Notes under the pieces: generated by a model
Seen by the model: only the letters and a program-made list of their open reading frames with translations
The model's database searches: none
Told to the model about the DNA's origin: nothing
Program-made: the position numbers and the translations under genes
Part shown: one piece after another, positions 1-64,000 of the stretch
How the letters are laid out: each line of letters starts with the position of its first letter
How positions within the stretch are numbered: the stretch's first letter is position 1
Origin: Halomonas ventosae
GTDB lineage: Bacteria > Pseudomonadota > Gammaproteobacteria > Pseudomonadales > Halomonadaceae
Length of the DNA: 64,000 nt
Direction of reading: 5' to 3'
Assembly (NCBI RefSeq): GCF_004363555.1
Contig: NZ_SNZJ01000006.1
Span: 124,001-188,000, forward strand

Positions 1-801
1 CGGCCGCTCCTGCAGCCCTTCCCAGTAGGCCTCGAACTCGGGCCGGCGGGGAATGGTGCCGAAGTGCATGCCCCAGCCGAGGTGCGAACCGACATAGACA
101 TCGGCCGCGCTGAAGGCCGTGCCGGCGATATGACGCCTTCCCTCGAGGGCGGCCGCCAGGGTCTCGATGACCGTCCAGTAGTCGCCGCAGCCGAGCTGCT
201 TCTGCTGCTCCGCCGTGGGCTGCACGCCGAGGGTGTTGAGCGAGAGGGCGGATTCCAGGGGCCCGGCCGCGAAGAACAGCCAGCGGTAGTAGTCGCCCCG
301 GGCGGCGGGCGGCGGCGCCAGGCCGGCCTCCGGGAAGGCATCGGCGAGGTAGGCGCAAATGGCAGCGGCCTCGGTGACCACCACGTCCCCGTGGCGGATC
401 GCCGGCACCTTGCCCATGGGATTGAGGGCCAGGTAGTCCGGCGACTTCATGGCGGCACCGTACTCGAGGGTCACCGTGCGATAGGGCACGCCAAGCTCCT
501 CGAGCATCCAGTGGACGATCCCGCCCCGGGAGAGCGGGTTGGTGTAGAAGGTGAGCTCAGCCGGCTCCCGTGGGGCGGGTTCGGCCAGTGCCGCGGGTGG
601 CAGCACGACCTCCGGCGGAAGCACATAGCCCTGGCCAGGCGCGTTGACCACCTCGATACCCACCGCCCGCAATGCGGCAACGTCCTGGTAGAGGGTACGC
701 AGCGTGATCCCCAGCCGCTCGGCAAGCTCGGGCCCGCCGAGCGGGCCGGTGTGGTGGCGCAGTTCCCGGATCAGGTCTTGCAGGCGCGTCGTTCGTGACA
801 T
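1..801 (-). CDS. HTH - glutathione S-transferase fusion protein (C-terminus cut by window edge)
   Basis: The reading frame stays open from the ATG at 801 to base 1, giving 267 residues, so the C-terminus is missing. Residues 1-62 resemble the DNA-binding head of YafY/DeoR-type regulators: RLQDLIRELR, then LAERLGITLRTLYQDVAALR, ending GQGYVLP. In that family a WYL ligand domain would follow. Here a proline/alanine linker (about 63-81) leads instead into a glutathione S-transferase: a thioredoxin-fold start FYTNPLSRGGIVHWMLEELG, the cis-proline motif NPMGKVPAI, the glutathione-site stretch TEAAAICAYLAD, then the helical domain. I checked the frame codon by codon across the junction. By inference it is a regulator that senses a thiol adduct or electrophile, or a GST with a captured HTH. 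A sequencing-error fusion cannot be excluded. Confidence 0.8.
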   Translation of the reverse strand, partial: MSRTTRLQDLIRELRHHTGPLGGPELAERLGITLRTLYQDVAALRAVGIEVVNAPGQGYVLPPEVVLPPAALAEPAPREPAELTFYTNPLSRGGIVHWMLEELGVPYRTVTLEYGAAMKSPDYLALNPMGKVPAIRHGDVVVTEAAAICAYLADAFPEAGLAPPPAARGDYYRWLFFAAGPLESALSLNTLGVQPTAEQQKQLGCGDYWTVIETLAAALEGRRHIAGTAFSAADVYVGSHLGWGMHFGTIPRRPEFEAYWEGLQERP

Positions 802-928
802 GGACGATTCCTCGTGCGCGTGGCAGTGACTCGCCGCCTCGGGGCGTCGAGGCGATCATCATGCCTCCGACACGGCAACGGTACCAGTCACGCGACCAGG
901 GATCGGCTGCCGCCGAACCGGGGCCGGC

Positions 929-1894
929 TCACAGCCCCTGGGCACCCCGGCGCAACCAGTCATGCACGAAGGCAAGCTTCTGGCGGGCGGCATCCGAGAG
1001 CACAAAGGGGTAGAGATCGGAGAGCCCCATGGAGCGATTGACGTGGTTAACCCCCGCCACCAGGCTGGCCGCGACATGGATCAGTCGGTCGGCGTCGGGT
1101 TCCATGTAGGGGTCCCAGTTGGGACTCGGCAGCTCCGGGGAAGAGAGCCCCGCCGCCACGAAGCTGTCGGTGATATCGGTCAGGTGCAGCAGGTGGGCGG
1201 CGGTCTCGGCCCAGTCCTCGTGGGGATGCGCGGAGGCGTAGGTGGTCAAGAAGCGTAGCCGCCAGTCCGGCGGTGGGCCGTCATGGAAGTACCGCTGGAG
1301 CGCAGCGGGATAGTCCTCTCGTTCATCGCCGAACATGGCCCGGAAGGCCTCGAGGAAATCCTCCCGCAGGCTGAGGCGCCACCAGAGCATGTGCGAGATC
1401 TCGTGGCGCATATGGCCGATCATGGTGCGATAGGGTTCCTCCAGGGCCTCCCTGCGCGTGGTGCGCAGGACCGCATCCGCCTCCGCCACGCTGATCGTCA
1501 CCACGCCCCCGGCATGGCCCATGGGCACCGGCGTATGTCCTTCCGCCAGCATGTGAAACACCGGACGAGCGCCGGGGTCCTCAGGGCGGAACCAGTGCCA
1601 ACGGCCCAGGTTATCGAGCACCCAGCGCTTGGCGGCCTCGGTCTGCGCCCAGTTGGGCATGGCATCGGGAATGGAAGGATCCGGCGCCAGCGCGGTCATG
1701 GCGCAGGAGCGGCAGAAGGCGCCCTGCTCGGGGGCGATCCAGTTGCAGCCGATGACCTCGCGGTTCACGCAGAACGGCGGCATGGGCAGGAAGGCCCTGG
1801 CCTGGGGGTCATAGGCGACGGGCGTTCCCTCGGCGGTGGCGAGGTTGTCGAACCAGAGGGACCCGGCACCGACCGGGTTGGCAAAGACACGCAT
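929..1894 (-). CDS. putative zinc-binding metallopeptidase
   Basis: A 321-residue protein. Four cysteines near the N-terminus (C42, C50, C61, C64, in FCVNREVIGC and AFCRSC) look like a zinc ribbon. A classic zincin motif HEISH lies at 164-168, followed by a C-terminal helical region. This matches the putative zinc-binding metallopeptidase family of proteobacteria (zinc ribbon plus HExxH domain). The substrate is unknown. It is probably cytoplasmic: I see no signal peptide. The start at 1894 has a GGAG about 11 bases upstream. The gene stands alone; its stop lies about 130 bases from the start of the HTH-GST gene, on the same strand. Confidence 0.75.
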   Translation of the reverse strand: MRVFANPVGAGSLWFDNLATAEGTPVAYDPQARAFLPMPPFCVNREVIGCNWIAPEQGAFCRSCAMTALAPDPSIPDAMPNWAQTEAAKRWVLDNLGRWHWFRPEDPGARPVFHMLAEGHTPVPMGHAGGVVTISVAEADAVLRTTRREALEEPYRTMIGHMRHEISHMLWWRLSLREDFLEAFRAMFGDEREDYPAALQRYFHDGPPPDWRLRFLTTYASAHPHEDWAETAAHLLHLTDITDSFVAAGLSSPELPSPNWDPYMEPDADRLIHVAASLVAGVNHVNRSMGLSDLYPFVLSDAARQKLAFVHDWLRRGAQGL

Positions 1895-2024
1895 GAGGCA
1901 GTCACTCCGCAGTTACCGCAAGGCAGATGGCCCGACGCTCTAGGCTGCATCCTGCTCTTTCCGGTTCCACCAATCAAACTGCCATCGGTGCAAGGCCAGG
2001 CAGAATGCGACTACATCTTGCGTG

Positions 2025-2051
2025 AAAAAAACGGCGAGGGAGTCCCCGCCG
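2025..2051 (-). terminator. Rho-independent terminator after the acyl-CoA dehydrogenase gene
   Basis: Stem CGGCG(A)GGG / CCCCGCCG with a 3-base loop. On the minus strand it is followed by a run of seven T. It lies about 70 bases beyond the stop of the acyl-CoA dehydrogenase gene at 2119. Confidence 0.75.
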
Positions 2052-2118
2052 CCAAACACCGATCGCTACCGATCGAGAGAGTGCTCGCTGGTGTGTCGTT
2101 AAGCCATCAGGTCTCGAA

Positions 2119-3930
2119 TCAGATCTCGAAACCCAGGCCGAAGTCCTCGGCGCTGATCGCCATCAACGGCTCGGCACCGGCTTCCAGGGCCGCCTTGTGG
2201 GCGCGGGTGCGCGGCACCAGGCGCTGGTAGAAGAAGCGCGCGGTATCGAGCTTGGCGCGGTAGAAGGCGGCCTCCTCGCTGCCCTCGGCCAGCACGGAGC
2301 GGGCCTGCTTCGCCGCGCGGGCGAAGAGGTAGGCCAGGGTCACGTAGCCGGCGTACATCAGGTAGTCGACGCTGGCCGCGCCCACCTCCTCGCGGTCGGC
2401 CATGGCCTTCATGCCGATGGCCATGGTCATCTCGCCCCACTCGGTGTTGAGCTTGGCCAGCGGGCGCACGAACTCGGCGAGCTCGCTGTTGCCCTCCTCG
2501 GCCTGGCAGAACTTGTGGATCTCTTTCGTGAATACCTTGAGGCTCTCGCCCTGGCTCATCAGCACCTTGCGGCCCAGCAGGTCGAGGGCCTGGATGCCGG
2601 TGGTGCCCTCGTAGAGGCGAGTGATGCGCGCGTCGCGCACCAGCTGCTCCATGCCCCACTCCTGGATGAAGCCGTGGCCGCCGAAGACCTGCACGCCCTC
2701 GTTGGTGGCCTCGAAGCCCACCTCGGTGAGGAACGCCTTGACGATGGGGGTCAGCAGGCCCAGCAGGGTCTCGGCGCGCTCCTTCTCGGCGGCATCCGTG
2801 CCGTGCTCGACGATATCGATCATCTGGGCGGTGTAAAGCACCAGCATCCGGCCACCCTCGGCGAAGGCCTTCTGGGTGAGCAGCATGCGACGCACGTCCG
2901 GGTGGACGATGATCGGGTCGGCGGCCTTCTCCGGCGCCTTGGGACCTGCGAGCGAGCGCATCTGCAGGCGGTCACGGGCATAGGCCAGGGCGTTCTGGAA
3001 GCTTGCCTCGGTGAGCCCCAGGCCCTGGATGCCGACGCCGATGCGCGCGGCGTTCATCATGGTGAACATGCAGGCCAGGCCCTTGTTGGGGGCGCCCACC
3101 AGGAAGCCCTTGGCCGCATCGAAGTTCATCACGCAGGTGGCGTTGCCGTGGATGCCCATCTTGTGCTCCAGCGAGCCGCACACCACGCCGTTGCGCTCGC
3201 CTGGATCGCCCGCTTCATTGGGAAGATATTTCGGCACCACAAAGAGCGAGATGCCTTTCGAGCCCTCGGGGGCGTCCGGCAGCTTGGCCAGTACCAGGTG
3301 GACGATGTTCTCGGCCAGGTCATGCTCGCCGGCAGAAATGAAAATCTTGGTGCCGGTGATCTCATAGGCGCCGTCATCGGCGGGAACCGCGCGAGTCTTG
3401 ATCAGGCCCAGGTCGGTGCCGCAGTGGGGCTCGGTGAGGCACATGGTGCCGGTCCAGGTGCCCTCCACCAGCCTCGTCAGGTAGGTCGCCTGCTGCTCGG
3501 CGGTGCCGTGGTGGCGCAGGGCGTCGGCGGCGCCGTGGGAGAGCCCCGGATACATGCCCCAGGCCAGGTTGGTGGAGCAGACCATCTCGTTGAGCACCAT
3601 GGCCAGCGAGTGCGGCAGGCCCTGGCCGCCGTGGGCGGGCTCGGCGGCAAGGCTCGGCCAGCCGCCCGCCACGTACTGGGCGTAGGCCTCCTTGAAACCC
3701 TTCGGCGCCTTCACCTCGCCGCCCTCCAGCAGGCAGCCCTCGCGATCGCCGCTCTGGTTGAGCGGCAGCAGCACCTCGCGGGCGAAGCGCGCGCCCTCCT
3801 CCAGGATCGCGGCGACCACGTCGGGACTGGCCTCCTCGCCGTCCGGCAGACGGGCGTAGTGGGCCGGGTAGTCCAGCATCTCGTCCATGACGAAGCGGAT
3901 ATCGCGCAGGGGGGCCTGATAGTCGGGCAT
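2119..3930 (-). CDS. acyl-CoA dehydrogenase, long form with extra C-terminal domain
   Basis: A 603-residue flavoprotein expected to insert the alpha-beta double bond into an acyl-CoA, passing electrons to ETF. It is longer than the usual ~380-residue enzymes and has the layout of the family with both an N-terminal cap and a C-terminal extension. That family includes DmdC-like and long-chain bacterial enzymes. Visible motifs are MCLTEPHCGTDLG, TGTKIFISAGEHD, MMNAARIGVGIQG and FGGHGFIQEWGMEQLVRDARI with the downstream YEGTTGIQALDLLGRK. The start is supported by AGGAGAG upstream. It has its own promoter flanked by PsrA-like boxes, so it is probably induced by fatty acyl-CoA. The chain-length preference cannot be read from sequence. 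Confidence 0.9.
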   Translation of the reverse strand: MPDYQAPLRDIRFVMDEMLDYPAHYARLPDGEEASPDVVAAILEEGARFAREVLLPLNQSGDREGCLLEGGEVKAPKGFKEAYAQYVAGGWPSLAAEPAHGGQGLPHSLAMVLNEMVCSTNLAWGMYPGLSHGAADALRHHGTAEQQATYLTRLVEGTWTGTMCLTEPHCGTDLGLIKTRAVPADDGAYEITGTKIFISAGEHDLAENIVHLVLAKLPDAPEGSKGISLFVVPKYLPNEAGDPGERNGVVCGSLEHKMGIHGNATCVMNFDAAKGFLVGAPNKGLACMFTMMNAARIGVGIQGLGLTEASFQNALAYARDRLQMRSLAGPKAPEKAADPIIVHPDVRRMLLTQKAFAEGGRMLVLYTAQMIDIVEHGTDAAEKERAETLLGLLTPIVKAFLTEVGFEATNEGVQVFGGHGFIQEWGMEQLVRDARITRLYEGTTGIQALDLLGRKVLMSQGESLKVFTKEIHKFCQAEEGNSELAEFVRPLAKLNTEWGEMTMAIGMKAMADREEVGAASVDYLMYAGYVTLAYLFARAAKQARSVLAEGSEEAAFYRAKLDTARFFYQRLVPRTRAHKAALEAGAEPLMAISAEDFGLGFEI

Positions 3931-3985
3931 CTCGATCTCTCCTGGAAAAGGCCGCCGGAAGTCGGGGGCGGGCGGCGGCGGCCGC

Positions 3986-4044
3986 TTTCAAACATGTGTT
4001 TGAAATTATCCCTCATCCTGGATGCAGTCAAGCGTTCGTTTGAA
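3986..4044 (-). promoter_or_regulatory. promoter with two PsrA-like operators
   Basis: On the minus strand TTGACT (4031-4026) and GATAAT (4010-4005), 15 bases apart, form a plausible sigma-70 promoter for the acyl-CoA dehydrogenase. A perfect palindrome TTTCAAAC-N4-GTTTGAAA at 3986-4005 sits just after the -10. A second, imperfect copy (TCAAGC-N4-GTTTGAA, 4028-4044) overlaps the -35. Both fit the GAAAC-N4-GTTTC/G style site known for PsrA, the TetR-family fatty-acid sensor of pseudomonads. PsrA itself is not in the window. Confidence 0.6.
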
Positions 4045-4054
4045 GAAGCGGAAA

Positions 4055-4108
4055 GGATCAAGGGGTCAAGGAGTCAAGGGACACCTCCCCTTACTCCTTG
4101 ACCCCTTG
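4055..4108. terminator. long inverted repeat with tandem octamers, probable terminator
   Basis: A perfect 16-base inverted repeat (4059-4074 with 4093-4108) whose inner part also pairs, so a nearly continuous hairpin forms. The left arm is three tandem octamers ending TCAAG (4055-4078). It begins 16 bases past the stop of the short-chain dehydrogenase gene, a good position for a terminator, but there is no clear T run. Confidence 0.5.
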
Positions 4109-4124
4109 TGACTGGCCGAAAGCC

Positions 4125-4892
4125 TTACTGCATGCGAATCCCGCCGTCCAGGCGGATCACCTCGCCGTTGAGCATGGCGTTAGTGATGATCTGCTCGGCC
4201 AGGCGGGCGAACTCGTCGGGCTTGCCGAGCCGCTTGGGAAAGGGCACGGCGGCGGCCAGGGCCTGGGCGGCCTCGTCGGGGATCTCGCTCATCATGGGGG
4301 TCTCGAAGACCCCGGGGGCAATGGCCATCACCCGCACGCCGTGGCGCGAGAGCTCCCGGGCCGCCGGCAGGCTCATGCCCACCACGCCGGCCTTGGAGGC
4401 GCTGTAGGCGCACTGCCCCACCTGGCCATCCATGGCGGCGATGGAGGCGGTGTTGATGATCACCCCGCGCTCACCGTCCTCACCCGGGGCGTTGCCCGCC
4501 ATGGCCGCGGCGGCCAGTCGCATCACGTTGAAGGTGCCCACCAAGTTGATCTGGATGGTGCGATTATAGGCCTCGAGGTCGGCGGGGTTGCCCTCGCGAT
4601 CGACCAGCTTGCCCACGCTGACCACCCCGGCGCAGTGCACCACACCGGCGAGGCCGCGGCCATCGCTGAGCTCCACCGCCACATCGACGGCCGCCTGGAT
4701 GTCCTCGCCGGAGGTGACGTCGCCGCGCACCGCCCGGGCGGCACCGCCCAGGCGCTCGGCGTGGGCCTCCACGGCGTTGCTGAGGTCGCAGAGCACCACC
4801 CGGCCGCCGGCGGCGACCAGGCGCTCGGCGGTGGCCGCCCCCAGCCCGGAGGCGGCCCCGGTAATCAGAAAGGTATTGTCCTTCAGTTGCAT
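4125..4892 (-). CDS. short-chain dehydrogenase, 3-hydroxyacyl-CoA dehydrogenase type II-like
   Basis: 255 residues with a Rossmann nucleotide motif [13 protein letters not shown] near the N-terminus, VVHCAGVVS in place of NNAG, catalytic serine in [10 protein letters not shown] and the YSASK tetrad. The overall pattern resembles the HSD17B10/type II 3-hydroxyacyl-CoA dehydrogenase group, which fits its place between an acyl ligase and an acyl-CoA dehydrogenase. I chose the ATG at 4892 because GAGGA precedes it by 7 bases and family members start just before LITGAASG; an upstream in-frame extension is not supported. It lies 16 bases after the ligase stop, so the two are co-transcribed. The substrate is inferred. 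Confidence 0.85.
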
Positions 4893-4908
4893 GTCAGGAT
4901 CCTCGGAG

Positions 4909-6573
4909 TCATTTGGCCGGGGCCTCTTCGGCCTTGTCGACGGCATCGGCGCGCAGCTTGAATCGCTGGATCTTGCCGCTCGGAGTCTTGGGCAGCTCCT
5001 CGACGAACTCGATCACCCGCGGGAAGGCGTGGGTGGAGAGCCGCTCGCGCACCTGCTTGCGGATCTCGTCGGCCAGGGCATCGCTTGCCTCGTAGCCCTC
5101 GCGCAGCACCACGTAGGACTTGATGATCTCGCCGCGGATCTCGTCGGGCTGGCCCACGGCGGCGGACTCGGCGACGGCCGGGTGGGTCATCACGCTGTTC
5201 TCCACGTCGGTGGGCCCCACGCGATAGCCGGCGGTGGTGATGATGTCGTCGTCGCGACCGGCGAACTGGAAGGTGCCGTCCTCGTTGCGGATCACCACGT
5301 CACCGGTCAGGTAGTACCCTTCGGCGAAGGGGTGCTTCTCCTGCCAGGTGTAGCCGGCGAAGAAGTGCGCCGGGGAGTTCTCGATGTCCACGGCCAGCAC
5401 GCCCGGCTCGCCCGGGGGCAGCTCGTTATACTCGGCGTCGAGGATCGCCAGGCGGTAGCCGGGCATCGGTACGCCCATGGCGCCGACATGCTTGGGATGG
5501 TCCAGGGCATGGTGGTTGTTGCAGGTCATGCCGGTCTCGGTCTGGCCGTAGTGGTCCATGACCGGGCAACCCAGGGAGCGCTCGACCCAGGTCACCACCT
5601 CGGTGTTGAGCGGCTCGCCGGCGGAGCTCGCCGCGCGCAGCTCGAGGGTCTGGTGGGCATCATCGAAGAGGCCGGAGGCCTTCATCAGGCGGTAGGCGGT
5701 GGGCGCGGCGGCGAAGTTGGTGATGCGGTGGCGCTTCATGAAGGCCAACGCCCCCTCGGCGGAAAAGCCCGCCTCGCAGAAATGGGTGGTCACCCCCAGC
5801 AGCAGCGGCCCGGCGATGGCGTAGTAGAGGCCATAGGCCCAGCCCGGGTCGGCCATGTTCCAGAAACGGTCGGTGTCGCGCAGGTCGACGGCCAGCTCCA
5901 TGTAAAGGGCGAAGGCCGGCATGGCGGCCAACGGCACGGCAACCCCCTTGGGCTTGCCCACGGTGCCGGAGGTGAACATCTGCAGGAAGGGCTCGTCGCG
6001 GGAAAGGCGCGGCGGCGTGGTCTCGATCGGCGCATGCGCCAGGGCATCATTCCAGTCCAGGTCGTCGCCGTGGTCGGCATCGGGGCCACCTACCGCCAAC
6101 ACCGGCGGGCACTGGGTGAGGCCATCGAACTTGAAGCGATTGGCATGATCGGTGATCACAAGGCGGGTGTCGGCGCGGCCCAGGCGGTAGTCCACGGCGT
6201 CCGGACCGAAGGCGGTGAACAGCGGCTGGTAGACGGCACCGATGCGCCAGGTGGCCAGCACCGCCACCAGCAGCTGCGGCGAGCGCGGCAGCATGCAGGC
6301 GATCCGGTCGCCCACGCCCAGGCCACGCTCGGCGAACCAGCCGGCGAGCCTGGCGCTCTCGGCATCGAGCTCGGCGTAGGTCAGGGTGTTGACCTGGCCC
6401 TGGGTGTCCTCGTGCACCAGGGCCAGCACGTCGCCACGGCCGGCACGCAGGTGGCGCCCGCAGCTGGACTCGAAGGCGTTGGCCTTGCCGTCGCGGTGGT
6501 CATCGAGGCGCGCGATGACGTCGTCGATGGAAAAGGTCTCGAGGTAGCTCTGGTAGTCGGGAAGGGTGCTCAT
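4909..6573 (-). CDS. AMP-dependent acyl-CoA synthetase (acetyl-CoA synthetase-like)
   Basis: 554 residues of the ANL adenylating superfamily, activating a carboxylic acid to its CoA ester through an acyl-AMP. Motifs in order: MFTSGTVGKPKGVA (ATP loop), DHYGQTETGMTCNN, YLTGDVVIRNEDGTF with FAGRDDDIITTAGYRVGP (hinge), and the C-terminal lysine in KTPSGKIQRFKLR. Length and motif spacing resemble medium- or short-chain acyl ligases more than FadD. The start at 6573 has GAGAGG upstream. It is the first gene of an operon with the short-chain dehydrogenase. A palindromic site and the CAAGCGCTAG motif shared with the TetR promoter lie upstream. Confidence 0.85.
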   Translation of the reverse strand: MSTLPDYQSYLETFSIDDVIARLDDHRDGKANAFESSCGRHLRAGRGDVLALVHEDTQGQVNTLTYAELDAESARLAGWFAERGLGVGDRIACMLPRSPQLLVAVLATWRIGAVYQPLFTAFGPDAVDYRLGRADTRLVITDHANRFKFDGLTQCPPVLAVGGPDADHGDDLDWNDALAHAPIETTPPRLSRDEPFLQMFTSGTVGKPKGVAVPLAAMPAFALYMELAVDLRDTDRFWNMADPGWAYGLYYAIAGPLLLGVTTHFCEAGFSAEGALAFMKRHRITNFAAAPTAYRLMKASGLFDDAHQTLELRAASSAGEPLNTEVVTWVERSLGCPVMDHYGQTETGMTCNNHHALDHPKHVGAMGVPMPGYRLAILDAEYNELPPGEPGVLAVDIENSPAHFFAGYTWQEKHPFAEGYYLTGDVVIRNEDGTFQFAGRDDDIITTAGYRVGPTDVENSVMTHPAVAESAAVGQPDEIRGEIIKSYVVLREGYEASDALADEIRKQVRERLSTHAFPRVIEFVEELPKTPSGKIQRFKLRADAVDKAEEAPAK

Positions 6574-6699
6574 GTACTGCCCTCTCGCGGTTTGTGCTTG
6601 TTGTGGCGGCAAGCAAGGTTTGTGGCGACTGATGCTGGCGACGAAGGAAATGGCAAACGCCGACGCTGGCGTGCACGCCCACCTTCTGATTAGATGCAG

Positions 6700-6730
6700 T
6701 TGACGTAAGCGTCAACCTATCAAGCGCTAG
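6700..6730. promoter_or_regulatory. palindromic operator candidates upstream of the acyl-CoA synthetase
   Basis: A perfect inverted repeat TTGACG-N4-CGTCAA (6700-6715) is followed by CAAGCGCTAG (6721-6730). The reverse complement of that decamer recurs at 7415-7424 in front of the TetR gene, which suggests one regulator acts on both promoters. Confidence 0.45.
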
Positions 6731-6827
6731 GTACAAGCTAGAGGCTCCCGGGGAACGGGGCAACCCCTGAACGGCAGGACGGGACTAGACGATGGTCGAG
6801 CGTAGCGGGCCGGCGGCGCCCGGGATG

Positions 6828-7403
6828 TCAGACTCGATGGGTGATCATGGCGACCAGCTCGTGGGCCAGGTCATCCGGGGAGCGCGGACCGGCGGGGTCG
6901 TACCAGCGCACCGTCCAGTTGAGCGCCCCCATCACGAAGCGGGCCACCAGGAAGCGGTCGCCATGGATCAGCCCCTCGGCCAGGGCCGCGTCGATCACCT
7001 CCTCCCACAGCGCCTCGTAGGCATCGCGCAGGTGGCTCAGGTGGTCCCGGGCCTCGGGATCGAGACGGCGCCACTCGTAGAGGGCCACCACGTGGGCGTT
7101 GCGGTCGGTGAGCAGGGTCTCGAGGTGCGCGCGCGCCATGGCCTGCAACCGTGCCTCGGCAGAGTTGTCGCACTCCTCGAGGGCCGCCTTCGCGATGACC
7201 AGGGCGTTCTGGGTCCCCTCCTCGATCACCGCCGCCAGGATCTCCTGCTTGTCGCGGAAGTGATGGAAGAGGCTGCCGGACTTGATGCCCATCTCCTGGG
7301 CGAGCATGCGCACCGTGGTCCGGTCAAAGCCCTCCTGGACAAACAGCTGGGCGGCCTGACGGGTCAGCTCCTTGCGGCGCGGTGAGTCATTCATTACATT
7401 CAT
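6828..7403 (-). CDS. TetR/AcrR family transcriptional regulator
   Basis: 191 residues. The N-terminal helix-turn-helix is clear: LTRQAAQLFVQEGFDRTTVR, then AQEMGIKSGSLFHHFRDKQEIL. The C-terminal ligand domain is helical and contains RMLAQ and ALYEWRRLDPEARDHL, as in TetR proteins tied to acyl-CoA catabolism (KstR2- or acyl-ligase-associated types). It lies between the acyl-CoA synthetase operon and the divergent thiolase gene and probably represses both and itself. The ligand is likely an acyl-CoA made by the pathway, but this is inference. A second ATG at 7394 is also possible. Confidence 0.85.
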   Translation of the reverse strand: MNVMNDSPRRKELTRQAAQLFVQEGFDRTTVRMLAQEMGIKSGSLFHHFRDKQEILAAVIEEGTQNALVIAKAALEECDNSAEARLQAMARAHLETLLTDRNAHVVALYEWRRLDPEARDHLSHLRDAYEALWEEVIDAALAEGLIHGDRFLVARFVMGALNWTVRWYDPAGPRSPDDLAHELVAMITHRV

Positions 7404-7414
7404 CGAGATTTACA

Positions 7415-7424
7415 CTAGCGCTTG
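7415..7424. promoter_or_regulatory. candidate TetR operator in the divergent TetR-thiolase region
   Basis: CTAGCGCTTG, exact reverse complement of the decamer at 6721-6730. It sits 12 bases upstream of the TetR start and within the divergent promoter region for the thiolase. Confidence 0.4.
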
Positions 7425-7547
7425 CTTGGTTGACCCTGAGAAAACCACAGCCCCGCGGACGGGTCAACGCGGCGCCGTCCGAGATAACGGCCACAATGAC
7501 AATGCAGTCCCGCCCGGGACCGTAACGCCACACCGGGAGTACCCACC

Positions 7548-8735
7548 ATGAGCCAGTCCAACGATATCGTCTTCCTCTCTGCCACACGCACGCCCATGGG
7601 CGGCATGCTGGGCAGCCTTTCCAGCCTTACCGCCCCGCAGCTCGGGGCCACGGCGATCCAGGCCGCCATCGAGCGCGCCGGCATCAGTGCCGACAGCATC
7701 GACGAGGGCATCATGGGCTGCGTGCTGCCCGCCGGCGTCAAGCAGGGCCCGGCCCGCCAGGCCATGCGCCAGGCCGGCATTCCCGACGCTATCGGCGCCA
7801 CCACCATCAACAAGCTGTGCGGCTCAGGCATGAAGGCCGCCATGCTGGCCCACGACCTGATCCGCGCCGGCAGCGGCGAGGTGATGCTGGCCGGCGGCAT
7901 GGAGTCCATGTCCAACGCGCCCCATGTGCTGACCAAGGCCCGTGCCGGCTATCGCCTGGGCCATGGCGAGCTCAAGGACCACATGTTCCTGGATGGCCTG
8001 GAGGATGCCGAGACCGGCAAGCTGATGGGCGTCTTCGCCCAGGACGTCGCCAGCGATCGCAACTACGGCCGCGAACGCCTGGACGACTTCGCCATTGCCT
8101 CGCTGGAGCGTGCCATGGAGGCCACCAACGCCGGCCACCTGAAGGCCGAGATGGCGCCGGTCACCGTCACCAGCCGCCAGGGAGAAAGCGTGGTGGACCA
8201 CGACGAGCAGCCCTTCCAGGCCAAGCTCGACAAGATCCGCTCGCTGCGCCCCGCCTTCGCCAAGGACGGCACCATCACCGCCGCCAACTCCAGCTCCATC
8301 TCCGATGGCGCCTCGGCGCTGATCCTGGCGAGCCAGGCAGCGGCCGACCGCCTGGGCGCCAAACCGATCGCGCGGATGCTGGGTCATAGCACCCATTCGC
8401 GGCACCCCAGCGAGTTCACCATCGCTCCGGTAGGCGCCATCGACAAGCTGATGAAGAAGCTCGACTGGGGCGTGAATGACGTCGACCTCTTCGAGATCAA
8501 CGAGGCCTTCGCCGTGGTGACCCTGATGGCCATGGACGACCTGGGCCTGCCCCACGACAAGGTCAACGTCTTCGGCGGCGCCTGCGCCCAGGGCCATCCC
8601 ATCGGCTCCACCGGCTCGCGGATCATTGCCACCCTGATCCATGCCCTGCGCACCAGGGGCGGCAAGCGCGGCATCGCGAGCCTGTGCATCGGCGGCGGGG
8701 AGGCCACCGCGGTGGCGGTCGAACTGGTCGACTGA
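7548..8735 (+). CDS. acetyl-CoA acetyltransferase (thiolase)
   Basis: 395 residues. It catalyses thiolytic cleavage of 3-oxoacyl-CoA, or condensation of two acetyl-CoA. The nucleophilic cysteine is C91 in INKLCGSGMKA. The catalytic histidine lies in CAQGHPIGSTGSRI, the second cysteine in SLCIGGGEA, and NEAFAVV is intact. The length is usual for the family. It is divergent from the TetR gene and overlaps the next gene stop-to-start (TGATG at 8733-8737), so the two are translationally coupled. In this locus it likely completes beta-oxidation of the acid activated by the 4.9-6.6 kb ligase. Confidence 0.9.
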   Translation: MSQSNDIVFLSATRTPMGGMLGSLSSLTAPQLGATAIQAAIERAGISADSIDEGIMGCVLPAGVKQGPARQAMRQAGIPDAIGATTINKLCGSGMKAAMLAHDLIRAGSGEVMLAGGMESMSNAPHVLTKARAGYRLGHGELKDHMFLDGLEDAETGKLMGVFAQDVASDRNYGRERLDDFAIASLERAMEATNAGHLKAEMAPVTVTSRQGESVVDHDEQPFQAKLDKIRSLRPAFAKDGTITAANSSSISDGASALILASQAAADRLGAKPIARMLGHSTHSRHPSEFTIAPVGAIDKLMKKLDWGVNDVDLFEINEAFAVVTLMAMDDLGLPHDKVNVFGGACAQGHPIGSTGSRIIATLIHALRTRGGKRGIASLCIGGGEATAVAVELVD

Positions 8736-9517
8736 TGGGGAGCGTCATGCTCGACACGCCGGCGGGTGGGCTGCATGCCGCCCGCTGGCGGCCGGACACG
8801 CCGGACGCGACGCGCAGCCCCATCGTGCTGCTGCACGACTCCCTGGGCTGCGTGGCGCTCTGGCGGGACTTTCCCGCCAGGCTAGCCGAAGCCAGCGGCC
8901 GGGAGGTGATCGCCTATGACCGCCAGGGCTACGGCAAGTCGGCACCCTGTCCGGGCCCGCAACCCTCCAGCTTCATCGCCGACGAGGCAGAGGTCTTCCA
9001 CGCGCTGCGCGAGCACTTCGGGCTCGCGCGCTTCGTGCTCCTCGGCCATAGCGTGGGCGGGTGCATGGCGGCCGAGATCGCCGGCCAGCATGCCGACGGC
9101 TGCGAAGCGCTGATCACCGTGGCGGCCCAGGCCTTCAACGAGCCATGCACCCTGACCGGCATCCGCGAGGCGGAGCAGGCCTTCCAGCATCCCGCCGCCA
9201 TGGCACGCCTGGCGAAGTACCATGGCGACAAGGCCGAGTGGGTGTTGAGAAGTTGGGTCGACAACTGGCACTCAGAGGCCTTCGCCGACTGGACACTGGA
9301 CGGCGCACTGCGCCGGGTGGCCTGCCCGACACTCGCCCTGCATGGCGAGCACGACGAGTATGGCTCGCGGGCCCAGCCCGAGCGCATTGCCTCGCTCACC
9401 CCCGGGCCGAGAGCGCCCCATATCCTGGCCGACTGCGGCCATGTGCCCCACCGCGAATGCCCCGAACGGCTGATCGACGCCCTGCTGCCCTTCCTGGCGG
9501 CTCCCACCTCGACCTGA
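8735..9517 (+). CDS. alpha/beta hydrolase
   Basis: 260 residues from the ATG at 8735, which overlaps the thiolase stop. Alpha/beta hydrolase features: LLHDSLG (oxyanion region), nucleophile elbow GHSVGG, acid residue in HGEHDEYG, and catalytic histidine in CGHVPHRE near the C-terminus. No signal peptide is visible. It is probably an esterase, thioesterase or lactonase serving the same pathway as the thiolase; the substrate is unknown. A further upstream in-frame start would run deep into the thiolase gene and is not supported. Confidence 0.8.
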   Translation: MGSVMLDTPAGGLHAARWRPDTPDATRSPIVLLHDSLGCVALWRDFPARLAEASGREVIAYDRQGYGKSAPCPGPQPSSFIADEAEVFHALREHFGLARFVLLGHSVGGCMAAEIAGQHADGCEALITVAAQAFNEPCTLTGIREAEQAFQHPAAMARLAKYHGDKAEWVLRSWVDNWHSEAFADWTLDGALRRVACPTLALHGEHDEYGSRAQPERIASLTPGPRAPHILADCGHVPHRECPERLIDALLPFLAAPTST

Positions 9518-9636
9518 CGCCCAGCACCGCCTGCCGGCTCCGTCATTGCGATGATAGCGTCCGGCCTGTCTGCTCGAGATAATGCCCTTGCCGAGGCACT
9601 GCCCATGACGGTCATGGCGCGAGGAGAAGACCTACC

Positions 9637-10602
9637 ATGCGCGAGGGGATGGAGCGCTACCAGTCCTGGATCTACCTGCTGTGCATCATGGCGGGCCTGG
9701 GACTCGGCCTGGCCAGCCCCGGCCTGGCCAGCGTGCTCGAGGGAGGCCTCTGGCCGCTGCTGGGAGGGCTGCTGTATGCCACCTTCACCCAGATTCCCCT
9801 GGTCCGCATAGCGGATGGCTTCCGGGACTGGCGTTTCCTCTGCGCCCTGCTGATCGGCAACTTCCTGGTGATCCCGCTGACGGTGGGCTGGGCGGTAGCG
9901 GGACTGCCGCTGACGCCGGCCATTCAGGCCGGGATATTGCTGGTGCTGCTGGTGCCCTGTACCGACTGGTTCATCAGCTTCACCCATCTCGGCAAGGGGG
10001 ATACGGCCCGGGCCATCACCGCCGCGCCCCTGCTGCTGCTGGTGCAGCTGCTTGCCTTGCCGCTCTACCTGTGGCTGTTCCTCGGCGAGGCCTCGCTGCG
10101 CCTCGCCGTCGGCTCCCACCTGATCAGCGCCTTCGCCGGCCTCATCCTCGCCCCCCTGCTGCTGGCATGGGTCACCGAACGCCTGGCCACGCGACACCGC
10201 CAGGCGAGGCAACTGATCCATGGCCTGGGCCTCCTGCCGGTCCCGCTTCTGGCCCTGGTGGTGCTGGTGATTGCGGCCTCGCAGATCACCACCGTGGTCG
10301 AACTCTCCGATGTGCTGCTTCAGGTCCTGGCGGTATTCATCGCCTACCTGCTCTTCGCGGCCTGCCTGGGCAAGCTTCTCGGCCGGCTGTTTCGGATCGA
10401 GGCATCCGGGGCCCGTACCCTGGCGTTCAGCTTCGGTACTCGCAACTCCTTCGTGATGCTGCCGCTGGCCCTGACGTTGCCGGACGCCTTGCAGGCCGCC
10501 GTGGTGGTCATCGTCTTCCAGTCGCTGGTCGAACTGTTCGGCATGGTGGCCTACCTGAGCTGGGTACCGGGCAAGCTGATTCCAGAACCTCCCAGCGGCT
10601 GA
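9637..10602 (+). CDS. BASS/ACR3-like membrane transporter (SBF family)
   Basis: 321 residues with about ten hydrophobic segments and almost no soluble part. The arrangement, with LVPCTDWFISFTHLGKGD and later SFGTRNSFVMLPLALTLP, matches the bile acid:sodium symporter / arsenical resistance superfamily. Proteins like this are often named arsenic resistance protein, but the true ACR3 of this window is at 13110-14210, so the substrate here is open. The start at 9637 is preceded by GGAGAAG. It stands alone between the hydrolase and the convergent fetAB operon. Confidence 0.7.
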   Translation: MREGMERYQSWIYLLCIMAGLGLGLASPGLASVLEGGLWPLLGGLLYATFTQIPLVRIADGFRDWRFLCALLIGNFLVIPLTVGWAVAGLPLTPAIQAGILLVLLVPCTDWFISFTHLGKGDTARAITAAPLLLLVQLLALPLYLWLFLGEASLRLAVGSHLISAFAGLILAPLLLAWVTERLATRHRQARQLIHGLGLLPVPLLALVVLVIAASQITTVVELSDVLLQVLAVFIAYLLFAACLGKLLGRLFRIEASGARTLAFSFGTRNSFVMLPLALTLPDALQAAVVVIVFQSLVELFGMVAYLSWVPGKLIPEPPSG

Positions 10603-10700
10603 CGACCGCCGCAAGCGCCTCATGAAAGCCGGTAGGCTTGCCCCCCTCGACAGGCGTTCGCCCTCGCCTGCCCGGAATATTGACAGGCCGATGGGCGCGC

Positions 10701-11504
10701 CTAGTGTCGCGGCGCCGCCAGGCGATCCAGGCGCAACCGCTCGCGGCCATCGAACAGCCGGCGGCTGCCCGCGGCCACCGCGGCCAGGGTGCCGAAGCCG
10801 GTTCCCAGGGTGATGGTGAACATCACCAGTATCTGGTACTTCACCGCCAGCGCCGGTGGGCTCCCGGCGAGAATCTGGCCGGTCATCATGCCCGGCAGGC
10901 TGACCACCCCCGCCGCCGCCATGGCATTGATCATCGGCATCAGGCCGCTGCGCATCGCCTCGCGGCGAATGTCGCTGACGGCCTCCTGCCAGTGCTGGCC
11001 GAGCATCAGCCGGCTCTCGATCACCGCGCGCTGGCGCCAGGCGGTGTCGGTCAGGCGATCCAGGGCCAGGGCGACCCCGGTCATGGTGTTGCCGAGCATC
11101 ATGCCCAACAGCGGGATGGCGTACTGGGGGAGGTACCAGGGCTCGGGGCCGATGATCACGGTGAGCGTCAGCACCGTCACCGTGAACGAGGAGAGAAACA
11201 TCGCCACGGTGCCGATGCCGAAGGCCCAGCCGCCGATCAGCCGACGCTTCTGCCGCGCCATCACCTCGCGCCCGGCAATCAGCAGCATGCCCAGCGCCAT
11301 CAGCGCCACCCACATCAGCCGCTCGGCGGCGAACAGCGCCTCCAGCACCAGCCCCACCAGGGCAAGCTGGACCACCGAGCGCGCCGCGGCGACCAGCAGG
11401 CTGCGGCCCATCCCTAAGCGCAGGGCGGCGGTGCAGCCCGCCAGCGCCACCACCATCAGCGCCGCCAGGGCGAGCTGCCACCAGGTCAGCGCGATCACGT
11501 CCAT
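10701..11504 (-). CDS. fetB: FetB-like ABC transporter permease (iron/metal export)
   Basis: 267 residues and about seven membrane segments. Family features are the cytoplasmic stretch EVMARQKRRLIGG, the loop GNTMTGVALALDRL and SLPGMMTGQILAGSPP, as in E. coli FetB (YbbM), part of a putative iron exporter that protects against oxidative stress. The ATG at 11504 overlaps the end of the ATPase gene by 10 bases, typical of this pair. Metal identity is inferred from the family. Confidence 0.8.
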   Translation of the reverse strand: MDVIALTWWQLALAALMVVALAGCTAALRLGMGRSLLVAAARSVVQLALVGLVLEALFAAERLMWVALMALGMLLIAGREVMARQKRRLIGGWAFGIGTVAMFLSSFTVTVLTLTVIIGPEPWYLPQYAIPLLGMMLGNTMTGVALALDRLTDTAWRQRAVIESRLMLGQHWQEAVSDIRREAMRSGLMPMINAMAAAGVVSLPGMMTGQILAGSPPALAVKYQILVMFTITLGTGFGTLAAVAAGSRRLFDGRERLRLDRLAAPRH

Positions 11505-12109
11505 GACGCCGCCTCCACGAGTTCGCTTCCCTCGATTCGCCAGTGGCGCTCTGCCACCCGCTGGATCTGGGCGGGGTCGTGGGCGACCCACAGCACCGGC
11601 CAGCCGTGCTTGCGAATTCTCGACAGGAGCCAGGCCTCCACCCGGCGAGAACTGGCCTCATCCAGGTTGGCGGTGGGCTCGTCGAGCAGCAGTGCCATGG
11701 GCTGGCGGCTGATCGCCCGCAGCAGGGCCAGGCGCTGCTTCTCCCCCGACGAGAGCCGCGAGACCTGCCACGCCAGCACCTCGGAGGTGAAGCCCAGCGC
11801 TTCGAGATCCGCGGGAGCGGCCTGCGGCATATGCTCGCCCACGCTATCCGCCCACCACTGGCTCTCGGCCGGCACCAGCATCACCCGCGCCCGCCACACA
11901 TGCGCCGGCAGCGCTGCCTGGGAGATATTGCCCAGCCATACCTCGCCACCGTGGGGCTCGAGGTCGGCCACGGCACGCAGCAGGCGGCTCTTGCCGGACC
12001 CGCTGGGGCCGGAAAGGCAATGGATCTCGCCGGGGGCGATGGCCAACGACACGCACGAGAGCGAACCGTTGGTCACGCCGTCGAGTCGCAGGGTCGGGCT
12101 TGTGGTCAC
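11495..12109 (-). CDS. fetA: FetA-like ABC transporter ATPase
   Basis: 204 residues: Walker [13 protein letters not shown]-loop region VPAESQWW, signature [15 protein letters not shown] and Walker [13 protein letters not shown] with an H-loop in WVAHDP. I chose the GTG at 12109 ([11 protein letters not shown]) because AAGAAAGG stands 6 bases upstream; an ATG ten codons earlier lacks a comparable site. It is the partner of the downstream permease. The start region faces arsH across a 260-base divergent gap. Confidence 0.8.
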
Positions 12110-12300
12110 GGAGCACCTTTCTTCATCACGGGGCTGCATGATAGCAGGCCCGCCATTCCGCCGAGGCCACCGCAAGGCATCGCCCCATCCAGGACCCCAG
12201 CGAGGTCTCGCCGGTCTTCCAGCGCACCCCGGACCAGCGCGACGCGCCCCGAGTCCTCCGCACCACCGGAGCAGGCGGTGCAATGCCCAGTGACATTGAT

Positions 12301-12322
12301 CATATGCGTTTTTCCATATATC
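12301..12322. promoter_or_regulatory. ArsR-type operator upstream of arsH
   Basis: CATATG and CATATATC flank a GCGTTTTTC core. This resembles the known E. coli ars operator style (ATATG...TTTTT...) and the two palindromes at 17091 and 22128, though here the half-sites are 8 rather than 6 bases apart. Confidence 0.5.
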
Positions 12323-12370
12323 TTAAGTGGCGACACGCCCGATCCATTGAACCGTCTTACCGGACATCCC

Positions 12371-13096
12371 GTGACAAACACATCGCCGAACGACCTGCCC
12401 AATATCGACCGCACGATCTTCCGGGTGCCGGATGCGGCCAGCCTGGGCATCCCCGTGGAGCGCGAGCATCCTCCGCGCATCCTGCTGCTTTACGGCTCGC
12501 TGCGCAGTCGATCCTTCAGCCGCCTGACGGTGGAAGAGGCCGCCCGGCTGCTGCGCGCCATGGGCGCCGAGACGCGCATCTTCGACCCGAGGGGGCTGCC
12601 ACTGCCCGACGCCGAGGAGGCGACCCATCCCAAGGTGGTGGAACTTCGCGAGCTGGCCGAGTGGGCCGAGGGCATGGTGTGGTGCTCGCCGGAACGCCAC
12701 GGCGCCATGACCGGCATCATGAAGGCCCAGATCGACTGGATCCCGCTCGCGCTGGGAGCGGTACGCCCCACCCAGGGCAAGACCCTGGCGGTGATGCAGG
12801 TGTGCGGCGGCTCCCAGTCGTTCAACACCGTCAACCAGCTGCGCGTGCTGGGCCGCTGGATGCGCATGGTGACCATCCCCAACCAGTCCTCGGTGCCCAG
12901 GGCCTTCATGGAGTTCGACGACAACGACCGCATGAAGCCCTCGCCCTTCTATGACCGCATCGTCGACGTCATGGAGGAGCTGGTGAAGTTCACGCTGATG
13001 GTGCGTGGCCGCAGCGAGGCGCTCACCGACCGCTATTCGGAGCGCAAGGAATCGGCCAAGCAGCTCTCCGCCCGGGTCAACCAGCGCGCCCTCTGA
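12371..13096 (+). CDS. arsH: arsenical resistance flavoprotein ArsH
   Basis: 241 residues of the NADPH-dependent FMN reductase family. ArsH oxidises trivalent organoarsenicals such as methylarsenite to less toxic pentavalent forms. The FMN phosphate loop [31 protein letters not shown] and the ArsH-specific [15 protein letters not shown] with [11 protein letters not shown] are all present. There is no ATG in a suitable place: I chose the GTG at 12371 ([13 protein letters not shown]), which gives the usual family length, although its ribosome site is weak. The start could be slightly upstream. It is followed after 13 bases by acr3. Confidence 0.9.
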
Positions 13097-13109
13097 CAGG
13101 AGTCACACC

Positions 13110-14210
13110 ATGACCGCACATCAGGAATCCCAGTCTCCCAGCACGTCGGAGGGCATGGGGCTCTTCGAGCGTTTCCTCTCGGTCTGGGTGGCGCTGGCCA
13201 TCGTCGCCGGCGTGCTGCTCGGCCAGTTCGCCCCGGCGGTCCCCGAGACCCTCTCGCGCTTCGAGTACGCCCAGGTGTCGATCCCGGTGGCGGTGCTGAT
13301 CTGGGCGATGATCTTCCCCATGATGGCGCAGATCGACTTCACCGCCATCCTTGGCGTGCGCCGCCAGCCCAGGGGACTGATCATCACCACCACCGTGAAC
13401 TGGCTGATCAAGCCCTTCACCATGTTCGCCATCGCCTGGTTCTTCCTGACCGTGGTGTTCGCCCCTTTGATTCCCGCCGAGCGCGCCAGCCAGTACCTGG
13501 CCGGGGCCATCCTGCTGGGCGCCGCCCCCTGCACGGCCATGGTCTTCGTGTGGAGCTACCTGACCCGGGGCGATGCGGCCTACACCCTGGTGCAGGTGGC
13601 CCTCAACGACCTGATCATGCTGTTCGCCTTCGCTCCCATCGTGGTCTTCCTGCTCGGCGTCTCGAACATCCAGGTGCCCTGGGACACGGTTGCCCTGTCG
13701 GTAGTGCTCTACATCGTGATCCCGCTCACCGCGGGGTATCTGACCCGGCGCGCCCTGATCGCCCGCCACGGCAGCGAGTGGTACGACAACGTCTTTATGA
13801 AGCGTATTGGCCCAGTGACACCGATGGGGCTCATCGTGACCCTGGTGCTGCTGTTCGCCTTCCAGGGTGAGGTGATCCTCGAGGCGCCGCTGCATATCGT
13901 GCTGATCGCCATCCCGCTGATCCTCCAGACCTTCCTGATCTTCTTCATCGCCTACGGCTGGGCCAAGGCGTGGAAGGTGCCCCACAACGTGGCGGCGCCC
14001 GGGGCGATGATCGGTGCCAGCAACTTCTTCGAGCTGGCGGTGGCCGCCGCCATCGCGTTGTTTGGGCTACAGTCCGGTGCGGCGCTGGCCACGGTGGTGG
14101 GCGTACTGGTGGAGGTCCCGCTGATGCTCGCCCTGGTGCGCATCGCCAACAAGACTCGCCACCACTTCCCCGAGACCGAGACGAAGGCCACGGCCGAGGC
14201 CAGGGGCTGA
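13110..14210 (+). CDS. acr3: arsenite efflux transporter Acr3
   Basis: 366 residues and ten predicted membrane segments. ACR3 exports arsenite from the cytoplasm using the proton gradient. The essential cysteine (C141) lies in [14 protein letters not shown], followed by the conserved SYLTRGD and ALNDLIMLF, and the C-terminal [11 protein letters not shown] is intact. The ATG at 13110 has AGGAG 7 bases upstream; the longer in-frame ORF start overlaps arsH and is not used. It lies between arsH and the small Cys-Cys protein, presumably in one operon behind the operator at 12301. Confidence 0.93.
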
Positions 14211-14215
14211 GAGCC

Positions 14216-14503
14216 ATGGCCATCGAGGTCAGCGACAGCGCCCGCGAATGGATCAAGCGCAAGGGTGGCGTGGCCACGGTACGCCTCTCGCCCCGCCACG
14301 GTTGCTGCGGCGGTGGGGCCGACATCGCGGTGGCCGAGGCCAGGCCCCCGGATGATCCGGCGTGCTATACAGGCGTCGAGTTCGAGGGGCTGTCGCTCTA
14401 CCTCGACCCGACGCTGGTCGGCCAGGGCCTGCGGGTCGACGTCGCGGGCTTCCTGGGAATGGGGCATCTCTTCGTGGAGGGCGTCTCCCCCACCCGCTCC
14501 TAG
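14216..14503 (+). CDS. small Cys-Cys motif protein of the arsenic operon
   Basis: 95 residues starting 5 bases after acr3. The core is SPRHGCCGGGADIAV, with adjacent C30 and C31 and a third cysteine in PACYTG. It looks like the small HesB-like CC/Se-motif proteins in which one of the paired cysteines is selenocysteine in some organisms; here both codons are TGC. Adjacent thiols next to an arsenite pump suggest arsenite or selenium binding, a chaperone role, or redox chemistry. The function is not established to my knowledge. Its stop overlaps that of the convergent chrA within the tetranucleotide CTAG. Confidence 0.7.
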   Translation: MAIEVSDSAREWIKRKGGVATVRLSPRHGCCGGGADIAVAEARPPDDPACYTGVEFEGLSLYLDPTLVGQGLRVDVAGFLGMGHLFVEGVSPTRS

Positions 14504-15699
14504 AGGCTGACCAGCACCCCACCGCCTGCCAACAGGGTGACCACTGCCCAGGCGGGCAGCTTCCATACGCTGAGCAGCAGGAAACCGGTCAGGGCCAGGG
14601 CGAACTCCCGCGGGCCGAGGATGGCGCTGGTCCACACCGGCTGGTAGAGGGCAGCACCGAGGATACCCACCACGGCCGCATTGGCCCCGCGCATCAGCGA
14701 CTGGGCGCTGTCCCAGCGCCTGAGGCGGTTCCAGAACGGCAGCACGGCGACCAGCAGCAGCAGGCCGGGCAGGAAGATCATCACCAGGGCCAGGGCGGCG
14801 CCGACCAGTGGCAGGCCGAGCGGCGCCATCACCGCCCCCAGGTAGGCCGCAAAGGTGAACAGCGGCCCCGGCACCGCCTGGGCGGCGCCGTAGCCGGCCA
14901 GGAAGGCATCGGGCCCGACCCAGCCCGATTGCACTACCTCCGCCTCCAGCAGCGGCAGCACCACATGGCCACCGCCGAAGACCAGGGCACCGGCGCGGTA
15001 GAAGGCGTCCATCACCGCCAGGGTGACGGAGGGTGTGAGCCAGGCCAGCAGCGGCAGGCCGACCAGAAGCCCCGCCACACCTAGACCCGCGAGCCGCCCC
15101 GCCCAGGACGAGACGGGGAAGTGCATCGTACACCGGTCGGGCTCGGTGTGGGCGCGGCACAGCAGCAGGCCGGCGACGACGCCGACCAGGATGGCGGCCA
15201 CCTGTCCCAGGGGGCCACCGACCAGCACCACGGTGATCACCGCGGCCAGGGCAATGCCGGCGCGCACCCGATCGGGGCAAAGGTTGCGCGCCATGCCCCA
15301 CACGGCATGGGCGACGATGGCCACTGCCACCACCTTGAGGCCGTGGATCAGCCCTTGGCCGAGCGGCCCCTCGAACGCCGCGGCGCCCAGGGCGAAGAGC
15401 ACCAGCAGCAGGGCCGAAGGCAATGTGAAGGCGGCCCAGGCGGCTGCCGCGCCCCAGGGCCCGCCCCGCATCAGGCCCAGGGCGAAGCCCACCTGGCTGC
15501 TGGCCGGCCCCGGCAGGAACTGGCAGAGCGCCACCAGGTCGGCGTAGTCCCGCTCCGAGAGCCAGGCACGCCGCATCACGAACTCGGCGCGAAAATACCC
15601 CAGATGCGCAATGGGTCCACCGAAGGAGGTCAGCCCCAGCAACAGGAAGGCGCGAAATACCTCCATGATACGCCCCGGCGGGCGTGTGACCTCGGTCAT
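14500..15699 (-). CDS. chrA: chromate transporter ChrA
   Basis: 399 residues forming two homologous membrane halves. The N-terminal half carries TSFGGPIAHLGYFR, LCQFLPGPASSQ and GLMRGG; the C-terminal half carries LVFGGGHVVLPLLE and AAQAVPGPLFTFAAYLG. This is the long-chain ChrA layout, which exports chromate (CHR family). The start at 15699 has GGGAG upstream. It points toward, and overlaps by 3 bases, the last gene of the arsH-acr3 operon. Its presence widens the metal and oxyanion resistance content of the block. Confidence 0.9.
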   Translation of the reverse strand: MTEVTRPPGRIMEVFRAFLLLGLTSFGGPIAHLGYFRAEFVMRRAWLSERDYADLVALCQFLPGPASSQVGFALGLMRGGPWGAAAAWAAFTLPSALLLVLFALGAAAFEGPLGQGLIHGLKVVAVAIVAHAVWGMARNLCPDRVRAGIALAAVITVVLVGGPLGQVAAILVGVVAGLLLCRAHTEPDRCTMHFPVSSWAGRLAGLGVAGLLVGLPLLAWLTPSVTLAVMDAFYRAGALVFGGGHVVLPLLEAEVVQSGWVGPDAFLAGYGAAQAVPGPLFTFAAYLGAVMAPLGLPLVGAALALVMIFLPGLLLLVAVLPFWNRLRRWDSAQSLMRGANAAVVGILGAALYQPVWTSAILGPREFALALTGFLLLSVWKLPAWAVVTLLAGGGVLVSL

Positions 15700-15841
15700 G
15701 CGGTGATCTCCCGAATCGAACAGCCAAGCTCGCCATACTAACCGGCGGGAGATGACGGGCCCATGTCAGCCGCCACCTTCGACGCGGACCGTGCCAAAGG
15801 TCGACCTTGCCAGCCGACAGCGGGCCGGCGACGATGCAGAG

Positions 15842-17056
15842 ATGACCGATCTCCTGCGACGCCATCCGCTCCTGATTATCGTGCTGGCCCAGCTGTGCGG
15901 CACCTCACTGTGGTTCTCCGTCAACGGCGTGGGGCTCGCGCTATCGCGCGACCTTGGCCTCTCCGAGGCCGACCTGGGCCGTCTCACCCTGACCGTCCAG
16001 GCAGGCTTCATCGTCGGCACCCTGTTCATCGCCACCACGGGGCTGGCCGACCGCTTCCGCGCCAGCCGCATCTTCGCGGCCTCCTGCCTGGCCGGCGCCC
16101 TGACCAATGCCGGCTTCGTGATGGCCGCATCGCATCCCCCGCTGGACCTGCTGCTACGCTTCGCCACGGGGCTGTGCCTGGCCGGGATCTATCCGCTGGG
16201 CATGAAGCTCGTCATCGGCTGGACGCCGAAGCACACCGGGGCCGCGCTGGCCTGGCTGGTGGGCATGCTGACCCTCGGCACCGCCCTGCCCCACCTGCTG
16301 CGCGGCACTACCCTGGGGCTGCCCTGGGAGTGGCCGCTGATCGGCGCCTCCGGGCTGGCGCTGGTGGGCGGCGGCCTGATCCTTGCCCTGGGCGACGGCC
16401 CGCACCTGCCGCCCTCCAGCGGCAGGGCCAGGCTGCTCGACGGCCTGGCGGCGCTGCGCGAGGCACGCTTTCGCGCCGTGGCCGGCGGCTACTTCGGCCA
16501 CTGCTGGGAACTCTACGCCCTGTGGACGCTCACCCCCTTCCTGGTCGCCCGCGAGGTAGGCCGGCTCGGGGCGCCGGAGGCCTGGGTGCCCTGGCTGTCG
16601 TTCGGCGTGATCGCCCTGGGGCTGGCCGGCTGCGTGGGGGGCGGGACCCTGAGTCGCCGGCTTGGCAGCTTGTGGGTCGCCCGACGGGCACTGGCCGCCT
16701 CGGGACTGATCTGCCTGGCCTATCCGCTGCTGACCTGGTTGCCGCCGGGGCTGCTGCTGGGCTTGCTGGCCGCCTGGGGCCTGACCGTGATCGCCGACTC
16801 GCCGCAGTTCTCGGCCCTCGCCGCCGCGACGGCGCCCCGGGAACGCGTCGGCTCCACCCTGGCGGTGATGAACGCGGTGGGCTTCGCCCTGACCATCCCC
16901 GCCATCTCGCTCACCACCGCGTTGTGGTCGCTGCAGGAGACCTGGGTCGTCTGGTGGCTGCTGCCGGGCCCCGTGCTGGGACTCTGGGTCATGCGCGGCG
17001 TGGCCGCCGACTTGCCAGCCACCGCCCCCCCGCAGTCCGGTGCCGCCGGGGATTGA
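15842..17056 (+). CDS. MFS transporter
   Basis: 404 residues and twelve membrane segments. Major facilitator signs: GLADRFRASR between segments 2 and 3 (motif A-like), a long hydrophilic centre around GDGPHLPPSSGRARLL, and a C-terminal half with ERVGSTLAVMNAVGFALT. The N-terminal LAQLCGTSLWFSVNGV resembles CynX- or nitrate-type carriers. The substrate is unknown; an arsenical or other oxyanion is suggested only by place. The ATG at 15842 gives the usual MFS start, although the ribosome site is weak; in-frame codons upstream to 15752 are less likely. It is divergent from chrA. Confidence 0.75.
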   Translation: MTDLLRRHPLLIIVLAQLCGTSLWFSVNGVGLALSRDLGLSEADLGRLTLTVQAGFIVGTLFIATTGLADRFRASRIFAASCLAGALTNAGFVMAASHPPLDLLLRFATGLCLAGIYPLGMKLVIGWTPKHTGAALAWLVGMLTLGTALPHLLRGTTLGLPWEWPLIGASGLALVGGGLILALGDGPHLPPSSGRARLLDGLAALREARFRAVAGGYFGHCWELYALWTLTPFLVAREVGRLGAPEAWVPWLSFGVIALGLAGCVGGGTLSRRLGSLWVARRALAASGLICLAYPLLTWLPPGLLLGLLAAWGLTVIADSPQFSALAAATAPRERVGSTLAVMNAVGFALTIPAISLTTALWSLQETWVVWWLLPGPVLGLWVMRGVAADLPATAPPQSGAAGD

Positions 17057-17090
17057 CGCCGATCAAGGTCGCCACGGGTCGCCCTGGGAA

Positions 17091-17110
17091 ATATATGCAT
17101 AAACATATAT
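17091..17110. promoter_or_regulatory. ArsR-type palindrome upstream of the ArsP-like permease
   Basis: Perfect inverted repeat ATATATG-N6-CATATAT, 41 bases upstream of the permease start and nearly identical in design to the site in front of arsC. Confidence 0.6.
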
Positions 17111-17151
17111 TATGACCAGACCCTCTCGACGCGTCCCGCTACGAGGCCCCC

Positions 17152-18504
17152 ATGTCGAACACCCCCGGCACCACCGCTACCTTCACCTCTCGGCTGATGA
17201 CCCTAGCCCGTGAGAATCCCGACCAGGTGCGCTGGATCGGCGCCGTGGTGGGCATCTTCCTGCTGATCTACTTCCTGCCCGCCGGCACGTCGCGCTTCGA
17301 CAACGCCGTGCTGGAGGGTATCCGGCTGACCCACTGGTACGCCCAGGAGCACGTCATCCTCTGCCTGCTGCCGGCCTTCCTGATCGCCGGCGCCATGGCC
17401 GCCTACCTGAGCCAGGGCGCGGTGATGCGCTACTTGGGGCCCTCGGCCCCCAAGCCGGTAGCCTTCGGCATGGCATCGATCTCCGGCATGCTGCTGGCGG
17501 TATGCTCCTGTACCGTGCTGCCGCTGTTCGGCGGCATCTACAAGCGTGGCGCCGGCCTGGGACCGGCGGTGGCCTTCCTCTACTCGGGGCCGGCGATCAA
17601 CGTCATGGCGGTGGTGGTCACGGCCAAGGTGCTGGGACTGGAGCTGGGCCTGGCGCGGGCCATCGGCGCCATCGCCTTCGCCGTGGTGATTGGCGTGATC
17701 ATGCACCTGATCTACCGTCGCGAGGAGCAGGCGCGCAGCCAGCAGGCTTCCCGAGGCTTTGACACCGACGACGACGGACGCCCGCTGGGCCAGGTGGTAG
17801 CCTTCTTCGGCCTGATGGTGGGCATCCTGGTATTCGCCAACTGGGCCGCCGCCGACAGCCCGACCTGGATGGCCATCCACGCCTGGAAGTGGCAGATCAC
17901 CGCGGTGCTCGGCGGCCTGTTCGCCCTGCTGCTGATGCGCCGCTGGAAGTGGCCGCTACGCCAGGTGGCGATGCTGGCGGGCGCCGTGGCGCTGGCCGCC
18001 CTGCTGGTCCCGGGGGTACCGGAGCTGGCCTTCGCGGTGGGCATCATCGGCATCATGCTGATCGCCACCCTGCGCGAGGACGACCGCGAGTGGGCCGAGC
18101 AGAGCTGGGACTTCACCAAGCAGATCATGCCGCTGCTGCTGGCCGGGGTGTTCGTCGCCGGACTGCTGCTGGGCCGCCCTGGAGAGGAGGGCCTGATCCC
18201 CTCAGAGTGGGTGGTGCTGGCGGTGGGTGACAATGGCTTCCGCTCCACCTTCCTGGCCTCGCTGCTGGGCGGCTTCATGTACTTCTCGACCCTCACCGAG
18301 GTGCCCATCGTCCAGGGCCTGATCGGCAACGGCATGGGCAAGGGCCCGGCGCTGGCGCTGCTGCTGGCGGGCCCGGCGCTCTCGCTGCCCAACATGCTGG
18401 TGATCCGCACCATCATGGGCACGCAGAAGACCCTGGTCTACTGCACGCTGGTGGTGGTCATGGCGACCCTGACCGGCTATCTCTACGGCCAGCTATGGCC
18501 CTGA
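17152..18504 (+). CDS. ArsP-like permease (PF03773 type)
   Basis: 450 residues in about ten membrane segments split by a charged loop near residues 190-215. The family core VCSCTVLPLFGGIYKRGAGLG followed by SGPAINVMAVVVTAK is clear, with a repeated second-half motif TLTEVPIVQGLIGNGMGKGPALALLLAGPALS. This family includes ArsP, which exports trivalent organoarsenicals. The assignment as ArsP rests on family plus context: an ArsR-like palindrome in front, and a thioredoxin-like gene and arsR behind. The ribosome site is GAGG before 17152. Confidence 0.8.
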   Translation: MSNTPGTTATFTSRLMTLARENPDQVRWIGAVVGIFLLIYFLPAGTSRFDNAVLEGIRLTHWYAQEHVILCLLPAFLIAGAMAAYLSQGAVMRYLGPSAPKPVAFGMASISGMLLAVCSCTVLPLFGGIYKRGAGLGPAVAFLYSGPAINVMAVVVTAKVLGLELGLARAIGAIAFAVVIGVIMHLIYRREEQARSQQASRGFDTDDDGRPLGQVVAFFGLMVGILVFANWAAADSPTWMAIHAWKWQITAVLGGLFALLLMRRWKWPLRQVAMLAGAVALAALLVPGVPELAFAVGIIGIMLIATLREDDREWAEQSWDFTKQIMPLLLAGVFVAGLLLGRPGEEGLIPSEWVVLAVGDNGFRSTFLASLLGGFMYFSTLTEVPIVQGLIGNGMGKGPALALLLAGPALSLPNMLVIRTIMGTQKTLVYCTLVVVMATLTGYLYGQLWP

Positions 18505-18547
18505 CTCACGTCATTCCGGAACACGACCCTTCCAAGAGGAGCGCACC

Positions 18548-18781
18548 ATGAAACTGAGCATCTACGGCAAGGGCTGCAGGAAGTGCGACCAGCTCACCGC
18601 CAACGCCCGCGAGGCCGCCGAGGCGCTGGGCCTCACGGTCGAGATCGAGAAGGTCACCGACATGAACGCCATCATCGACAAGGGGGTGATGCGCACCCCG
18701 GCACTCGGGGTCGACGACGAGGTGGTGATCGAAGGCAAGGTGGCCAGCGCCGAGGAGATCCAGGCGCTGCTCGAGCCCTGA
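18548..18781 (+). CDS. small thioredoxin-like protein
   Basis: 77 residues with a CxxC pair (C10 and C13 in YGKGCRKCDQL), a cis-proline region MRTPALGVDDEVV and the short thioredoxin-3/MTH895 fold layout. A strong AAGAGGAG precedes the ATG. It is 43 bases behind the permease, a pairing often seen with this permease family. It could supply reducing power or deliver a thiol-bound arsenical to the permease. It is also a candidate electron donor for the three-cysteine ArsC of the window, but that is inference. Confidence 0.85.
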   Translation: MKLSIYGKGCRKCDQLTANAREAAEALGLTVEIEKVTDMNAIIDKGVMRTPALGVDDEVVIEGKVASAEEIQALLEP

Positions 18782-18798
18782 TCAGCCTCGAGCCCTGA

Positions 18799-19149
18799 TC
18801 AACAAAGCGCGGCGCGACGCTCCGGGCGGTTGCCCATGCCCGCCAGGCGCGCCTGCAGCGTGGCGAGGCTGGCCGACTGCCCCTCAGCCGCGGCTTCCAG
18901 GGCCGCCATGGCCCACTCGGGCAGCGCCGGCGCCAGGCCGTAGTAGACCCACTGGCCCTCGCGCCGATCGTTGAGCAGCCCGCAGTTGCGAAGCTGGGCG
19001 AGATGGCGCGAGACCTTGGGCTGGGAGGCCTCCAGGGCGTGGGTCATCTCGCAGACACACAGCTCCCCCTCGCGCAGGATCAGCAGGGTCAGCAGCAGGC
19101 GCGTCTCGTCGCTAAGGCACTTGAACAGGCGCAGCGGGTCCAGTGACAT
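18799..19149 (-). CDS. arsR: arsenic-responsive repressor ArsR
   Basis: 116 residues: winged-helix SmtB/ArsR fold with the metalloid site ELCVCEMTHAL at the recognition helix (C31 and C33, the same place as the E. coli ArsR pair), then ASQPKVSRHLAQLRNCGLL and EGQWVYYGL. Binding of As(III) or Sb(III) would release it from DNA. I chose the ATG at 19149 because AAGGA stands 7 bases upstream; a longer in-frame version starts at 19179. It lies downstream of arsJ on the same strand with a 256-base gap. Its likely targets are the palindromes at 12301, 17091 and 22128. Confidence 0.92.
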   Translation of the reverse strand: MSLDPLRLFKCLSDETRLLLTLLILREGELCVCEMTHALEASQPKVSRHLAQLRNCGLLNDRREGQWVYYGLAPALPEWAMAALEAAAEGQSASLATLQARLAGMGNRPERRAALC

Positions 19150-19405
19150 CGGGGATTCCTTATCGAGGGTCTCGGCCATTCTACGCCACGGCCGAGGCGA
19201 TGTTCAGGTCCGTGCGGCCAAGGGAAACGGCGAGTCGCAACTCTGCTCAAGGCTTTCCCGGCGACAGGCCCCGGAGCGCCGGACCGCCGAGGGGGCGCTG
19301 TGAACCCCTCCCTGGGCGCTACCGATGCCGTCCATGGCATAGGACCCCCTCTACGACCTGTCCCCGGCGCCTTTCGCTAGCGCAACATGTCTAATTGCCA
19401 AAGTC

Positions 19406-20629
19406 CTACCGGGCATCCCGCGGCAGGGCCAGGGCCATCAGCGCACTGGCGGCCACCAGGGCGGAGGAGATCCACAGGCAGGCGGCAAGGCCGTGGACCT
19501 GGTAGACCCAGCCGGAGAGCAGGGTCCCCAGCAGGCGCCCCATGGCGTTGGCCATGTAGTAGAAGCCCACGTCCATGGAGACGCCGTCGGCGCGGGCGTA
19601 GTGGACGATCAGGTAGCTGTGCCAGCTGGAGTTGATGGCGAACAGCACGCCGAAGGCGAGAAGCCCCACCACCAGCCACCCCACCTCGGCCAGCGGCAGC
19701 AGCGCCAGCAGTGCCGGCAGTCCGGCCAGCATCAGGGCCCAGAAGGCGGTAATGCCTCGTGCCCCGCCCTTGATCAGGCCGGTGAGGCGCGGCGCCTGGG
19801 TCTGCACGCCGCCGTAGCCGATCACCCAGATGGCCAGCAGGCCGCCTACCGTCCAGTGGCTCCAGCCATGCTGGTCATAGAGGAACACCGGCAGCGCCAC
19901 CACGAACCAGACGTCCCGGGAGGCGAACAGGCACAGCCGCGCCGCCGAGAGCACGTTGATGGCGCGCGACTTGGAAAACACCTCGGTGAACTTCGGCTTG
20001 CGCTTCTGGCGTCCCAGGTCGGCCTTGAGCCGGACCAGCGACAGGGCGAGCACGCCAACCAGCATCAGCGCCATCAGGCCCACCGCCCCCTGGAAGCCGA
20101 CCAGCGTCAGCAGCAGCCCGCCAAGGAAGAAGCCGGCCCCCTTGAGCGCGTTCTTGGAGCCGGTGAGGATCGCCACCCAACGGTAGAGCGCGGAGCCGGC
20201 GCTGGGGCTGTCCCTGGGCACCAGCACCTTGACCGCGCTCTTGGCGCTCATCTTGTTGAGGTCCTTGGCGATCCCCGAGAGCGCCTGGGCCGCCATCACC
20301 CAGGGCACGGTCAGCGCCGCCGAGGGCACCATCAGCATGGCCAACGCCACGATCTGCAACCCGAGCCCCACGTTCATGGTGCGGTTGAGCCCCAGCCGGG
20401 CCCCCAGCCAGCCCCCCACCAGATTGGTGACCACCCCGAAGGCCTCGTAGAAGAGGAACAGCAGCGCCACCTCGAGGGGGGAGTAGCCCAGCTGGTGGAA
20501 ATAGAGAACCACCAGCATGCGCAGGGCGCCGTCGGTGAGGGTGAAGGCCCAGTAGTTGCCGGTGATCAGCAGGTACTGGCGGACCTCGAAGGGCAGCGCC
20601 TTCAGACGGCTTGCCAAGCTCTCAGCCAT
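19406..20629 (-). CDS. arsJ: organoarsenical efflux MFS transporter ArsJ
   Basis: 407 residues, twelve membrane segments. ArsJ exports 1-arseno-3-phosphoglycerate, made when GAPDH uses arsenate in place of phosphate; the exported ester decays to arsenate outside. N-terminal [31 protein letters not shown] is characteristic, with [19 protein letters not shown] and [32 protein letters not shown] further on (stretches read from the translation). It overlaps the upstream gapdh by 8 bases, the hallmark gapdh-arsJ pairing, which makes the identification firm. Confidence 0.92.
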
Positions 20630-21650
20630 TCCCCACCTTCAGGGCCAGCTCGGCGGTGCGGTTGGCATAGCCCCACTCGTTGTCGTACCAGGCGTAGAGC
20701 TTGAGCTGGGTGCCGTTGACCACCATGGTCGAGGGCGCATCGATGATCGAGCTGCGCGGGTCGGTGCGGTAGTCGATGGAGACCAACGGGCGCTCCTCAT
20801 AGCCCAGGATGCCGGCGAGCTCGCCCTCGGCGGCGGCCTTGAGCGCCGCATTGACCTCCTCCACCGTCACCTCGCTTTCCAGCTCGAAGACCATGTCGGT
20901 GAGCGAGGCGTTGGCCAGCGGCACGCGGATGGCATGCCCGTTCAGCTTGCCCTCGAGTTCCGGGAAGATGACGGTGATTGACTTGGCGGAGCCGGTGGTA
21001 GTGGGAATCAGGCTCATGCCGCAGGCCCGTGAACGACGGAGATCCGGCTTCTGTGGAGAGCTCGGGGCGTCGAGGATGACCTGGGTGTTGGTGATATCGT
21101 GCACCGTGGTCATCGAGCCGTGGCGAATGCCGTAAGTCTCGTGGATCACCTTGACCACCGGTGCCAGGCAGTTGGTGGTACAGCTCGCCGCGGTGACGAT
21201 GCGATGGACCTCGGGGTCGTACTTGTCGTCGTTGACCCCCACTACCACGTTGAGCACGCCCTCCTCCTTCACCGGCGCGCTGACCACCACCCGCTCGACG
21301 CCCTGGTCGAGATAGGCCTGAAGCGCCCCCGTGGTCTTTATCTTGCCGGAGCACTCGATGGCCACCCGACAGGCGGACCAGTCGCCCTCGTCCACCGCCT
21401 TGTGCGTGCTGAAGGCGATGCGGTGGCCGTCAATCAGGATGGCGTCACCATCGGCGTGGATCCCCTGCCCCGGGCTCCAATGGCCGTGTACCGAGTCGAA
21501 CTCCAGCAGGTGGGCGAAGGTCGCGGCATCGCCGCCCGGGTCATTGATGCGCAAAAGTTCGACCTCGCCCGCCGAGACGCGGGGCCAGAGGCTACGCAGC
21601 ACCAGGCGGCCGATGCGCCCGAAGCCATTGATGCCGACACGAAGGGTCAT
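20622..21650 (-). CDS. glyceraldehyde-3-phosphate dehydrogenase, arsenate-detoxification type
   Basis: 342 residues. NAD-binding [14 protein letters not shown], catalytic C157 in [11 protein letters not shown] and the phosphate-site stretch STTTGSAKS-like ([10 protein letters not shown]) are intact. In this setting the enzyme makes 1-arseno-3-phosphoglycerate from glyceraldehyde-3-phosphate and arsenate for ArsJ export. It lies between arsC and arsJ, overlaps arsJ, and has AGGAG before the ATG at 21650. A housekeeping glycolytic role is less likely because of this operon. Confidence 0.9.
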
Positions 21651-21689
21651 GTTGCTCTCCTGATGAAGAATGAACGCCGGGATGTGCCC

Positions 21690-22112
21690 TCAGGCCTCGG
21701 CGTCCCGGGCCTTGATCTGCAGCCATAGCGAGAGGCGGTGGCGAATCTCGTTGAGGGCCTGTTCATAGGCGTCGGTACGCCCGATCAGGCGCGGGTCGCG
21801 AATGTCCCAGTAGAGGTGCTCGTCGCTCCCTCCCTGCCAGTCGCGGCATGCCTGCTGGGCCTTGTCGCACAGCACGATGACGGCATTGAAATGTTCGCCG
21901 GCGAAATCATCCAGCGACTTGCTGGCCAGTCCCTCGGTGGAAATGCCCTGCTTCTCCAGCGCCGCCAGGGTCATCGCATGGGGTTCATCCGGTTCACTGC
22001 CGGCGCTGTAGGCCTCGAACTTGTCGCCTGCCAGATGGCGCAGCAGCGCCTCGCCCATCAGTGAGCGGGCGGAATTGGCATTGCAGAGGAAAAGCACGCG
22101 CTGATTGGCCAT
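21690..22112 (-). CDS. arsC: arsenate reductase ArsC, thioredoxin-coupled three-cysteine type
   Basis: 140 residues of the low-molecular-weight phosphatase fold. The P-loop is CNANSARS with C10, and the two resolving cysteines fall at C82 and C89 (VLCDKAQQACRDW), exactly the positions of the Bacillus and Staphylococcus thioredoxin-dependent ArsC. The acid is in WDIRDPRL. It reduces arsenate to arsenite for Acr3. The ATG at 22112 has GGGAG upstream; an ORF start further up at 22145 would run through the operator. First gene of the arsC-gapdh-arsJ operon. Confidence 0.93.
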   Translation of the reverse strand: MANQRVLFLCNANSARSLMGEALLRHLAGDKFEAYSAGSEPDEPHAMTLAALEKQGISTEGLASKSLDDFAGEHFNAVIVLCDKAQQACRDWQGGSDEHLYWDIRDPRLIGRTDAYEQALNEIRHRLSLWLQIKARDAEA

Positions 22113-22127
22113 GAGAGTGGCTCCCGA

Positions 22128-22150
22128 ATATATATGGAATGTCATATATA
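22128..22150. promoter_or_regulatory. ArsR-type palindrome upstream of arsC
   Basis: TATATATG-N6-CATATATA, a perfect 8-base inverted repeat ending 16 bases before the arsC start. A TTGACA hexamer lies upstream on the minus strand (22167-22162). Confidence 0.65.
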
Positions 22151-22190
22151 ACGCCGTTGGATGTCAATCATGTGACAGCCCTTCACGACG

Positions 22191-22214
22191 ACGGGGAGGC
22201 CGAAGCCTCCCCGT
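22191..22214. terminator. hairpin between pstB and arsC
   Basis: Perfect 10-base stem ACGGGGAGGC / GCCTCCCCGT with a CGAA loop, 26 bases past the pstB stop. There is no T run on the minus side, so termination may be Rho-independent only in part; it also separates the pst and ars operons. Confidence 0.6.
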
Positions 22215-22239
22215 TTCTCGATGCCAGCCAGGATGGCGC

Positions 22240-23115
22240 TCAGCCGTAACGGCCGGTGATGTAATCCTCGGCCTTCTTGGTGGCCGGGTTGGCGAACATC
22301 GTCCGGGTGTCGTTGTACTCGATGATCTCGCCGAGGTGGAAGAAGGCCGTGTAGTCGGCCACCCGCGCCGCCTGCTGCATGTTGTGGGTCACGGTGATGA
22401 TGGTGAACTGCTGCTTGAGCTTGTCCATCAGGTCCTCGATGGTCGCCGTGGAGATCGGGTCGAGTGCCGAGGTGGGCTCGTCCATCAGGATCACGTCGGG
22501 CTGCACGGCGATGGCGCGAGCGATGCACAGGCGCTGCTGCTGGCCACCGGAGAGCGAGGTGCCCGGCTGGTGCAGCTTGTCCTTGACCTCCTCCCACAGG
22601 CCGGCGTCGCGCAACGCCTTCTCCACCAGTTCGTCCTGCTCCGGCTTGCGGCTCACCAGGTCGTGCATGCGCGGCGCATAGACGACATTGTCGTAGATCG
22701 ACTTGGGGAAGGGGTTGGGCTTCTGGAAGACCATGCCCACCCGGCGGCGCAGGGCCACCTCGTCCATCTTGGCGGCGTTCACATCGCGGCCATCCATCTC
22801 CACCAGCCCCTCGAGGCGCACGCTGGGGATCAGGTCGTTCATGCGATTCAGGCAGCGCAGGAAGGTGGACTTGCCGCAGCCCGAGGGCCCGATGAGGGCC
22901 GTGATGTTCTTCTGGTAGACATCGATGTTGATGTTCTTCAACGCCTGGCTCTGGCCGTACCAGAGGTTGAGGTCGCGGACGCGAATGCTCAGCTCGTGGT
23001 GGGCGTCGGTATTGCGGGTCACCGGCTGGCCGGGTTCGGGACGGACGCTTTCGTGACGTGACCTTTCGTGACCTGACATGGGCGCGGTACTCCGCTCGGC
23101 AACGTGAATGTTCAT
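22240..23115 (-). CDS. pstB: phosphate ABC transporter ATPase PstB
   Basis: 291 residues. Walker [14 protein letters not shown]-loop [15 protein letters not shown], signature [15 protein letters not shown], Walker [14 protein letters not shown] and the PstB-specific ending. It powers high-affinity phosphate uptake with PstCA. The first ~40 residues are hydrophilic and variable, so the true start may be later than 23115; ATG at 23079 (MSGHERS) is an alternative. Last gene of the pst operon; no phoU follows, an arsenate-resistance operon does. Confidence 0.93.
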
Positions 23116-23143
23116 CTGTGGATACCCTGTAACGTAGCGTGGC

Positions 23144-24310
23144 CTACCAGCGGCGCTCGAACTTCTTGCGCAGGATGACGGCGGTGGCGTTGAGGAAGAT
23201 CAGGATCGCCAGCAGCACCAGGATCCCCCCGGCGGTCTTCTCGACGAAGGCCTGCTCCGGCTCACCCGCCCAGGTGAAGACCTGTGCCGGCAGCACGGTG
23301 GCGGCCTGGGTGAAGGAGGCGCCCACGTCGGGGATGAAGGCCACCATGCCGACGATGATCAGCGGTGCGGTCTCGCCCATGGCCTGGGCCAGCCCGATGA
23401 TCGAGCCGGTCATGATGCCTGGCATGGCCAGCGGCAGCACGTGGTCACGCACCACCTGCCAGCGCGAACAGCCGACCCCGAAGGCGGCGTGGCGGATCGA
23501 GTCCGGCACGCTGCGCAGCGCCGTGCGGGTGGCGATGATGATCACCGGCAGGGTCATCAGCGCCAGGGTCATGCCCCCCACCAGCGGCGAGGAGCGCGGC
23601 ACCCCGAAGAAGTTGATGAAGATCGCCAGCCCCAGCAGGCCGAACAGGATCGAGGGGATCGCCGCCAGATTGTTGATGTTGATCTCGATGATCTGGGTCA
23701 GGCGGTTGTCCGGGGCGAACTCCTCCAGGTAGATCGCCGTCATCACGCCGATGGGGAAGGCGATGGCCAGCGTCACCAGCATGGTCATCACCGTGCCCAC
23801 CGCGGCGGCGAGGATGCCCGAGGCCTCGGGCATCTTGGAGTCGCCGCTGCTGAAGAAGGTGGTGTTGAACTTGAGCGCCGCCCTGCCCTGTTCCACCAGG
23901 GCATCGACGGTGGCCTGCTGGGATTCGCTGAGCTTGTGACGATGCCCCTTGAGGTACTGGTCCACCTCGCTGTCGGCGAGCACCCAGCGGGTCTCGCTGG
24001 TGCCCAGCAGCTCGGGATTGTCGCGCATCCGCACCGGGATCAGGCGCTCGAAGGTACGGCTCACCAGGCGCGACACTTCGGGGTCCAGGGCGGCACGCCC
24101 CATGCGTTGGGCGTCCTCGTTATAGTCGATCTCCACCTGGACCTGCGCCTGCTGGAAGGCCGGCAGGCCCTTGGAGAGCATGTCGGCGAAGAACAGCACC
24201 AGGAACAGGCCGGCGAGCCCCAGGGCGCCCATGGAGATCCACTTCAGCCGAGAGGACTGACGATGGCGGCGGCGCAACTGGGCGCTGATGTCGTCGAAGG
24301 ATTGACTCAT
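23144..24310 (-). CDS. pstA: phosphate ABC transporter permease PstA
   Basis: 388 residues, longer than E. coli PstA (about 300) because of an N-terminal membrane segment and a soluble domain (about residues 45-165) typical of the proteobacterial long form. The permease core has [33 protein letters not shown] and the coupling helix [21 protein letters not shown] with [13 protein letters not shown]. It forms the inner-membrane channel with PstC. It lies 28 bases before pstB and 18 bases after pstC. Confidence 0.92.
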
Positions 24311-24328
24311 GTCGGCGATTCCTCGGCG

Positions 24329-25585
24329 TTACAGGTTGTTGACGCGATACTTCTCGCGGAAGCGGCGGATCATGAGCACCGACACCAGGTTCAGGCTGAG
24401 GGTGACGGCGAACAGCACCAGGCCCAGGGCGAAGGCGGAGAGGGTCTCGGCACTCTCGAACTCCAGATCGCCGGTCAGCGCCGCGACGATGCGCACCGTC
24501 ACCGTGGTCATGTCCTCCAGCGGGTTGGCGGTGAGGTTGGGCCGCATGCCCGCCGCCATCACCACGATCATGGTCTCGCCCAGCGCCCGCGACACCGCCA
24601 GCAGCGAGGCGGAGATGATGCCCGGCAGGGCCGCGGGAATGACCACGTCACGGATGGTCTCGCCCTTGGTCATGCCCAGCGCCAGGGAGCCCTGACGCAT
24701 GCTGTCCGGTACCGCATTGATCACGTCGTCGGAGAGCGAGGAGATGAAGGGGATGATCATGATGCCCATCACCACCCCGGGCGCCACGGCATTGTTGAAG
24801 GAGGCATCAAGGCCGAAGAAGCCGGCCACGTCGACGATGATCGGCGCCACCGTGATGGCGGCGAAGAAGCCATAGACCACGGTAGGAATGCCGGCCAGCA
24901 CCTCGAGGGTGGGCTTGGCCAGGGTGCGTACCCGCTGGGGGGCGAACTCCGCCATGTAGATGGCCGAAAGCAGGCCCACGGGGATGGCCACCAGCATGGC
25001 GATGGCGGTGATCATGAAGGTGCCGGCGAACAGCGGCACCGAGCCGAACTGGGCGGCACTGCCGGCCTCGTCGCCGCGCCCCGCGGCGGCCAGGAAGCTG
25101 GCGCCGGGGTTCCAGACGGTCCCGGTGATGAAATCCCAGAAGCTGTGCATCTGGAAGAAGCGCAGCGCCTCGAAGACGATGGAGAAGAGGATGCCGAAGG
25201 TGGTGAAGATCGAGATCAGCGCCGCGGCGACCAGCACCCAGCGAATCACCCGCTCGATGGCCTGACGGGCATGGAAGTCGGGCTTCACCTGAGTCATCCC
25301 CACCAGCAGGCCGATGGCGGCCACGACCAGGCTGCCGGCCAGCAGGTAGAGGGTGGGGATATCGGCGCCCAGCAGCAGCATCAGCAAGGCCCCGATGGCG
25401 CCCACGGTGATCGCCGGGCCGGCGGTGGCCAGCACGGCGAACCAGGCGTACTGGTCGGGCTGGGCGTACATGGCCGTGCCGGTGGCGCGCACCCGCGCGG
25501 CCTTGGCACGACCCAGGAAGAAGGCTATCAGACCCAGCAGCAGCAGGACGCCGCTGAACATGGCGAGGAGTTGGTTGGTCTGCAT
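24329..25585 (-). CDS. pstC: phosphate ABC transporter permease PstC
   Basis: 418 residues, about 100 more than E. coli PstC, with extra N-terminal membrane segments (MFSGVLLLLGLIAFFLG and the stretch AVLATAGPAITVGAIGALLM). The core has YMAEFAPQRVRTLAKPTLEV, LAGIPTVVYGFFA and the coupling helix LALGMTKGETIRDVVIPAALPG with AVSRALGETM. Membrane partner of PstA. Position second in the pstSCAB operon, 105 bases after pstS. Confidence 0.92.
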   Translation of the reverse strand: MQTNQLLAMFSGVLLLLGLIAFFLGRAKAARVRATGTAMYAQPDQYAWFAVLATAGPAITVGAIGALLMLLLGADIPTLYLLAGSLVVAAIGLLVGMTQVKPDFHARQAIERVIRWVLVAAALISIFTTFGILFSIVFEALRFFQMHSFWDFITGTVWNPGASFLAAAGRGDEAGSAAQFGSVPLFAGTFMITAIAMLVAIPVGLLSAIYMAEFAPQRVRTLAKPTLEVLAGIPTVVYGFFAAITVAPIIVDVAGFFGLDASFNNAVAPGVVMGIMIIPFISSLSDDVINAVPDSMRQGSLALGMTKGETIRDVVIPAALPGIISASLLAVSRALGETMIVVMAAGMRPNLTANPLEDMTTVTVRIVAALTGDLEFESAETLSAFALGLVLFAVTLSLNLVSVLMIRRFREKYRVNNL

Positions 25586-25690
25586 AGGTCTCTCTCGGTG
25601 GATAACGACGGCAGCGTGCCTGCCGGAACGTGCGACGGCCGGCAGCCGTGGGCTGCCGGCCGGATCAGGCGTCCCTGCCTGCGCGTTGCC

Positions 25691-26716
25691 TTACAGGTCA
25701 GACACCTGCAGCTTGGCGCGATCGGCGACCTTCTGGCGGGTCTGCTCACGCTCGGCTTCCGGCAGCGGGATCAGGCCCAGGTCACCCAGGTAGCCCCCCT
25801 CGCCGACCATGGTCTCGGAGACGAACATGTCGACATAGTCGTAGAGCGGCGGCACGGCCTCGGCATGCTGATTCTTGACGTAGAACCACAGCGAGCGGGC
25901 GATCGGGTAGTCGCCGGCGCTGATCGCCTCGGGCTCCGGCGCCACGCCGTCGATGGTCGTGCCGATCAGGGCGTCGGGATTCTCTTCGAGGAAAGAGTAG
26001 CCGAAGATGCCGAAGGCATCGGTGTCCTCACTCAGGCGCTGGACGATCAGGTTGTCGTTCTCGCCGGCATCGATGTAGACGCCGTCGGAACGAATGTCCG
26101 TGTAGGCCTCGCCACCGTAGGCCTCCATCTCCTCCGACGGGACCTCCATGGCAAGCTCCTCGAAGGCGTCGCGGGTCCCGGAGGTGCTGGGCGGGCCGTA
26201 GATGGAGATCTCACGATCCGGCAAGGAGGCGTCGATATCGCTCCAGTTGGTGTAGGGGTTATCGACCAGTTCACCGTCCACCGGCACCTTGGCGGCCACG
26301 GCCAGGAACAACTGCTCGAGGGTCAGCTCGATCGCCTCGTTGGTGCTGGACTGGGCGAAGACGATGCCGTCGGAACCGATCTTGACCTCGGTGACGTCGG
26401 TCACGCCGTTCTCGATGCAGCGCTCCAGCTCTGAGACCTTGATGCGACGCGAGGCGTTGGTGATGTCCGGGGTATCCTCGCCCACGCCGTTGCAGAACAG
26501 GCGCAGGCCGCCGCCGGAACCGGTGGACTCGATGACCGGCGTCGGATACTCGGTCACCGCACCGAACTCCTCGGTCACGTAGCTGGCGAACGGGTAGACG
26601 GTGCTGGAGCCGACGATGCGGATCTGGTCGCGAGCGTGGGCCACGGTGGCCACCCCCATGACGGCGGCGGCGATAGCCGTGGTCTTGAAAACGCGGCTCT
26701 TGAGGATGCGATTCAT
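25691..26716 (-). CDS. pstS: periplasmic phosphate-binding protein PstS
   Basis: 341 residues. Signal peptide with hydrophobic core TTAIAAAVMGVATVAHA, cleaved before RDQIRIVG. Phosphate-binding pattern: IVGSSTVYPFA, ESTGSGGGLRLFCNG, and PPSTSGTRDAFEEL. It captures phosphate in the periplasm for PstCAB. SD AGGAG precedes the ATG. The upstream region holds two Pho boxes, so expression should rise under phosphate limitation through PhoB. Confidence 0.94.
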   Translation of the reverse strand: MNRILKSRVFKTTAIAAAVMGVATVAHARDQIRIVGSSTVYPFASYVTEEFGAVTEYPTPVIESTGSGGGLRLFCNGVGEDTPDITNASRRIKVSELERCIENGVTDVTEVKIGSDGIVFAQSSTNEAIELTLEQLFLAVAAKVPVDGELVDNPYTNWSDIDASLPDREISIYGPPSTSGTRDAFEELAMEVPSEEMEAYGGEAYTDIRSDGVYIDAGENDNLIVQRLSEDTDAFGIFGYSFLEENPDALIGTTIDGVAPEPEAISAGDYPIARSLWFYVKNQHAEAVPPLYDYVDMFVSETMVGEGGYLGDLGLIPLPEAEREQTRQKVADRAKLQVSDL

Positions 26717-26777
26717 GGAGCGATCTCCTGATGAGGACAGTGTGCAACCTTCACGGGAGACACCTTGCCCCAGTCAG

Positions 26778-26795
26778 ATGACAGCTTCATGACAG
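26778..26795 (-). promoter_or_regulatory. Pho box (PhoB site) for pstS
   Basis: Minus strand reads CTGTCATGAAGCTGTCAT: two perfect CTGTCAT repeats separated by 4 bases, the consensus PhoB site, about 60 bases upstream of the pstS start. Confidence 0.88.
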
Positions 26796-26848
26796 TGCCG
26801 ACCGGAAGCAGGATGCGCCCGCTACGCCGCACACCCTGCCCCAGGGAG

Positions 26849-26866
26849 ATGACAGCGGCGTGACAT
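26849..26866 (-). promoter_or_regulatory. second, weaker Pho box
   Basis: Minus strand ATGTCACGCCGCTGTCAT: one perfect repeat and one matching at 5 of 7 positions, 71 bases upstream of the first box. Confidence 0.6.
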
Positions 26867-26896
26867 CGTCCTGTTACTGTCGCGACAAGGCCCCGT

Positions 26897-27634
26897 TCAG
26901 AGCAGCAGCCCCAGCGCCGCCAGGGTACATAGCGAAAGTGACGCGCCCTGCAGCAGGCGACGATCGAGACGGTGGGCGATGCGGTTGGCCAGCCAGGTGC
27001 CGGCCAGCACCGCCGGCGCGAAGCTCGCTGCCATGCCCAGGTGCCAGGCGCCTATCCGGCCGACCAGCGCCAGGGTGGCGAGGGTCAGCAAGGAGGTGAC
27101 AATGAAGAAGGCCGCCAGGTTGCCGCGCAGGCGGTCGGGGGAGAACCCATGCATCAGCAGCACCAGGGGCGGCCCGCCAATGGCGGCCACGGTGCCGAAG
27201 ATGCCGGAGAAGATGCCGGCCGAGAACAGGGTGGCGCGATTGACCGGCAGCCGCAGCCGGAAGAGGGTCACGGCCACCGCGAACAGCACGCTACCGGCAA
27301 TCAGCTTCTCGAGCACGACCATGGGCGCGGCGAGCAGCAGCCAGGCGCCCAGGGCGTTACCGGGCAGGCGGCCGGCCAGGGCCATGCCGATCTCGCTCAG
27401 ACGCACCTCGCTGCGATAGTGGCGCAGGGTCAGCAGCGAGACGGTGAAGCCGAACAGCACCAGCACCACCGGCACCAGACGCGGCTCCAGCATCAACAGC
27501 AGCGGCGCCCCCACCACCGCCAGGCCGAAGCCGGTGGCACGCTGAACGAAAGCCCCCAGCGCCAGCACCAGGGCACAGCCCAGCCAGGTGGAGAGCGCCA
27601 TGTCGAGCCAGCTCACCCACGACGGCTCAATCAT
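26897..27634 (-). CDS. TauE/SafE family membrane transporter
   Basis: 245 residues and about eight membrane segments. Family marks: N-terminal FVQRATGFGLAVVGAPLLLML and the second-half repeat GIFSGIFGTVAAIGGPPLVLLM. The family moves sulfite, sulfoacetate or other organosulfonates; here the substrate is unknown. The start overlaps the stop of the upstream Bcr/CflA gene by 8 bases, so the two are translationally coupled. Confidence 0.8.
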   Translation of the reverse strand: MIEPSWVSWLDMALSTWLGCALVLALGAFVQRATGFGLAVVGAPLLLMLEPRLVPVVLVLFGFTVSLLTLRHYRSEVRLSEIGMALAGRLPGNALGAWLLLAAPMVVLEKLIAGSVLFAVAVTLFRLRLPVNRATLFSAGIFSGIFGTVAAIGGPPLVLLMHGFSPDRLRGNLAAFFIVTSLLTLATLALVGRIGAWHLGMAASFAPAVLAGTWLANRIAHRLDRRLLQGASLSLCTLAALGLLL

Positions 27635-28811
27635 TCGCTTCCCGCCCCGCCAGCACGCGAATGCCGACGTTGGCCGCGAGCGAGGCGCCGAGCATGGTGC
27701 CCACCATCGGCCAGGCGCTGTCCACCTCGAAGGCGCCCACCAGCACGCCGGCCAGGGCGCCGCTGGAGAACTGCAGGCTGCCCTGCAGGGCGGCGGCGGT
27801 GGCGCTCATGTGGTGGAAGCGGTCGAGCAGCGAGGTGATGGCGTTAGGGGCGATCAGGCCGATGGTGCCGGCGAACAGCATGATCAGCGGCACCATGGTG
27901 GCAAGCGACTCCTGCCCGGTGATCACCACCAGCGCCAGCCCCATGGCGGCGGCGAGCTGGATACCCAGCCCCAGGCGCAGGTTCTGCAGGGGGCTGCGCC
28001 ACCTCAGCAGGCGGATATTGAGGCGGTTGGAGGCGACCATGGCCACCACGTTGACGCCGAACACCAGCGGATAAAGGGATGGCGTCAGGGCAAAGTGCTC
28101 GAGGTAGAGGAACGGCGAGGCAGTGACGAAGGCGAACAGCCCGGCGAAGGACATGGAGGCGGCGGCGATGAAGCCCATGGCCCGGCGATCGCCAAGCACG
28201 CTGGCGTAGTTGGCCAGCACCTTCGCCGGCGTTGCCGCCGACCGGCCGGGGGGACGCGTCTCGGGCAGCCGGGTACCCAGCAGCCACATCAGGAAGCCGG
28301 CATAGCCGGCCAGGAAGACGAAGATCAGCCACCAGTCGGCGAGGTAGAGCAGCCCGCTGCCCACCACCGGCGCCACCAGCGGCGCCATCAGCATGATGAT
28401 GGCCATGGTCGACATCACCTTGGCGGCCTCGCGGCCCTTGAAGCAGTCGCGCACGATGGCCGCCGAGTTGACCACGGTCGCACCTCCGCCCAGCGCCTGG
28501 ATGAACCGCCAGGCCAGCAGCTCGCCAAGCGAGCCCACCGTGGTGATCACCAGGCTGGCCAGCAGGAAGACCACCAGGCCACCCAGCAGCACCGGCTTGC
28601 GCCCCACCCGGTCGGACACCGGGCCAAACACCAGCTGCCCCAGGGCGAAGCCGGCCAGGAAGGTGGAGAGCGAGAGCTCCGTGTGATGGATGCTGGCACC
28701 GATATGCCCGGCGATGGCCGACATGGCCGGGAGGTAGGCATCGATGGCGAAGGGCGCCAGGGCCGTGTTGGCGGCCACCAGCAGCGCCACGCGTCGCGAG
28801 TTCAGGGTCAA
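27627..28811 (-). CDS. Bcr/CflA family drug efflux MFS transporter
   Basis: 394 residues, twelve membrane segments. Motif A GPVSDRVGRKPVLLGG between segments 2 and 3, N-terminal FAIDAYLPAMSAIA, and motif C-like APLVAPVVGSGLLY are typical of Bcr/CflA exporters (bicyclomycin, chloramphenicol and others). It overlaps the TauE-like gene. The actual drug range cannot be read from sequence. Confidence 0.82.
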   Translation of the reverse strand: MTLNSRRVALLVAANTALAPFAIDAYLPAMSAIAGHIGASIHHTELSLSTFLAGFALGQLVFGPVSDRVGRKPVLLGGLVVFLLASLVITTVGSLGELLAWRFIQALGGGATVVNSAAIVRDCFKGREAAKVMSTMAIIMLMAPLVAPVVGSGLLYLADWWLIFVFLAGYAGFLMWLLGTRLPETRPPGRSAATPAKVLANYASVLGDRRAMGFIAAASMSFAGLFAFVTASPFLYLEHFALTPSLYPLVFGVNVVAMVASNRLNIRLLRWRSPLQNLRLGLGIQLAAAMGLALVVITGQESLATMVPLIMLFAGTIGLIAPNAITSLLDRFHHMSATAAALQGSLQFSSGALAGVLVGAFEVDSAWPMVGTMLGASLAANVGIRVLAGREAND

Positions 28812-28947
28812 GGCGCCTCCATGGCGGCACGAGGTAAAAGGTAGAGGGCTAATGATACCCGAAACCCCGGTCCCTGGCCTCGCCCGTCTATATTCGCCCC
28901 CCTCGCCTTGCTAGAGTGACTGCCACGACAACCGGAGGGATCCCGCC

Positions 28948-29886
28948 ATGGCAGACGACCTGCTCTCACAACTCAAGACCATGACCACCGTGGTCGCCGA
29001 CACCGGCGACCTCGAGGCGATTCGCCGCTTCGAGCCCACCGACGCCACCACCAACCCGTCACTGATCCTGCAGGCGGCCCAGCAGCAGGCGCGCCGCGCG
29101 CGGCTGGCCGAGATCGCCCGCCATGCCACCGACATCGACGATGCCCTGGACGCGGTGGCCGTGGAGATCGGCAGCGAGGTCAGCGCCCTGATCCCGGGCT
29201 ACGTCTCCACCGAGGTCAGCGCCCGCCTCTCCTTCGACACCGACGCCACCCTGGCACGGGCCCGCTCGCTGATCGAGCGCTACGGGCGTCACGGCGTCGG
29301 TCCCGAGCGCATCCTGATCAAGGTGGCCGCCACCTGGGAGGGGATCCGTGCCGCCCGGATCCTCGAGCGCGAAGGCATCCACACCAACCTCACCCTGCTG
29401 TTCAGCTTCGCCCAGGCCCGGGCCTGCGCCGATGCCGGCGTCACCCTGGTCTCGCCCTTCGTCGGCCGGATACTGGACTGGCACAAGGCACAGGACCCCG
29501 ATGCCGACTTCAGCGGCGACCATGACCCGGGGGTGCAGTCCGTCAGGCGCATCTACGAGCACTTCAAGGGGCATGGCTACGACACCATCGTGATGGGGGC
29601 GAGCTTCCGCAATGCCGGGGAGATCGTCGCCCTGGCCGGCTGCGACCGGCTGACCATCTCGCCCAAGCTGCTGGAAGAGCTGGCCGGCACCACCGGCGGC
29701 CTGGAGCGGCGGCTCACGCCGCTGGATGCCGAGACCCGAGCCCCCGAGCCCCAGGACGAGGCCGAGTTCCGCTGGGAAATGAACGAGGATGCCATGGCCA
29801 CCGAGAAGCTGGCGGAGGGCATCCGCAAGTTCATGGCCGACCAGCGCAAGCTGGAGGCGCTGCTGGGAGAGCTGAGGAGGGAGTGA
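28948..29886 (+). CDS. tal: transaldolase
   Basis: 312 residues. Schiff-base lysine K125 in [13 protein letters not shown]; substrate-site stretches [35 protein letters not shown] and VMGASFRN. It transfers dihydroxyacetone between sedoheptulose-7-phosphate and glyceraldehyde-3-phosphate in the pentose phosphate pathway. It converges with the STAS gene (21-base gap holding a GC-rich palindrome). Its neighbourhood with a STAS/PP2C pair and mlaA resembles, from memory, a Pseudomonas arrangement. Confidence 0.93.
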
Positions 29887-29907
29887 CCGCGACCGCCGGG
29901 GCCCCGG

Positions 29908-30423
29908 TCAGTGGTCGTGCGAGGCGGCTTCCTGGGCCTCGAGCATCTCGACCAGCGGCTGGAACTCCTCGCGATTATGCTCGTTGAGGCGCATCAGGAT
30001 GCGGTGCGCCTCGAGGACCCGCTGGCGGGTTTCCTCGACGTCGGTGGGAATCTCGGGAAGGTCGCAGAGCTCACAGGTCTCGGTGATCGGCGTCTCCACC
30101 AGGGTGAAGATGCGCGAGAAGCCCATGACGTCGAGCATCCGCCGGACATCGGGATTGTCGGCGATAATGGTCGGTCGCTCGGTGACGCGCCCCTGCACGG
30201 CCATCGCCACCTTGGCGAGGAACCCGAGGGCGGTGGAATCCACGTTGGTGGTGTCGCGCAGGTCGATGATCAGCGTCTCGAGGCCCGGCGTCTCGGCCAG
30301 CTGCCGGGCCTGGCGGTCCAGGGTGGCACAGAGCGTCAGGCGCACGTCCCCGCACAGCTTGAGGACGAAGACCCCGGAGTCGAACGCCGCCTTGATGCGA
30401 CCTTCATGGTTTATCATTGCCAA
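29908..30423 (-). CDS. STAS-domain anti-sigma factor antagonist-like protein
   Basis: 171 residues. The STAS domain (about 1-115) has the phosphorylatable serine in TTNVDSTALGFLAKV (S63). A charged C-terminal helix (about 125-171) carries a CxxC (CELCDLP) just before it. The start overlaps the end of the upstream PP2C-phosphatase gene by 20 bases, so the phosphatase very likely acts on this protein, as in the RssB-RssC and HsbR-HsbA pairs of pseudomonads. A role in sigma-factor or stress control is inferred. Confidence 0.82.
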   Translation of the reverse strand: MAMINHEGRIKAAFDSGVFVLKLCGDVRLTLCATLDRQARQLAETPGLETLIIDLRDTTNVDSTALGFLAKVAMAVQGRVTERPTIIADNPDVRRMLDVMGFSRIFTLVETPITETCELCDLPEIPTDVEETRQRVLEAHRILMRLNEHNREEFQPLVEMLEAQEAASHDH

Positions 30424-31618
30424 ATCCGCTCACCATCATGATCGTCAGGTCGTCTGGCAGTTCCTCGTGTCCCGGGGCACTCTCGGCGACGCCTTCATCA
30501 TCGTCCGCCAATGCCCCCAGTGCAAGGCTGCCACGTAGGTCCTCCAGCGTCTCGCTGGCCAGGACCCGTCGCTCGAGTTCCCTGAGCCGTAGATCGAGGG
30601 TGTCGCCCGGCAGACACTCCAGTATCCCATCCGAACACAGCCACAGCCGGAAGTTCTCCGGCAGCTCACAGCCCAGCATCGGGTAGTCGATCCCCGGGAA
30701 GAGGCCGACCGGCATGCCTTCGCCGGGCAGCGGCGTCACCTTGCCATCGGCCACCAGCAGGGGCATGGGGAGCTGCGCGCCCAGCGAATAGTGGAGATAA
30801 CGACGTTGATGGTCAATGACCCCGACGAGCAGGGTCGCATGCTTGCCGATGCCGGCGTCCAGCAGTTCGCGATTGAGCGCCGCCAGCCAGCGCGGCGCCA
30901 GGGCCTCGGGATGCTCGCCGTCCCACTCGTGCTGCCAGTGATTGGAGAGGTACTTCAGCAGCACGGTGACGAAGGCCGAGGAGGCCCCGTGGCCCGAGAC
31001 ATCGGCAAAGTAGAACAGGCTGTAGCGCTCGTTGAAGGCCTGGAAATCGAGGAAGTCCCCGGACAGGTAGAGCGAGGGCGCCAGCCAGTAGTCGAAGGTC
31101 ACGTCATTCAGGGTCTGCGGCCGCGGCGGCAGCAGCTTGCGCTGGATCTGCCCGCCGGCCTGCTGGTCGAGGCGCAGCATCGCCAGGTGGGTCTCGAGGC
31201 TCTCGTTGAGCTCCTCGAGGTGCTCGTTGAGCTGGGCCAGGCGGGCGCGGTCGTGCTCTCGTTCCGCGGCCAGGCGATGCACCTCGATGGCCTTGCCGAT
31301 CATGCGCCGCAGCAGGGAGCCGTGGCGCAGCGGATCGACGATGTAGTCCACCAGGCCGGCATCGACCGCGCGCAGCAGGTCGGCATCCTGGCGCTCGTCG
31401 CTGACCACCAGGGTCGGCAGGCCTTCGGCGAGCCGCGTCCACTCGCCGCTGGGCACCGCCCGGGCATGGGCCACGATGAGGGCGGTTTCCGGCGGGAGTC
31501 CCTCGATGCTGTCGGCGGCATACACCGCCAGGCCGTCACGGGCGATGGTCTCGGCCAGGGCATCACGCTCCGGCCCCGGCACGTCGATCACCCCGATCAG
31601 TTGCTTGGCTGGTGGCAT
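30404..31618 (-). CDS. SpoIIE/PP2C-type phosphatase with pseudo-receiver domain (RssB-like)
   Basis: 404 residues. Residues 1-125 look like a response-regulator receiver, but the strand that should carry the phospho-aspartate reads ETALIVAHARAV and the usual K-P reads VDYIVDPL, so it appears unable to accept phosphate. A coiled coil (about 125-160) precedes a PP2C domain with SGDFLDF, FADVSGHGASSAF, LWLCSDGILE and DDLTIMM, so metal ligands are present and activity is likely. It sits between mlaA and the STAS gene. It resembles the RssB group of pseudomonads, where the phosphatase domain is retained, unlike E. coli. Confidence 0.8.
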   Translation of the reverse strand: MPPAKQLIGVIDVPGPERDALAETIARDGLAVYAADSIEGLPPETALIVAHARAVPSGEWTRLAEGLPTLVVSDERQDADLLRAVDAGLVDYIVDPLRHGSLLRRMIGKAIEVHRLAAEREHDRARLAQLNEHLEELNESLETHLAMLRLDQQAGGQIQRKLLPPRPQTLNDVTFDYWLAPSLYLSGDFLDFQAFNERYSLFYFADVSGHGASSAFVTVLLKYLSNHWQHEWDGEHPEALAPRWLAALNRELLDAGIGKHATLLVGVIDHQRRYLHYSLGAQLPMPLLVADGKVTPLPGEGMPVGLFPGIDYPMLGCELPENFRLWLCSDGILECLPGDTLDLRLRELERRVLASETLEDLRGSLALGALADDDEGVAESAPGHEELPDDLTIMMVSGFGNDKP

Positions 31619-31630
31619 GCTGTCATGGCC

Positions 31631-32398
31631 TCATTCGGCGAAGGCATCATCGAAGTCCGCATCATCGAAGTCGAATTCCTCGCTGGCGAAGGGATCCTCG
31701 CCCTGCTCGCCATCGTTGACCTCGAAGCGGCGCTGCTGCAGCCAGGTATCGCGGATGAAGCTGTAGCGGTCGCCACGGATCAGCGCCTCCTGGTCGAGCA
31801 GGCCGGCCCGGGAATCGATCACCCTCAGGGCGGTAAGGCCCATGCGCACCTCGTCATCCTCGACGTAGGTGGTCGGATACGCGTACATGTCCACCGGCAG
31901 GCCGCCGGTATCGCGCAGGGTGCTCGGCCCCAGCAGCGGCAGCACCAGGTAGCGGGACTCTTCCCATCCCCAGGTGCCCAGAGTCTGGCCGAAGTCCTCC
32001 TCCTGGCCAGTGATCTCCATGCGGCTGGCCACGTCCCAGAGCCCGCCGATTCCTGCCGTGGTATTGATCAGGAAGCGCGACGTGGCGATGCTGGCGTTGC
32101 GCACCTTGCCCTGCAGCAGGCTATTGAGGACGGTGCGCGGCTCGCCCAGGTTGGAGAAGACGTTGCCCACCCCGGTCTCCACCGGATCCGGGGTGATGAA
32201 GCGGTAGCCCCGGGCGGCGGGCTTGAGCGCGTATCGGTCGACCACGTCATTGAAGGCGAACACCTTGCGGTTGAAGCCCTCCCAGGGATCGTCGGGGTGG
32301 CGCTCCCGCACCTCCCCGCTGGTGGCGCACCCCGCGCTGGCCACCAGCAACAGCGCCAGTGTTCCTCGCCCGACCCATCTCGTCAGCCCCTGTCTCAT
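31631..32398 (-). CDS. mlaA: outer-membrane lipid-asymmetry lipoprotein MlaA (VacJ)
   Basis: 255 residues from the ATG at 32398. Lipoprotein signal TLALLLVASAGC with the lipobox cysteine at 24. MlaA marks: DPWEGFNRKVFAFND, FITPDPVETGVGNVFSNL, DFGQTLGTWGWEESRYLVLPLLGPS and DMYAYPTTYVEDD-type end. With MlaC and MlaFEDB it removes phospholipid from the outer leaflet. I prefer 32398 because GGGAGG precedes it; an ATG at 32440 overlaps the previous stop (ATGA) but lacks a ribosome site and gives an over-long signal. The acidic tail is rich in Asp and Glu. Confidence 0.88.
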   Translation of the reverse strand: MRQGLTRWVGRGTLALLLVASAGCATSGEVRERHPDDPWEGFNRKVFAFNDVVDRYALKPAARGYRFITPDPVETGVGNVFSNLGEPRTVLNSLLQGKVRNASIATSRFLINTTAGIGGLWDVASRMEITGQEEDFGQTLGTWGWEESRYLVLPLLGPSTLRDTGGLPVDMYAYPTTYVEDDEVRMGLTALRVIDSRAGLLDQEALIRGDRYSFIRDTWLQQRRFEVNDGEQGEDPFASEEFDFDDADFDDAFAE

Positions 32399-32436
32399 TG
32401 GCTTGCTCGCCTCCCAGCGGTTCCTTGTCATGACGC

Positions 32437-33558
32437 TCATTGGCGACGCACCACCACGCTGCCGGCACTGTATCCCGCGCCGAAGGAACAGACCACCCCG
32501 AGCGCGCCGGCCGGCAGGTCATGCCGGTGCAGGTGGAAGGCGATGATCGAGCCCGCCGAGCTGGTATTGGCGTAGCGATCGAGGATGATCGGCGCCTGTT
32601 CGGGGCTCGGATCGTGGCCCAGCACGCGCCGGGCGATCAGGTCATTCATGTGGCGGTTGGCCTGGTGCAGCCAGAGCCGCGACAGGTCGCCGCCCGTAAG
32701 CTCGAGGCTCGCCAGGTGGTCGGTGATCAGCGCGGCCACCAGCGGGCAGACCTCCTTGAACACCCGCCGCCCCTCCTGGACGAAGAGCTTGTCGACGGCC
32801 TGCGGATCACTGTCGGCGACCCGGTTGAGGAAGCCGGCGTTGTTGCGGATGGCGTTGGAGAAGCGCGTCACCAGGCGGGTGCCGAGGATCTCGAAGCGTT
32901 CCTCGGCGGTGGCGACCTCCTCGCTCTCCAGCACGATGGCGGTACAGGCATCACCGAAGATGAAGTGGCTGTCGCGGTCCCGGAAGTTGAGGTGCGCCGA
33001 GCAGATCTCGGGGTCGACCACCAGCGCCCGCTTGACGCTGCCGGCGCGGATGGCGTTGGCGGCGGTCTCGATGGCGAAGGTCGCCGAGCTGCAGGCGACG
33101 TTCATGTCGAAGGCGTAGCCGCCCGCGCCGAGGGCGTCCTGGAGTTCCACCGCGACGGCCGGGTAGGGCCGCTCCAGGTTGGAGCAGGCGACGATGACCA
33201 GCTCGATGTCGGCCGCCTCGACCCCCGCCGTCTCGAGGGCCTCGCGCGCCGCGGCCAGGCCCATCTCGCACTGGATCGAAGGCTCGTCGTTGGCGCGCTC
33301 CGGCAGCCTAGGACGCATCCGCGCGGGGTCGAGGATGCCCTCGGCATCGAGCACGTAGCGGCTATGGATGCCTGAGGCCTTGACGATGAACTCGGTGCTG
33401 GAGTGCGGCAGCGGCTCCCGCTCGCCGGCGGCGATGGCATCGGCATGGCGCGCATTCTCGGCGTCCACCCAGGCGTTGAACGAGGCCACCAGGGCCGCAT
33501 TGTCGATGGCGTGCGGCGGGGTGAAGAGGCCCGTCCCGGTGATCACCACTTGGCTCAT
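32437..33558 (-). CDS. beta-ketoacyl-ACP synthase III-like enzyme
   Basis: 373 residues of the thiolase fold, KAS III branch. The catalytic triad is complete: C156 in [14 protein letters not shown], histidine in [11 protein letters not shown] and asparagine in [13 protein letters not shown]. It condenses an acyl-CoA with malonyl-ACP. Length and the N-terminal insert ([19 protein letters not shown]) resemble the second FabH of Pseudomonas that channels fatty-acid degradation products into synthesis rather than canonical FabH (about 320 residues); that is an inference. AGGGAG precedes the ATG, which overlaps the hrpA stop (ATGA). Confidence 0.82.
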
Positions 33559-36500
33559 GCTGTTCTCCCTGTGAGTTCTGCCCAGCGCTTCTCGAGGCGC
33601 TTGGTGGAGACCGGAAACCGCGTGCCCAGCTGCTGGGCGAAGAGCGAGACGCGCAGCTCCTCGATCCACCAGCCGAACTCCACCAGCGCCGGGTCCTCCA
33701 CGCCGCCGCGTCGCTCGCTGTCGCGACGGGCGGCCAGGCGGGCCTCGAAGTCCTGGACCTCCTGCATGTGCATCTGGTCGCGCATGCGCTCCCGCGGCGC
33801 CTTCTCCAGGCGGATCAGCGCCGCTTCCATGTAGCGGGGGTACTCCTCGAGCCACTCCCCGGCCTCGCTGACGAAGCCGGGATGCACCAGCCGCTGCATC
33901 TGGGCCTTGAGGTCACTGTAGACCAGCGCCAGGGCCAGGTTCAGCTGCCCCTTGAGTGCCTTGGTCACGGCCAGGTGCCCCTTGAGCGCCTGCTCCAGGG
34001 TGGCCACCAGCACCTCCGCCCGGGGCAGCAGCGCATCGCGGGTTGCCGCGAGGCGCTGCTCGAGCTCGCCCCGCGAGCGCGGCAGCGGGTCGCTGGCCAC
34101 CACCTGGCGGAACACCCCGGCCACCACGTCATCGATGAGCTGTCGCTTGCTGCCAACCTTGGCGAACAGCAGCGCACAGGTCTGAAGCCCCTTAAGGCGT
34201 TCGATGGCCCGCACCTGGTCGGGCAGGCATTCCATGGCCGCCCTGACCACGCCCCGGCGATGGGCCTCGCGGGCCTTGTCGGGATGGTCGAAGAGCTCGA
34301 CCCGGAAGGCCTCCTTGGCGGGCACCAGGGCCGGGTAGGCCTCCACACGGATACCGGCCTGGGTGGTGACCCGGGACTCGGGCAGGGGCGTCTCGGGGAG
34401 GGCCTCGAGCTCGCCTTCGCTGCTGGCCTGCTCGGCGAGGGCCCGGGCGCCCTCCCCGGCGGCGGCCTCGAAGCGGCGCTCCAGTTCTCGAGCGTCGCGG
34501 CCCTGTCCCAGGGTCCGGCCCTGGTGGTCCACCACCCGCAGGTTCATCACCAAGTGCGGTTCCAGCTGGTCGAGGCGCCAGTCGTCGGGATGGAGGCGAA
34601 CGCCGGTCTTGCGGCGCAGGAACTCGCCCAGTGCCTCGGTGAGCGGCACGTCGTCCGGCGTCATGGCCTCGAGGGCGGCGTCGACCCAGTCGGGAATCGG
34701 CACCACCTGGCGGCGCACCGCCTTGGGCAGCGACTTCATCAGGGCGATGCACTTCTCGCGCAGCAGGCCGGGGACCAGCCACTCGAGCCGCGCCAGGGGG
34801 AGCTGGGGCAGCATGGCCGCCGGCACGGTCAGCGTCACCCCGTCGTCCGCGGCCCCGGGCTGGAAGTGGTAGGAAAGCGGATAGCGCACGCCCCCGAGCA
34901 CCAGCTCGTCGGGGTAGTCGGCCTCGGTGACCTCCCCGGCCTCCCGCGCCAGCAGGGCCGCACGGTCGAACTTGAGGATGTCGGGATTGTCGCGCTCGGC
35001 CTTGCGGCGCCAGGCCTCGAAGCCCTTGCCGTTGATGATCTCCGCGGGGATCCGCTCGTCGTAGAAGGCGAACAGGGTCTCCTCGTCGACCAGGATATCG
35101 CGCCTGCGGGCCCGATCCTCCAGGTCCTCGACCTCCTCGACCAGCGACCGGTTGTGGGCGAAGAAGTCGCCCCGGGTCTTGAACTCGCCCTCCACCAGCG
35201 CCCGGCGGATAAAGAGCTCCCGGGACTCCTGCGGGGCGATGGGGCCATAGTGGACCTTGCGTCCGGTGACGATCGGCAGGCCGAAGAGGGTGACCTGTTC
35301 GGTGGCGACCACCTGGGCGCGCTTCATCTCCCAGTGGGGCTCGGCATGGGAGCGCTTCACCAGGTGGCCGGCCAGCGGCTCGATCCACTGCGGCTCGATC
35401 CTGGCCACGGTGCGGGCGAAGAGCCTGCTGGTCTCGACCAGCTCGAAGGCCATCACCCACTTGGGGGACTTCCTGGCCAGCCCCGACCCGGGATGGATCA
35501 GGAACTTGCGGTTGCGTGCCCCCAGGTACTCGCGATTCTCCGTGAGCAGTCCCAGGTGCGAGAGCAGCCCGGTGAGCAGGGCCTTGTGCAGGGCCACGAC
35601 ACTTTCTCGACGGGCTTCTCGACGGGCCTCGCGGCGCGCCTTGTCGTCCATGTCCGGGGCCTCGGCGGGAGGCCGCGGGGCCGGCGGCGGCACCTCGATC
35701 TCCATGTCGCGCAGCAGCTGGCGAAGCTGGCGGAAGGTGTCATGCCACTCGCGCAGGCGCAGGTAGTTGAGGTAGTGCTCCTTGCACCAGCGCCGCAGCC
35801 GGTTGCCCGAGAGCTCCTCCCGGGCGGCCTCGAAGCCGTTCCAGAGGTTGAGCAGGGCCACGAAGTCGGAATCCGGATCCTGCCAGCGGCGGTGGGCCTG
35901 GTCGGCGGCCTGGCGCTTGTCGGCCGGCCTGTCGCGGGGGTCCTGCACCGCCAGGCCGGCGACCACGATCAGCACCTCGCGCAGCCCGCCCTGCTCGGCG
36001 CCGGCCAGCACCATGCGCGCCAGGCGCGGGTCGATGGGCAACCTCGCCAGCTTGCGCCCCAGCGGAGTCAGGCGATTGCTGGCATCTACCGCGCCCAGCT
36101 CGAAGAGCAGCCGGAAGCCATCAGTGACGAAGCGCGAATCCGGCGGGTCGACGAAGGGGAAGGCCTCGATGTCACCGAGCTTCAGCGACAGCATCGAGAG
36201 GATCACCGAAGCGAGGTTGGTACGGCGGATCTCGGGGTCGGTGAACTCGGGCCTGGCCAGGAAGTCCTCCTCGTCGTAGAGGCGGATGCAGACCCCCTCG
36301 GCGACACGCCCGCAGCGCCCCTTGCGCTGGTTGGCGCTGGCCTGGCTGACCGGCTCCACCGGCAGGCGCTGGATCTTGGCCCTGTAGCTGTAGCGGCTGA
36401 GGCGCACCAGACCCGGGTCGATGACATAGCGGATGCCCGGCACGGTGAGCGAGGTCTCTGCCACGTTGGTAGAGAGCACGATGCGCCGCCCCGCATGGGG

Positions 36501-37598
36501 GGCGAAGACGCGATTCTGTTCGGCATTGGAGAGCCGCGCGTAGAGCGGCAGGATCTCGGTGCCCTTGAGATCGGCACGGCGCAGGGTGTCGGCCGTCTCG
36601 CGGATCTCGCGCTCGCCGGGCAGGAACACCAGGATGTCGCGGGGACCATGGAACCAGCCCTTCTCCCGCTCGACCCGCTCGATCTCCTCGACGGCATGCA
36701 GGATGCCCTCCTGCAGGGTGCGATCCTCCTCGTCGTCGTCATCGCGCACCAGCGGCCGGTAGCGAACCTCCACCGGATAGGTGCGCCCCGAGACCTCCAC
36801 CACCGGCGCCGGCTGGACCTGCCCCTGCGCAGCCTGGCGACCGAAGTGCTCGGCGAAGCGGGTCACGTCGATGGTCGCCGAGGTGATGATCACCTTGAGG
36901 TCGGGACGCCGCGCGGTCAGGCGCTTGAGGTAGCCGAGCAGGAAGTCGATGTTGAGGCTGCGCTCGTGGGCCTCATCGATGATGATGGCCTCGTAGCGCA
37001 TGAGGTCCGGGTCGTGGCGGGTCTCGGCGAGCAGGATGCCGTCGGTCATCAGCTTGACCAGGGTGTCGTCGCTGCTCTGGTCGGTGAAGCGCACCTGGTA
37101 GCCAACCTGCTCGCCCAGCGGCACCTGGAGCTCCTCGGCGAGGCGACTGGCCACCGAGCGAGCCGCCAGGCGACGCGGCTGGGTGTGGCCGATCAGCCCG
37201 CGCCGCCCCAGGCCCAGCTCCAGGCAGAGCTTGGGCAGCTGGGTGGTCTTGCCCGAGCCAGTCTCGCCGGCCACCACCACCACCTGGTGGTCACGCAGGG
37301 CCGAGAGGATGTCCTCCCGGCGTTCCGCTACCGGCAGCGACGCCGGGTACTCGAGGGTCACCGGGCGCGCCCGGCGACGCTCCACCTGCTGCCGCGAACG
37401 CTCGAGCGAACGACGGACCTCGGCGAGGCCGCGATCCACGGGCTTGCCCTCCCTGAGCCGCCGGCGCAGGCCGCGCAGGCGCTTGTCCAGGGTCGGGACG
37501 TCGCGGCGCAGGGCATCATCGAGCTCGCGGCTCAGGGCGTCCAGCTCGGCGGCCTCCCGGGTGTTCGTGGCGGTGTCCTGGCGGGTCTCGGTGGTCAC
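33555..37598 (-). CDS. hrpA: ATP-dependent RNA helicase HrpA
   Basis: 1347 residues, near the E. coli HrpA length of about 1300. DEAH/RHA helicase: Walker A GETGSGKTTQLP at 111-122, DEAHERSLNIDFLLGYL, SATID, then the second RecA domain with STNVAETSLTVPGIRYVID and QRKGRCGRVAEGVC, followed by helicase-associated, OB and the long HrpA C-terminal region. HrpA rescues stalled ribosomes and remodels RNA. It is followed, with overlapping stop and start codons, by the KAS III-like gene. A terminator-like hairpin lies just upstream. Confidence 0.95.
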   Translation of the reverse strand: MTTETRQDTATNTREAAELDALSRELDDALRRDVPTLDKRLRGLRRRLREGKPVDRGLAEVRRSLERSRQQVERRRARPVTLEYPASLPVAERREDILSALRDHQVVVVAGETGSGKTTQLPKLCLELGLGRRGLIGHTQPRRLAARSVASRLAEELQVPLGEQVGYQVRFTDQSSDDTLVKLMTDGILLAETRHDPDLMRYEAIIIDEAHERSLNIDFLLGYLKRLTARRPDLKVIITSATIDVTRFAEHFGRQAAQGQVQPAPVVEVSGRTYPVEVRYRPLVRDDDDEEDRTLQEGILHAVEEIERVEREKGWFHGPRDILVFLPGEREIRETADTLRRADLKGTEILPLYARLSNAEQNRVFAPHAGRRIVLSTNVAETSLTVPGIRYVIDPGLVRLSRYSYRAKIQRLPVEPVSQASANQRKGRCGRVAEGVCIRLYDEEDFLARPEFTDPEIRRTNLASVILSMLSLKLGDIEAFPFVDPPDSRFVTDGFRLLFELGAVDASNRLTPLGRKLARLPIDPRLARMVLAGAEQGGLREVLIVVAGLAVQDPRDRPADKRQAADQAHRRWQDPDSDFVALLNLWNGFEAAREELSGNRLRRWCKEHYLNYLRLREWHDTFRQLRQLLRDMEIEVPPPAPRPPAEAPDMDDKARREARREARRESVVALHKALLTGLLSHLGLLTENREYLGARNRKFLIHPGSGLARKSPKWVMAFELVETSRLFARTVARIEPQWIEPLAGHLVKRSHAEPHWEMKRAQVVATEQVTLFGLPIVTGRKVHYGPIAPQESRELFIRRALVEGEFKTRGDFFAHNRSLVEEVEDLEDRARRRDILVDEETLFAFYDERIPAEIINGKGFEAWRRKAERDNPDILKFDRAALLAREAGEVTEADYPDELVLGGVRYPLSYHFQPGAADDGVTLTVPAAMLPQLPLARLEWLVPGLLREKCIALMKSLPKAVRRQVVPIPDWVDAALEAMTPDDVPLTEALGEFLRRKTGVRLHPDDWRLDQLEPHLVMNLRVVDHQGRTLGQGRDARELERRFEAAAGEGARALAEQASSEGELEALPETPLPESRVTTQAGIRVEAYPALVPAKEAFRVELFDHPDKAREAHRRGVVRAAMECLPDQVRAIERLKGLQTCALLFAKVGSKRQLIDDVVAGVFRQVVASDPLPRSRGELEQRLAATRDALLPRAEVLVATLEQALKGHLAVTKALKGQLNLALALVYSDLKAQMQRLVHPGFVSEAGEWLEEYPRYMEAALIRLEKAPRERMRDQMHMQEVQDFEARLAARRDSERRGGVEDPALVEFGWWIEELRVSLFAQQLGTRFPVSTKRLEKRWAELTGRTA

Positions 37599-37631
37599 GG
37601 TCTCGACGGTCGTCTCCGGGTCTCGGTCATC

Positions 37632-37665
37632 AAAAAACGGCCCGCCCGGGACGTCCGGAGCGGGC
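37632..37665 (-). terminator. strong Rho-independent terminator just upstream of hrpA
   Basis: Stem GCCCGC-CCGG / CCGG-A-GCGGGC with a GACGT loop. On the minus strand it is followed by CG and six T, ending 34 bases before the hrpA start. It may end transcripts from fadD or act as an attenuator in an hrpA leader; a TACAAT hexamer lies at 37677-37672. Confidence 0.75.
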
Positions 37666-37798
37666 AGTGCATTGTAACGCCGAGGCCACGGCGGCGCCTA
37701 ATCGGCACCATCAAGCGTGGCTATCGGACGGCAAGAAGCAGGCTATCGCCTTGCCGCTGATGGCCGTGGCAGCGTGCTGGCCAGCTCAAGTTGCAGGG

Positions 37799-38080
37799 TC
37801 ATCCATCGCCCTTCTCGCGCTCCTCGTCGCATAACTGGCGACGCAGGACTTTCCTGAACGCGACAGGGTCCTGGGCAGCTCGGGCTGCCGGCTCACCCTT
37901 CCGACTTATCGCGTTCTTCGTCGCGCAACTGGCGACGCAGGACTTTCCTGAACATGACAGCGTCTTGGGCAACTCAGGCTACCGGATCACCCCTCCGCCT
38001 TATCGCGTTCCTCATCCCGCAGCTGGCGACGCAGGACCTTTCCCACGTTCGTCTTGGGCAACTCGTCGCGGAACTCCACG
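37799..38080 (-). repeat. three tandem 94-bp copies of the fadD 3' end
   Basis: Unit A (37987-38080) is the real end of fadD. Units B (37893-37986) and C (37799-37892) are decayed copies. Stop codons fall at exactly 94-bp spacing (37987, 37893, 37799), and CTGGCGACGCAGGAC recurs with the same period. B still encodes MFRKVLRRQLRDEERDKSEG plus stop from an ATG at 37955; C encodes FRKVLRRQLCDEEREKGDG plus stop. The rest of the hrpA-fadD gap (37666-37798) shows only a 7-base inverted repeat CGGCAAG/CTTGCCG. Confidence 0.85.
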
Positions 38081-39663
38081 TACCTCGGCACCTTGTAGCC
38101 GGAGAGGTCCTTCTTGCACCAGGCCCGCAGGGTCTCGGCATCCAGGGTCTCGTCCCGGGCGACGACGAACAGCTTGATCGCCTCACCGCTGGTCTCGTCT
38201 GGCACCCCCACGGCCGCGGACTCGATCACCCCCGGGTGGGCGGCCACCACGTCCTCGATCTCGTTGGGATACACGTTGAAGCCGGAGACCAGGATCATGT
38301 CCTTCTTGCGGTCGACGATGCGGATGTAGCCATCCGCCTGGAGCACGGCAATATCGCCGGTATGAAACCAGCCCTGATCGTCGATCACCCTCGCAGTCTC
38401 CTCGTCCCGGCTCCAGTAGCCCTTCATCACCTGGGGCCCCCTGACACAGAGCTCGCCTGCGGCGTCGAGGGGCGCATCGCGGCCATCGGCATCGACCACC
38501 TTCACCTCGGTCCCCGCCACCGGCTTGCCGATGGTGCCGAGCTGGATGGCATCCACGGGGTTGAAGCTGACGATGGGCGAGGTCTCGGTCAGGCCATAGC
38601 CCTCGGCCACCGGGCAGCCAGTGACCTCCTCCCAGCGCTGCGCGGCCGCCCGGGTCAGGGCCATCCCGCCGGAGATGGTCAGGTGCAGCCGGGAGAAGTC
38701 GAGACGGCGGAAGTCCTCGCGGTTGCACAGGGCATTGAAGAGGGTGTTGAGCCCGATGAAGCCGGTGAAGGAGATGCCCTTGAGGGTCTTGACGAAGGTG
38801 TCCAGGTCACGGGGATTGGTGATCAGCACAGAGTGGTTGCCGGTCTCCATCATGAACAGGCAGTTCACCGTGAAGGTGTAGATATGGTAGACGGGCAGCG
38901 GCGCGATGATGGTCTCGGCGCCGTCGGTCAGCGCCGGGCCGATGGCCTGGCGGGCCTGGAGCATGTTCGCCACCAGGTTGCGATGGGTGAGCATGGCGCC
39001 CTTGGCAAGCCCCGTGGTACCGCCGGTGTACTGCAGCGCGGCGATGTCGTCGGCGCCGCGCGACACCTCCTGATGGCGACGACCGGCACCTGCCCGTAGC
39101 GCCTGGCGCAGGGGCGTGGCACCGGGCAGCGAGTAGGCCGGCACCATCTTCTTGACGTGCTTGACCACGGCATTGATCAGCTGGCGCTTGGGGAAGCCAT
39201 GCAGATCCCCGAGCTGCGTCACCACCACATGCTGGATATCGGTGCGCTCGAGGACCCGTTCGAGCTTGTCGGCCATGTTGGCCAGGATGACGATGGCCCG
39301 GACCCCGGAATCCTTGAACTGGTGGGCCATCTCCCGCTCGGTATAGAGCGGGTTGGTATTGACCACCACCAGCCCCGCCCGCAGGGCACCGAAGACCGCC
39401 ACCGGAAACTGCAGCACGTTGGGCAGCTGGATGGCGATGCGATCCCCCGGCTGAAGCGTGGTCTCCTGCTGCAGCCAGGCGGCGAAATCGCCGGAGAGGC
39501 GGTCGAGTTCGGCATAGGTCAGCACTCGTCCCATGCAGCTGAACGCCGGCTTGTCGGCGAAGCGCGCCACGGAGGAGTGGAAGACATCCATCACCGAGGC
39601 GTAGGCGTCGAGTCCCTCCAGGGGCTGTCCGGTCAGGATGGCGGGCTTGTCGTTCTCGCTCAT
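37987..39663 (-). CDS. fadD: long-chain fatty acid-CoA ligase FadD
   Basis: 558 residues. ANL superfamily: LQYTGGTTGLAKGAMLTHRN (ATP loop), GYGLTETSPIVSFNP, GWFHTGDIAVLQADGYIRIV with DRKKDMILVSGFNVYPNEIE (FACS signature), and the C-terminal lysine in KTNVGKVLRRQLR. It activates fatty acids as they enter beta-oxidation. I chose the ATG at 39663 (MSENDKPA) since FadD proteins begin there and the longer ORF start at 39693 has no support. A promoter and a PsrA-like box lie upstream. The 3' end is tandemly triplicated. Confidence 0.93.
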   Translation of the reverse strand: MSENDKPAILTGQPLEGLDAYASVMDVFHSSVARFADKPAFSCMGRVLTYAELDRLSGDFAAWLQQETTLQPGDRIAIQLPNVLQFPVAVFGALRAGLVVVNTNPLYTEREMAHQFKDSGVRAIVILANMADKLERVLERTDIQHVVVTQLGDLHGFPKRQLINAVVKHVKKMVPAYSLPGATPLRQALRAGAGRRHQEVSRGADDIAALQYTGGTTGLAKGAMLTHRNLVANMLQARQAIGPALTDGAETIIAPLPVYHIYTFTVNCLFMMETGNHSVLITNPRDLDTFVKTLKGISFTGFIGLNTLFNALCNREDFRRLDFSRLHLTISGGMALTRAAAQRWEEVTGCPVAEGYGLTETSPIVSFNPVDAIQLGTIGKPVAGTEVKVVDADGRDAPLDAAGELCVRGPQVMKGYWSRDEETARVIDDQGWFHTGDIAVLQADGYIRIVDRKKDMILVSGFNVYPNEIEDVVAAHPGVIESAAVGVPDETSGEAIKLFVVARDETLDAETLRAWCKKDLSGYKVPRYVEFRDELPKTNVGKVLRRQLRDEERDKAEG

Positions 39664-39721
39664 GGGCAGTCTCCATGCTGCGGCTGAAGTCATCAGCCGG
39701 CTTGTTGTTCTGTGCGCCTAC

Positions 39722-39775
39722 CTTATACCAGCGGTTTCGCGGCTGTAAAACACACGATTGAAACTTACGTTTTAA
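39722..39775 (-). promoter_or_regulatory. fadD promoter with PsrA-like box
   Basis: Minus strand TTTACA (39749-39744) and TATAAG (39727-39722), 16 bases apart. Upstream, at 39775-39758, the imperfect palindrome TTAAAAC-N4-GTTTCAA fits the PsrA pattern also seen before the acyl-CoA dehydrogenase. The box overlaps the stop codon of the upstream amidotransferase gene. Confidence 0.5.
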
Positions 39776-40553
39776 ACCGTGCCTGGATCACGCCACCCTG
39801 CCAGACCAGCAGCTCGCCGGGCACCATGCGCACCCACTCCTCGTTGTCGGTGAGCGGCTCGGTGGCAATCACCGAGACCACGTCGTCGGGCGTGGTGTGC
39901 TCGGCGAAGTTGACCGTCAGCTCGGCATCCGAGAGGCTTGCCCGGCCGAAGGGCGCCCGCCGCGTGATATGGGCCAGCTTGGTGGAGCAGAAGGTGTAGA
40001 GGTAGTCGCCGTCGGCCAGCAGCAGGTTGAAGACCCCCAGGCCCCTCAGCCGCTCACAGAGCCCATGGAGGGTCCCCCAGAGGGCGTGGCGCTGGGCGTC
40101 ATTCGCCGGCGGGTCGGGAAAGGCGCCGCGAAGCTCGCCGAGCAGCCAGCAGAAGGCATGCTCGCTGTCGGTGCTGCCCACCGGGCGGTAGAAGGAGTGC
40201 GACAGGGCCTGCCAGTCGGCGAGCTGGCCATTGTGGGCGTAGCACCAGGGGCGCCCCCACATCTCGCGGACGAAGGGGTGAGTGTTGGCCAGCCGCACCT
40301 GGCCGACGTTGGCCTGCCGGATGTGGCTGATGACGATGTGCGACTTGATGGGGTAGTCGCAGATCAGCCGGGCGATGGGGGAGTGCACCGAGGGATGCGG
40401 ATCCCGGAAGTCCCGGTAGCCGCCCTCCTCATAGAAGGCGATGCCCCAGCCGTCACGGTGTGGCCCGGTCCCCCCGCCACGGTGCAGGAAGCCGGTGAAG
40501 CTGAAGCAGATGTCGGTGGGCACGTTGGCGCTCATGCCAAGCAGCTCACACAT
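39765..40553 (-). CDS. class II glutamine amidotransferase (YafJ-like)
   Basis: 262 residues. The nucleophile is Cys2 (MCELLGMSANVPTD), with SHIRQANVG, NTHPFVREMWGRPWCYAHNGQL and GSTDSEHAFCWLL as in the glutamine-hydrolysing Ntn domain. It is a stand-alone amidotransferase domain of the YafJ type, whose acceptor substrate is not settled. Start and ribosome site (GGGAGGAA) lie inside the left copy of the 24-bp direct repeat bounding the island. Before insertion its ATG would have overlapped the stop of the VWA gene now at 43430. Confidence 0.88.
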   Translation of the reverse strand: MCELLGMSANVPTDICFSFTGFLHRGGGTGPHRDGWGIAFYEEGGYRDFRDPHPSVHSPIARLICDYPIKSHIVISHIRQANVGQVRLANTHPFVREMWGRPWCYAHNGQLADWQALSHSFYRPVGSTDSEHAFCWLLGELRGAFPDPPANDAQRHALWGTLHGLCERLRGLGVFNLLLADGDYLYTFCSTKLAHITRRAPFGRASLSDAELTVNFAEHTTPDDVVSVIATEPLTDNEEWVRMVPGELLVWQGGVIQARFKT

Positions 40554-40567
40554 GGGGTTCCTCCCGG
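40544..40567. repeat. left 24-bp direct repeat (att-like)
   Basis: Identical to 43428-43451. It contains the start codon and ribosome site of the amidotransferase gene. Flanking bases differ on both sides, so 24 bases is the full identity. Confidence 0.85.
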
Positions 40568-40587
40568 TGTGATTGACGTTGAGAATC

Positions 40588-40616
40588 AGTATGCTAGAAG
40601 GCAGCCAGTCTCACAA
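40588..40616 (-). promoter_or_regulatory. candidate outward promoter of the island
   Basis: Minus strand TTGTGA (40616-40611), 17 bases, CATACT (40593-40588), reading out of the island into the amidotransferase gene 35 bases further. It could replace the operon promoter cut off by the insertion. An inverted repeat CTCAACG/CGTTGAG lies next to it (40637-40655). Confidence 0.4.
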
Positions 40617-40753
40617 ATTGGCGAGTGTCTCAAAGACTCAACGCCGGCCGTTGAGAGATCCAGTGCATGCTAACCCCCGCTTGACCATCTGCAGTGTTGC
40701 ATACTCAGCAATTTGCGTACTTTTGGAGCTAGTGGCGATGGAGTGGAGTGAAT

Positions 40754-41302
40754 ATGGATAACGTCGCGATTGCCGTTTTGAGCATACTGATAGGCGGCTA
40801 TATTGCCTCCCTCCGCTTTCGGTATGAGCGCGCCTGGCAGATCAAACACGAGTTTTATAGCGACCTGCTAAAAGCGCTAGACGAAATACGGCTGTATGCC
40901 AATGATGGGGCAACCATGAACATCCCGGCAGGGGGTGCTTTAACGGACCTAACCGAAACTGAAATCCATGGACTGATAGGACGCAACGTAGCTTGGCTAG
41001 GTAGATCCATATCTACCTCATCAATATTTATAAGCCCCCAGGCCGTTGATGCTATCAGGAACTATGTTTCAGCAGCGAAGGGGCATCACTTCAACCTGGC
41101 CAACGCCTTCCCCAGCGAATACGAAGACCAAGAAGAGGCGTTCGATCATGCTGCATTCTGCAAACATGCTGAATTGGCGGAAGAAGCCGCAGATGAGATA
41201 GCTGCGTTGGCCCGAAACGACTTGCACGGCCGGCCTTGGCTGAGGGGTTTGGGCCGCTTGCGAAACAATGACCACAGTCAGGATACCGCAGCCCAAAAGT
41301 AG
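40754..41302 (+). CDS. island-encoded membrane-anchored protein of unknown function
   Basis: 182 residues. One N-terminal membrane segment (VAIAVLSILIGGYIASL, about 4-20) is followed by a basic stretch RFRYERAWQIKHEF and a long, mainly helical cytoplasmic part with acidic character. I do not recognise the family. GGAG stands 7 bases before the ATG at 40754; a GTG two codons earlier is possible. Base composition is far from that of the surrounding chromosome. A good terminator follows at 41313. Its layout, one anchor plus a helical domain, is common among defence and toxin effectors, but nothing specific supports that. Confidence 0.6.
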   Translation: MDNVAIAVLSILIGGYIASLRFRYERAWQIKHEFYSDLLKALDEIRLYANDGATMNIPAGGALTDLTETEIHGLIGRNVAWLGRSISTSSIFISPQAVDAIRNYVSAAKGHHFNLANAFPSEYEDQEEAFDHAAFCKHAELAEEAADEIAALARNDLHGRPWLRGLGRLRNNDHSQDTAAQK

Positions 41303-41312
41303 CTCAATGTTA

Positions 41313-41339
41313 GAGCCGCACCAACGCGGCTCCCCTTTT
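41313..41339 (+). terminator. Rho-independent terminator after the island membrane-protein gene
   Basis: Stem GAGCCGC / GCGGCTC with a 6-base loop, followed by CCCTTTT, 10 bases past the stop at 41302. Confidence 0.8.
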
Positions 41340-41470
41340 GTATCAATGCCCTTCCAGATTCGCTCAACACTGCCAGTGTTACCTTCGCCCTGCCCTAACA
41401 TCATACCATCATTGAAGAATCGTCCAGATGGGGTGTCGATATACACAGCACATGCGACGACAGTGTTTAG

Positions 41471-41791
41471 CGGTGCGCCGAAGAGGTTTTTACGGGAACC
41501 CCTAGTTCAAAGATCACCGAGTTGAGCGCGCAACTTATTGGTCGCGGGCAGTGCTACGTCAACACCCAGGGTCTGACCCAGACATGGGATGGTCGATGGG
41601 CCTACACCATGCGCCGTGCACTGGCCGAGAACGACCTGGAGGCCAGCTTCACCCAGCACGACCTGCGCGCTAAGGTGGGCAACGACGCCGAGAACGACGC
41701 CCGCGCCCAGGAGTTGCTCAGTCACAGCGGTGTGGCCGTCACGCGCCAACACTACCGTCGAAAAAACAAAGCCATCCGGCCGGTAAAGTAA
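41471..41791 (+). pseudogene. tyrosine recombinase (phage integrase) C-terminal remnant
   Basis: The open frame after a TAG at 41468 encodes only the end of an integrase: GRGQCYVNTQGLTQTWDGRW, then FTQHDLRAKVGNDAENDARA (box with the catalytic Arg), LLSHSGVAVTRQHYRRKNK (His region and catalytic Tyr) and RPVK. The N-terminal arm-binding and first catalytic Arg regions are absent; nothing integrase-like is seen in 41303-41470. An ATG is lacking (TTG at 41522 is the first start-like codon), so it is most likely inactive. It is the clearest sign of how the island arrived. Confidence 0.8.
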
Positions 41792-41869
41792 AAAAGGGAA
41801 ATGTGGGGCGGTTTGCAAATGGCAAAACGGGATACATATCAACCATAAAATCCCTTAGAGCTAAGGATA

Positions 41870-42229
41870 TTATGTCTTAGATATGGCTTCGATAATCTCA
41901 CTGCATGTACGAAGGCATTTGCGGGCATCTCGAGGAGTCATGTCATTATGCCAGCGATAATCCGCTTGGTGACGAAGCTCCTTCATCTGCTGAAGCTGTT
42001 TACCTTGCTTTCCCCATTCTTGTTGCCGGCAAAGAGCATCAACAATCTTCTCGTGCGATGCTCCCACTCCAGAGTAACCGTTATCGTTGCAGAACGCTCT
42101 GGCAGTAAGATACGCAGCGTAGTAAGCGCGGTTTACGACACTGCGTATCTGGTGCTGTGCAAGCTCAGGAGCAGCCGTCAAGTCCATCTCCTGAATATGT
42201 AAGGCAATATCGACCAACCGCCGGGGCAT
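41870..42229 (-). CDS. HEPN-like domain protein
   Basis: 119 residues, all helical. The pattern VVNRAYYAAYLTARAFC followed by a late MKELRHQADYRW is that of HEPN/UPF0332-type proteins, where RxxADY lies at the motif that carries ribonuclease activity in toxin members (R86, with H87 and H94 nearby). I use the ATG at 42229, which overlaps the partner's stop (TGATG) and has GGGAGG 7 bases upstream; a TTG at 42235 is less likely. Coupled to the 268-residue gene, it could be the toxin or the antitoxin of a two-gene module. No MNT nucleotidyltransferase partner is present. Confidence 0.65.
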   Translation of the reverse strand: MPRRLVDIALHIQEMDLTAAPELAQHQIRSVVNRAYYAAYLTARAFCNDNGYSGVGASHEKIVDALCRQQEWGKQGKQLQQMKELRHQADYRWHNDMTPRDARKCLRTCSEIIEAISKT

Positions 42230-43035
42230 CAGCAAGCCTCCCGGATTGACTGGCGTTTGGGTATGTCCCTTGCGACGAATGTCACAACCCGCGATAGTTC
42301 AGGGCTCACTCGCTCTGGATCCGCAGACCAATCGAGCAGAGTATCGTCAAGATGGTCCAGAAGCTCTTCTTCCAAACCATCGAAAGACACCTCTGCTACT
42401 ATACCTTCGTAGCCATCTTCGTGATTAACCGGCTCGAAATTAAGCAACACCTTTACATTAAGTTTTCCTGAAACATACGGGCGAATAATCGAATGTAAGC
42501 CAACTATAGCCTCGCGATATTCGCTTATTGGTACGCCTGAACGCTCCAACACGCTAAAGGCATATTCGAATTGAAAATGCTCAACCGTATCGAGATCTAC
42601 CTGTAGGACTTTCATCCTATTATAGATCTCTTGGCATAAGTGCATATCACCGGAATACCAAGCATTCAGCAGAAGGTGCTCAAGTAAATCAGGACTCTCG
42701 CTATCAAGTTCGAAGGCATGGCGTGTCATAGCACTGGCCAGCTCAGGATTGAACGCAAAAAGAACGAGATTGCCAATGTTAGCAAACAAACCGGCCCGGG
42801 CCGGCATGGAGAAAACCTGCTCAGCAGCTGTATCCAGCTTGAGGAAGTCGCGTTCGATCTCACCGACCAGCACATCACGCAGTGCGGTCACCATGGCATT
42901 GTTGCCTGCGCTCGAAATCTCATGGGCCAAGCGCTTGACATCGAAATCGGTCAGCTCGCCACGACGATCCTCCAGACGCAGAGAGAACTGCAGCGCCTGG
43001 CCGATGACGTCTTCTATGGGTTTCGGCTGGACCAT
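42229..43035 (-). CDS. unknown protein translationally coupled to the HEPN-like gene
   Basis: 268 residues that I do not recognise. The middle (about 75-190) is helical and TPR-like: HAFELDSESPDLLEHLLLNA, YSGDMHLCQEIYNRMK. The C-terminal part has a beta-rich stretch KLNVKVLLNFEPVNHEDGYE, then an acidic LEEELLDHLDDTLLDW. No membrane segment, signal peptide, nucleotide-binding or nuclease motif is visible. AGGTG precedes the ATG at 43035. The stop overlaps the start of the HEPN-like gene by one base, so production is linked. Codon use and base content match the island, not the host. Confidence 0.6.
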   Translation of the reverse strand: MVQPKPIEDVIGQALQFSLRLEDRRGELTDFDVKRLAHEISSAGNNAMVTALRDVLVGEIERDFLKLDTAAEQVFSMPARAGLFANIGNLVLFAFNPELASAMTRHAFELDSESPDLLEHLLLNAWYSGDMHLCQEIYNRMKVLQVDLDTVEHFQFEYAFSVLERSGVPISEYREAIVGLHSIIRPYVSGKLNVKVLLNFEPVNHEDGYEGIVAEVSFDGLEEELLDHLDDTLLDWSADPERVSPELSRVVTFVARDIPKRQSIREAC

Positions 43036-43427
43036 GGTGCACCTGAGTCAGTCGGAGGAAATTGATGTGAAGTTTAGCTACTTGATGTACAAGTGTATAG
43101 GTCGCCCCGCTCCACAACCTGTTGAAATACAAGCGATAATGCTAGTAAAAAGCTGGCTAAAAAGGGTATTTTGGACTTATCCACAGACTTATCCAGACTA
43201 GGGTATGGAGGCTGCCCAGCAGACATTTCTGGATCACTTCATCGCGCTTGACTCGATGTCAAGAGAGTCGGGCCATCATACCCATGGATTGATACCACCA
43301 GCTGTCTCACGGCACTCCTACCAAACACCGAAAAACAACGGGTTATCGATCATATCTGAGGGAACCGTGAGACAGTCCGGCACGCGCACGGCGTTGATTT
43401 AATTCGCCGAAATGGCGTTTCCCGGAT
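43036..43427. other. non-coding right end of the island
   Basis: About 390 bases with no supportable gene. It holds the likely promoter region of the coupled pair, the iteron-like DnaA boxes (43174-43197), an 11-base inverted repeat CTGTCTCACGG / CCGTGAGACAG (43302-43312 and 43365-43375), and a small CGCC-GAAAT-GGCG hairpin near the right repeat. The GTCTCAC motif also occurs near the left end (about 40609-40615). Confidence 0.6.
43174..43197. repeat. iteron-like DnaA boxes
   Basis: GACTTATCCACA then GACTTATCCAGA: two 12-base direct repeats, the first containing a perfect DnaA box TTATCCACA. A TAAAAAG pair, also 12 bases apart, lies just upstream (about 43147-43164). Confidence 0.55.
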
Positions 43428-43451
43428 GCTCACACATGGGGTTCCTCCCGG
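43428..43451. repeat. right 24-bp direct repeat (att-like)
   Basis: Identical to 40544-40567. It encodes the last residues (REEPHV) and the stop codon of the VWA protein, so that gene stays intact. Confidence 0.85.
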
Positions 43452-45286
43452 CGCATGGGGCGTCGCGCACGGCGACGCCGGATCAGGCTGCCCACCAGCC
43501 ACACAAGCACCACCAGCACCACGGCGCCCCACAGGCGCGGGTCGCGGCGGTGTGCCTCCCACCACTGATGAAGGCCCGGCGCGCCCGCCTGCCACAGGTC
43601 ACGCGCAGCCTCGGGCAGGCGATTGACCCAGGCGACGAAGCGGTCGGCGGCGCGTTCGGCCGAGGTCTCGGGGGGCGGCAATGAGGTGTCGCTGCGCTCC
43701 CCGTCCTCGACGCGCTCGGTGCCGAGGGTCGGCCCGGCCACGTCCGCCAGGTCGATGCCGACCCGACCTTCGGGGTTGAGCATCAGTCGCGGCAGGGCCA
43801 GCTCGCGGGTCTCGCCATCCAGCTCGAGGGTGGCGGTGAGCAGCAGCGGCTGGCTCAGCTCCTCGTCGAGCTCGGGCAGGTCGAGGTGCCAGCGCGACGG
43901 CCCGACGGCCCGAGCCTCGAGGCCCTCGCCCTGCAGCTCGCCATGGATCTCGGTATTGTCGCGATTCAGTCGGGGATGCTCGGCGGCCAGCACCACCCGG
44001 CCCTCCTCGGGACGGTGCACCGCCCCGATGGCCGGCAGCACGTTCACCGCCTGCACCCGCTGGCGATGGAACGCCTCCCCCTCGGCCCGGAACACCAGAC
44101 GCGCATTGCCGGTCAGCGCCGGTGCCGGCAGGCGGCCACGGAAGCGCCCCGCCTCGGCCTGCAGGGTGACCAGGGACTGTACCTCGCCCTCGGCGTCCTG
44201 CAGCGAGACCGAGAGGGTGGGTGCCTCGACCTCATCGCCGAGGGGGTCACCATCCCGCTCCACCCAGGCCTCTACCGGCACCTCGAAGCCCAGATAGAGG
44301 GTGGTCGGGAGATCAGCGATCCGCAGGTGGAGCGGGGAGGCGACGTTGATACGGCTGCCCTCGCCCACCGGCCCTTCCAGACGCCACTCGCCGACCTGGG
44401 GCTCGGGCACCCGGATCAGGTCGAAGCGTGGCTCCACCTGCCAGCGGATGTCGTCCGGCGCCTCGTCGGCCCGGTAGCGGGTGCCGTCCGGCGCGACCAG
44501 GGTCAAGGGGGCGTCGTCGGGCTCGTGGAAGACCAGCGCCGAGAAGGTTTCCACACCGTCGTCGATGACGAAGCGTCCCTCTTCCAGCGGCACCTGGTCG
44601 GCAGGGAAGATACGCTCGACGATGTCGAGGAAGGCGCCCAGCAGGCTCTCGGGATTCTCCGCGAGTGCCGCCAGCCCGCCGGTGGACTGGGCCAGACGCT
44701 CCACCAGGGCCAGGTCGGCCTGGTCGGAGAAGGCGATGGCATGGATGGTGACGCCCTGGTCGGCCAGTTCGGCGGCGAGTTCGTCCACCAGCCGACGACG
44801 CGAAGCATCATCGACCTCGGGCTTGACCCCTCGTGCCGGTGACAGGTCGATCACCCCATCGGTGAGCAGCACCAGGTGGCGCCAGCCATTGGCTTCGGCG
44901 CTTGCCGCCTCGCGAAGCGCCACCTCGATATCGGTGTACTCCTGGTAATCCTGAAGGGCCGGCGGCAGGGCCAGGGCCCGCTCGCGCCAGGCCGCATCCA
45001 CCTCCCCCAGCGGCAGGGGATTGTCGACCGTCTCACCGAAGGTCCAGACGCCCGCCGTGGCGCCGTTGGGCAACAGCGCTACCAGCATGTCCAGGGCACT
45101 GAGCGCCAGGCGGTCGGGGTCATTCTCCTTCATGCTGCCGGAGACATCGACCACCACCCGGACGTCCGGTCGTTCCTCCGCGCCGACCTGGGCCGGCGCC
45201 TGGCTCGCCCACAGCCATATGGCACAGCCGATGGCCAGTATCCAGGTCAGCCGGCCACAGCGCGTTTCCATGCCACACCCGCCCAT
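43430..45286 (-). CDS. VWA-domain protein with signal and C-terminal membrane anchor
   Basis: 618 residues. An N-terminal hydrophobic stretch (LTWILAIGCAIWLWASQAPA) is a signal, then a von Willebrand A domain with the metal site DVSGSM (about 47-52) and LLTDGVIDLSP. A long beta-rich region follows (about 250-520). Near the C-terminus a membrane helix LWGAVVLVVLVWLVGSLI is followed by a basic RRRRARRPMRR tail. It is probably a periplasmic, membrane-tethered binding protein. SD AAGGAG precedes 45286. It lies 9 bases after the small membrane-protein gene; the original third gene of the operon, the amidotransferase, is now across the island. Confidence 0.85.
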   Translation of the reverse strand: MGGCGMETRCGRLTWILAIGCAIWLWASQAPAQVGAEERPDVRVVVDVSGSMKENDPDRLALSALDMLVALLPNGATAGVWTFGETVDNPLPLGEVDAAWRERALALPPALQDYQEYTDIEVALREAASAEANGWRHLVLLTDGVIDLSPARGVKPEVDDASRRRLVDELAAELADQGVTIHAIAFSDQADLALVERLAQSTGGLAALAENPESLLGAFLDIVERIFPADQVPLEEGRFVIDDGVETFSALVFHEPDDAPLTLVAPDGTRYRADEAPDDIRWQVEPRFDLIRVPEPQVGEWRLEGPVGEGSRINVASPLHLRIADLPTTLYLGFEVPVEAWVERDGDPLGDEVEAPTLSVSLQDAEGEVQSLVTLQAEAGRFRGRLPAPALTGNARLVFRAEGEAFHRQRVQAVNVLPAIGAVHRPEEGRVVLAAEHPRLNRDNTEIHGELQGEGLEARAVGPSRWHLDLPELDEELSQPLLLTATLELDGETRELALPRLMLNPEGRVGIDLADVAGPTLGTERVEDGERSDTSLPPPETSAERAADRFVAWVNRLPEAARDLWQAGAPGLHQWWEAHRRDPRLWGAVVLVVLVWLVGSLIRRRRARRPMRREEPHV

Positions 45287-45295
45287 AAGGGCTCC

Positions 45296-45742
45296 TTAGC
45301 CGATCATCGGCTCCTGGCGCTCGCCGCGGCTACCCCGGCGGGGGCCGGCGGGCACGTCGTCATCCATGTCCACGTAGTCATTGTCGTCGGGGGTGTGGCG
45401 ATGGCGGCCACGCCACCACAGCAGCAGCCCCACCACCACGCCCAGCCCGGCGCCCACCGCGACCAGCACGGCGGCCGGCATGAGGGCCGCGCCGTTGCCC
45501 TCGAGGAAGGCCACGGCCGTCACCACCACCGCCGGGGCGAAGCCGGTGTAGAACTCCCCCTCCTCCAGCAGCGGCAGGCGGAAATGGGCCGGCGTCCACA
45601 TCACGCCGGCCACCAGCCAGGTGATCACCAGACGCGGCAACCGCGGCAGGAATGCAAGCCCCAGGTAGCCGGTCAGCAGCACCACCAGCGACAACACGAC
45701 ATAGACCAGCCATAGTAGGGATATCGAATCCGAAATCAGCAT
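45296..45742 (-). CDS. conserved-looking small membrane protein
   Basis: 148 residues from the ATG at 45742 (MLISDSISLLWLVY). Three to four membrane segments, including LWLVYVVLSLVVLLTGYLGL and the glycine-rich VLVAVGAGLGVVVGLLLWW, then a hydrophilic, acidic and Arg-rich tail with DDNDYVDMDDD. I do not recognise the family. It is first in the operon with the VWA gene and may be its membrane partner. The longer ORF start at 45832 overlaps the divergent ptrB gene and lacks a ribosome site. Confidence 0.65.
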   Translation of the reverse strand: MLISDSISLLWLVYVVLSLVVLLTGYLGLAFLPRLPRLVITWLVAGVMWTPAHFRLPLLEEGEFYTGFAPAVVVTAVAFLEGNGAALMPAAVLVAVGAGLGVVVGLLLWWRGRHRHTPDDNDYVDMDDDVPAGPRRGSRGERQEPMIG

Positions 45743-45813
45743 CACGCCCTCGCGACCTGTGCGTCCACGACGCACGTTCTTGAAAATACACTGAGTATGG
45801 TACATCTCGCGCA

Positions 45814-47952
45814 ATGAAAGCACAGCCGCCACGTGACCAGGCCACCGAGACGCCTGCCGACGATCCCGTCACCCGCTTTCGCCACGCCGACGACCCGGGG
45901 TGGCACTGGCTGGAGAACCGCGACAGCCCGGCGGTCACCGACTTCCTGGAGGCGGCCAACGGGGAGTCGCGCCGCTGGTTCGCCCCCCTCGACGACCTGG
46001 TCGAGCGCCTCTACCACGGCCACCTGGCACGCCGCGAACTGGCTGTCCACGGGCTGAGGACGCCGCTTGACCACTACACGGTGTGGAGCGAGACGGCGGT
46101 GGACGCCGACTACCCGGTCTGGTGGCGCCACCCCAATGGCGACCCCGATACCGCGGAGTGCTTCCTCGACCTCGAGGCCCGGGCCAGCGAGCACGACTTC
46201 CTCGAGGTGGGGGACATGGCCCTCTCCCCGGACGAGGCCTGGCTGGCCTGGAGCGAGGACACCCGCGGCGACGAGACCTATACGCTCTATCTCAAGCACC
46301 TGCCCGACGGTGAGCCCAGGGTGCTGCTCGAGGAGATCGGCCCCGAGATCGGCTGGGCCGAGGACGACGCCACCCTGCTCTTCACCCGCTATGACGCTAC
46401 CCAGCGCCCCGAGAGCATCTGGCGCCTGCCGCTAGCGGCCGGCAGGGCCGGCGAGCCCGCACTGGTGCTGCGCGAGGAGGACCCGGAATTCTGGCTGGGC
46501 CTCGGCAAGACCCGCTCCCGCGAGTGGCTCATCCTGGAAAGCGCCTCCAAGGACACCAGCGAGAGTCACCTGATCCCCGCCCGGGCGCCGGCCACCGCGC
46601 CACGCTGCTTCCGCCCCAGGGAAAACGGGGTGGAGTACGCACTGGATCACCGCCCGGGCCACTTCTATGTGCTGCACAACCGCGAGGCCACCCACTTCCG
46701 GCTGGACGTGCTAGCCGAGCAGCGACTGGGCGAGGCCGACCCCGCCAGCGCCTGGCAGCCGCTGATCGCGCATCGCGACGATGACACCCTGGAGGGCGTC
46801 GATGCCTTCGACTGGGGGCTGGTGGTCACCGAGCGCGACCACCACGAGGCCCAGGTGCACCTGCGCATCCTCGAACTGGATGCGAACCACGCCATCACCC
46901 GCGACGAGCGGCTACCCCTGCCGGAGCTGCCCTGCAGCCTGGCGCTGGACGACGCACCCCACTTCGATAGCCGTCGCCTGCGCCTGCGGGAGGAGTCCTT
47001 CACCCTGCCGGTGACCTGGCTGGAGCATGACCTCGACAGCGGCCAGCGGCGCCTGCTCAAGCAGCAGCCCATCCATGGCGACCTGAGGCCCGAGCAGCTG
47101 GTCTGCGAGCGGCTCTGGGCGACCTCACACGACGGCGAGCGGGTCCCCGTCTCGGTGGTGATGCGTGCGGACCTCGCCGGCCACCCCTTACCCACCCTGC
47201 TCTACGGCTACGGCGCCTATGGCGAGGTACTCGATCCCTGGTTCTCGGTGGCCCGGCTCGAGCTGCTGGCACGCGGAGTGGCCTTTGCCGTGGCGCATGT
47301 GCGCGGCGGTGGCGATCGCGGTGAGCCCTGGTACCTGGCCGGCAAGCTCGAGCACAAGGCGAACAGCTTCCACGACTTCCTCGCCGCCCGCGACGCCCTG
47401 GTCGAGAAGGGGTTCAGCGACGGCGAGCGCATTGCGGCCTACGGCGCCAGTGCCGGGGGGCTGCTGGTCAGCGCGAGCCTCAACCTGGCCCCGGAGGCCT
47501 TCTGCGCCGCGGTCCTCGACGTCCCCTTCGTCGACGTGCTGCGCACCATGGAGAACCCCGACCTGCCGCTTACCACCGCCGAGTACACCGAATGGGGGGA
47601 CCCCCGCGAGCCAGAGGCACGACGCCGCATCGGCAACTACTCACCGCTGGACAACCTCTCGGCACAACCCTGGCCCGCGGTCTTCCTGCAGGGCAGCTGG
47701 CACGACACCCGGGTGCCCTACTGGGAACCCGCCAAGCTCTATGCTCGCCTCAGGGAACTGGGCCGCCACCAGGGCGGTGAGGGTGACGCTTCTAACGACG
47801 ACCGACCCGCGGATCGCCGCCCCATCCTGCTGCGCACCGACATGGCCGCCGGCCACGGTGGGGCCTCGGGACGCTTCAAGGCCTGGCACGACAACGCCCG
47901 CCAGGATGCCTTCATCCTCTGGGCGCTGGGGCTCGAGGGCAGGGACGCCTGA
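45814..47952 (+). CDS. ptrB: oligopeptidase B (prolyl oligopeptidase family)
   Basis: 712 residues. An N-terminal beta-propeller is followed by a C-terminal alpha/beta hydrolase. Catalytic serine in YGASAGGLLVSA, aspartate in WHDTRVPYWEPAK and histidine in MAAGHGGASGR, the order of S9 peptidases. It cleaves short peptides after basic residues in the cytoplasm. The stretch DNLSAQPWPAVFLQGSWHD and the GGGDRGEPWY loop match oligopeptidase B. The start at 45814 lies in the divergent gap with the membrane-protein gene. A hairpin ends the gene. Confidence 0.92.
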   Translation: MKAQPPRDQATETPADDPVTRFRHADDPGWHWLENRDSPAVTDFLEAANGESRRWFAPLDDLVERLYHGHLARRELAVHGLRTPLDHYTVWSETAVDADYPVWWRHPNGDPDTAECFLDLEARASEHDFLEVGDMALSPDEAWLAWSEDTRGDETYTLYLKHLPDGEPRVLLEEIGPEIGWAEDDATLLFTRYDATQRPESIWRLPLAAGRAGEPALVLREEDPEFWLGLGKTRSREWLILESASKDTSESHLIPARAPATAPRCFRPRENGVEYALDHRPGHFYVLHNREATHFRLDVLAEQRLGEADPASAWQPLIAHRDDDTLEGVDAFDWGLVVTERDHHEAQVHLRILELDANHAITRDERLPLPELPCSLALDDAPHFDSRRLRLREESFTLPVTWLEHDLDSGQRRLLKQQPIHGDLRPEQLVCERLWATSHDGERVPVSVVMRADLAGHPLPTLLYGYGAYGEVLDPWFSVARLELLARGVAFAVAHVRGGGDRGEPWYLAGKLEHKANSFHDFLAARDALVEKGFSDGERIAAYGASAGGLLVSASLNLAPEAFCAAVLDVPFVDVLRTMENPDLPLTTAEYTEWGDPREPEARRRIGNYSPLDNLSAQPWPAVFLQGSWHDTRVPYWEPAKLYARLRELGRHQGGEGDASNDDRPADRRPILLRTDMAAGHGGASGRFKAWHDNARQDAFILWALGLEGRDA

Positions 47953-47980
47953 TCTTCCTGACCCTCAAGTTCAGATAGCC

Positions 47981-48006
47981 AGGGACCCGGCCGAGGCCGG
48001 GTCCCT
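47981..48006. terminator. bidirectional hairpin between ptrB and the Gly-rich protein gene
   Basis: A 12-base self-complementary arm pair AGGGACCCGGCC / GGCCGGGTCCCT. It lies 28 bases past the ptrB stop and 26 bases past the stop of the convergent gene. T runs are short. Confidence 0.65.
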
Positions 48007-48032
48007 TGCATACCGATCAGGCTGCAGAGGCG

Positions 48033-48821
48033 TCAGCTGCCACCGCCGGCACCACCACCGGCACCGCCGCCGGCGCCGCCACCGGAACCACCGCCAGAGC
48101 CGCCACCGGAACCACCGCCGGAACCACCACCGGAGCCGCCACCGGAACCACCGCCGGAGCCGCCACCGGAACCACCGCCGGAACCGCCACCGGAACCACC
48201 GCCGGAGCCGCCACCGGAACCACCACCGGAACCGCCACCGGAGCCGCCATCACCAGCGCCCCCTCCGAAGTGCTCGCCACCGTTGCCGCCGCCATCGCCG
48301 CCGCCATCGCCGCCGCCGTCGCCGCCGTCATCGCCGCCGCCATCATCGCCGCCGCCGTCATCGCCGCCGCCGTCATCGCCGCCGCCGTCATCGCCGCCGC
48401 CATCATCGCCGCCGCCGTCATCGCCGCCGCCGTCATCGCCGCCGCCATCATCGCCGCCGTCATCATCGCCGCCGTCATCATCGCCATCCTCTACGATGAC
48501 ACCACCAGTACCGCCACCGGCCGGGGGCGCAGAGCCACCGTCACCGCCGGTGCCGAGACCGGCGGTGGCGTCGTTACCAGCCCCGGGCGGAAAGAGCAGC
48601 AACAGCTCCTCGGGGCTCTGCCGCGTCGGCAGCCATGACTGCAGCTGCGCCATCTCCTGGTCGTCGAGTACCCGGCCCTCGTTCATGAGGTCGTTGAACA
48701 TCGCCGCCATTTCGTCGTCGCTGAGGGTCTGTCCACTCCACGAGGACGACTGCGCCGACGCGCCGGATGACGCCAGGGCTCCCATCGCCACCACCAGTGC
48801 CAGCTTCCTGAAGCCTTTCAT
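48033..48821 (-). CDS. secreted low-complexity protein with Gly-Asp and Gly-Gly-Gly-Ser repeats
   Basis: 262 residues. A Sec signal peptide (KLALVVAMGALASSGASA, cut near AQSSS) leads to a short folded-looking head (about 25-80, with SDDEMAAMFNDLMNEG and DDQEMAQLQSWLP). A linker follows, then a tract of GGGDD units (about 111-180), a short break at GGEHFGGG, and a tract of GGGS units to the C-terminus. No sorting signal or anchor is seen at the end. ATG at 48821 was chosen by the signal peptide. The family is not recognised. A calcium-binding or spacer role for the acidic tract is only a guess. Confidence 0.75.
   Translation of the reverse strand: MKGFRKLALVVAMGALASSGASAQSSSWSGQTLSDDEMAAMFNDLMNEGRVLDDQEMAQLQSWLPTRQSPEELLLLFPPGAGNDATAGLGTGGDGGSAPPAGGGTGGVIVEDGDDDGGDDDGGDDGGGDDGGGDDGGGDDGGGDDGGGDDGGGDDGGGDDGGGDDGGDGGGDGGGDGGGNGGEHFGGGAGDGGSGGGSGGGSGGGSGGGSGGGSGGGSGGGSGGGSGGGSGGGSGGGSGGGSGGGSGGGAGGGAGGGAGGGS
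48036..48491 (-). repeat. in-gene tandem repeats: 12-bp (GGGS) and 15-bp (GGGDD) arrays
   Basis: The GGGS tract spans about 48036-48265 with a 12-base period; the GGGDD tract spans about 48275-48491 with a 15-base period. All units keep the frame, so copy-number change would alter length without a frameshift. Confidence 0.85.
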
Positions 48822-49037
48822 GATTCTTCCCCTCTGCGTTATCCCATGCTCCCGGGCTTCCCCGTCACACTCGCCGTGCACAACAAACTGTTACACATAG
48901 CACAGCATCGCCGTCGCCCATGACCTGCGCCATAGGACGGAGACATGAAAGAGCCGTCACAGAAGGATGAATCGAGATGCCTACCTGAGCGTGAGGAAAC
49001 TCATACGTCAAGAAATCGCCGGCTAAGCCGCATCACC

Positions 49038-49487
49038 TCAGCCATCGATGGGGAGGATGGCGATGATGTGTTCCTCGAGCTCCTCCTCGTGAACCTCTCG
49101 CTGCGAGACGGCGAAGCTGCGAACGCTGATGCCCTTGCGGTGCATGCGCTCCGGCCCGCCGGCGATCAGCGGGTGCCAGGCGGCGAGCTTGCGCCCTTCC
49201 GCCACTCGCCGGTAGGCGCAGGACCTCGGCAGCCAGCGGAAATCATCGATGCGCTCGGGGGTCAGTTGCGTGCAGTCGGGCACCCTCGCGAAGCGATGGG
49301 CGTAGTCGCTGCACTGACAACTGTGGATATCCAGCAGCTCGCAGGCGACGTTGAGCACCGCCAGGTCGCCGCTCTCCTCATCCTGGAACTTGAGCAGGCA
49401 GCACTGGCCGCAGCCATCGCAGAGGGCCTCCCACTCCTCGTCGGTAAGTTCCGCCAGATCGAAGCGCTCCCAGAACCGCTCTCTCAT
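49038..49487 (-). CDS. ycgN: YcgN family cysteine cluster protein
   Basis: 149 residues. Four conserved cysteines near CDGCGQCCLLKFQDEESGDL, then NVACELLDIHSCQCSDYAHR and CTQLTPERIDDFRWLPRSCAYR: the UPF0260/YcgN pattern, likely a metal or Fe-S site. Biochemical role is not established. It lies downstream of rnd and ycgL on the same strand, a neighbourhood common in gammaproteobacteria, but a hairpin and short repeats separate it from ycgL. Confidence 0.88.
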   Translation of the reverse strand: MRERFWERFDLAELTDEEWEALCDGCGQCCLLKFQDEESGDLAVLNVACELLDIHSCQCSDYAHRFARVPDCTQLTPERIDDFRWLPRSCAYRRVAEGRKLAAWHPLIAGGPERMHRKGISVRSFAVSQREVHEEELEEHIIAILPIDG

Positions 49488-49550
49488 CTCATCTCCTTCG
49501 CGACGCGGCCGCAGCTCAGTAGTCGGGTACGCTTAAGCGAGTCTTGCACG

Positions 49551-49611
49551 GTCGGGCACGATCCAATGCGTTTCGCGCAGAGTCGGATGCGAACAATGCA
49601 TTTCGCGCGGG
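49551..49611. repeat. imperfect 30-31 bp direct repeats downstream of ycgL
   Basis: Two units starting GTCGG and ending TTTCGCGCxG(A/G) (49551-49581 and 49582-49611), with a third GTCGGGCGCGAT start that opens the hairpin at 49612. Confidence 0.6.
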
Positions 49612-49644
49612 GTCGGGCGCGATACTGATTCTATCGCGCCCGAC
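49612..49644 (-). terminator. 13-bp stem hairpin after ycgL
   Basis: Perfect inverted repeat GTCGGGCGCGATA / TATCGCGCCCGAC with a 7-base loop, 12 bases past the ycgL stop. There is no strong T run. Confidence 0.65.
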
Positions 49645-49655
49645 GCCGCGCGAGG

Positions 49656-49967
49656 CTAGTACCGTGCCTCGGTGGGGGTGCGGTAGAGATCCAGCAGGTA
49701 GTCCTCCTTGGCCGGCGGCATCTGCAGGAAGTAGCCCTTGTCGCGGATGGCGGCCATGACGTCCGTGGCCCTGGCTCGTCCCAGCGATTTCTCGGGGGTG
49801 AGGATCAGGGTCATGGCCGGCAGTGGCTTGCCGAACTGCTCGAGCAGCGCCTCGGGCACGTCCACGAGCCCCTGGCGCTTGTCCACATAGAGATACATCT
49901 GCTCCCTGCGCGAGCTCTTGAAGACCTCGCACAGCAGCTTGTCACCGCGCATGCGGTCATCGCTCAT
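49656..49967 (-). CDS. ycgL: YcgL domain protein
   Basis: 103 residues. The family pattern is intact: CEVFKSSRREQMYLYVDKR, VPEALLEQFGKP, LTPEKSLGRARATDVMAAIR and GYFLQMPP. Function unknown. Start overlaps the rnd stop (ATGA), matching the conserved rnd-ycgL pairing of gammaproteobacteria. Confidence 0.9.
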   Translation of the reverse strand: MSDDRMRGDKLLCEVFKSSRREQMYLYVDKRQGLVDVPEALLEQFGKPLPAMTLILTPEKSLGRARATDVMAAIRDKGYFLQMPPAKEDYLLDLYRTPTEARY

Positions 49968-51091
49968 CGGGATACCTCCTCAAGGGCCGCCGTCAGGCCC
50001 CCATTCAGTCGGTCGCCGCGCCAGCCGCCGGGCAGCGGCAGCGGCTGGCCCGTGAGGTCGGCGCCCACCAGGGCCTCCAGGTCACGCCGCTTCAGCAGCA
50101 CCTCCGGCGCCACGCCGAGCGCCTCCGCCTCGGCATTCACCACCTTCTTCAGTGCCTTGAGGCGCTGCTTGAACTCGGGGGCCATGGGCGAGAGAGGCGC
50201 CGGCGGCAGCTCGCGCTCGTCGATGTTCAAGGCCTCGCGGACCAGCCTGAGAAGCTCATCGCCCTCACGCTTGACCAGAGGCGGCTTGAGGCCCTCGACC
50301 CGGGCCAGCTCGAAGCGGTTCTCCGGCAGCTGTTCGGCGATGGCGTAGAGCAGCCGGTCGGGCACCAGCCACCCCCGAGGCACATCGCGACACCGGGCTT
50401 CCCCCTCGCGCCATCGGGTCAGGCGTCGGTAGGCCTCCACCTGACGCGGCGAAAGCCGCCACAGCTGGCGATGGCGCAGGTACCACTGGCCATCGGCGGC
50501 GTCGCTGCGGGCCGACTGGGCCACCAGGTCGGCACAGTCCGCCTCGACCCAGGCCCGTCGTCCATGGCGCTCCAGCGCCTCGCGCTGGTGATGCCACACC
50601 TGCAGCAGGTAGACGACGTCGAGGGCGGCATAGAGCCGCTGGGTCTCGCTGAGCGGGCGCTTGAGCCAGTCGGAGCGGGTCTCGTCCTTGGGCAGCGTCT
50701 CGCCGACCCAATACTCCACCAGCCGCTGGTAGCCCATGGAGGGCACCTCACCGAGCAGCGACTGGGCGATCTGGGTATCCACCAGCGGCGCGACCGGCAC
50801 GCCGGCCCAGTGGGCAAAGACCTCGAGGTCCTCGCTGGAGGCATGCAGCAGCTTGAGCGGTCCCGACGAGAGCAGCCGCCGGAAGGCCTCGGTACAGGCC
50901 ACCTCCAGGGGATCCACCAGGAAGGCGGGGCCGCCCGCAGTGAACTGGATCAGCGCCGGCACCGGGTGGAAGGTGCTCTCGCGGAAGAACTCGGTGTCCA
51001 GGGCGATGACGTCGGCTGACGCCACCTCGGCGCAGGCGGCATCCAGGGCCTGGGGGGTATCGATCCAGCGAATCTCGGGGGTCAGTGGCAT
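49964..51091 (-). CDS. rnd: ribonuclease D
   Basis: 375 residues from 51091. DEDD exonuclease motifs: IALDTEFFRE, LLHASSEDLEVF and YAALDVVYLL; then two HRDC-type helical domains. It trims the 3' ends of tRNA and other small RNAs. Start choice: ATG at 51091 (MPLTPEIRW) fits the family; a GTG at 51121 overlapping the recR stop is possible but has poor ribosome-site spacing. The downstream partner is ycgL. Confidence 0.9.
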   Translation of the reverse strand: MPLTPEIRWIDTPQALDAACAEVASADVIALDTEFFRESTFHPVPALIQFTAGGPAFLVDPLEVACTEAFRRLLSSGPLKLLHASSEDLEVFAHWAGVPVAPLVDTQIAQSLLGEVPSMGYQRLVEYWVGETLPKDETRSDWLKRPLSETQRLYAALDVVYLLQVWHHQREALERHGRRAWVEADCADLVAQSARSDAADGQWYLRHRQLWRLSPRQVEAYRRLTRWREGEARCRDVPRGWLVPDRLLYAIAEQLPENRFELARVEGLKPPLVKREGDELLRLVREALNIDERELPPAPLSPMAPEFKQRLKALKKVVNAEAEALGVAPEVLLKRRDLEALVGADLTGQPLPLPGGWRGDRLNGGLTAALEEVSR

Positions 51092-51117
51092 GCGGGGTTC
51101 CGGCAGGGAAAGGGGTA

Positions 51118-51723
51118 TCACTCGCCCCTGAAGGGCAGGCGACCATTGAAGGCGCGGCTCAGGGTGCCACCGTCGACGTACTCGAGCTCACCGCCCATGG
51201 GCACACCATAGGCCAGCCGCGAGAGCCTCACGCCCAGGGGCGAGAGCTGGGCGGCGATGTAGTGGGCGGTCGCCTCGCCCTCCACGGTGGGGTTGGTGGC
51301 GAGCACCACCTCCTCCACGCCGCCCTCGGCGACACGCGCCTCGAGCTGGTCGAGGCCGATGTCCTCGGGGCCGATACCGTCCAGCGGCGAGAGGTGGCCA
51401 TGCAGCACGAAGTAGCGACCGCGGTAGCCGCCGGCCTCCTCGATGGCGAGCTGGTCGGCGGGGGATTCCACCACGCAGAGCACGTCATCGTCACGTCGCG
51501 CGCTCGTGCAGATGCCGCAGACGTCCTCCTCGGTGAGGGTCCGACAGCGTCGGCAGTAGCCGACCTGCTCCAGCGCCAAGTCCAGCGCCTCCACCAGGCG
51601 CCGGCCACCGTCGCGGTCGCGCTCGAGCAGGTGCATGGCCATGCGCTGGGCCGTCTTGGGCCCGACACCCGGCAGCACCCGCAGCGACTCCATCAGTCTC
51701 TCGACCAGCGGGGAAAAGCTCAT
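51118..51723 (-). CDS. recR: recombination mediator RecR
   Basis: 201 residues. Helix-hairpin-helix [20 protein letters not shown], four-cysteine zinc finger [16 protein letters not shown] and Toprim domain ([14 protein letters not shown]). With RecO and RecF it loads RecA at gaps. Position after ybaB in the conserved dnaX-ybaB-recR group. Confidence 0.95.
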
Positions 51724-51745
51724 CGGCAGTCCGTCTCGGCGTCGC

Positions 51746-52072
51746 TCAGAAGGGCATCTTGAAGCCCGGCGGCAGGTTGAGGCCGGCCGTGGCCTCCTCC
51801 ATCTTGGCCTTGGAACTGGCCTCCACCTTGCGCACCGCGTCGTTCACCGCCGCGGCCAGCAGGTCCTCGAGCAGTTCCTTGTCCTCCTCCATGACGCTCT
51901 GGTCGATATCGACCTTGCTCACGTCATGGCGCCCGTTCATGGTCACCTTGACCATGCCGGCCCCGGCCTCGCCCAGGACCTCGGCCTTGGCGACCTCCTC
52001 CTGGACGCGCTGCATCTTCTCCTGCATCTCCTGGGCCTGCTTCATCAGGTTGCCCATTCCACCCTTCATCAT
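51746..52072 (-). CDS. ybaB: YbaB/EbfC nucleoid-associated protein
   Basis: 108 residues. N-terminal helix [19 protein letters not shown], then [21 protein letters not shown] and [17 protein letters not shown]. Small dimeric DNA-binding protein. AGAGGAA precedes the ATG at 52072; the longer ORF start at 52138 falls inside dnaX and is not used. It lies between dnaX and recR. Confidence 0.93.
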
Positions 52073-52118
52073 GGCGGATTCCTCTCGTCGTTGGTGTGTC
52101 CGGTGGCAGCGGCGCGGC

Positions 52119-54095
52119 TCAACCGCGAGCCTCGGCATCGGCGGGCTTGACCGTGGATTCGATCAGCCGCGCACCGAAGGCCTGCTGCAGTTTCTGTACA
52201 TGGGGGTCACGGCTCAAGGCTTCAATCGCCTCGGCATGCCGCTGGGCAGCCAGGCGGTCGGCCTGCTGCCTGGGGGTCTCGACCTCGGGGGGCAGCGCGC
52301 CCGGCGCCAGTGCCAGGCGGCGCTCGACGCCGATCGCCGCCAGCGCCTCGCGAATGCGCGTCACGTGGACCTCGGCCTGCATCGCCTCCTGGGAGGGGTC
52401 GAGGCGCAGCGTGAGCTGTTCGCCGTCGTCGGCCTCGACCACACAGTGGGCGGCCAGGTTGCGGGTCAGCCCGCCCAGCCCCAGGGACTCGAAGCAGGCC
52501 AGCCAGTCGGCATGGCCGAAGTGCCCTTCCGCCACGGGCGCGGGGGCTACCTGGGTGTCGGGCGCCTGGGGGTCGGGCGAGTGAGGCTCGGCGGCCGCCG
52601 GTGCCGCCATCGCCTGCTGTGCCGGGCGTTCCGTTGCCACGGGGTCATGCGACGCGGATGGCGCTGCCATGCCTGGCTCGGGCTCGCCCCCTGGCGCTGC
52701 GGGTGCCGACGCGGCTGCGCCTTCCTCTTCGCGCTCGACCCAGGGGGGAGGCGTATCGTCCGGCGATGGGGCCGACTCAGCCTCGGCGGCAGGCGCCGGT
52801 GGGGGAATGTCGGGAGGCGGACTGGCCGCCGGGGGCTCGGCGGGCGGCTCGGGGGCAGCCTGGGCGGGCCGGGGTGAGGGGGGCTTCTCGGGGGCCTCCC
52901 CGTCCTGCGGGGGCGTGTTGCCACCCGACCCCGCGCCCCCGGACTCGCCCTGGCCCCGCATGGGTAGCGGCGTCTGAGCGGGACGCGGCACGCCCTGGGG
53001 GCGGAAGGCCAGCATGCGCAGCAGGGTCATCTCCAGGGCGGTGCGCAGGTCCGGGGCATGTTCCATGTCGCCACGGCCCTGGATGCCGATCTGGTAGAAG
53101 AGCTGGATGTCCTCGCCGGTGAAGCGCGCGGCAAGCTGGAGCAGCGCCTCGCGGTCGCCATGGCCGTTGTCCACGGCATCGGGCACCATCTGGGCGATGG
53201 CCAGACGGTGCAGCACGCCGGTGATGTCATCCAGCACCGCGGCGAAGTCCGGGCCCTGCTCGGCCAGGGCGGCCACCTCGGCGAGCAGCCGGGGAGCATC
53301 CACCGCCGCCAGGGCCTCGACCAGCGCCAGGACATGGCGATGGTCGAGGGTGCCGAGCATCGCCGCCACGTCGGCATGGCGCACCTCGCCCTGGCCGAAG
53401 GCAATCGCCTGGTCGGTGAGGCTCATGGCATCGCGCATGGAACCCTCGGCGGCCTTGCCGAGCAGCCACAGGGCACTCTCCTCGAAGGGCACCCCCTCGG
53501 CCTCGAGCACCTTGGCCAGGTGGCCGACGATGCGCTCGGGCGGCATGTGCTTGAGGGTGAACTGCAGGCAGCGCGACAGCACCGTAGGGGGCAGCTTCTG
53601 CGGGTCGGTGGTCGCCAGCAGGAACTTCACGTGGGGCGGCGGCTCCTCCAGGGTCTTCAGCAGGGCATTGAAGCTGCTGGTGGAGAGCATGTGCACCTCG
53701 TCGATGAGGTACACCTTGTAGCGCCCCTGGGTCGGCGCGTACTGGACGTTGTCGAGCAGTTCGCGGGTATCCTCCACCTTGGTGCGCGAGGCGGCGTCGA
53801 CCTCGATCAGGTCGACGAAGCGCCCCTCGTCGATGGAGCGGCAGCTGTCGCACTCGCCACAGGGTGTCGAGGTCACACCCGCGTCGCCCTGGCCGTTCGC
53901 CGTGCAGTTCAGGCACTTGGCCAGGATCCGTGCCAGGGTGGTCTTGCCCACCCCGCGGGTCCCGGTGAACAGGTAGGCATGGTGCAGGCGTCCCTGGTCC
54001 AGGGCATTGACCAGCGCGCGCTGGACATGCTCCTGGCCGACCAGTTCATGGAAGGTACGCGGTCGCCACTTGCGGGCCAGAACCTGATAGCTCAT
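52119..54095 (-). CDS. dnaX: DNA polymerase III subunit gamma/tau
   Basis: 658 residues. Clamp-loader AAA+ domain: [22 protein letters not shown] (Walker A; stretch shown in part), zinc site with C in [20 protein letters not shown], and the sensor [12 protein letters not shown] proline-rich linker (about 395-540) precedes the tau C-terminal domain. No A- or T-rich slippery run was seen, so I have no evidence for a gamma frameshift product. ATG at 54095 ([12 protein letters not shown]) is the family start. Confidence 0.94.
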
Positions 54096-54204
54096 GCAGC
54101 GCGGAATCCTTGCGGTAAAGCGAACAGCAGCTGTGGGGTGACGGACACCGGGGCCTGCCTGGACCGGGCCCGATGTCCGACTGGGACCGGACATTCTAGC
54201 GACC

Positions 54205-54230
54205 GGGGCGCCCTGCGGGAAGCGGCGCCC
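54205..54230 (-). terminator. hairpin after the GGDEF-EAL gene
   Basis: GGGCGCC / GGCGCCC stem with a loop of about 10 bases, immediately past the stop at 54234, without a T run. On the minus strand a TAGAAT (54198-54193) with TTCCCG 17 bases upstream could be the dnaX promoter. Confidence 0.5.
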
Positions 54231-54233
54231 GGC

Positions 54234-56498
54234 TCAGGCCTCACGAACCAGCCCTCCGCCGCCCCAACGGTGCTCGAACTGCTCGGCGGTGAGCGGCGGA
54301 CTCAGGTAGTCGCCCTGATAGGCGGGACAGCCCAGGGCCTTCAGGAAGGCCAGCTGTTCGGCAGTCTCCACCCCCTCGGCGATCACGTCCAGCCCCAGGC
54401 GCTCGGCGATCGACAGGATAGCGGCGACGATCGTCTCGTCATCGGGGTCACCCGGGACGTCGGCAACGAAGGACTGGTCGATCTTCAGGCACTGCACCGG
54501 CAGGCGCTTGAGGTAGGAGAGGGAGGAGTAGCCGGTACCGAAGTCGTCCACGGCCAGCTCGACGCCCAGCTGACGCAAGCCGTGAAGCCGCTCGAGCCCC
54601 TCGTCGGCATGGCCGATCACGAAGCCCTCGGTGATCTCGAGCTCCAGTCGCGAGGGCGAGAGCCCGCTCTCGTGCAGCGCGGTCCGCACATCACCCACAA
54701 TATCCCCTTGCACCACCTGCAGTCCCGAGAGATTGACCGAGACCCGCAATGGCAGGCCCCTCAGCTCCCATTGCCGAGCCTGATGGCAGGCCTCGTGCAG
54801 CACCCAGCGGCCAATCGCATGAATCAGGCCGGCCTCCTCGGCCAGGGCGATGAAGCGCCCGGGGCCGACCAGCTCGCCCTCGGGGGTCGTCCAGCGCACC
54901 AGGGCCTCGGCCCCGAACACCTGGTCGCCGGCCACCCTCGCCTGGGGCTGGAAGTGCAGCACCAGCTCGTCACGCTCCAGGGCACGGCGCAGCCCGGTAT
55001 CCATGGCGAAGCGCTCGCGGCTCGCCTCGCCCAGCTCGGGGGTAAAGAACTGCCAGGTGTTGCGCTTGAGGGCCTTGGCGCCGTACATGGCGGTATCGGC
55101 GTGCTGGATCAGCTCCTCGGCACTGCGCCCGTCGCGCGGATAGACGCTGATGCCGATGGAGGCCCCGATGAAGATCTCATGCTCATCGATATCGAAGGGC
55201 TGCACCAGGGCATCGATCAGCTTCTGTGCCACCCGGCCGGCATCGGCAGGCTCGTGCAGGTTCTGCATCACCAGCAGGAACTCGTCCCCTCCCAGCCGCC
55301 CCAGCGCGTCCTCGTCGCGCACCGCTCGGCCCAGTCGCTGGCCCACCGCGTGAAGCAGGCGATCTCCGAGTGGATGGCCCAGGCTGTCGTTGATGCCCTT
55401 GAAGTGGTCGAGGTCGAGAAACAGCACCGCCAGCTGCCCATGCGCCGCTTCCGCACGCTCCAGGGCCATGCCGAGTCGCTCATTGAGGTGCGCCCGGTTG
55501 GACAGGCCGGTCAGCGGGTCATAGTTGGCCGAGATGCGCAGCCGCCCGGCCTGATCGGTGATGCGCGACAGCAACGGACTGATGGTGCGTGCCGTGACGA
55601 AGGCGCCCAGGGCCATCAGCACCAGCACCAGGATGGCGGGCCAGCGAAGTTCGTGGTAGGCCGAGCCGTAGAACGCCCGGGCGGGAATCTGCACCAGCAG
55701 CCCCCAGCCGCGGGAAGCCAGGGGCACGTATACCAGCACGCGCTCGCCCCGCCAGCCGCCCTCACGGAACAACCCGGCCTGCCCCCTTTCCAGGGCCTCG
55801 TGGACCCGGTCGGGCATCAGTGGCGAGGTATCGGCCCGCGTCAACGTTCCCTCCTCACCCACCGCCTGCAGGTTCTCGCCGGAGGGACCCAACAACCACT
55901 GCCGGGAGTCGCCGGCGAAGCGCGTGGCATCGGCGAGCAGCGCCGTGATGCCCGACGGGTCGAAATAGAGCACGTCGGTGCCGATGCGCTCACTGTCCAT
56001 GGAGATGATCGGCGCCGCCACCTCGATAAGCAGCTGATCGTCATGACGGACCATATGCATGCTGCCGGGCCGGGGGGCCTCCGCCCGCTCAGCGCCCGAC
56101 GATGGCCAGGGCGTGCGACCGATCGTCACTAGCGGTTGGCCCGCCGGGCCGAGCCGCACCAGCCCTACCAGGTCGGGGGACTGCAGCATGGCATCCACCA
56201 GCCGCGGCGTGGTGAAGGCGATCAGCGACTGACGATCCAGGGCCTGCTCGGCATAGCGTGCCAGGCGGCGGCGGATCTCGGTGCGGCTGGTGAACTGCCT
56301 GGCCAGGTCCCGGTAGCGCGCCAGCAGGTGCTCCAGGGATTCCGCCTGGGCGGAGGCACTGATCAGGGTATTGGTCTCCAGCGCCTGGCGATGGGCCTGG
56401 AACAGGGGCCAGGCCGTGGCGAGGCCGACCAGGGCCCCGGTGACCAGGATGCCGAGCATGGCCAGCAACACGATGCGTCGCTGCGATCGTCGCATCAC
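54234..56498 (-). CDS. membrane GGDEF-EAL cyclic-di-GMP enzyme with periplasmic sensor
   Basis: 754 residues. Two membrane segments (about 8-30 and 290-310) enclose a periplasmic dCache-like sensor. Then GGDEF: intact LGGDEF with an inhibitory-site RDED five residues before it. Then EAL: GAEALVRW, VNLSGLQ, LELEITE, DDFGTGYSSLSYLKRL, CLKIDQSFV and IAEGVET, all metal and catalytic residues visible. So it could both make and break cyclic-di-GMP in response to an extracellular signal. It stands upstream of dnaX on the same strand. Confidence 0.9.
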   Translation of the reverse strand: MMRRSQRRIVLLAMLGILVTGALVGLATAWPLFQAHRQALETNTLISASAQAESLEHLLARYRDLARQFTSRTEIRRRLARYAEQALDRQSLIAFTTPRLVDAMLQSPDLVGLVRLGPAGQPLVTIGRTPWPSSGAERAEAPRPGSMHMVRHDDQLLIEVAAPIISMDSERIGTDVLYFDPSGITALLADATRFAGDSRQWLLGPSGENLQAVGEEGTLTRADTSPLMPDRVHEALERGQAGLFREGGWRGERVLVYVPLASRGWGLLVQIPARAFYGSAYHELRWPAILVLVLMALGAFVTARTISPLLSRITDQAGRLRISANYDPLTGLSNRAHLNERLGMALERAEAAHGQLAVLFLDLDHFKGINDSLGHPLGDRLLHAVGQRLGRAVRDEDALGRLGGDEFLLVMQNLHEPADAGRVAQKLIDALVQPFDIDEHEIFIGASIGISVYPRDGRSAEELIQHADTAMYGAKALKRNTWQFFTPELGEASRERFAMDTGLRRALERDELVLHFQPQARVAGDQVFGAEALVRWTTPEGELVGPGRFIALAEEAGLIHAIGRWVLHEACHQARQWELRGLPLRVSVNLSGLQVVQGDIVGDVRTALHESGLSPSRLELEITEGFVIGHADEGLERLHGLRQLGVELAVDDFGTGYSSLSYLKRLPVQCLKIDQSFVADVPGDPDDETIVAAILSIAERLGLDVIAEGVETAEQLAFLKALGCPAYQGDYLSPPLTAEQFEHRWGGGGLVREA

Positions 56499-56696
56499 TG
56501 CGGGCCACCCGAGAGCGTGCTGAACGCAATGCGCGCGAACTGCATGCCGGCATCGCGCCTCATCCGAACGGCTTCGTCATCCCCTGGAGTGTTGTGCATG
56601 CTTCGCCCCCGCCCCTTGCAGCCCTAGTGTGGCCTCACGCTCGTTAAACGCCAAGCCCGCCGACGGCTGTCAGGTCCCGCCAGGGCCGAAGGCACG

Positions 56697-57668
<972 letters not shown>

Positions 57669-57718
57669 GGGGGCTTCCTCCTCGGGATGGGCATGCCATC
57701 AGTGTAGGCCGGAGTGGC

Positions 57719-58750
57719 TCAGGCCCCCTCGAATCCGCTCAGCACATTCACCGCATTGAGGCCGATCTCCGCCACGGCGTAGCCGCCCTCGAGCAGGAAG
57801 ACGGTGGGCAGGCCCAGCTGCCCCAGCCGACACCCCACGTCGGTGAAGTCGTCGCTGGCCAGCCGGAAGGCACTGATGGGATCGTGTTCGAAGGCATCCA
57901 CCCCCAGGGAGACCACCAGCAGGTCGCAACCGGCATCGAGAATGCGCTGCTTGGCATTCTCCAGCGCCTTGACCCAGGTGGCATAGTCGGTCCCCGGCGC
58001 CATGGGGTAGTTGACGTTGAAGCCCTCCCCGGCCCCTTCCCCGGTCTCGTCGGCGTGCCCCAGGAAATGCGGGAAGCAGTGCCGCGGGTCCCCGTGCAGG
58101 GAGAGGAAGAGCACGTCGTCGCGCGCATAGAAGATCTGCTGGGTGCCGTTGCCGTGGTGGAAGTCGATGTCCAGCACCGCGACTCGCGTCCGGCCGGCGT
58201 CCAGCGCTCGCTGGGCGGCGACGGCGGCGTTGTTGAAGAAGCAGTAGCCGCCGAACTGGTCGGTGGCGGCATGGTGGCCCGGCGGACGGCACAGGCCGAA
58301 GGCCGGCTCGCCGGTCGCCAGCACGTGGTCCACCGCGGAGAGCGCGATATCCTTGCTGGCCATGGCCGCCTCGAAGGTGCCCTCGCAGATGGAGGTGTCG
58401 GCCCCCAGCGCATAGTGGCCCAGCCGGCCGTCGATGTGGTCGGGGATGACCCTTCCCGGCATGGTCCGGGTGGGCCAGATCCAGGCGATCGCTTCGCCCT
58501 TGCGACCGGCGGCGACCCAGTCCGCCCAGCAGTGTTCGAGGAACTCGACATAGCCCGGGTCATGGACGGCCAGCACGGGCTTCAGCCCGTGGACGACCGG
58601 CTCACGCACCTCGCCGAGGCCGCTCTCCCGGACCCGCTGCAGCACCAGGTCGACGCGTTCGGGGCACTCGTAGGGCGTCACCAGCTGGCCGCCGTCCAGT
58701 TCGGTGCGCGCCCGGCGCAACTTGGTGGTCTCGCTGTGAAAGGTGATCAT
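57719..58750 (-). CDS. histone deacetylase-family amidohydrolase (acetylpolyamine amidohydrolase-like)
   Basis: 343 residues from 58750. Zinc-hydrolase motifs: CRPPGHHAATDQFGGYCFFN (double His), AVLDIDFHHGNGTQQIFY (zinc ligands), SLGVDAFEHDPI and LLEGGYAV. Bacterial relatives deacetylate acetylpolyamines or related acetamides. The long insert around WIWPTRTMPGRVIPDHIDG is typical of that subgroup. Its closeness to the deacylase/aminotransferase operon at 59.9-64 kb may be meaningful. ATG chosen by family start MITFHSETTKLR. Confidence 0.85.
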   Translation of the reverse strand: MITFHSETTKLRRARTELDGGQLVTPYECPERVDLVLQRVRESGLGEVREPVVHGLKPVLAVHDPGYVEFLEHCWADWVAAGRKGEAIAWIWPTRTMPGRVIPDHIDGRLGHYALGADTSICEGTFEAAMASKDIALSAVDHVLATGEPAFGLCRPPGHHAATDQFGGYCFFNNAAVAAQRALDAGRTRVAVLDIDFHHGNGTQQIFYARDDVLFLSLHGDPRHCFPHFLGHADETGEGAGEGFNVNYPMAPGTDYATWVKALENAKQRILDAGCDLLVVSLGVDAFEHDPISAFRLASDDFTDVGCRLGQLGLPTVFLLEGGYAVAEIGLNAVNVLSGFEGA

Positions 58751-58847
58751 CCTGCCATCCTGTATAGGGTCATCGCCTGACCATGCCATGCGCCAGGCAA
58801 GCGCGCCATGCCCGACGAGCCGACAGGGACCGGTCCCGCTCGTCGTC

Positions 58848-59771
58848 TCAGGCCACCGGCTCCCCGGTGTAGTCCGCCACCAGCGCCCGCCCCCGCTTGC
58901 GCAGGAACCCCAGGGCGCGGGCTCGCTTCCACTCCCCGCGATAGACCAGGCCGAAGCCGAACGCCATGGCCGGATGGAAGGGTCTCACCACCACCTCGTC
59001 ACGGGACGAGAGCTGATCCCTGGCGGTCACCGGATTCATCACCGTGATCCCCACGCCATTGGCCACCAGCGACGCGATGGTACCGATATTGGCCTCGGTC
59101 TTGCCGGCGATCCGGATACCGTGGCGAGTGGTCAGCTCGAGCAGCGGGTTGGTGCTGATGCTCGGCTGGTTGCTGATCACCAGGTGCTGGTCGCGCAAAT
59201 CCTCGACACCGATCCGCACCTTGGCCGACAGGGGGTTGGCCGCGGGCATCAGGCAGACCGCCTCGGTGGTGAACCAGGGCTCCACCTCCAGCACTCGCGA
59301 GGCCACCGGCAGGGTGACGAAGCCGATATCGGCGTGGCTCGATTCCACGGCCAGCTGGACCTCGTGGCTGGACATCATGTCGAGACTGACGCTGAAGCGA
59401 CGATTCTCCTCGAGCAGGGCCGCCACCAGGCGAGGCACGAAGCCGAAGGAGAGACCGGGAATCGAGGCGATCCGCAGCCGCGAGGTGCCGAACTCCTTGA
59501 GCGCCAGCACGCTGTGGCGCAGCTCCTCGATATTGCCCATCAGCCGCAGGATCTCGTCGTAGAGCTCACCGGCCTCGGGGGTGGCCACCAGCCGGTTCTT
59601 CTCGCGCAGGAACAGCTGGATCCCGAGGTTCTCCTCGAGCTGGGCCAGCGATCGGCTGACCCCGGACTGGGTGATGCCCAGGGTCCGCGCCGCCTGCGAT
59701 GCGCTTCCCGCCTCGTAAAGCGTCTTGAAGATCGCCAGCGCCTTGAGGGAGTGGATGGTCACGCTCGCCAT
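58848..59771 (-). CDS. LysR family transcriptional regulator
   Basis: 307 residues. N-terminal winged HTH: LKALAIFKTLYEAGSASQAA, TLGITQSGVSRSLAQLEENL. C-terminal periplasmic-binding-like co-inducer domain. Divergent from the aminotransferase operon with a 112-base gap holding a CATAT-N6-ATATG palindrome, so it very likely controls that operon in response to its substrate. Confidence 0.9.
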   Translation of the reverse strand: MASVTIHSLKALAIFKTLYEAGSASQAARTLGITQSGVSRSLAQLEENLGIQLFLREKNRLVATPEAGELYDEILRLMGNIEELRHSVLALKEFGTSRLRIASIPGLSFGFVPRLVAALLEENRRFSVSLDMMSSHEVQLAVESSHADIGFVTLPVASRVLEVEPWFTTEAVCLMPAANPLSAKVRIGVEDLRDQHLVISNQPSISTNPLLELTTRHGIRIAGKTEANIGTIASLVANGVGITVMNPVTARDQLSSRDEVVVRPFHPAMAFGFGLVYRGEWKRARALGFLRKRGRALVADYTGEPVA

Positions 59772-59802
59772 GACTCAAACTCATTGAATACGAAAAAAAC
59801 AT

Positions 59803-59818
59803 CATATATTGAAATATG
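59803..59818. promoter_or_regulatory. candidate LysR-type site
   Basis: CATAT-ATTGAA-ATATG, a dyad of the size and T-N11-A style expected for LysR regulators, between the divergent lysR and aminotransferase genes. Confidence 0.55.
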
Positions 59819-59883
59819 CTGGCGACGCTACCTAGACTGAATTGAGCCTCCCCTCAACACCATAACGACAAACGGAAGCCTCG

Positions 59884-61254
59884 ATGACCGACTCTCCGCT
59901 GTTCTACCAGGCCGGCCCCGCCCTGCCGGAAGTCAGCCATGCCGAAGGCGTCTCCCTCTGGGACACCCAAGGCAAGGAATACCTCGACGGCTGCTCCGGC
60001 GCCATTTCCTGTAACCTAGGCCACGGCCGGCAGGATATCCGCGATGCCATGCTGGCCCAGCTCGACCGGGTCGCCTTCACCTACCGTACTCAGTTCGAGA
60101 ACGCCCCCGCCCTGGCCCTGGGCCATGCCCTGGTCGGGCTCACCGACGGCGCGCTCGACAAGGTATTCTTCGTCTCCAGCGGCTCGGAGGCCGTGGAGTC
60201 GGCCCTCAAGCTGGCCCGGCAGTACTTCGTTGCCACCGGCGCACCGCAGCGGCGCCGCTTCGTCTCCCTGCGCCCCTCCTACCACGGCAGCACCCTGGGC
60301 GCGCTGGGGGTCACCGGCTACCAGCCCCTGGAGGCCCCCTTCACCACGCTTACCCACGCCTCGCTCAAGGTGCCGGGGCCGGACTTCTATCGTCACCGGG
60401 ACGCCGACGACGACGCCCATGTCGACCACGTGCTGGCCGAGACCCGGGCGACCATCGAGGCCGCCGGGCCCGAGTCGATCATCGCCGTCGTGCTGGAGCC
60501 CATCGGCGGCGCCAGCACCGGCGCCCGGTTGCTGGGCGAGCGCTACCTCAAGGGGATCCGCGCGCTGTGCGACGAGTTCGGCTGCCTGTTGATCCTCGAC
60601 GAGGTGCTCACCGGCGTGGGCCGCACCGGTACCTGGTTCGCTTACCAGCACTATGGCGTGACGCCCGACCTGCTGGTCACCGCCAAGGGGCTGGGCGCCG
60701 GCTACTACCCGGTGGGGGCACTGCTGACTCGCCGCGACATCGTCACCGAGGTCATGGCCAGCGGCGGCTTCCAGCACGGCCACACCTATGCCGGCAACCC
60801 GCTGGCCTGCGCCACCGGCCTCGCCGTCATCGAGGCCATCCGCCGCGTGGGGCTGCTGGAAAACGTCCGGGCGCGCGGCGAGCAGCTCGGTACCGGCCTT
60901 TGGGCACTCGCCGAACGCCATGCCTGGGTCGGCCACGTGCGCGGCCTCGGCCTGCTGTGGGGGGTGGAACTGGTGGCCGACCCGGCGACCCGCGAGCCCT
61001 TCCCCGCCGATCAGAACCGCTTCGCCCAGATCACCGCCCTGGCCCGGGAAGAGGGGCTTTTGATCTACCCCCGTCGCACCCTGGATGGCGTCGCCGGGGA
61101 CCACTTCCTGGTCACCCCGCCGCTGACCATCACCGCCGAGGAGGTGGAGACCCTGCTCGAACGGCTGGCGCGTGCCATGGCACGCTTCGACCGGGCGCTG
61201 ACCGACGAGGCCGGTGCCCCCGCGGCCCGGCCGACGGAGGTCCGCCCGTCATGA
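59884..61254 (+). CDS. class III PLP aminotransferase
   Basis: 456 residues. Fold type I, class III: SSGSEAVESALKLAR, YHGSTLGALG, LILDEVLTGVGRTG and the PLP lysine in VTAKGLGAGYYPVG. These enzymes act on omega- and beta-amino groups. First gene of the operon; its stop overlaps the start of the CoA-transferase A gene (ATGA). Given the 3-oxoacid CoA-transferase and thiolase downstream, a beta-amino acid giving a 3-oxoacid is the simplest substrate, by inference. Confidence 0.85.
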   Translation: MTDSPLFYQAGPALPEVSHAEGVSLWDTQGKEYLDGCSGAISCNLGHGRQDIRDAMLAQLDRVAFTYRTQFENAPALALGHALVGLTDGALDKVFFVSSGSEAVESALKLARQYFVATGAPQRRRFVSLRPSYHGSTLGALGVTGYQPLEAPFTTLTHASLKVPGPDFYRHRDADDDAHVDHVLAETRATIEAAGPESIIAVVLEPIGGASTGARLLGERYLKGIRALCDEFGCLLILDEVLTGVGRTGTWFAYQHYGVTPDLLVTAKGLGAGYYPVGALLTRRDIVTEVMASGGFQHGHTYAGNPLACATGLAVIEAIRRVGLLENVRARGEQLGTGLWALAERHAWVGHVRGLGLLWGVELVADPATREPFPADQNRFAQITALAREEGLLIYPRRTLDGVAGDHFLVTPPLTITAEEVETLLERLARAMARFDRALTDEAGAPAARPTEVRPS

Positions 61255-61952
61255 CGCTGCTCACCGAGAAGGTCCGCGACATCCAGGCGGCGGTGGCCGC
61301 CATCCCCGAAGGGGCGACGATCATGGTGGGCGGCTTCGGCTCGCCGGGTACCCCCTTCGCCTTGCTCGACGCCCTGCTCGAATCCGGCCAGGGCGGCCTC
61401 ACCCTGATCAAGAACGACGCCAACGAGCCCGGCATCGGCATCGGCAAGCTGATCGAGGCGGGCCGCGTCACGCGGCTGATCACCTCCCACCTGGGGCTCA
61501 ACCGCACCGCCATCGAGGCGATGAATGCCGGGCGGCTCGAGGTGAGCTTCCACCCCCAGGGGCTGCTCGCCGAGAAGATCCGCTGTGCCGGCGCCGGCCA
61601 CGGCGGGTTTCTCACCGATATCGGCCAGGGCACCGAGATCGCCGCGGGCCGCCGGGAGGTCGAGGTCGACGGCCGCCCCTGGGGCATCGAGCCCGCCCTG
61701 CACGCCGACGTCGCCCTGGTGCATGCCGAGCGGGCCGATCGCTACGGCAACCTGATCTATCGCGCCACCGCCAGCAACTTCAACCCGCTGATGGCCATGG
61801 CCGCCGAGCGGGTGATCGCCCAGGCCTACCGCCTCGACGCCCCGGGCGAGCTGCCCATCGATGCCATCCACACCCCCTGCGCCTTCGTCAGCCAGGTGGT
61901 GCAGGTCGACCGTGCCACCAGCGAACAGGGAGTGCGCCCCCATGGCCTCTGA
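61251..61952 (+). CDS. 3-oxoacid CoA-transferase, subunit A
   Basis: 233 residues. CoA-transferase family I alpha subunit: VGGFGSPGTPFALLDALLES, IKNDANEPGIGIGKLIEAG, HPQGLLAEKIRCAGAGHGGF and ERADRYGNLIYRATASNFNP. It activates a 3-oxoacid using acetyl- or succinyl-CoA. ATG at 61251 overlaps the aminotransferase stop; 11-base overlap with subunit B. Confidence 0.9.
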   Translation: MTLLTEKVRDIQAAVAAIPEGATIMVGGFGSPGTPFALLDALLESGQGGLTLIKNDANEPGIGIGKLIEAGRVTRLITSHLGLNRTAIEAMNAGRLEVSFHPQGLLAEKIRCAGAGHGGFLTDIGQGTEIAAGRREVEVDGRPWGIEPALHADVALVHAERADRYGNLIYRATASNFNPLMAMAAERVIAQAYRLDAPGELPIDAIHTPCAFVSQVVQVDRATSEQGVRPHGL

Positions 61953-62595
61953 CACCCAGCGCATCCTGGCCCGGGCCGCCCGGGAGGTGATCCCCGGCCA
62001 GATCGTCAACCTCGGCATCGGTCTGCCGACCCGCCTCTTCCACTACCTGCCCGACGAGATGGAAGTGCTGGTGCACTCGGAGAACGGCGTGCTGGGCTGC
62101 CGCCCGCGTCGCGAGGGCGAGGCACCGGACCACGACATGATCGACTCCGGCGGGGCCTACATCACTACCCGCCCCGGAGCCAGCGTCTTCGACAGCGCCA
62201 CCTCCTTCGCGATGATCCGTCGCAGCCGGGTCGACCTCACCTTCATGGGCGCCTTCGAGGTCGACGCCGCGGGTAACCTGGCCAACTGGAAGATCCCCGG
62301 CAAGTTCTCGCCGGGCATCGGCGGCGCCATGGAACTCGCCCAGAAGGTCAGGCGGCTGGTGGTGCTCTGCTCCCACAACGACAAGCACGGCAACCCCAAG
62401 ATCCTGGCGCGCTGCCGCCTGCCGCTCACCGCCCGTAGCTGCGTGTCGCGCATCATCACCGACAAGGCGGTGATGGACGTGACCCCGGAGGGGCTTGCCG
62501 TGGTGGACATCGCCGAGGGCCTTGACCCCGCGGACCTGCAGGCGGCCACCGAGGCGGCATTGATCATCGACGAGTCACGGCTGGGGAGGTTCTGA
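61942..62595 (+). CDS. 3-oxoacid CoA-transferase, subunit B
   Basis: 217 residues. The catalytic glutamate lies in VHSENGVLGCRP; GIGLPTRLFHYLP and MGAFEVDAAGNLANWKIPGK are family stretches. Partner of subunit A. ATG at 61942 lies inside the end of subunit A; the stop overlaps the next start (TGATG). Confidence 0.9.
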   Translation: MASDTQRILARAAREVIPGQIVNLGIGLPTRLFHYLPDEMEVLVHSENGVLGCRPRREGEAPDHDMIDSGGAYITTRPGASVFDSATSFAMIRRSRVDLTFMGAFEVDAAGNLANWKIPGKFSPGIGGAMELAQKVRRLVVLCSHNDKHGNPKILARCRLPLTARSCVSRIITDKAVMDVTPEGLAVVDIAEGLDPADLQAATEAALIIDESRLGRF

Positions 62596-63878
62596 TGCTG
62601 GATGCCACCGAAAGACGCATCGTCGCCGCCTGCGAGGCGCTGATGGACGACACCCTGGCGCTGACCCGAGACCTGGTGCGCGGCTACAGCGTGCTGGGCC
62701 AGGAGCACGGGGCGCTGGACACCATGGAGGCCTGCCTCGAGCGACTCGACCTGCCGGCCACCCGGGTGCCACTGGACGCCCCGGGCTTTGCCGAGCACCC
62801 CCACCGGGCGCCCACCGAGTGGGACAACGCCGGGCGCTACAATCTGGTTTCGCGGCTCAACCCCGAGGCCAAGGGCCCGCACCTGGTGTTCAACGGCCAC
62901 CTGGACGTGGTGCCCGCCGAGCCCACCGACATGTGGACCCGCCCGCCCTGGGAGCCCTGGGAACGGGACGGCTGGCTCTACGGCCGCGGCGCCGGCGACA
63001 TGAAGGCCGGCATCGCCGCCATGGTGATGGCGGTGGTGGCAGTGCGCCGGGCCGGGGCGACCATCGACTTCCCCCTGACCCTGCAGACGGTGATCGAGGA
63101 GGAGTGCACCGGCAACGGCGCCCTGGCCTGCCTGCATCAGGGCTACGGCGGCGACTTCGTGCTGATCCCCGAACCCTTCGGCGCACAGATCTACAGCGGC
63201 CAGGTGGGCGTGCTGTGGTTCCGCATGCGCCTCGACGGGGTGCCGGCCCACGTGCTCGACACTGCCGCCGGCCGCAATGCCATCGAGACCCTGCAGGCGT
63301 ACCTGCCGGCGCTCAAGGCGCTGGAGACGGAAATCAACGCCCTGCCGCGCCCGGCGCCCTACGAAGGCCACCCCCACCCCTTCAACCTCAGCATCGGCAG
63401 GATCGAGGGGGGCAACTGGGCCTCCAGCGTGCCGGCCCATGCCGTGCTCGAGGGGCGTGTCGGCTTCCCCCCGGGCATGTCCCCGGACGACGCCATGGAA
63501 CGGGTGCGCGAGGCGATCGCTACCCGCCACGCCGAACTCGACGACGACACCCCGCCCCCCCGGGTGAGCTTCCACGGCTTCCGCTCCGAAGGGCACCTGG
63601 TCGACCTGGACACCCCCGGTATCCGGCTGCTCTCGGCATGCCACGAGGCGCTGCTCGGGGAGCCGCCGGCCCACTACCTCTCCACCTGCACCACCGACCT
63701 GCGCGCCTTCCATGTCTCAGGGGAGATCAACGGCACCTGCTACGGCCCGGTGGCACAGCGCATCCACGGCGTGGACGAGTGCGTGGAGATCGACTCCATC
63801 CGCCACGTGCTGACCACCTATGCGCTCTTCCTCCACCGCTGGGGACAGCAGGCCACACAAGAGGAGCCGAGCGCATGA
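62595..63878 (+). CDS. M20 family deacylase (ArgE/DapE-like)
   Basis: 427 residues. Metal-site motifs: FNGHLDVVPAEP (His, Asp), YGRGAGDMKAGIAAMVMA (Asp) and TVIEEECTGNGALA (catalytic and metal Glu), then the ligand in IPEPFG. It hydrolyses an N-acyl (often N-acetyl or N-succinyl) amino compound. Within this operon it could release acetate from an acetylated amino acid or from a late product such as 4-acetamidobutyrate. Overlaps both neighbours by a shared stop/start. Confidence 0.85.
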   Translation: MLDATERRIVAACEALMDDTLALTRDLVRGYSVLGQEHGALDTMEACLERLDLPATRVPLDAPGFAEHPHRAPTEWDNAGRYNLVSRLNPEAKGPHLVFNGHLDVVPAEPTDMWTRPPWEPWERDGWLYGRGAGDMKAGIAAMVMAVVAVRRAGATIDFPLTLQTVIEEECTGNGALACLHQGYGGDFVLIPEPFGAQIYSGQVGVLWFRMRLDGVPAHVLDTAAGRNAIETLQAYLPALKALETEINALPRPAPYEGHPHPFNLSIGRIEGGNWASSVPAHAVLEGRVGFPPGMSPDDAMERVREAIATRHAELDDDTPPPRVSFHGFRSEGHLVDLDTPGIRLLSACHEALLGEPPAHYLSTCTTDLRAFHVSGEINGTCYGPVAQRIHGVDECVEIDSIRHVLTTYALFLHRWGQQATQEEPSA

Positions 63879-64000
63879 GAGACGCCTATCTGGCCGACTA
63901 CGCCCGCAGTGCCTTTACCCGCGCCCATCCCCGCAAGCCGGAGGTGGACGCCTGGGCCGATACCCGCGGCGACGCCCTGCTGGCCGGCGTGATCGACGCC
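63875..64000 (+). CDS. thiolase family protein, N-terminal fragment at window edge
   Basis: 42 residues visible from the ATG at 63875, which overlaps the M20 stop (ATGA). The start YLADYARSAFTRAHPRKPE followed by DTRGDALLAGVIDA resembles the N-terminus of acetyl-CoA acyltransferases. The catalytic residues lie beyond the edge. In the operon it would cleave a 3-oxoacyl-CoA. Confidence 0.7.
   Translation, partial: MRDAYLADYARSAFTRAHPRKPEVDAWADTRGDALLAGVIDA

Follow-up and report, generated by a model that had tools for sequence, protein, structure and literature searches.

In a 64,000-nucleotide stretch of Halomonas ventosae DNA (the window), two overlapping genes encode a HEPN-domain protein and a TPR-like partner, a pair that recurs as a two-gene unit, with the regulator upstream. 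We consider it fairly likely that the pair joins an RNase toxin, carried by a prophage, to a protein that restrains it as antitoxin and sensor, the toxin being a split-site, AF0298-like HEPN and its holder the acidic TPR-like partner. More tentatively, and as something a little short of an even chance, we propose that the pair represents a widespread, undescribed prophage immune system that extends to E. coli, with a fast-evolving TPR-like antitoxin and phage sensor joined to a split-site HEPN RNase as an MNT-free counterpart of HEPN-MNT. The initial annotation had suggested an undescribed two-component module; its recurrence supports the word module, and the function is argued below in conditional terms. 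What the analysis shows is the gene pairing, the mobile context, a conserved putative active site and predicted folds. The pair consists of the following features:

41870-42229, minus strand: HEPN-domain gene, 119 aa from the ATG at 42229 (Pfam PF05168, phrog_5176, model, AF0298 fold, conservation)
42229-43035, minus strand: 268-aa partner gene (ORF, model, TPR-like PDB matches, profile match to phage and other partners)
42227-42231, minus strand: TGATG overlap of partner stop and HEPN start (sequence)

Both open reading frames are real, and the overlap reported at first can be read directly in the sequence, with the partner stop TGA at 42231-42229 and the overlapping HEPN ATG at 42229-42227; an alternative HEPN start, TTG at 42235, would give the 121 aa of the listed ORF.

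The HEPN-like identity assigned to the shorter product was borne out. It scored 32.8 bits against Pfam PF05168, above the curated cut-off of 22, matched phrog_5176 at 2.6e-13, and its model (pLDDT 95.3) aligned with AF0298 (PDB 2hsb) over 107 residues with a Z of 15.3 and an rmsd of 1.8, the next row reaching Z 12.3. A profile match to an AF0298-like protein was obtained at E 0.005, and the nearest solved HEPNs by sequence profile were PDB entries 9xbd and 9xbc, for which we found no paper. Seven distant HEPNs that were scanned fell below the PF05168 cut-off or had no match.

An ELRHQADY motif had been noted at the usual active region of this protein, and it is indeed there: the window reads RHQADYRWH, and most of the family has RxxxDY. 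The H of Rx4-6H is absent from this place, however, in the window and in 33 others of 39 pairs compared, the remaining five (L036, Eva, L076, L079 and L093) having Rx5H at R86. Conservation points elsewhere: R29, Y36, H59 and Y91 occur in 39 of 39 HEPNs, R34 and R86 in 38 (one HEPN has Q at R86), D90 in 35 (E in four) and Y37 in 34 (F in three), counts that lean towards conservation and overstate independence, since it was a HEPN profile that selected the 39 pairs and they share descent. Identical or nearly identical copies (L042-L044, L046-L054, L071, L073, L080, L095 and E. coli) were left out of the 39, as were HEPNs without a partner (L097-L107, phage YP3, L045/L055, L056, L059-L068); L096 has a partner-like fragment at its contig edge (E 2.6e-6). 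The predicted active site is likely split between H59 and R86, with Y36 and Y37, and D90 and Y91 are also conserved. By its score, its fold and its missing motif H together with a conserved alternative H, the protein belongs with PF05168 (HEPN-T, AF0298-like). The idea that it is dead for want of the classical motif was rejected, the alternative residues being nearly invariant. In three loci, HEPN members lie in longer ORFs of 235-287 aa (L082 1501-2208, L125 5595-6458 and L126 3547-4365) in which RNxxEY replaces RxxxDY, and the C-terminal part of those in L082 and L125 looks low in complexity.

The partner had been described as helical, TPR-like, unrecognised and without an MNT domain. Searches of Pfam (to E 1) and of NCBIfam and PADLOC (to E 10) found no family that it matches, and its best E against PHROGs was 0.06. 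Its model (pLDDT 90) has ten helices to residue 188, followed by strand-strand-helix-helix-strand, giving TPR-like helices at 7-188 and a C-terminal alpha/beta domain at 195-257; no MNT domain showed in Pfam or in the model, and the TPR-like description stands up to about residue 188 but not for the small alpha/beta domain beyond, so that the protein is not all helical. A search of the PDB with the whole model, rather than with the C-terminal domain by itself, returned mostly TPR proteins, with Z up to 8.3, and these matches of Z around 8 may reflect only a common helical arrangement; by sequence, the best that the partner profile retrieved was designed TPRs (E 0.0035). Two siphovirus proteins in BFVD, 242 and 259 aa long, matched the model over its whole length (TM 0.67-0.76); one is uncharacterised, and the other carries the annotation type 4 fimbrial biogenesis protein. 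Weak TPR matches were also given by distant partners, that of L089 to PADLOC C3a198 'TPR protein' (1.4e-4) and that of E. coli to Pfam TPR_1 (0.003, under the cut-off). The window partner has a pI of 4.61; partners are acidic in 38 of 39 pairs, and the HEPNs are basic in 31 and not basic in eight.

Partners within the family are 25-36% identical to that of the window, and kinship with more distant ones was assessed with profiles. Aligned by hhalign, the family partner profile and seven distant partners gave 96.8% and E 2.5e-10 over 244 columns, compared with 67% and E 5e-5 over 116 columns for a control, an unrelated TPR ORF, against the family profile and 10% when the distant profile was used. 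Most of the evidence for kinship comes from the helices: the helical N-terminal part by itself gave 95.9% over 164 columns, and the C-terminal part 10.6% and 14.1% in two set-ups, where the controls (five shuffled, one reversed, one HEPN) gave 0.1-0.3%. With a 34-member partner profile, the E. coli partners scored 1e-30 or better, and five partners kept out of the profile (L079, L085, L090, L091 and L092), initially assigned by place and size, scored 6e-11 to 0.009; since 6e-6 was also reached by a 492-aa ORF next door, which belongs to no pair, the partners of L085, L090 and perhaps L091 stay unproved. Taking sequence, place, size and pairing together, we regard the kinship of the distant partners as probable, though not proved for the most distant. 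In 34 pairs, the distances between HEPNs track those between partners (r 0.77, reached in 0 of 2000 permutations), which speaks for inheritance as a unit, not for contact. The partner evolves faster than the HEPN: on average partners share 17% identity and HEPNs 27%, and between L033 and L035 the figures are 50% and 78%. A fast-evolving partner beside a nearly invariant putative enzyme amounts to a natural experiment on how sensing specificity might change.

Co-occurrence beyond this genome had been named as a check at the outset, and the pair was found in the host's family, in phages, in a sample of the phylum and in E. coli; that it is private to one genome was rejected on these grounds. Among 275 genomes of the family, ten have the partner (this one included) and 265 do not, and a HEPN gene adjoins the partner in all ten, which exceeds what chance would give. 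The HEPN gene was found in 15 of the 275, with ten strong matches (E <= 2.6e-26) in the same ten genomes; two weak loci, L036 and L037, have a 256- or 267-aa gene directly upstream, and weak matches beyond the loci read are those at L022/L038, L024, L025, L026 and G739:C115. IMG/VR yielded five contigs with HEPN relatives, four of them with the partner. The GTDB contigs yielded 23 loci: nine family members with partner, from the same genomes as in the family count, L057 (a Magnetococcales MAG with two tandem pairs) and L058 (a Sinobacteraceae MAG), also with partner, and 12 without. In four of the latter (L056, L059, L061 and L064) the upstream gene looks MNT-like by eye, from a GS-RG motif. 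A Vieuvirus HEPN query matched 22 phage records, 18 of them from Acinetobacter, and a 250-266-aa gene lies upstream in four Acinetobacter loci (L071-L074), the Pseudomonas phages PG1 and R656 and the gut phage contig L076; the HEPN of Yersinia phage YP3 has no upstream partner.

In the phylum sample (apparently Pseudomonadota), phrog_5176 was found in 30 of 398 genomes, and also in two of 14 control genomes. When 30 loci were read, all 18 with E <= 1.9e-12 (this genome included; 16 from short loci, L080 and L084 from the wider regions L110 and L125, L080/L110 being the same contig as L057) had a gene of 224-291 aa directly upstream, as had three further places in the same genomes (L124, L126 and the second pair of L110); the 12 weaker loci had no full-length upstream gene of partner size. 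Of 5,426 complete E. coli genomes, 44 contain a stretch with 69% identity to the pair of L078, and in 43 it covers at least 80% of that pair. In the two E. coli genomes whose loci were read, the pair is annotated as two 'hypothetical proteins'; their genes overlap by 11 bases, and a prophage integrase gene points towards them from 13 bases away, an arrangement close to that of the window and of L108. Searches with single sequences of the partner or the HEPN against viral, phage and plasmid sets led no further, with no plasmid match for three queries. In a class-wide search with the family partner profile, two of 369 genomes matched, this one and one false, with no true match in the 368 others; the false match, a TPR-rich 665-aa ORF read by eye as sulfotransferase-like, was rejected as a partner.

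Several arrangements depart from the simple pair. The Magnetococcales MAG has two tandem partner-HEPN pairs of different sequence (L057 5922-8348, L110 5026-7452), and in L124 a second partner-like ORF (4283-5218, E 9e-30), without a recognised HEPN of its own, lies upstream of the pair. Several of the weaker phrog_5176 HEPNs (L097-L107) have an upstream gene of about 100 aa with no partner match and, by pattern, no MNT motif; these are perhaps another kind of partner.

In its host genome of 4.02 Mb, the pair lies in an insert between the genes for a VWA protein and a class-II glutamine amidotransferase (GATase). GC is 0.51-0.53 within the insert and 0.65-0.70 around it, and, according to the ORF list and Pfam, the insert holds the 268-aa gene, the 119-aa HEPN gene, an 89-aa integrase C-terminus and a 184-aa ORF:

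40568-43427, no strand: prophage remnant between repeats (GC drop; missing in relatives; G084 prophage at the same site)
40544-40567, no strand: 24-bp direct repeat, att-like, at the GATase gene start (exact repeat; VWA and GATase genes abut in relatives)
43428-43451, no strand: 24-bp direct repeat, att-like, at the VWA gene end (exact repeat)
41522-41791, plus strand: tyrosine integrase C-terminal remnant, 89-aa ORF (PF00589 E 0.0015, under the curated cut-off; 79% identity to the G084 frame)
40748-41302, plus strand: 184-aa ORF in the remnant, outside the two-gene module (no Pfam; phrog_17948 E 0.0012)

The remnant, of 2.88 kb, is flanked by repeats identical over 24 bp, and the repeat sequence covers the VWA gene end and the GATase gene start. 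The integrase remnant and the HEPN gene face each other with their 3' ends across 78 bases. The 184-aa ORF, without a Pfam match, has no homologue at E 0.01 among the compared loci besides its own genome's; its N-terminus looks hydrophobic by eye. The GATase gene is present in all 61 genus genomes searched, and in 23 of 29 loci of relatives (for some via an extended partial alignment) the VWA gene ends within 23 bases of the GATase start; in five the VWA match is too partial to place, and one (L141, genome G084) has no VWA end there. G084 instead carries a prophage of about 38 kb at the same site, with a tape measure gene (phrog_2854, 3e-50), tail genes ending next to the GATase gene and, about 38 kb from the GATase side, an integrase in an open frame of 353 aa that shares 79% identity with the fragment in the window across 82 aa. 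Positions 40402-40632 of the window match G084 at 84%, with 65 of those bases inside the insert. Prophages have integrated at the GATase gene start in at least two members of the genus, and from the repeats, the G084 prophage at the same site and the likeness of the integrases we take the insert to be a shrunken prophage that carries the pair as cargo beside its integrase. In G084, which is not among the genomes with a partner match, little separates the integrase from the att-like sequence and the VWA gene; in the window the pair sits between the integrase and these. The 'island' of the initial annotation is a low-GC insert with prophage remains, and no defence island was seen around the pair in the window. 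At the integrase end of the G084 prophage (L141, L157, L160), two att-like copies lie 188 bases apart, and the stretch between them resembles window 40544-40632.

The settings of related pairs are varied. One protein within about 2 kb of the pair was scanned in each of ten family loci (eight of nine close relatives, L034 being left out, plus L036 and L037): nine match PHROG tail families, and that of L030 an anti-repressor. In phages PG1, Eva and B1251 the gene ahead of the pair is annotated as tape measure, and in phi5013-M1 and Acba_23 a large unnamed gene takes that position. In phage R656 a CI-type repressor gene (PF00717, 4e-16) ends 128 bases before the pair begins; in the window, L108 and two E. 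coli genomes the pair stands beside an integrase at a prophage end; in L123 it precedes terminase genes, and in L118 it is near an integrase/invertase. Single neighbours scanned in L110, L113, L119 and L120 had no PHROG match. This spread of settings argues against a part of the tail and for mobile cargo. The gene at 7849-8406 of L037, upstream of the pair, resembles a SocA/Panacea-type antitoxin and is a candidate for one.

From these findings we infer RNase activity, inhibition by the partner, sensing and an anti-phage benefit, which might fit together as follows. The HEPN would be an AF0298-like (HEPN-T) RNase with a split site to which two subunits contribute H59 and R86 and in which Y36-Y37 would hold the RNA in place. 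Produced first, since its gene is the upstream one of the overlapping two, the acidic TPR-like partner would bind the basic HEPN and keep it inactive, and its fast-changing surface would be the likely reader of a signal from a competing phage or of prophage loss; once the signal is read, the RNase would be released and growth would stop. In the window's genome, the prophage would have decayed with the pair's reading frames staying intact. An RNase toxin with its protein keeper, borne by prophages, would be the simplest account. The partner, with its fast change, is the likely specificity element, and the gene order, keeper first, is as in MNT-HEPN pairs, in which the HEPN is the toxin and its gene lies downstream of the partner gene (PMC3710099). 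A lysogen-type setting, after the CI-type repressor of R656 and beside integrases at prophage ends, counts for this reading; against it, the many copies in tail operons may be expressed late rather than in the lysogen, the strand of the pair shows no promoter-like site, and the scanned neighbours in L110, L113, L119 and L120 lack phage matches. The pair may defend, maintain the prophage, or do both.

Maintenance alone would make the pair a plain addiction module that kills cells losing the prophage and plays no role against other phages, which we hold to be unlikely but the least unlikely of the rivals. The order of the genes as in MNT-HEPN pairs (PMC3710099), the opposite charges in most pairs and the intact frames of the pair next to a truncated integrase would all suit it, yet by itself it leaves the faster divergence of the partner (as in L033/L035) unexplained; since addiction and defence use the same machine, both can be true. 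A HEPN that binds RNA uncut, as proposed for MtlR, with the partner modulating it, is distinctly improbable. It would agree with the lack of Rx4-6H at the usual place in 34 of 39 pairs and with the view that motif-less HEPNs bind RNA (PMC3710099), but H59 in 39 of 39 and R86 in 38 of 39 are likely counterparts of residues essential in a retron (PMC13405049).

Least probable of all, to the point of being very doubtful, is a function in the phage tail module, as a chaperone or regulator of tail assembly or late expression. The tail families matched by nine of the ten scanned neighbours, and the places after tape measure genes or large unnamed ones in PG1, Eva, B1251, phi5013-M1 and Acba_23, speak for it; against it, the pair also occurs after a CI-type repressor, beside integrases, before terminase genes (L123) and near genes without PHROG matches (L110, L113), it is absent from 265 of 275 family genomes, and its putative RNase residues are nearly invariant. 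Tail assembly as the main reading was rejected, the pair being found outside tail modules as well.

Compared with known systems, the prophage-borne toxin with its keeper that we favour resembles HEPN-MNT (type VII; HepT-MntA) in having two genes, with the regulator upstream and the HEPN downstream, and in its HEPN fold (Z 9.8-12.2). Membership was nevertheless rejected: no MNT domain was found in the partner, and the window HEPN lacks Rx4HxY, a motif that is a feature of HEPN-MNT HEPN proteins. The window HEPN matched PADLOC HEPN_IX at 6e-5, a model that we take to be that of the retron HEPN. Its fold list includes structure 9bj7 of AbiV, the single-gene system of Lactococcus lactis, at Z 7.0, which is a weak match. 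AbiV and AF0298-like HEPNs are described as being without motif H and keeping another upstream H, a possible alternative site (Anantharaman 2013, PMC3710099), so AbiV shares the alternative histidine. With AF0298-like HEPN-T proteins (UPF0332; 2hsb) the likeness extends to fold, profile match, absence of motif H and the alternative upstream H (PMC3710099); the window HEPN, for its part, is phage-borne and paired with a TPR-like protein.

A parallel to the putative site comes from a type IX retron. The HEPN of retron-Kva2 has no canonical motif; its H64 and R122 meet at the dimer interface, Y40-42 positions RNA, and T5 defence is lost in H64A, R122A and Y40-42A (PMC13405049, a preprint). Our profile match to it (E 7e-4) covers the Y-Y...H part, with retron Y41-Y42 and H64 (numbering counted from the printed start) aligning on Y36-Y37 and H59; a split H...R site with tyrosines may be common to both (PMC13405049), R86 being the presumed counterpart of R122, which lies beyond the aligned stretch. 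The remnant differs in having, by its ORFs and Pfam, no reverse transcriptase or winged-helix gene; Rfam gave no match at 40000-44000, but its collection may not include type IX. Prophages of Staphylococcus aureus encode another HEPN protein, Tha, an anti-phage RNase that senses tail proteins; it uses R265/H270, carries an N-terminal region on the same chain and has an inhibitor gene, Ith, in antisense (PMC11087260); the window HEPN is 119 aa alone, with no Rx4-6H at the usual place. The LA2681 family also puts HEPN beside TPR, being listed as 'fused to TPR, and in operon with TPR' (PMC3710099 Table 1), and is set apart by its description as a separate HEPN family with Rx4-6H conserved (PMC3710099).

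Our search of the open PMC literature, which was not exhaustive, found no description of this particular pairing. DefensePredictor reports four validated HEPN systems and also TPR-bearing ones, and the pair may overlap with these (PMC13092281). Prophage defence hotspots are established (PMC9122126), and split-site HEPNs were proposed in 2013 (PMC3710099), one having recently been tested in a retron (PMC13405049); the pair would add to them a branch that stands alone, consists of two genes, is carried by phages and has dozens of diverged members. Thanks to the E. coli copies, laboratory strains would allow direct tests of toxicity, neutralisation and phage defence.

A promoter and terminator scan placed no promoter-like site on the pair's strand (one in all, on the other strand, versus 2.7 expected) and three terminator-like sites versus 2.6 expected. 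Elsewhere in the window, in a region of strong GC skew, a 282-aa ORF on the minus strand (48033-48881) consists mostly of GGDDGG and GGGSGGGS repeats.
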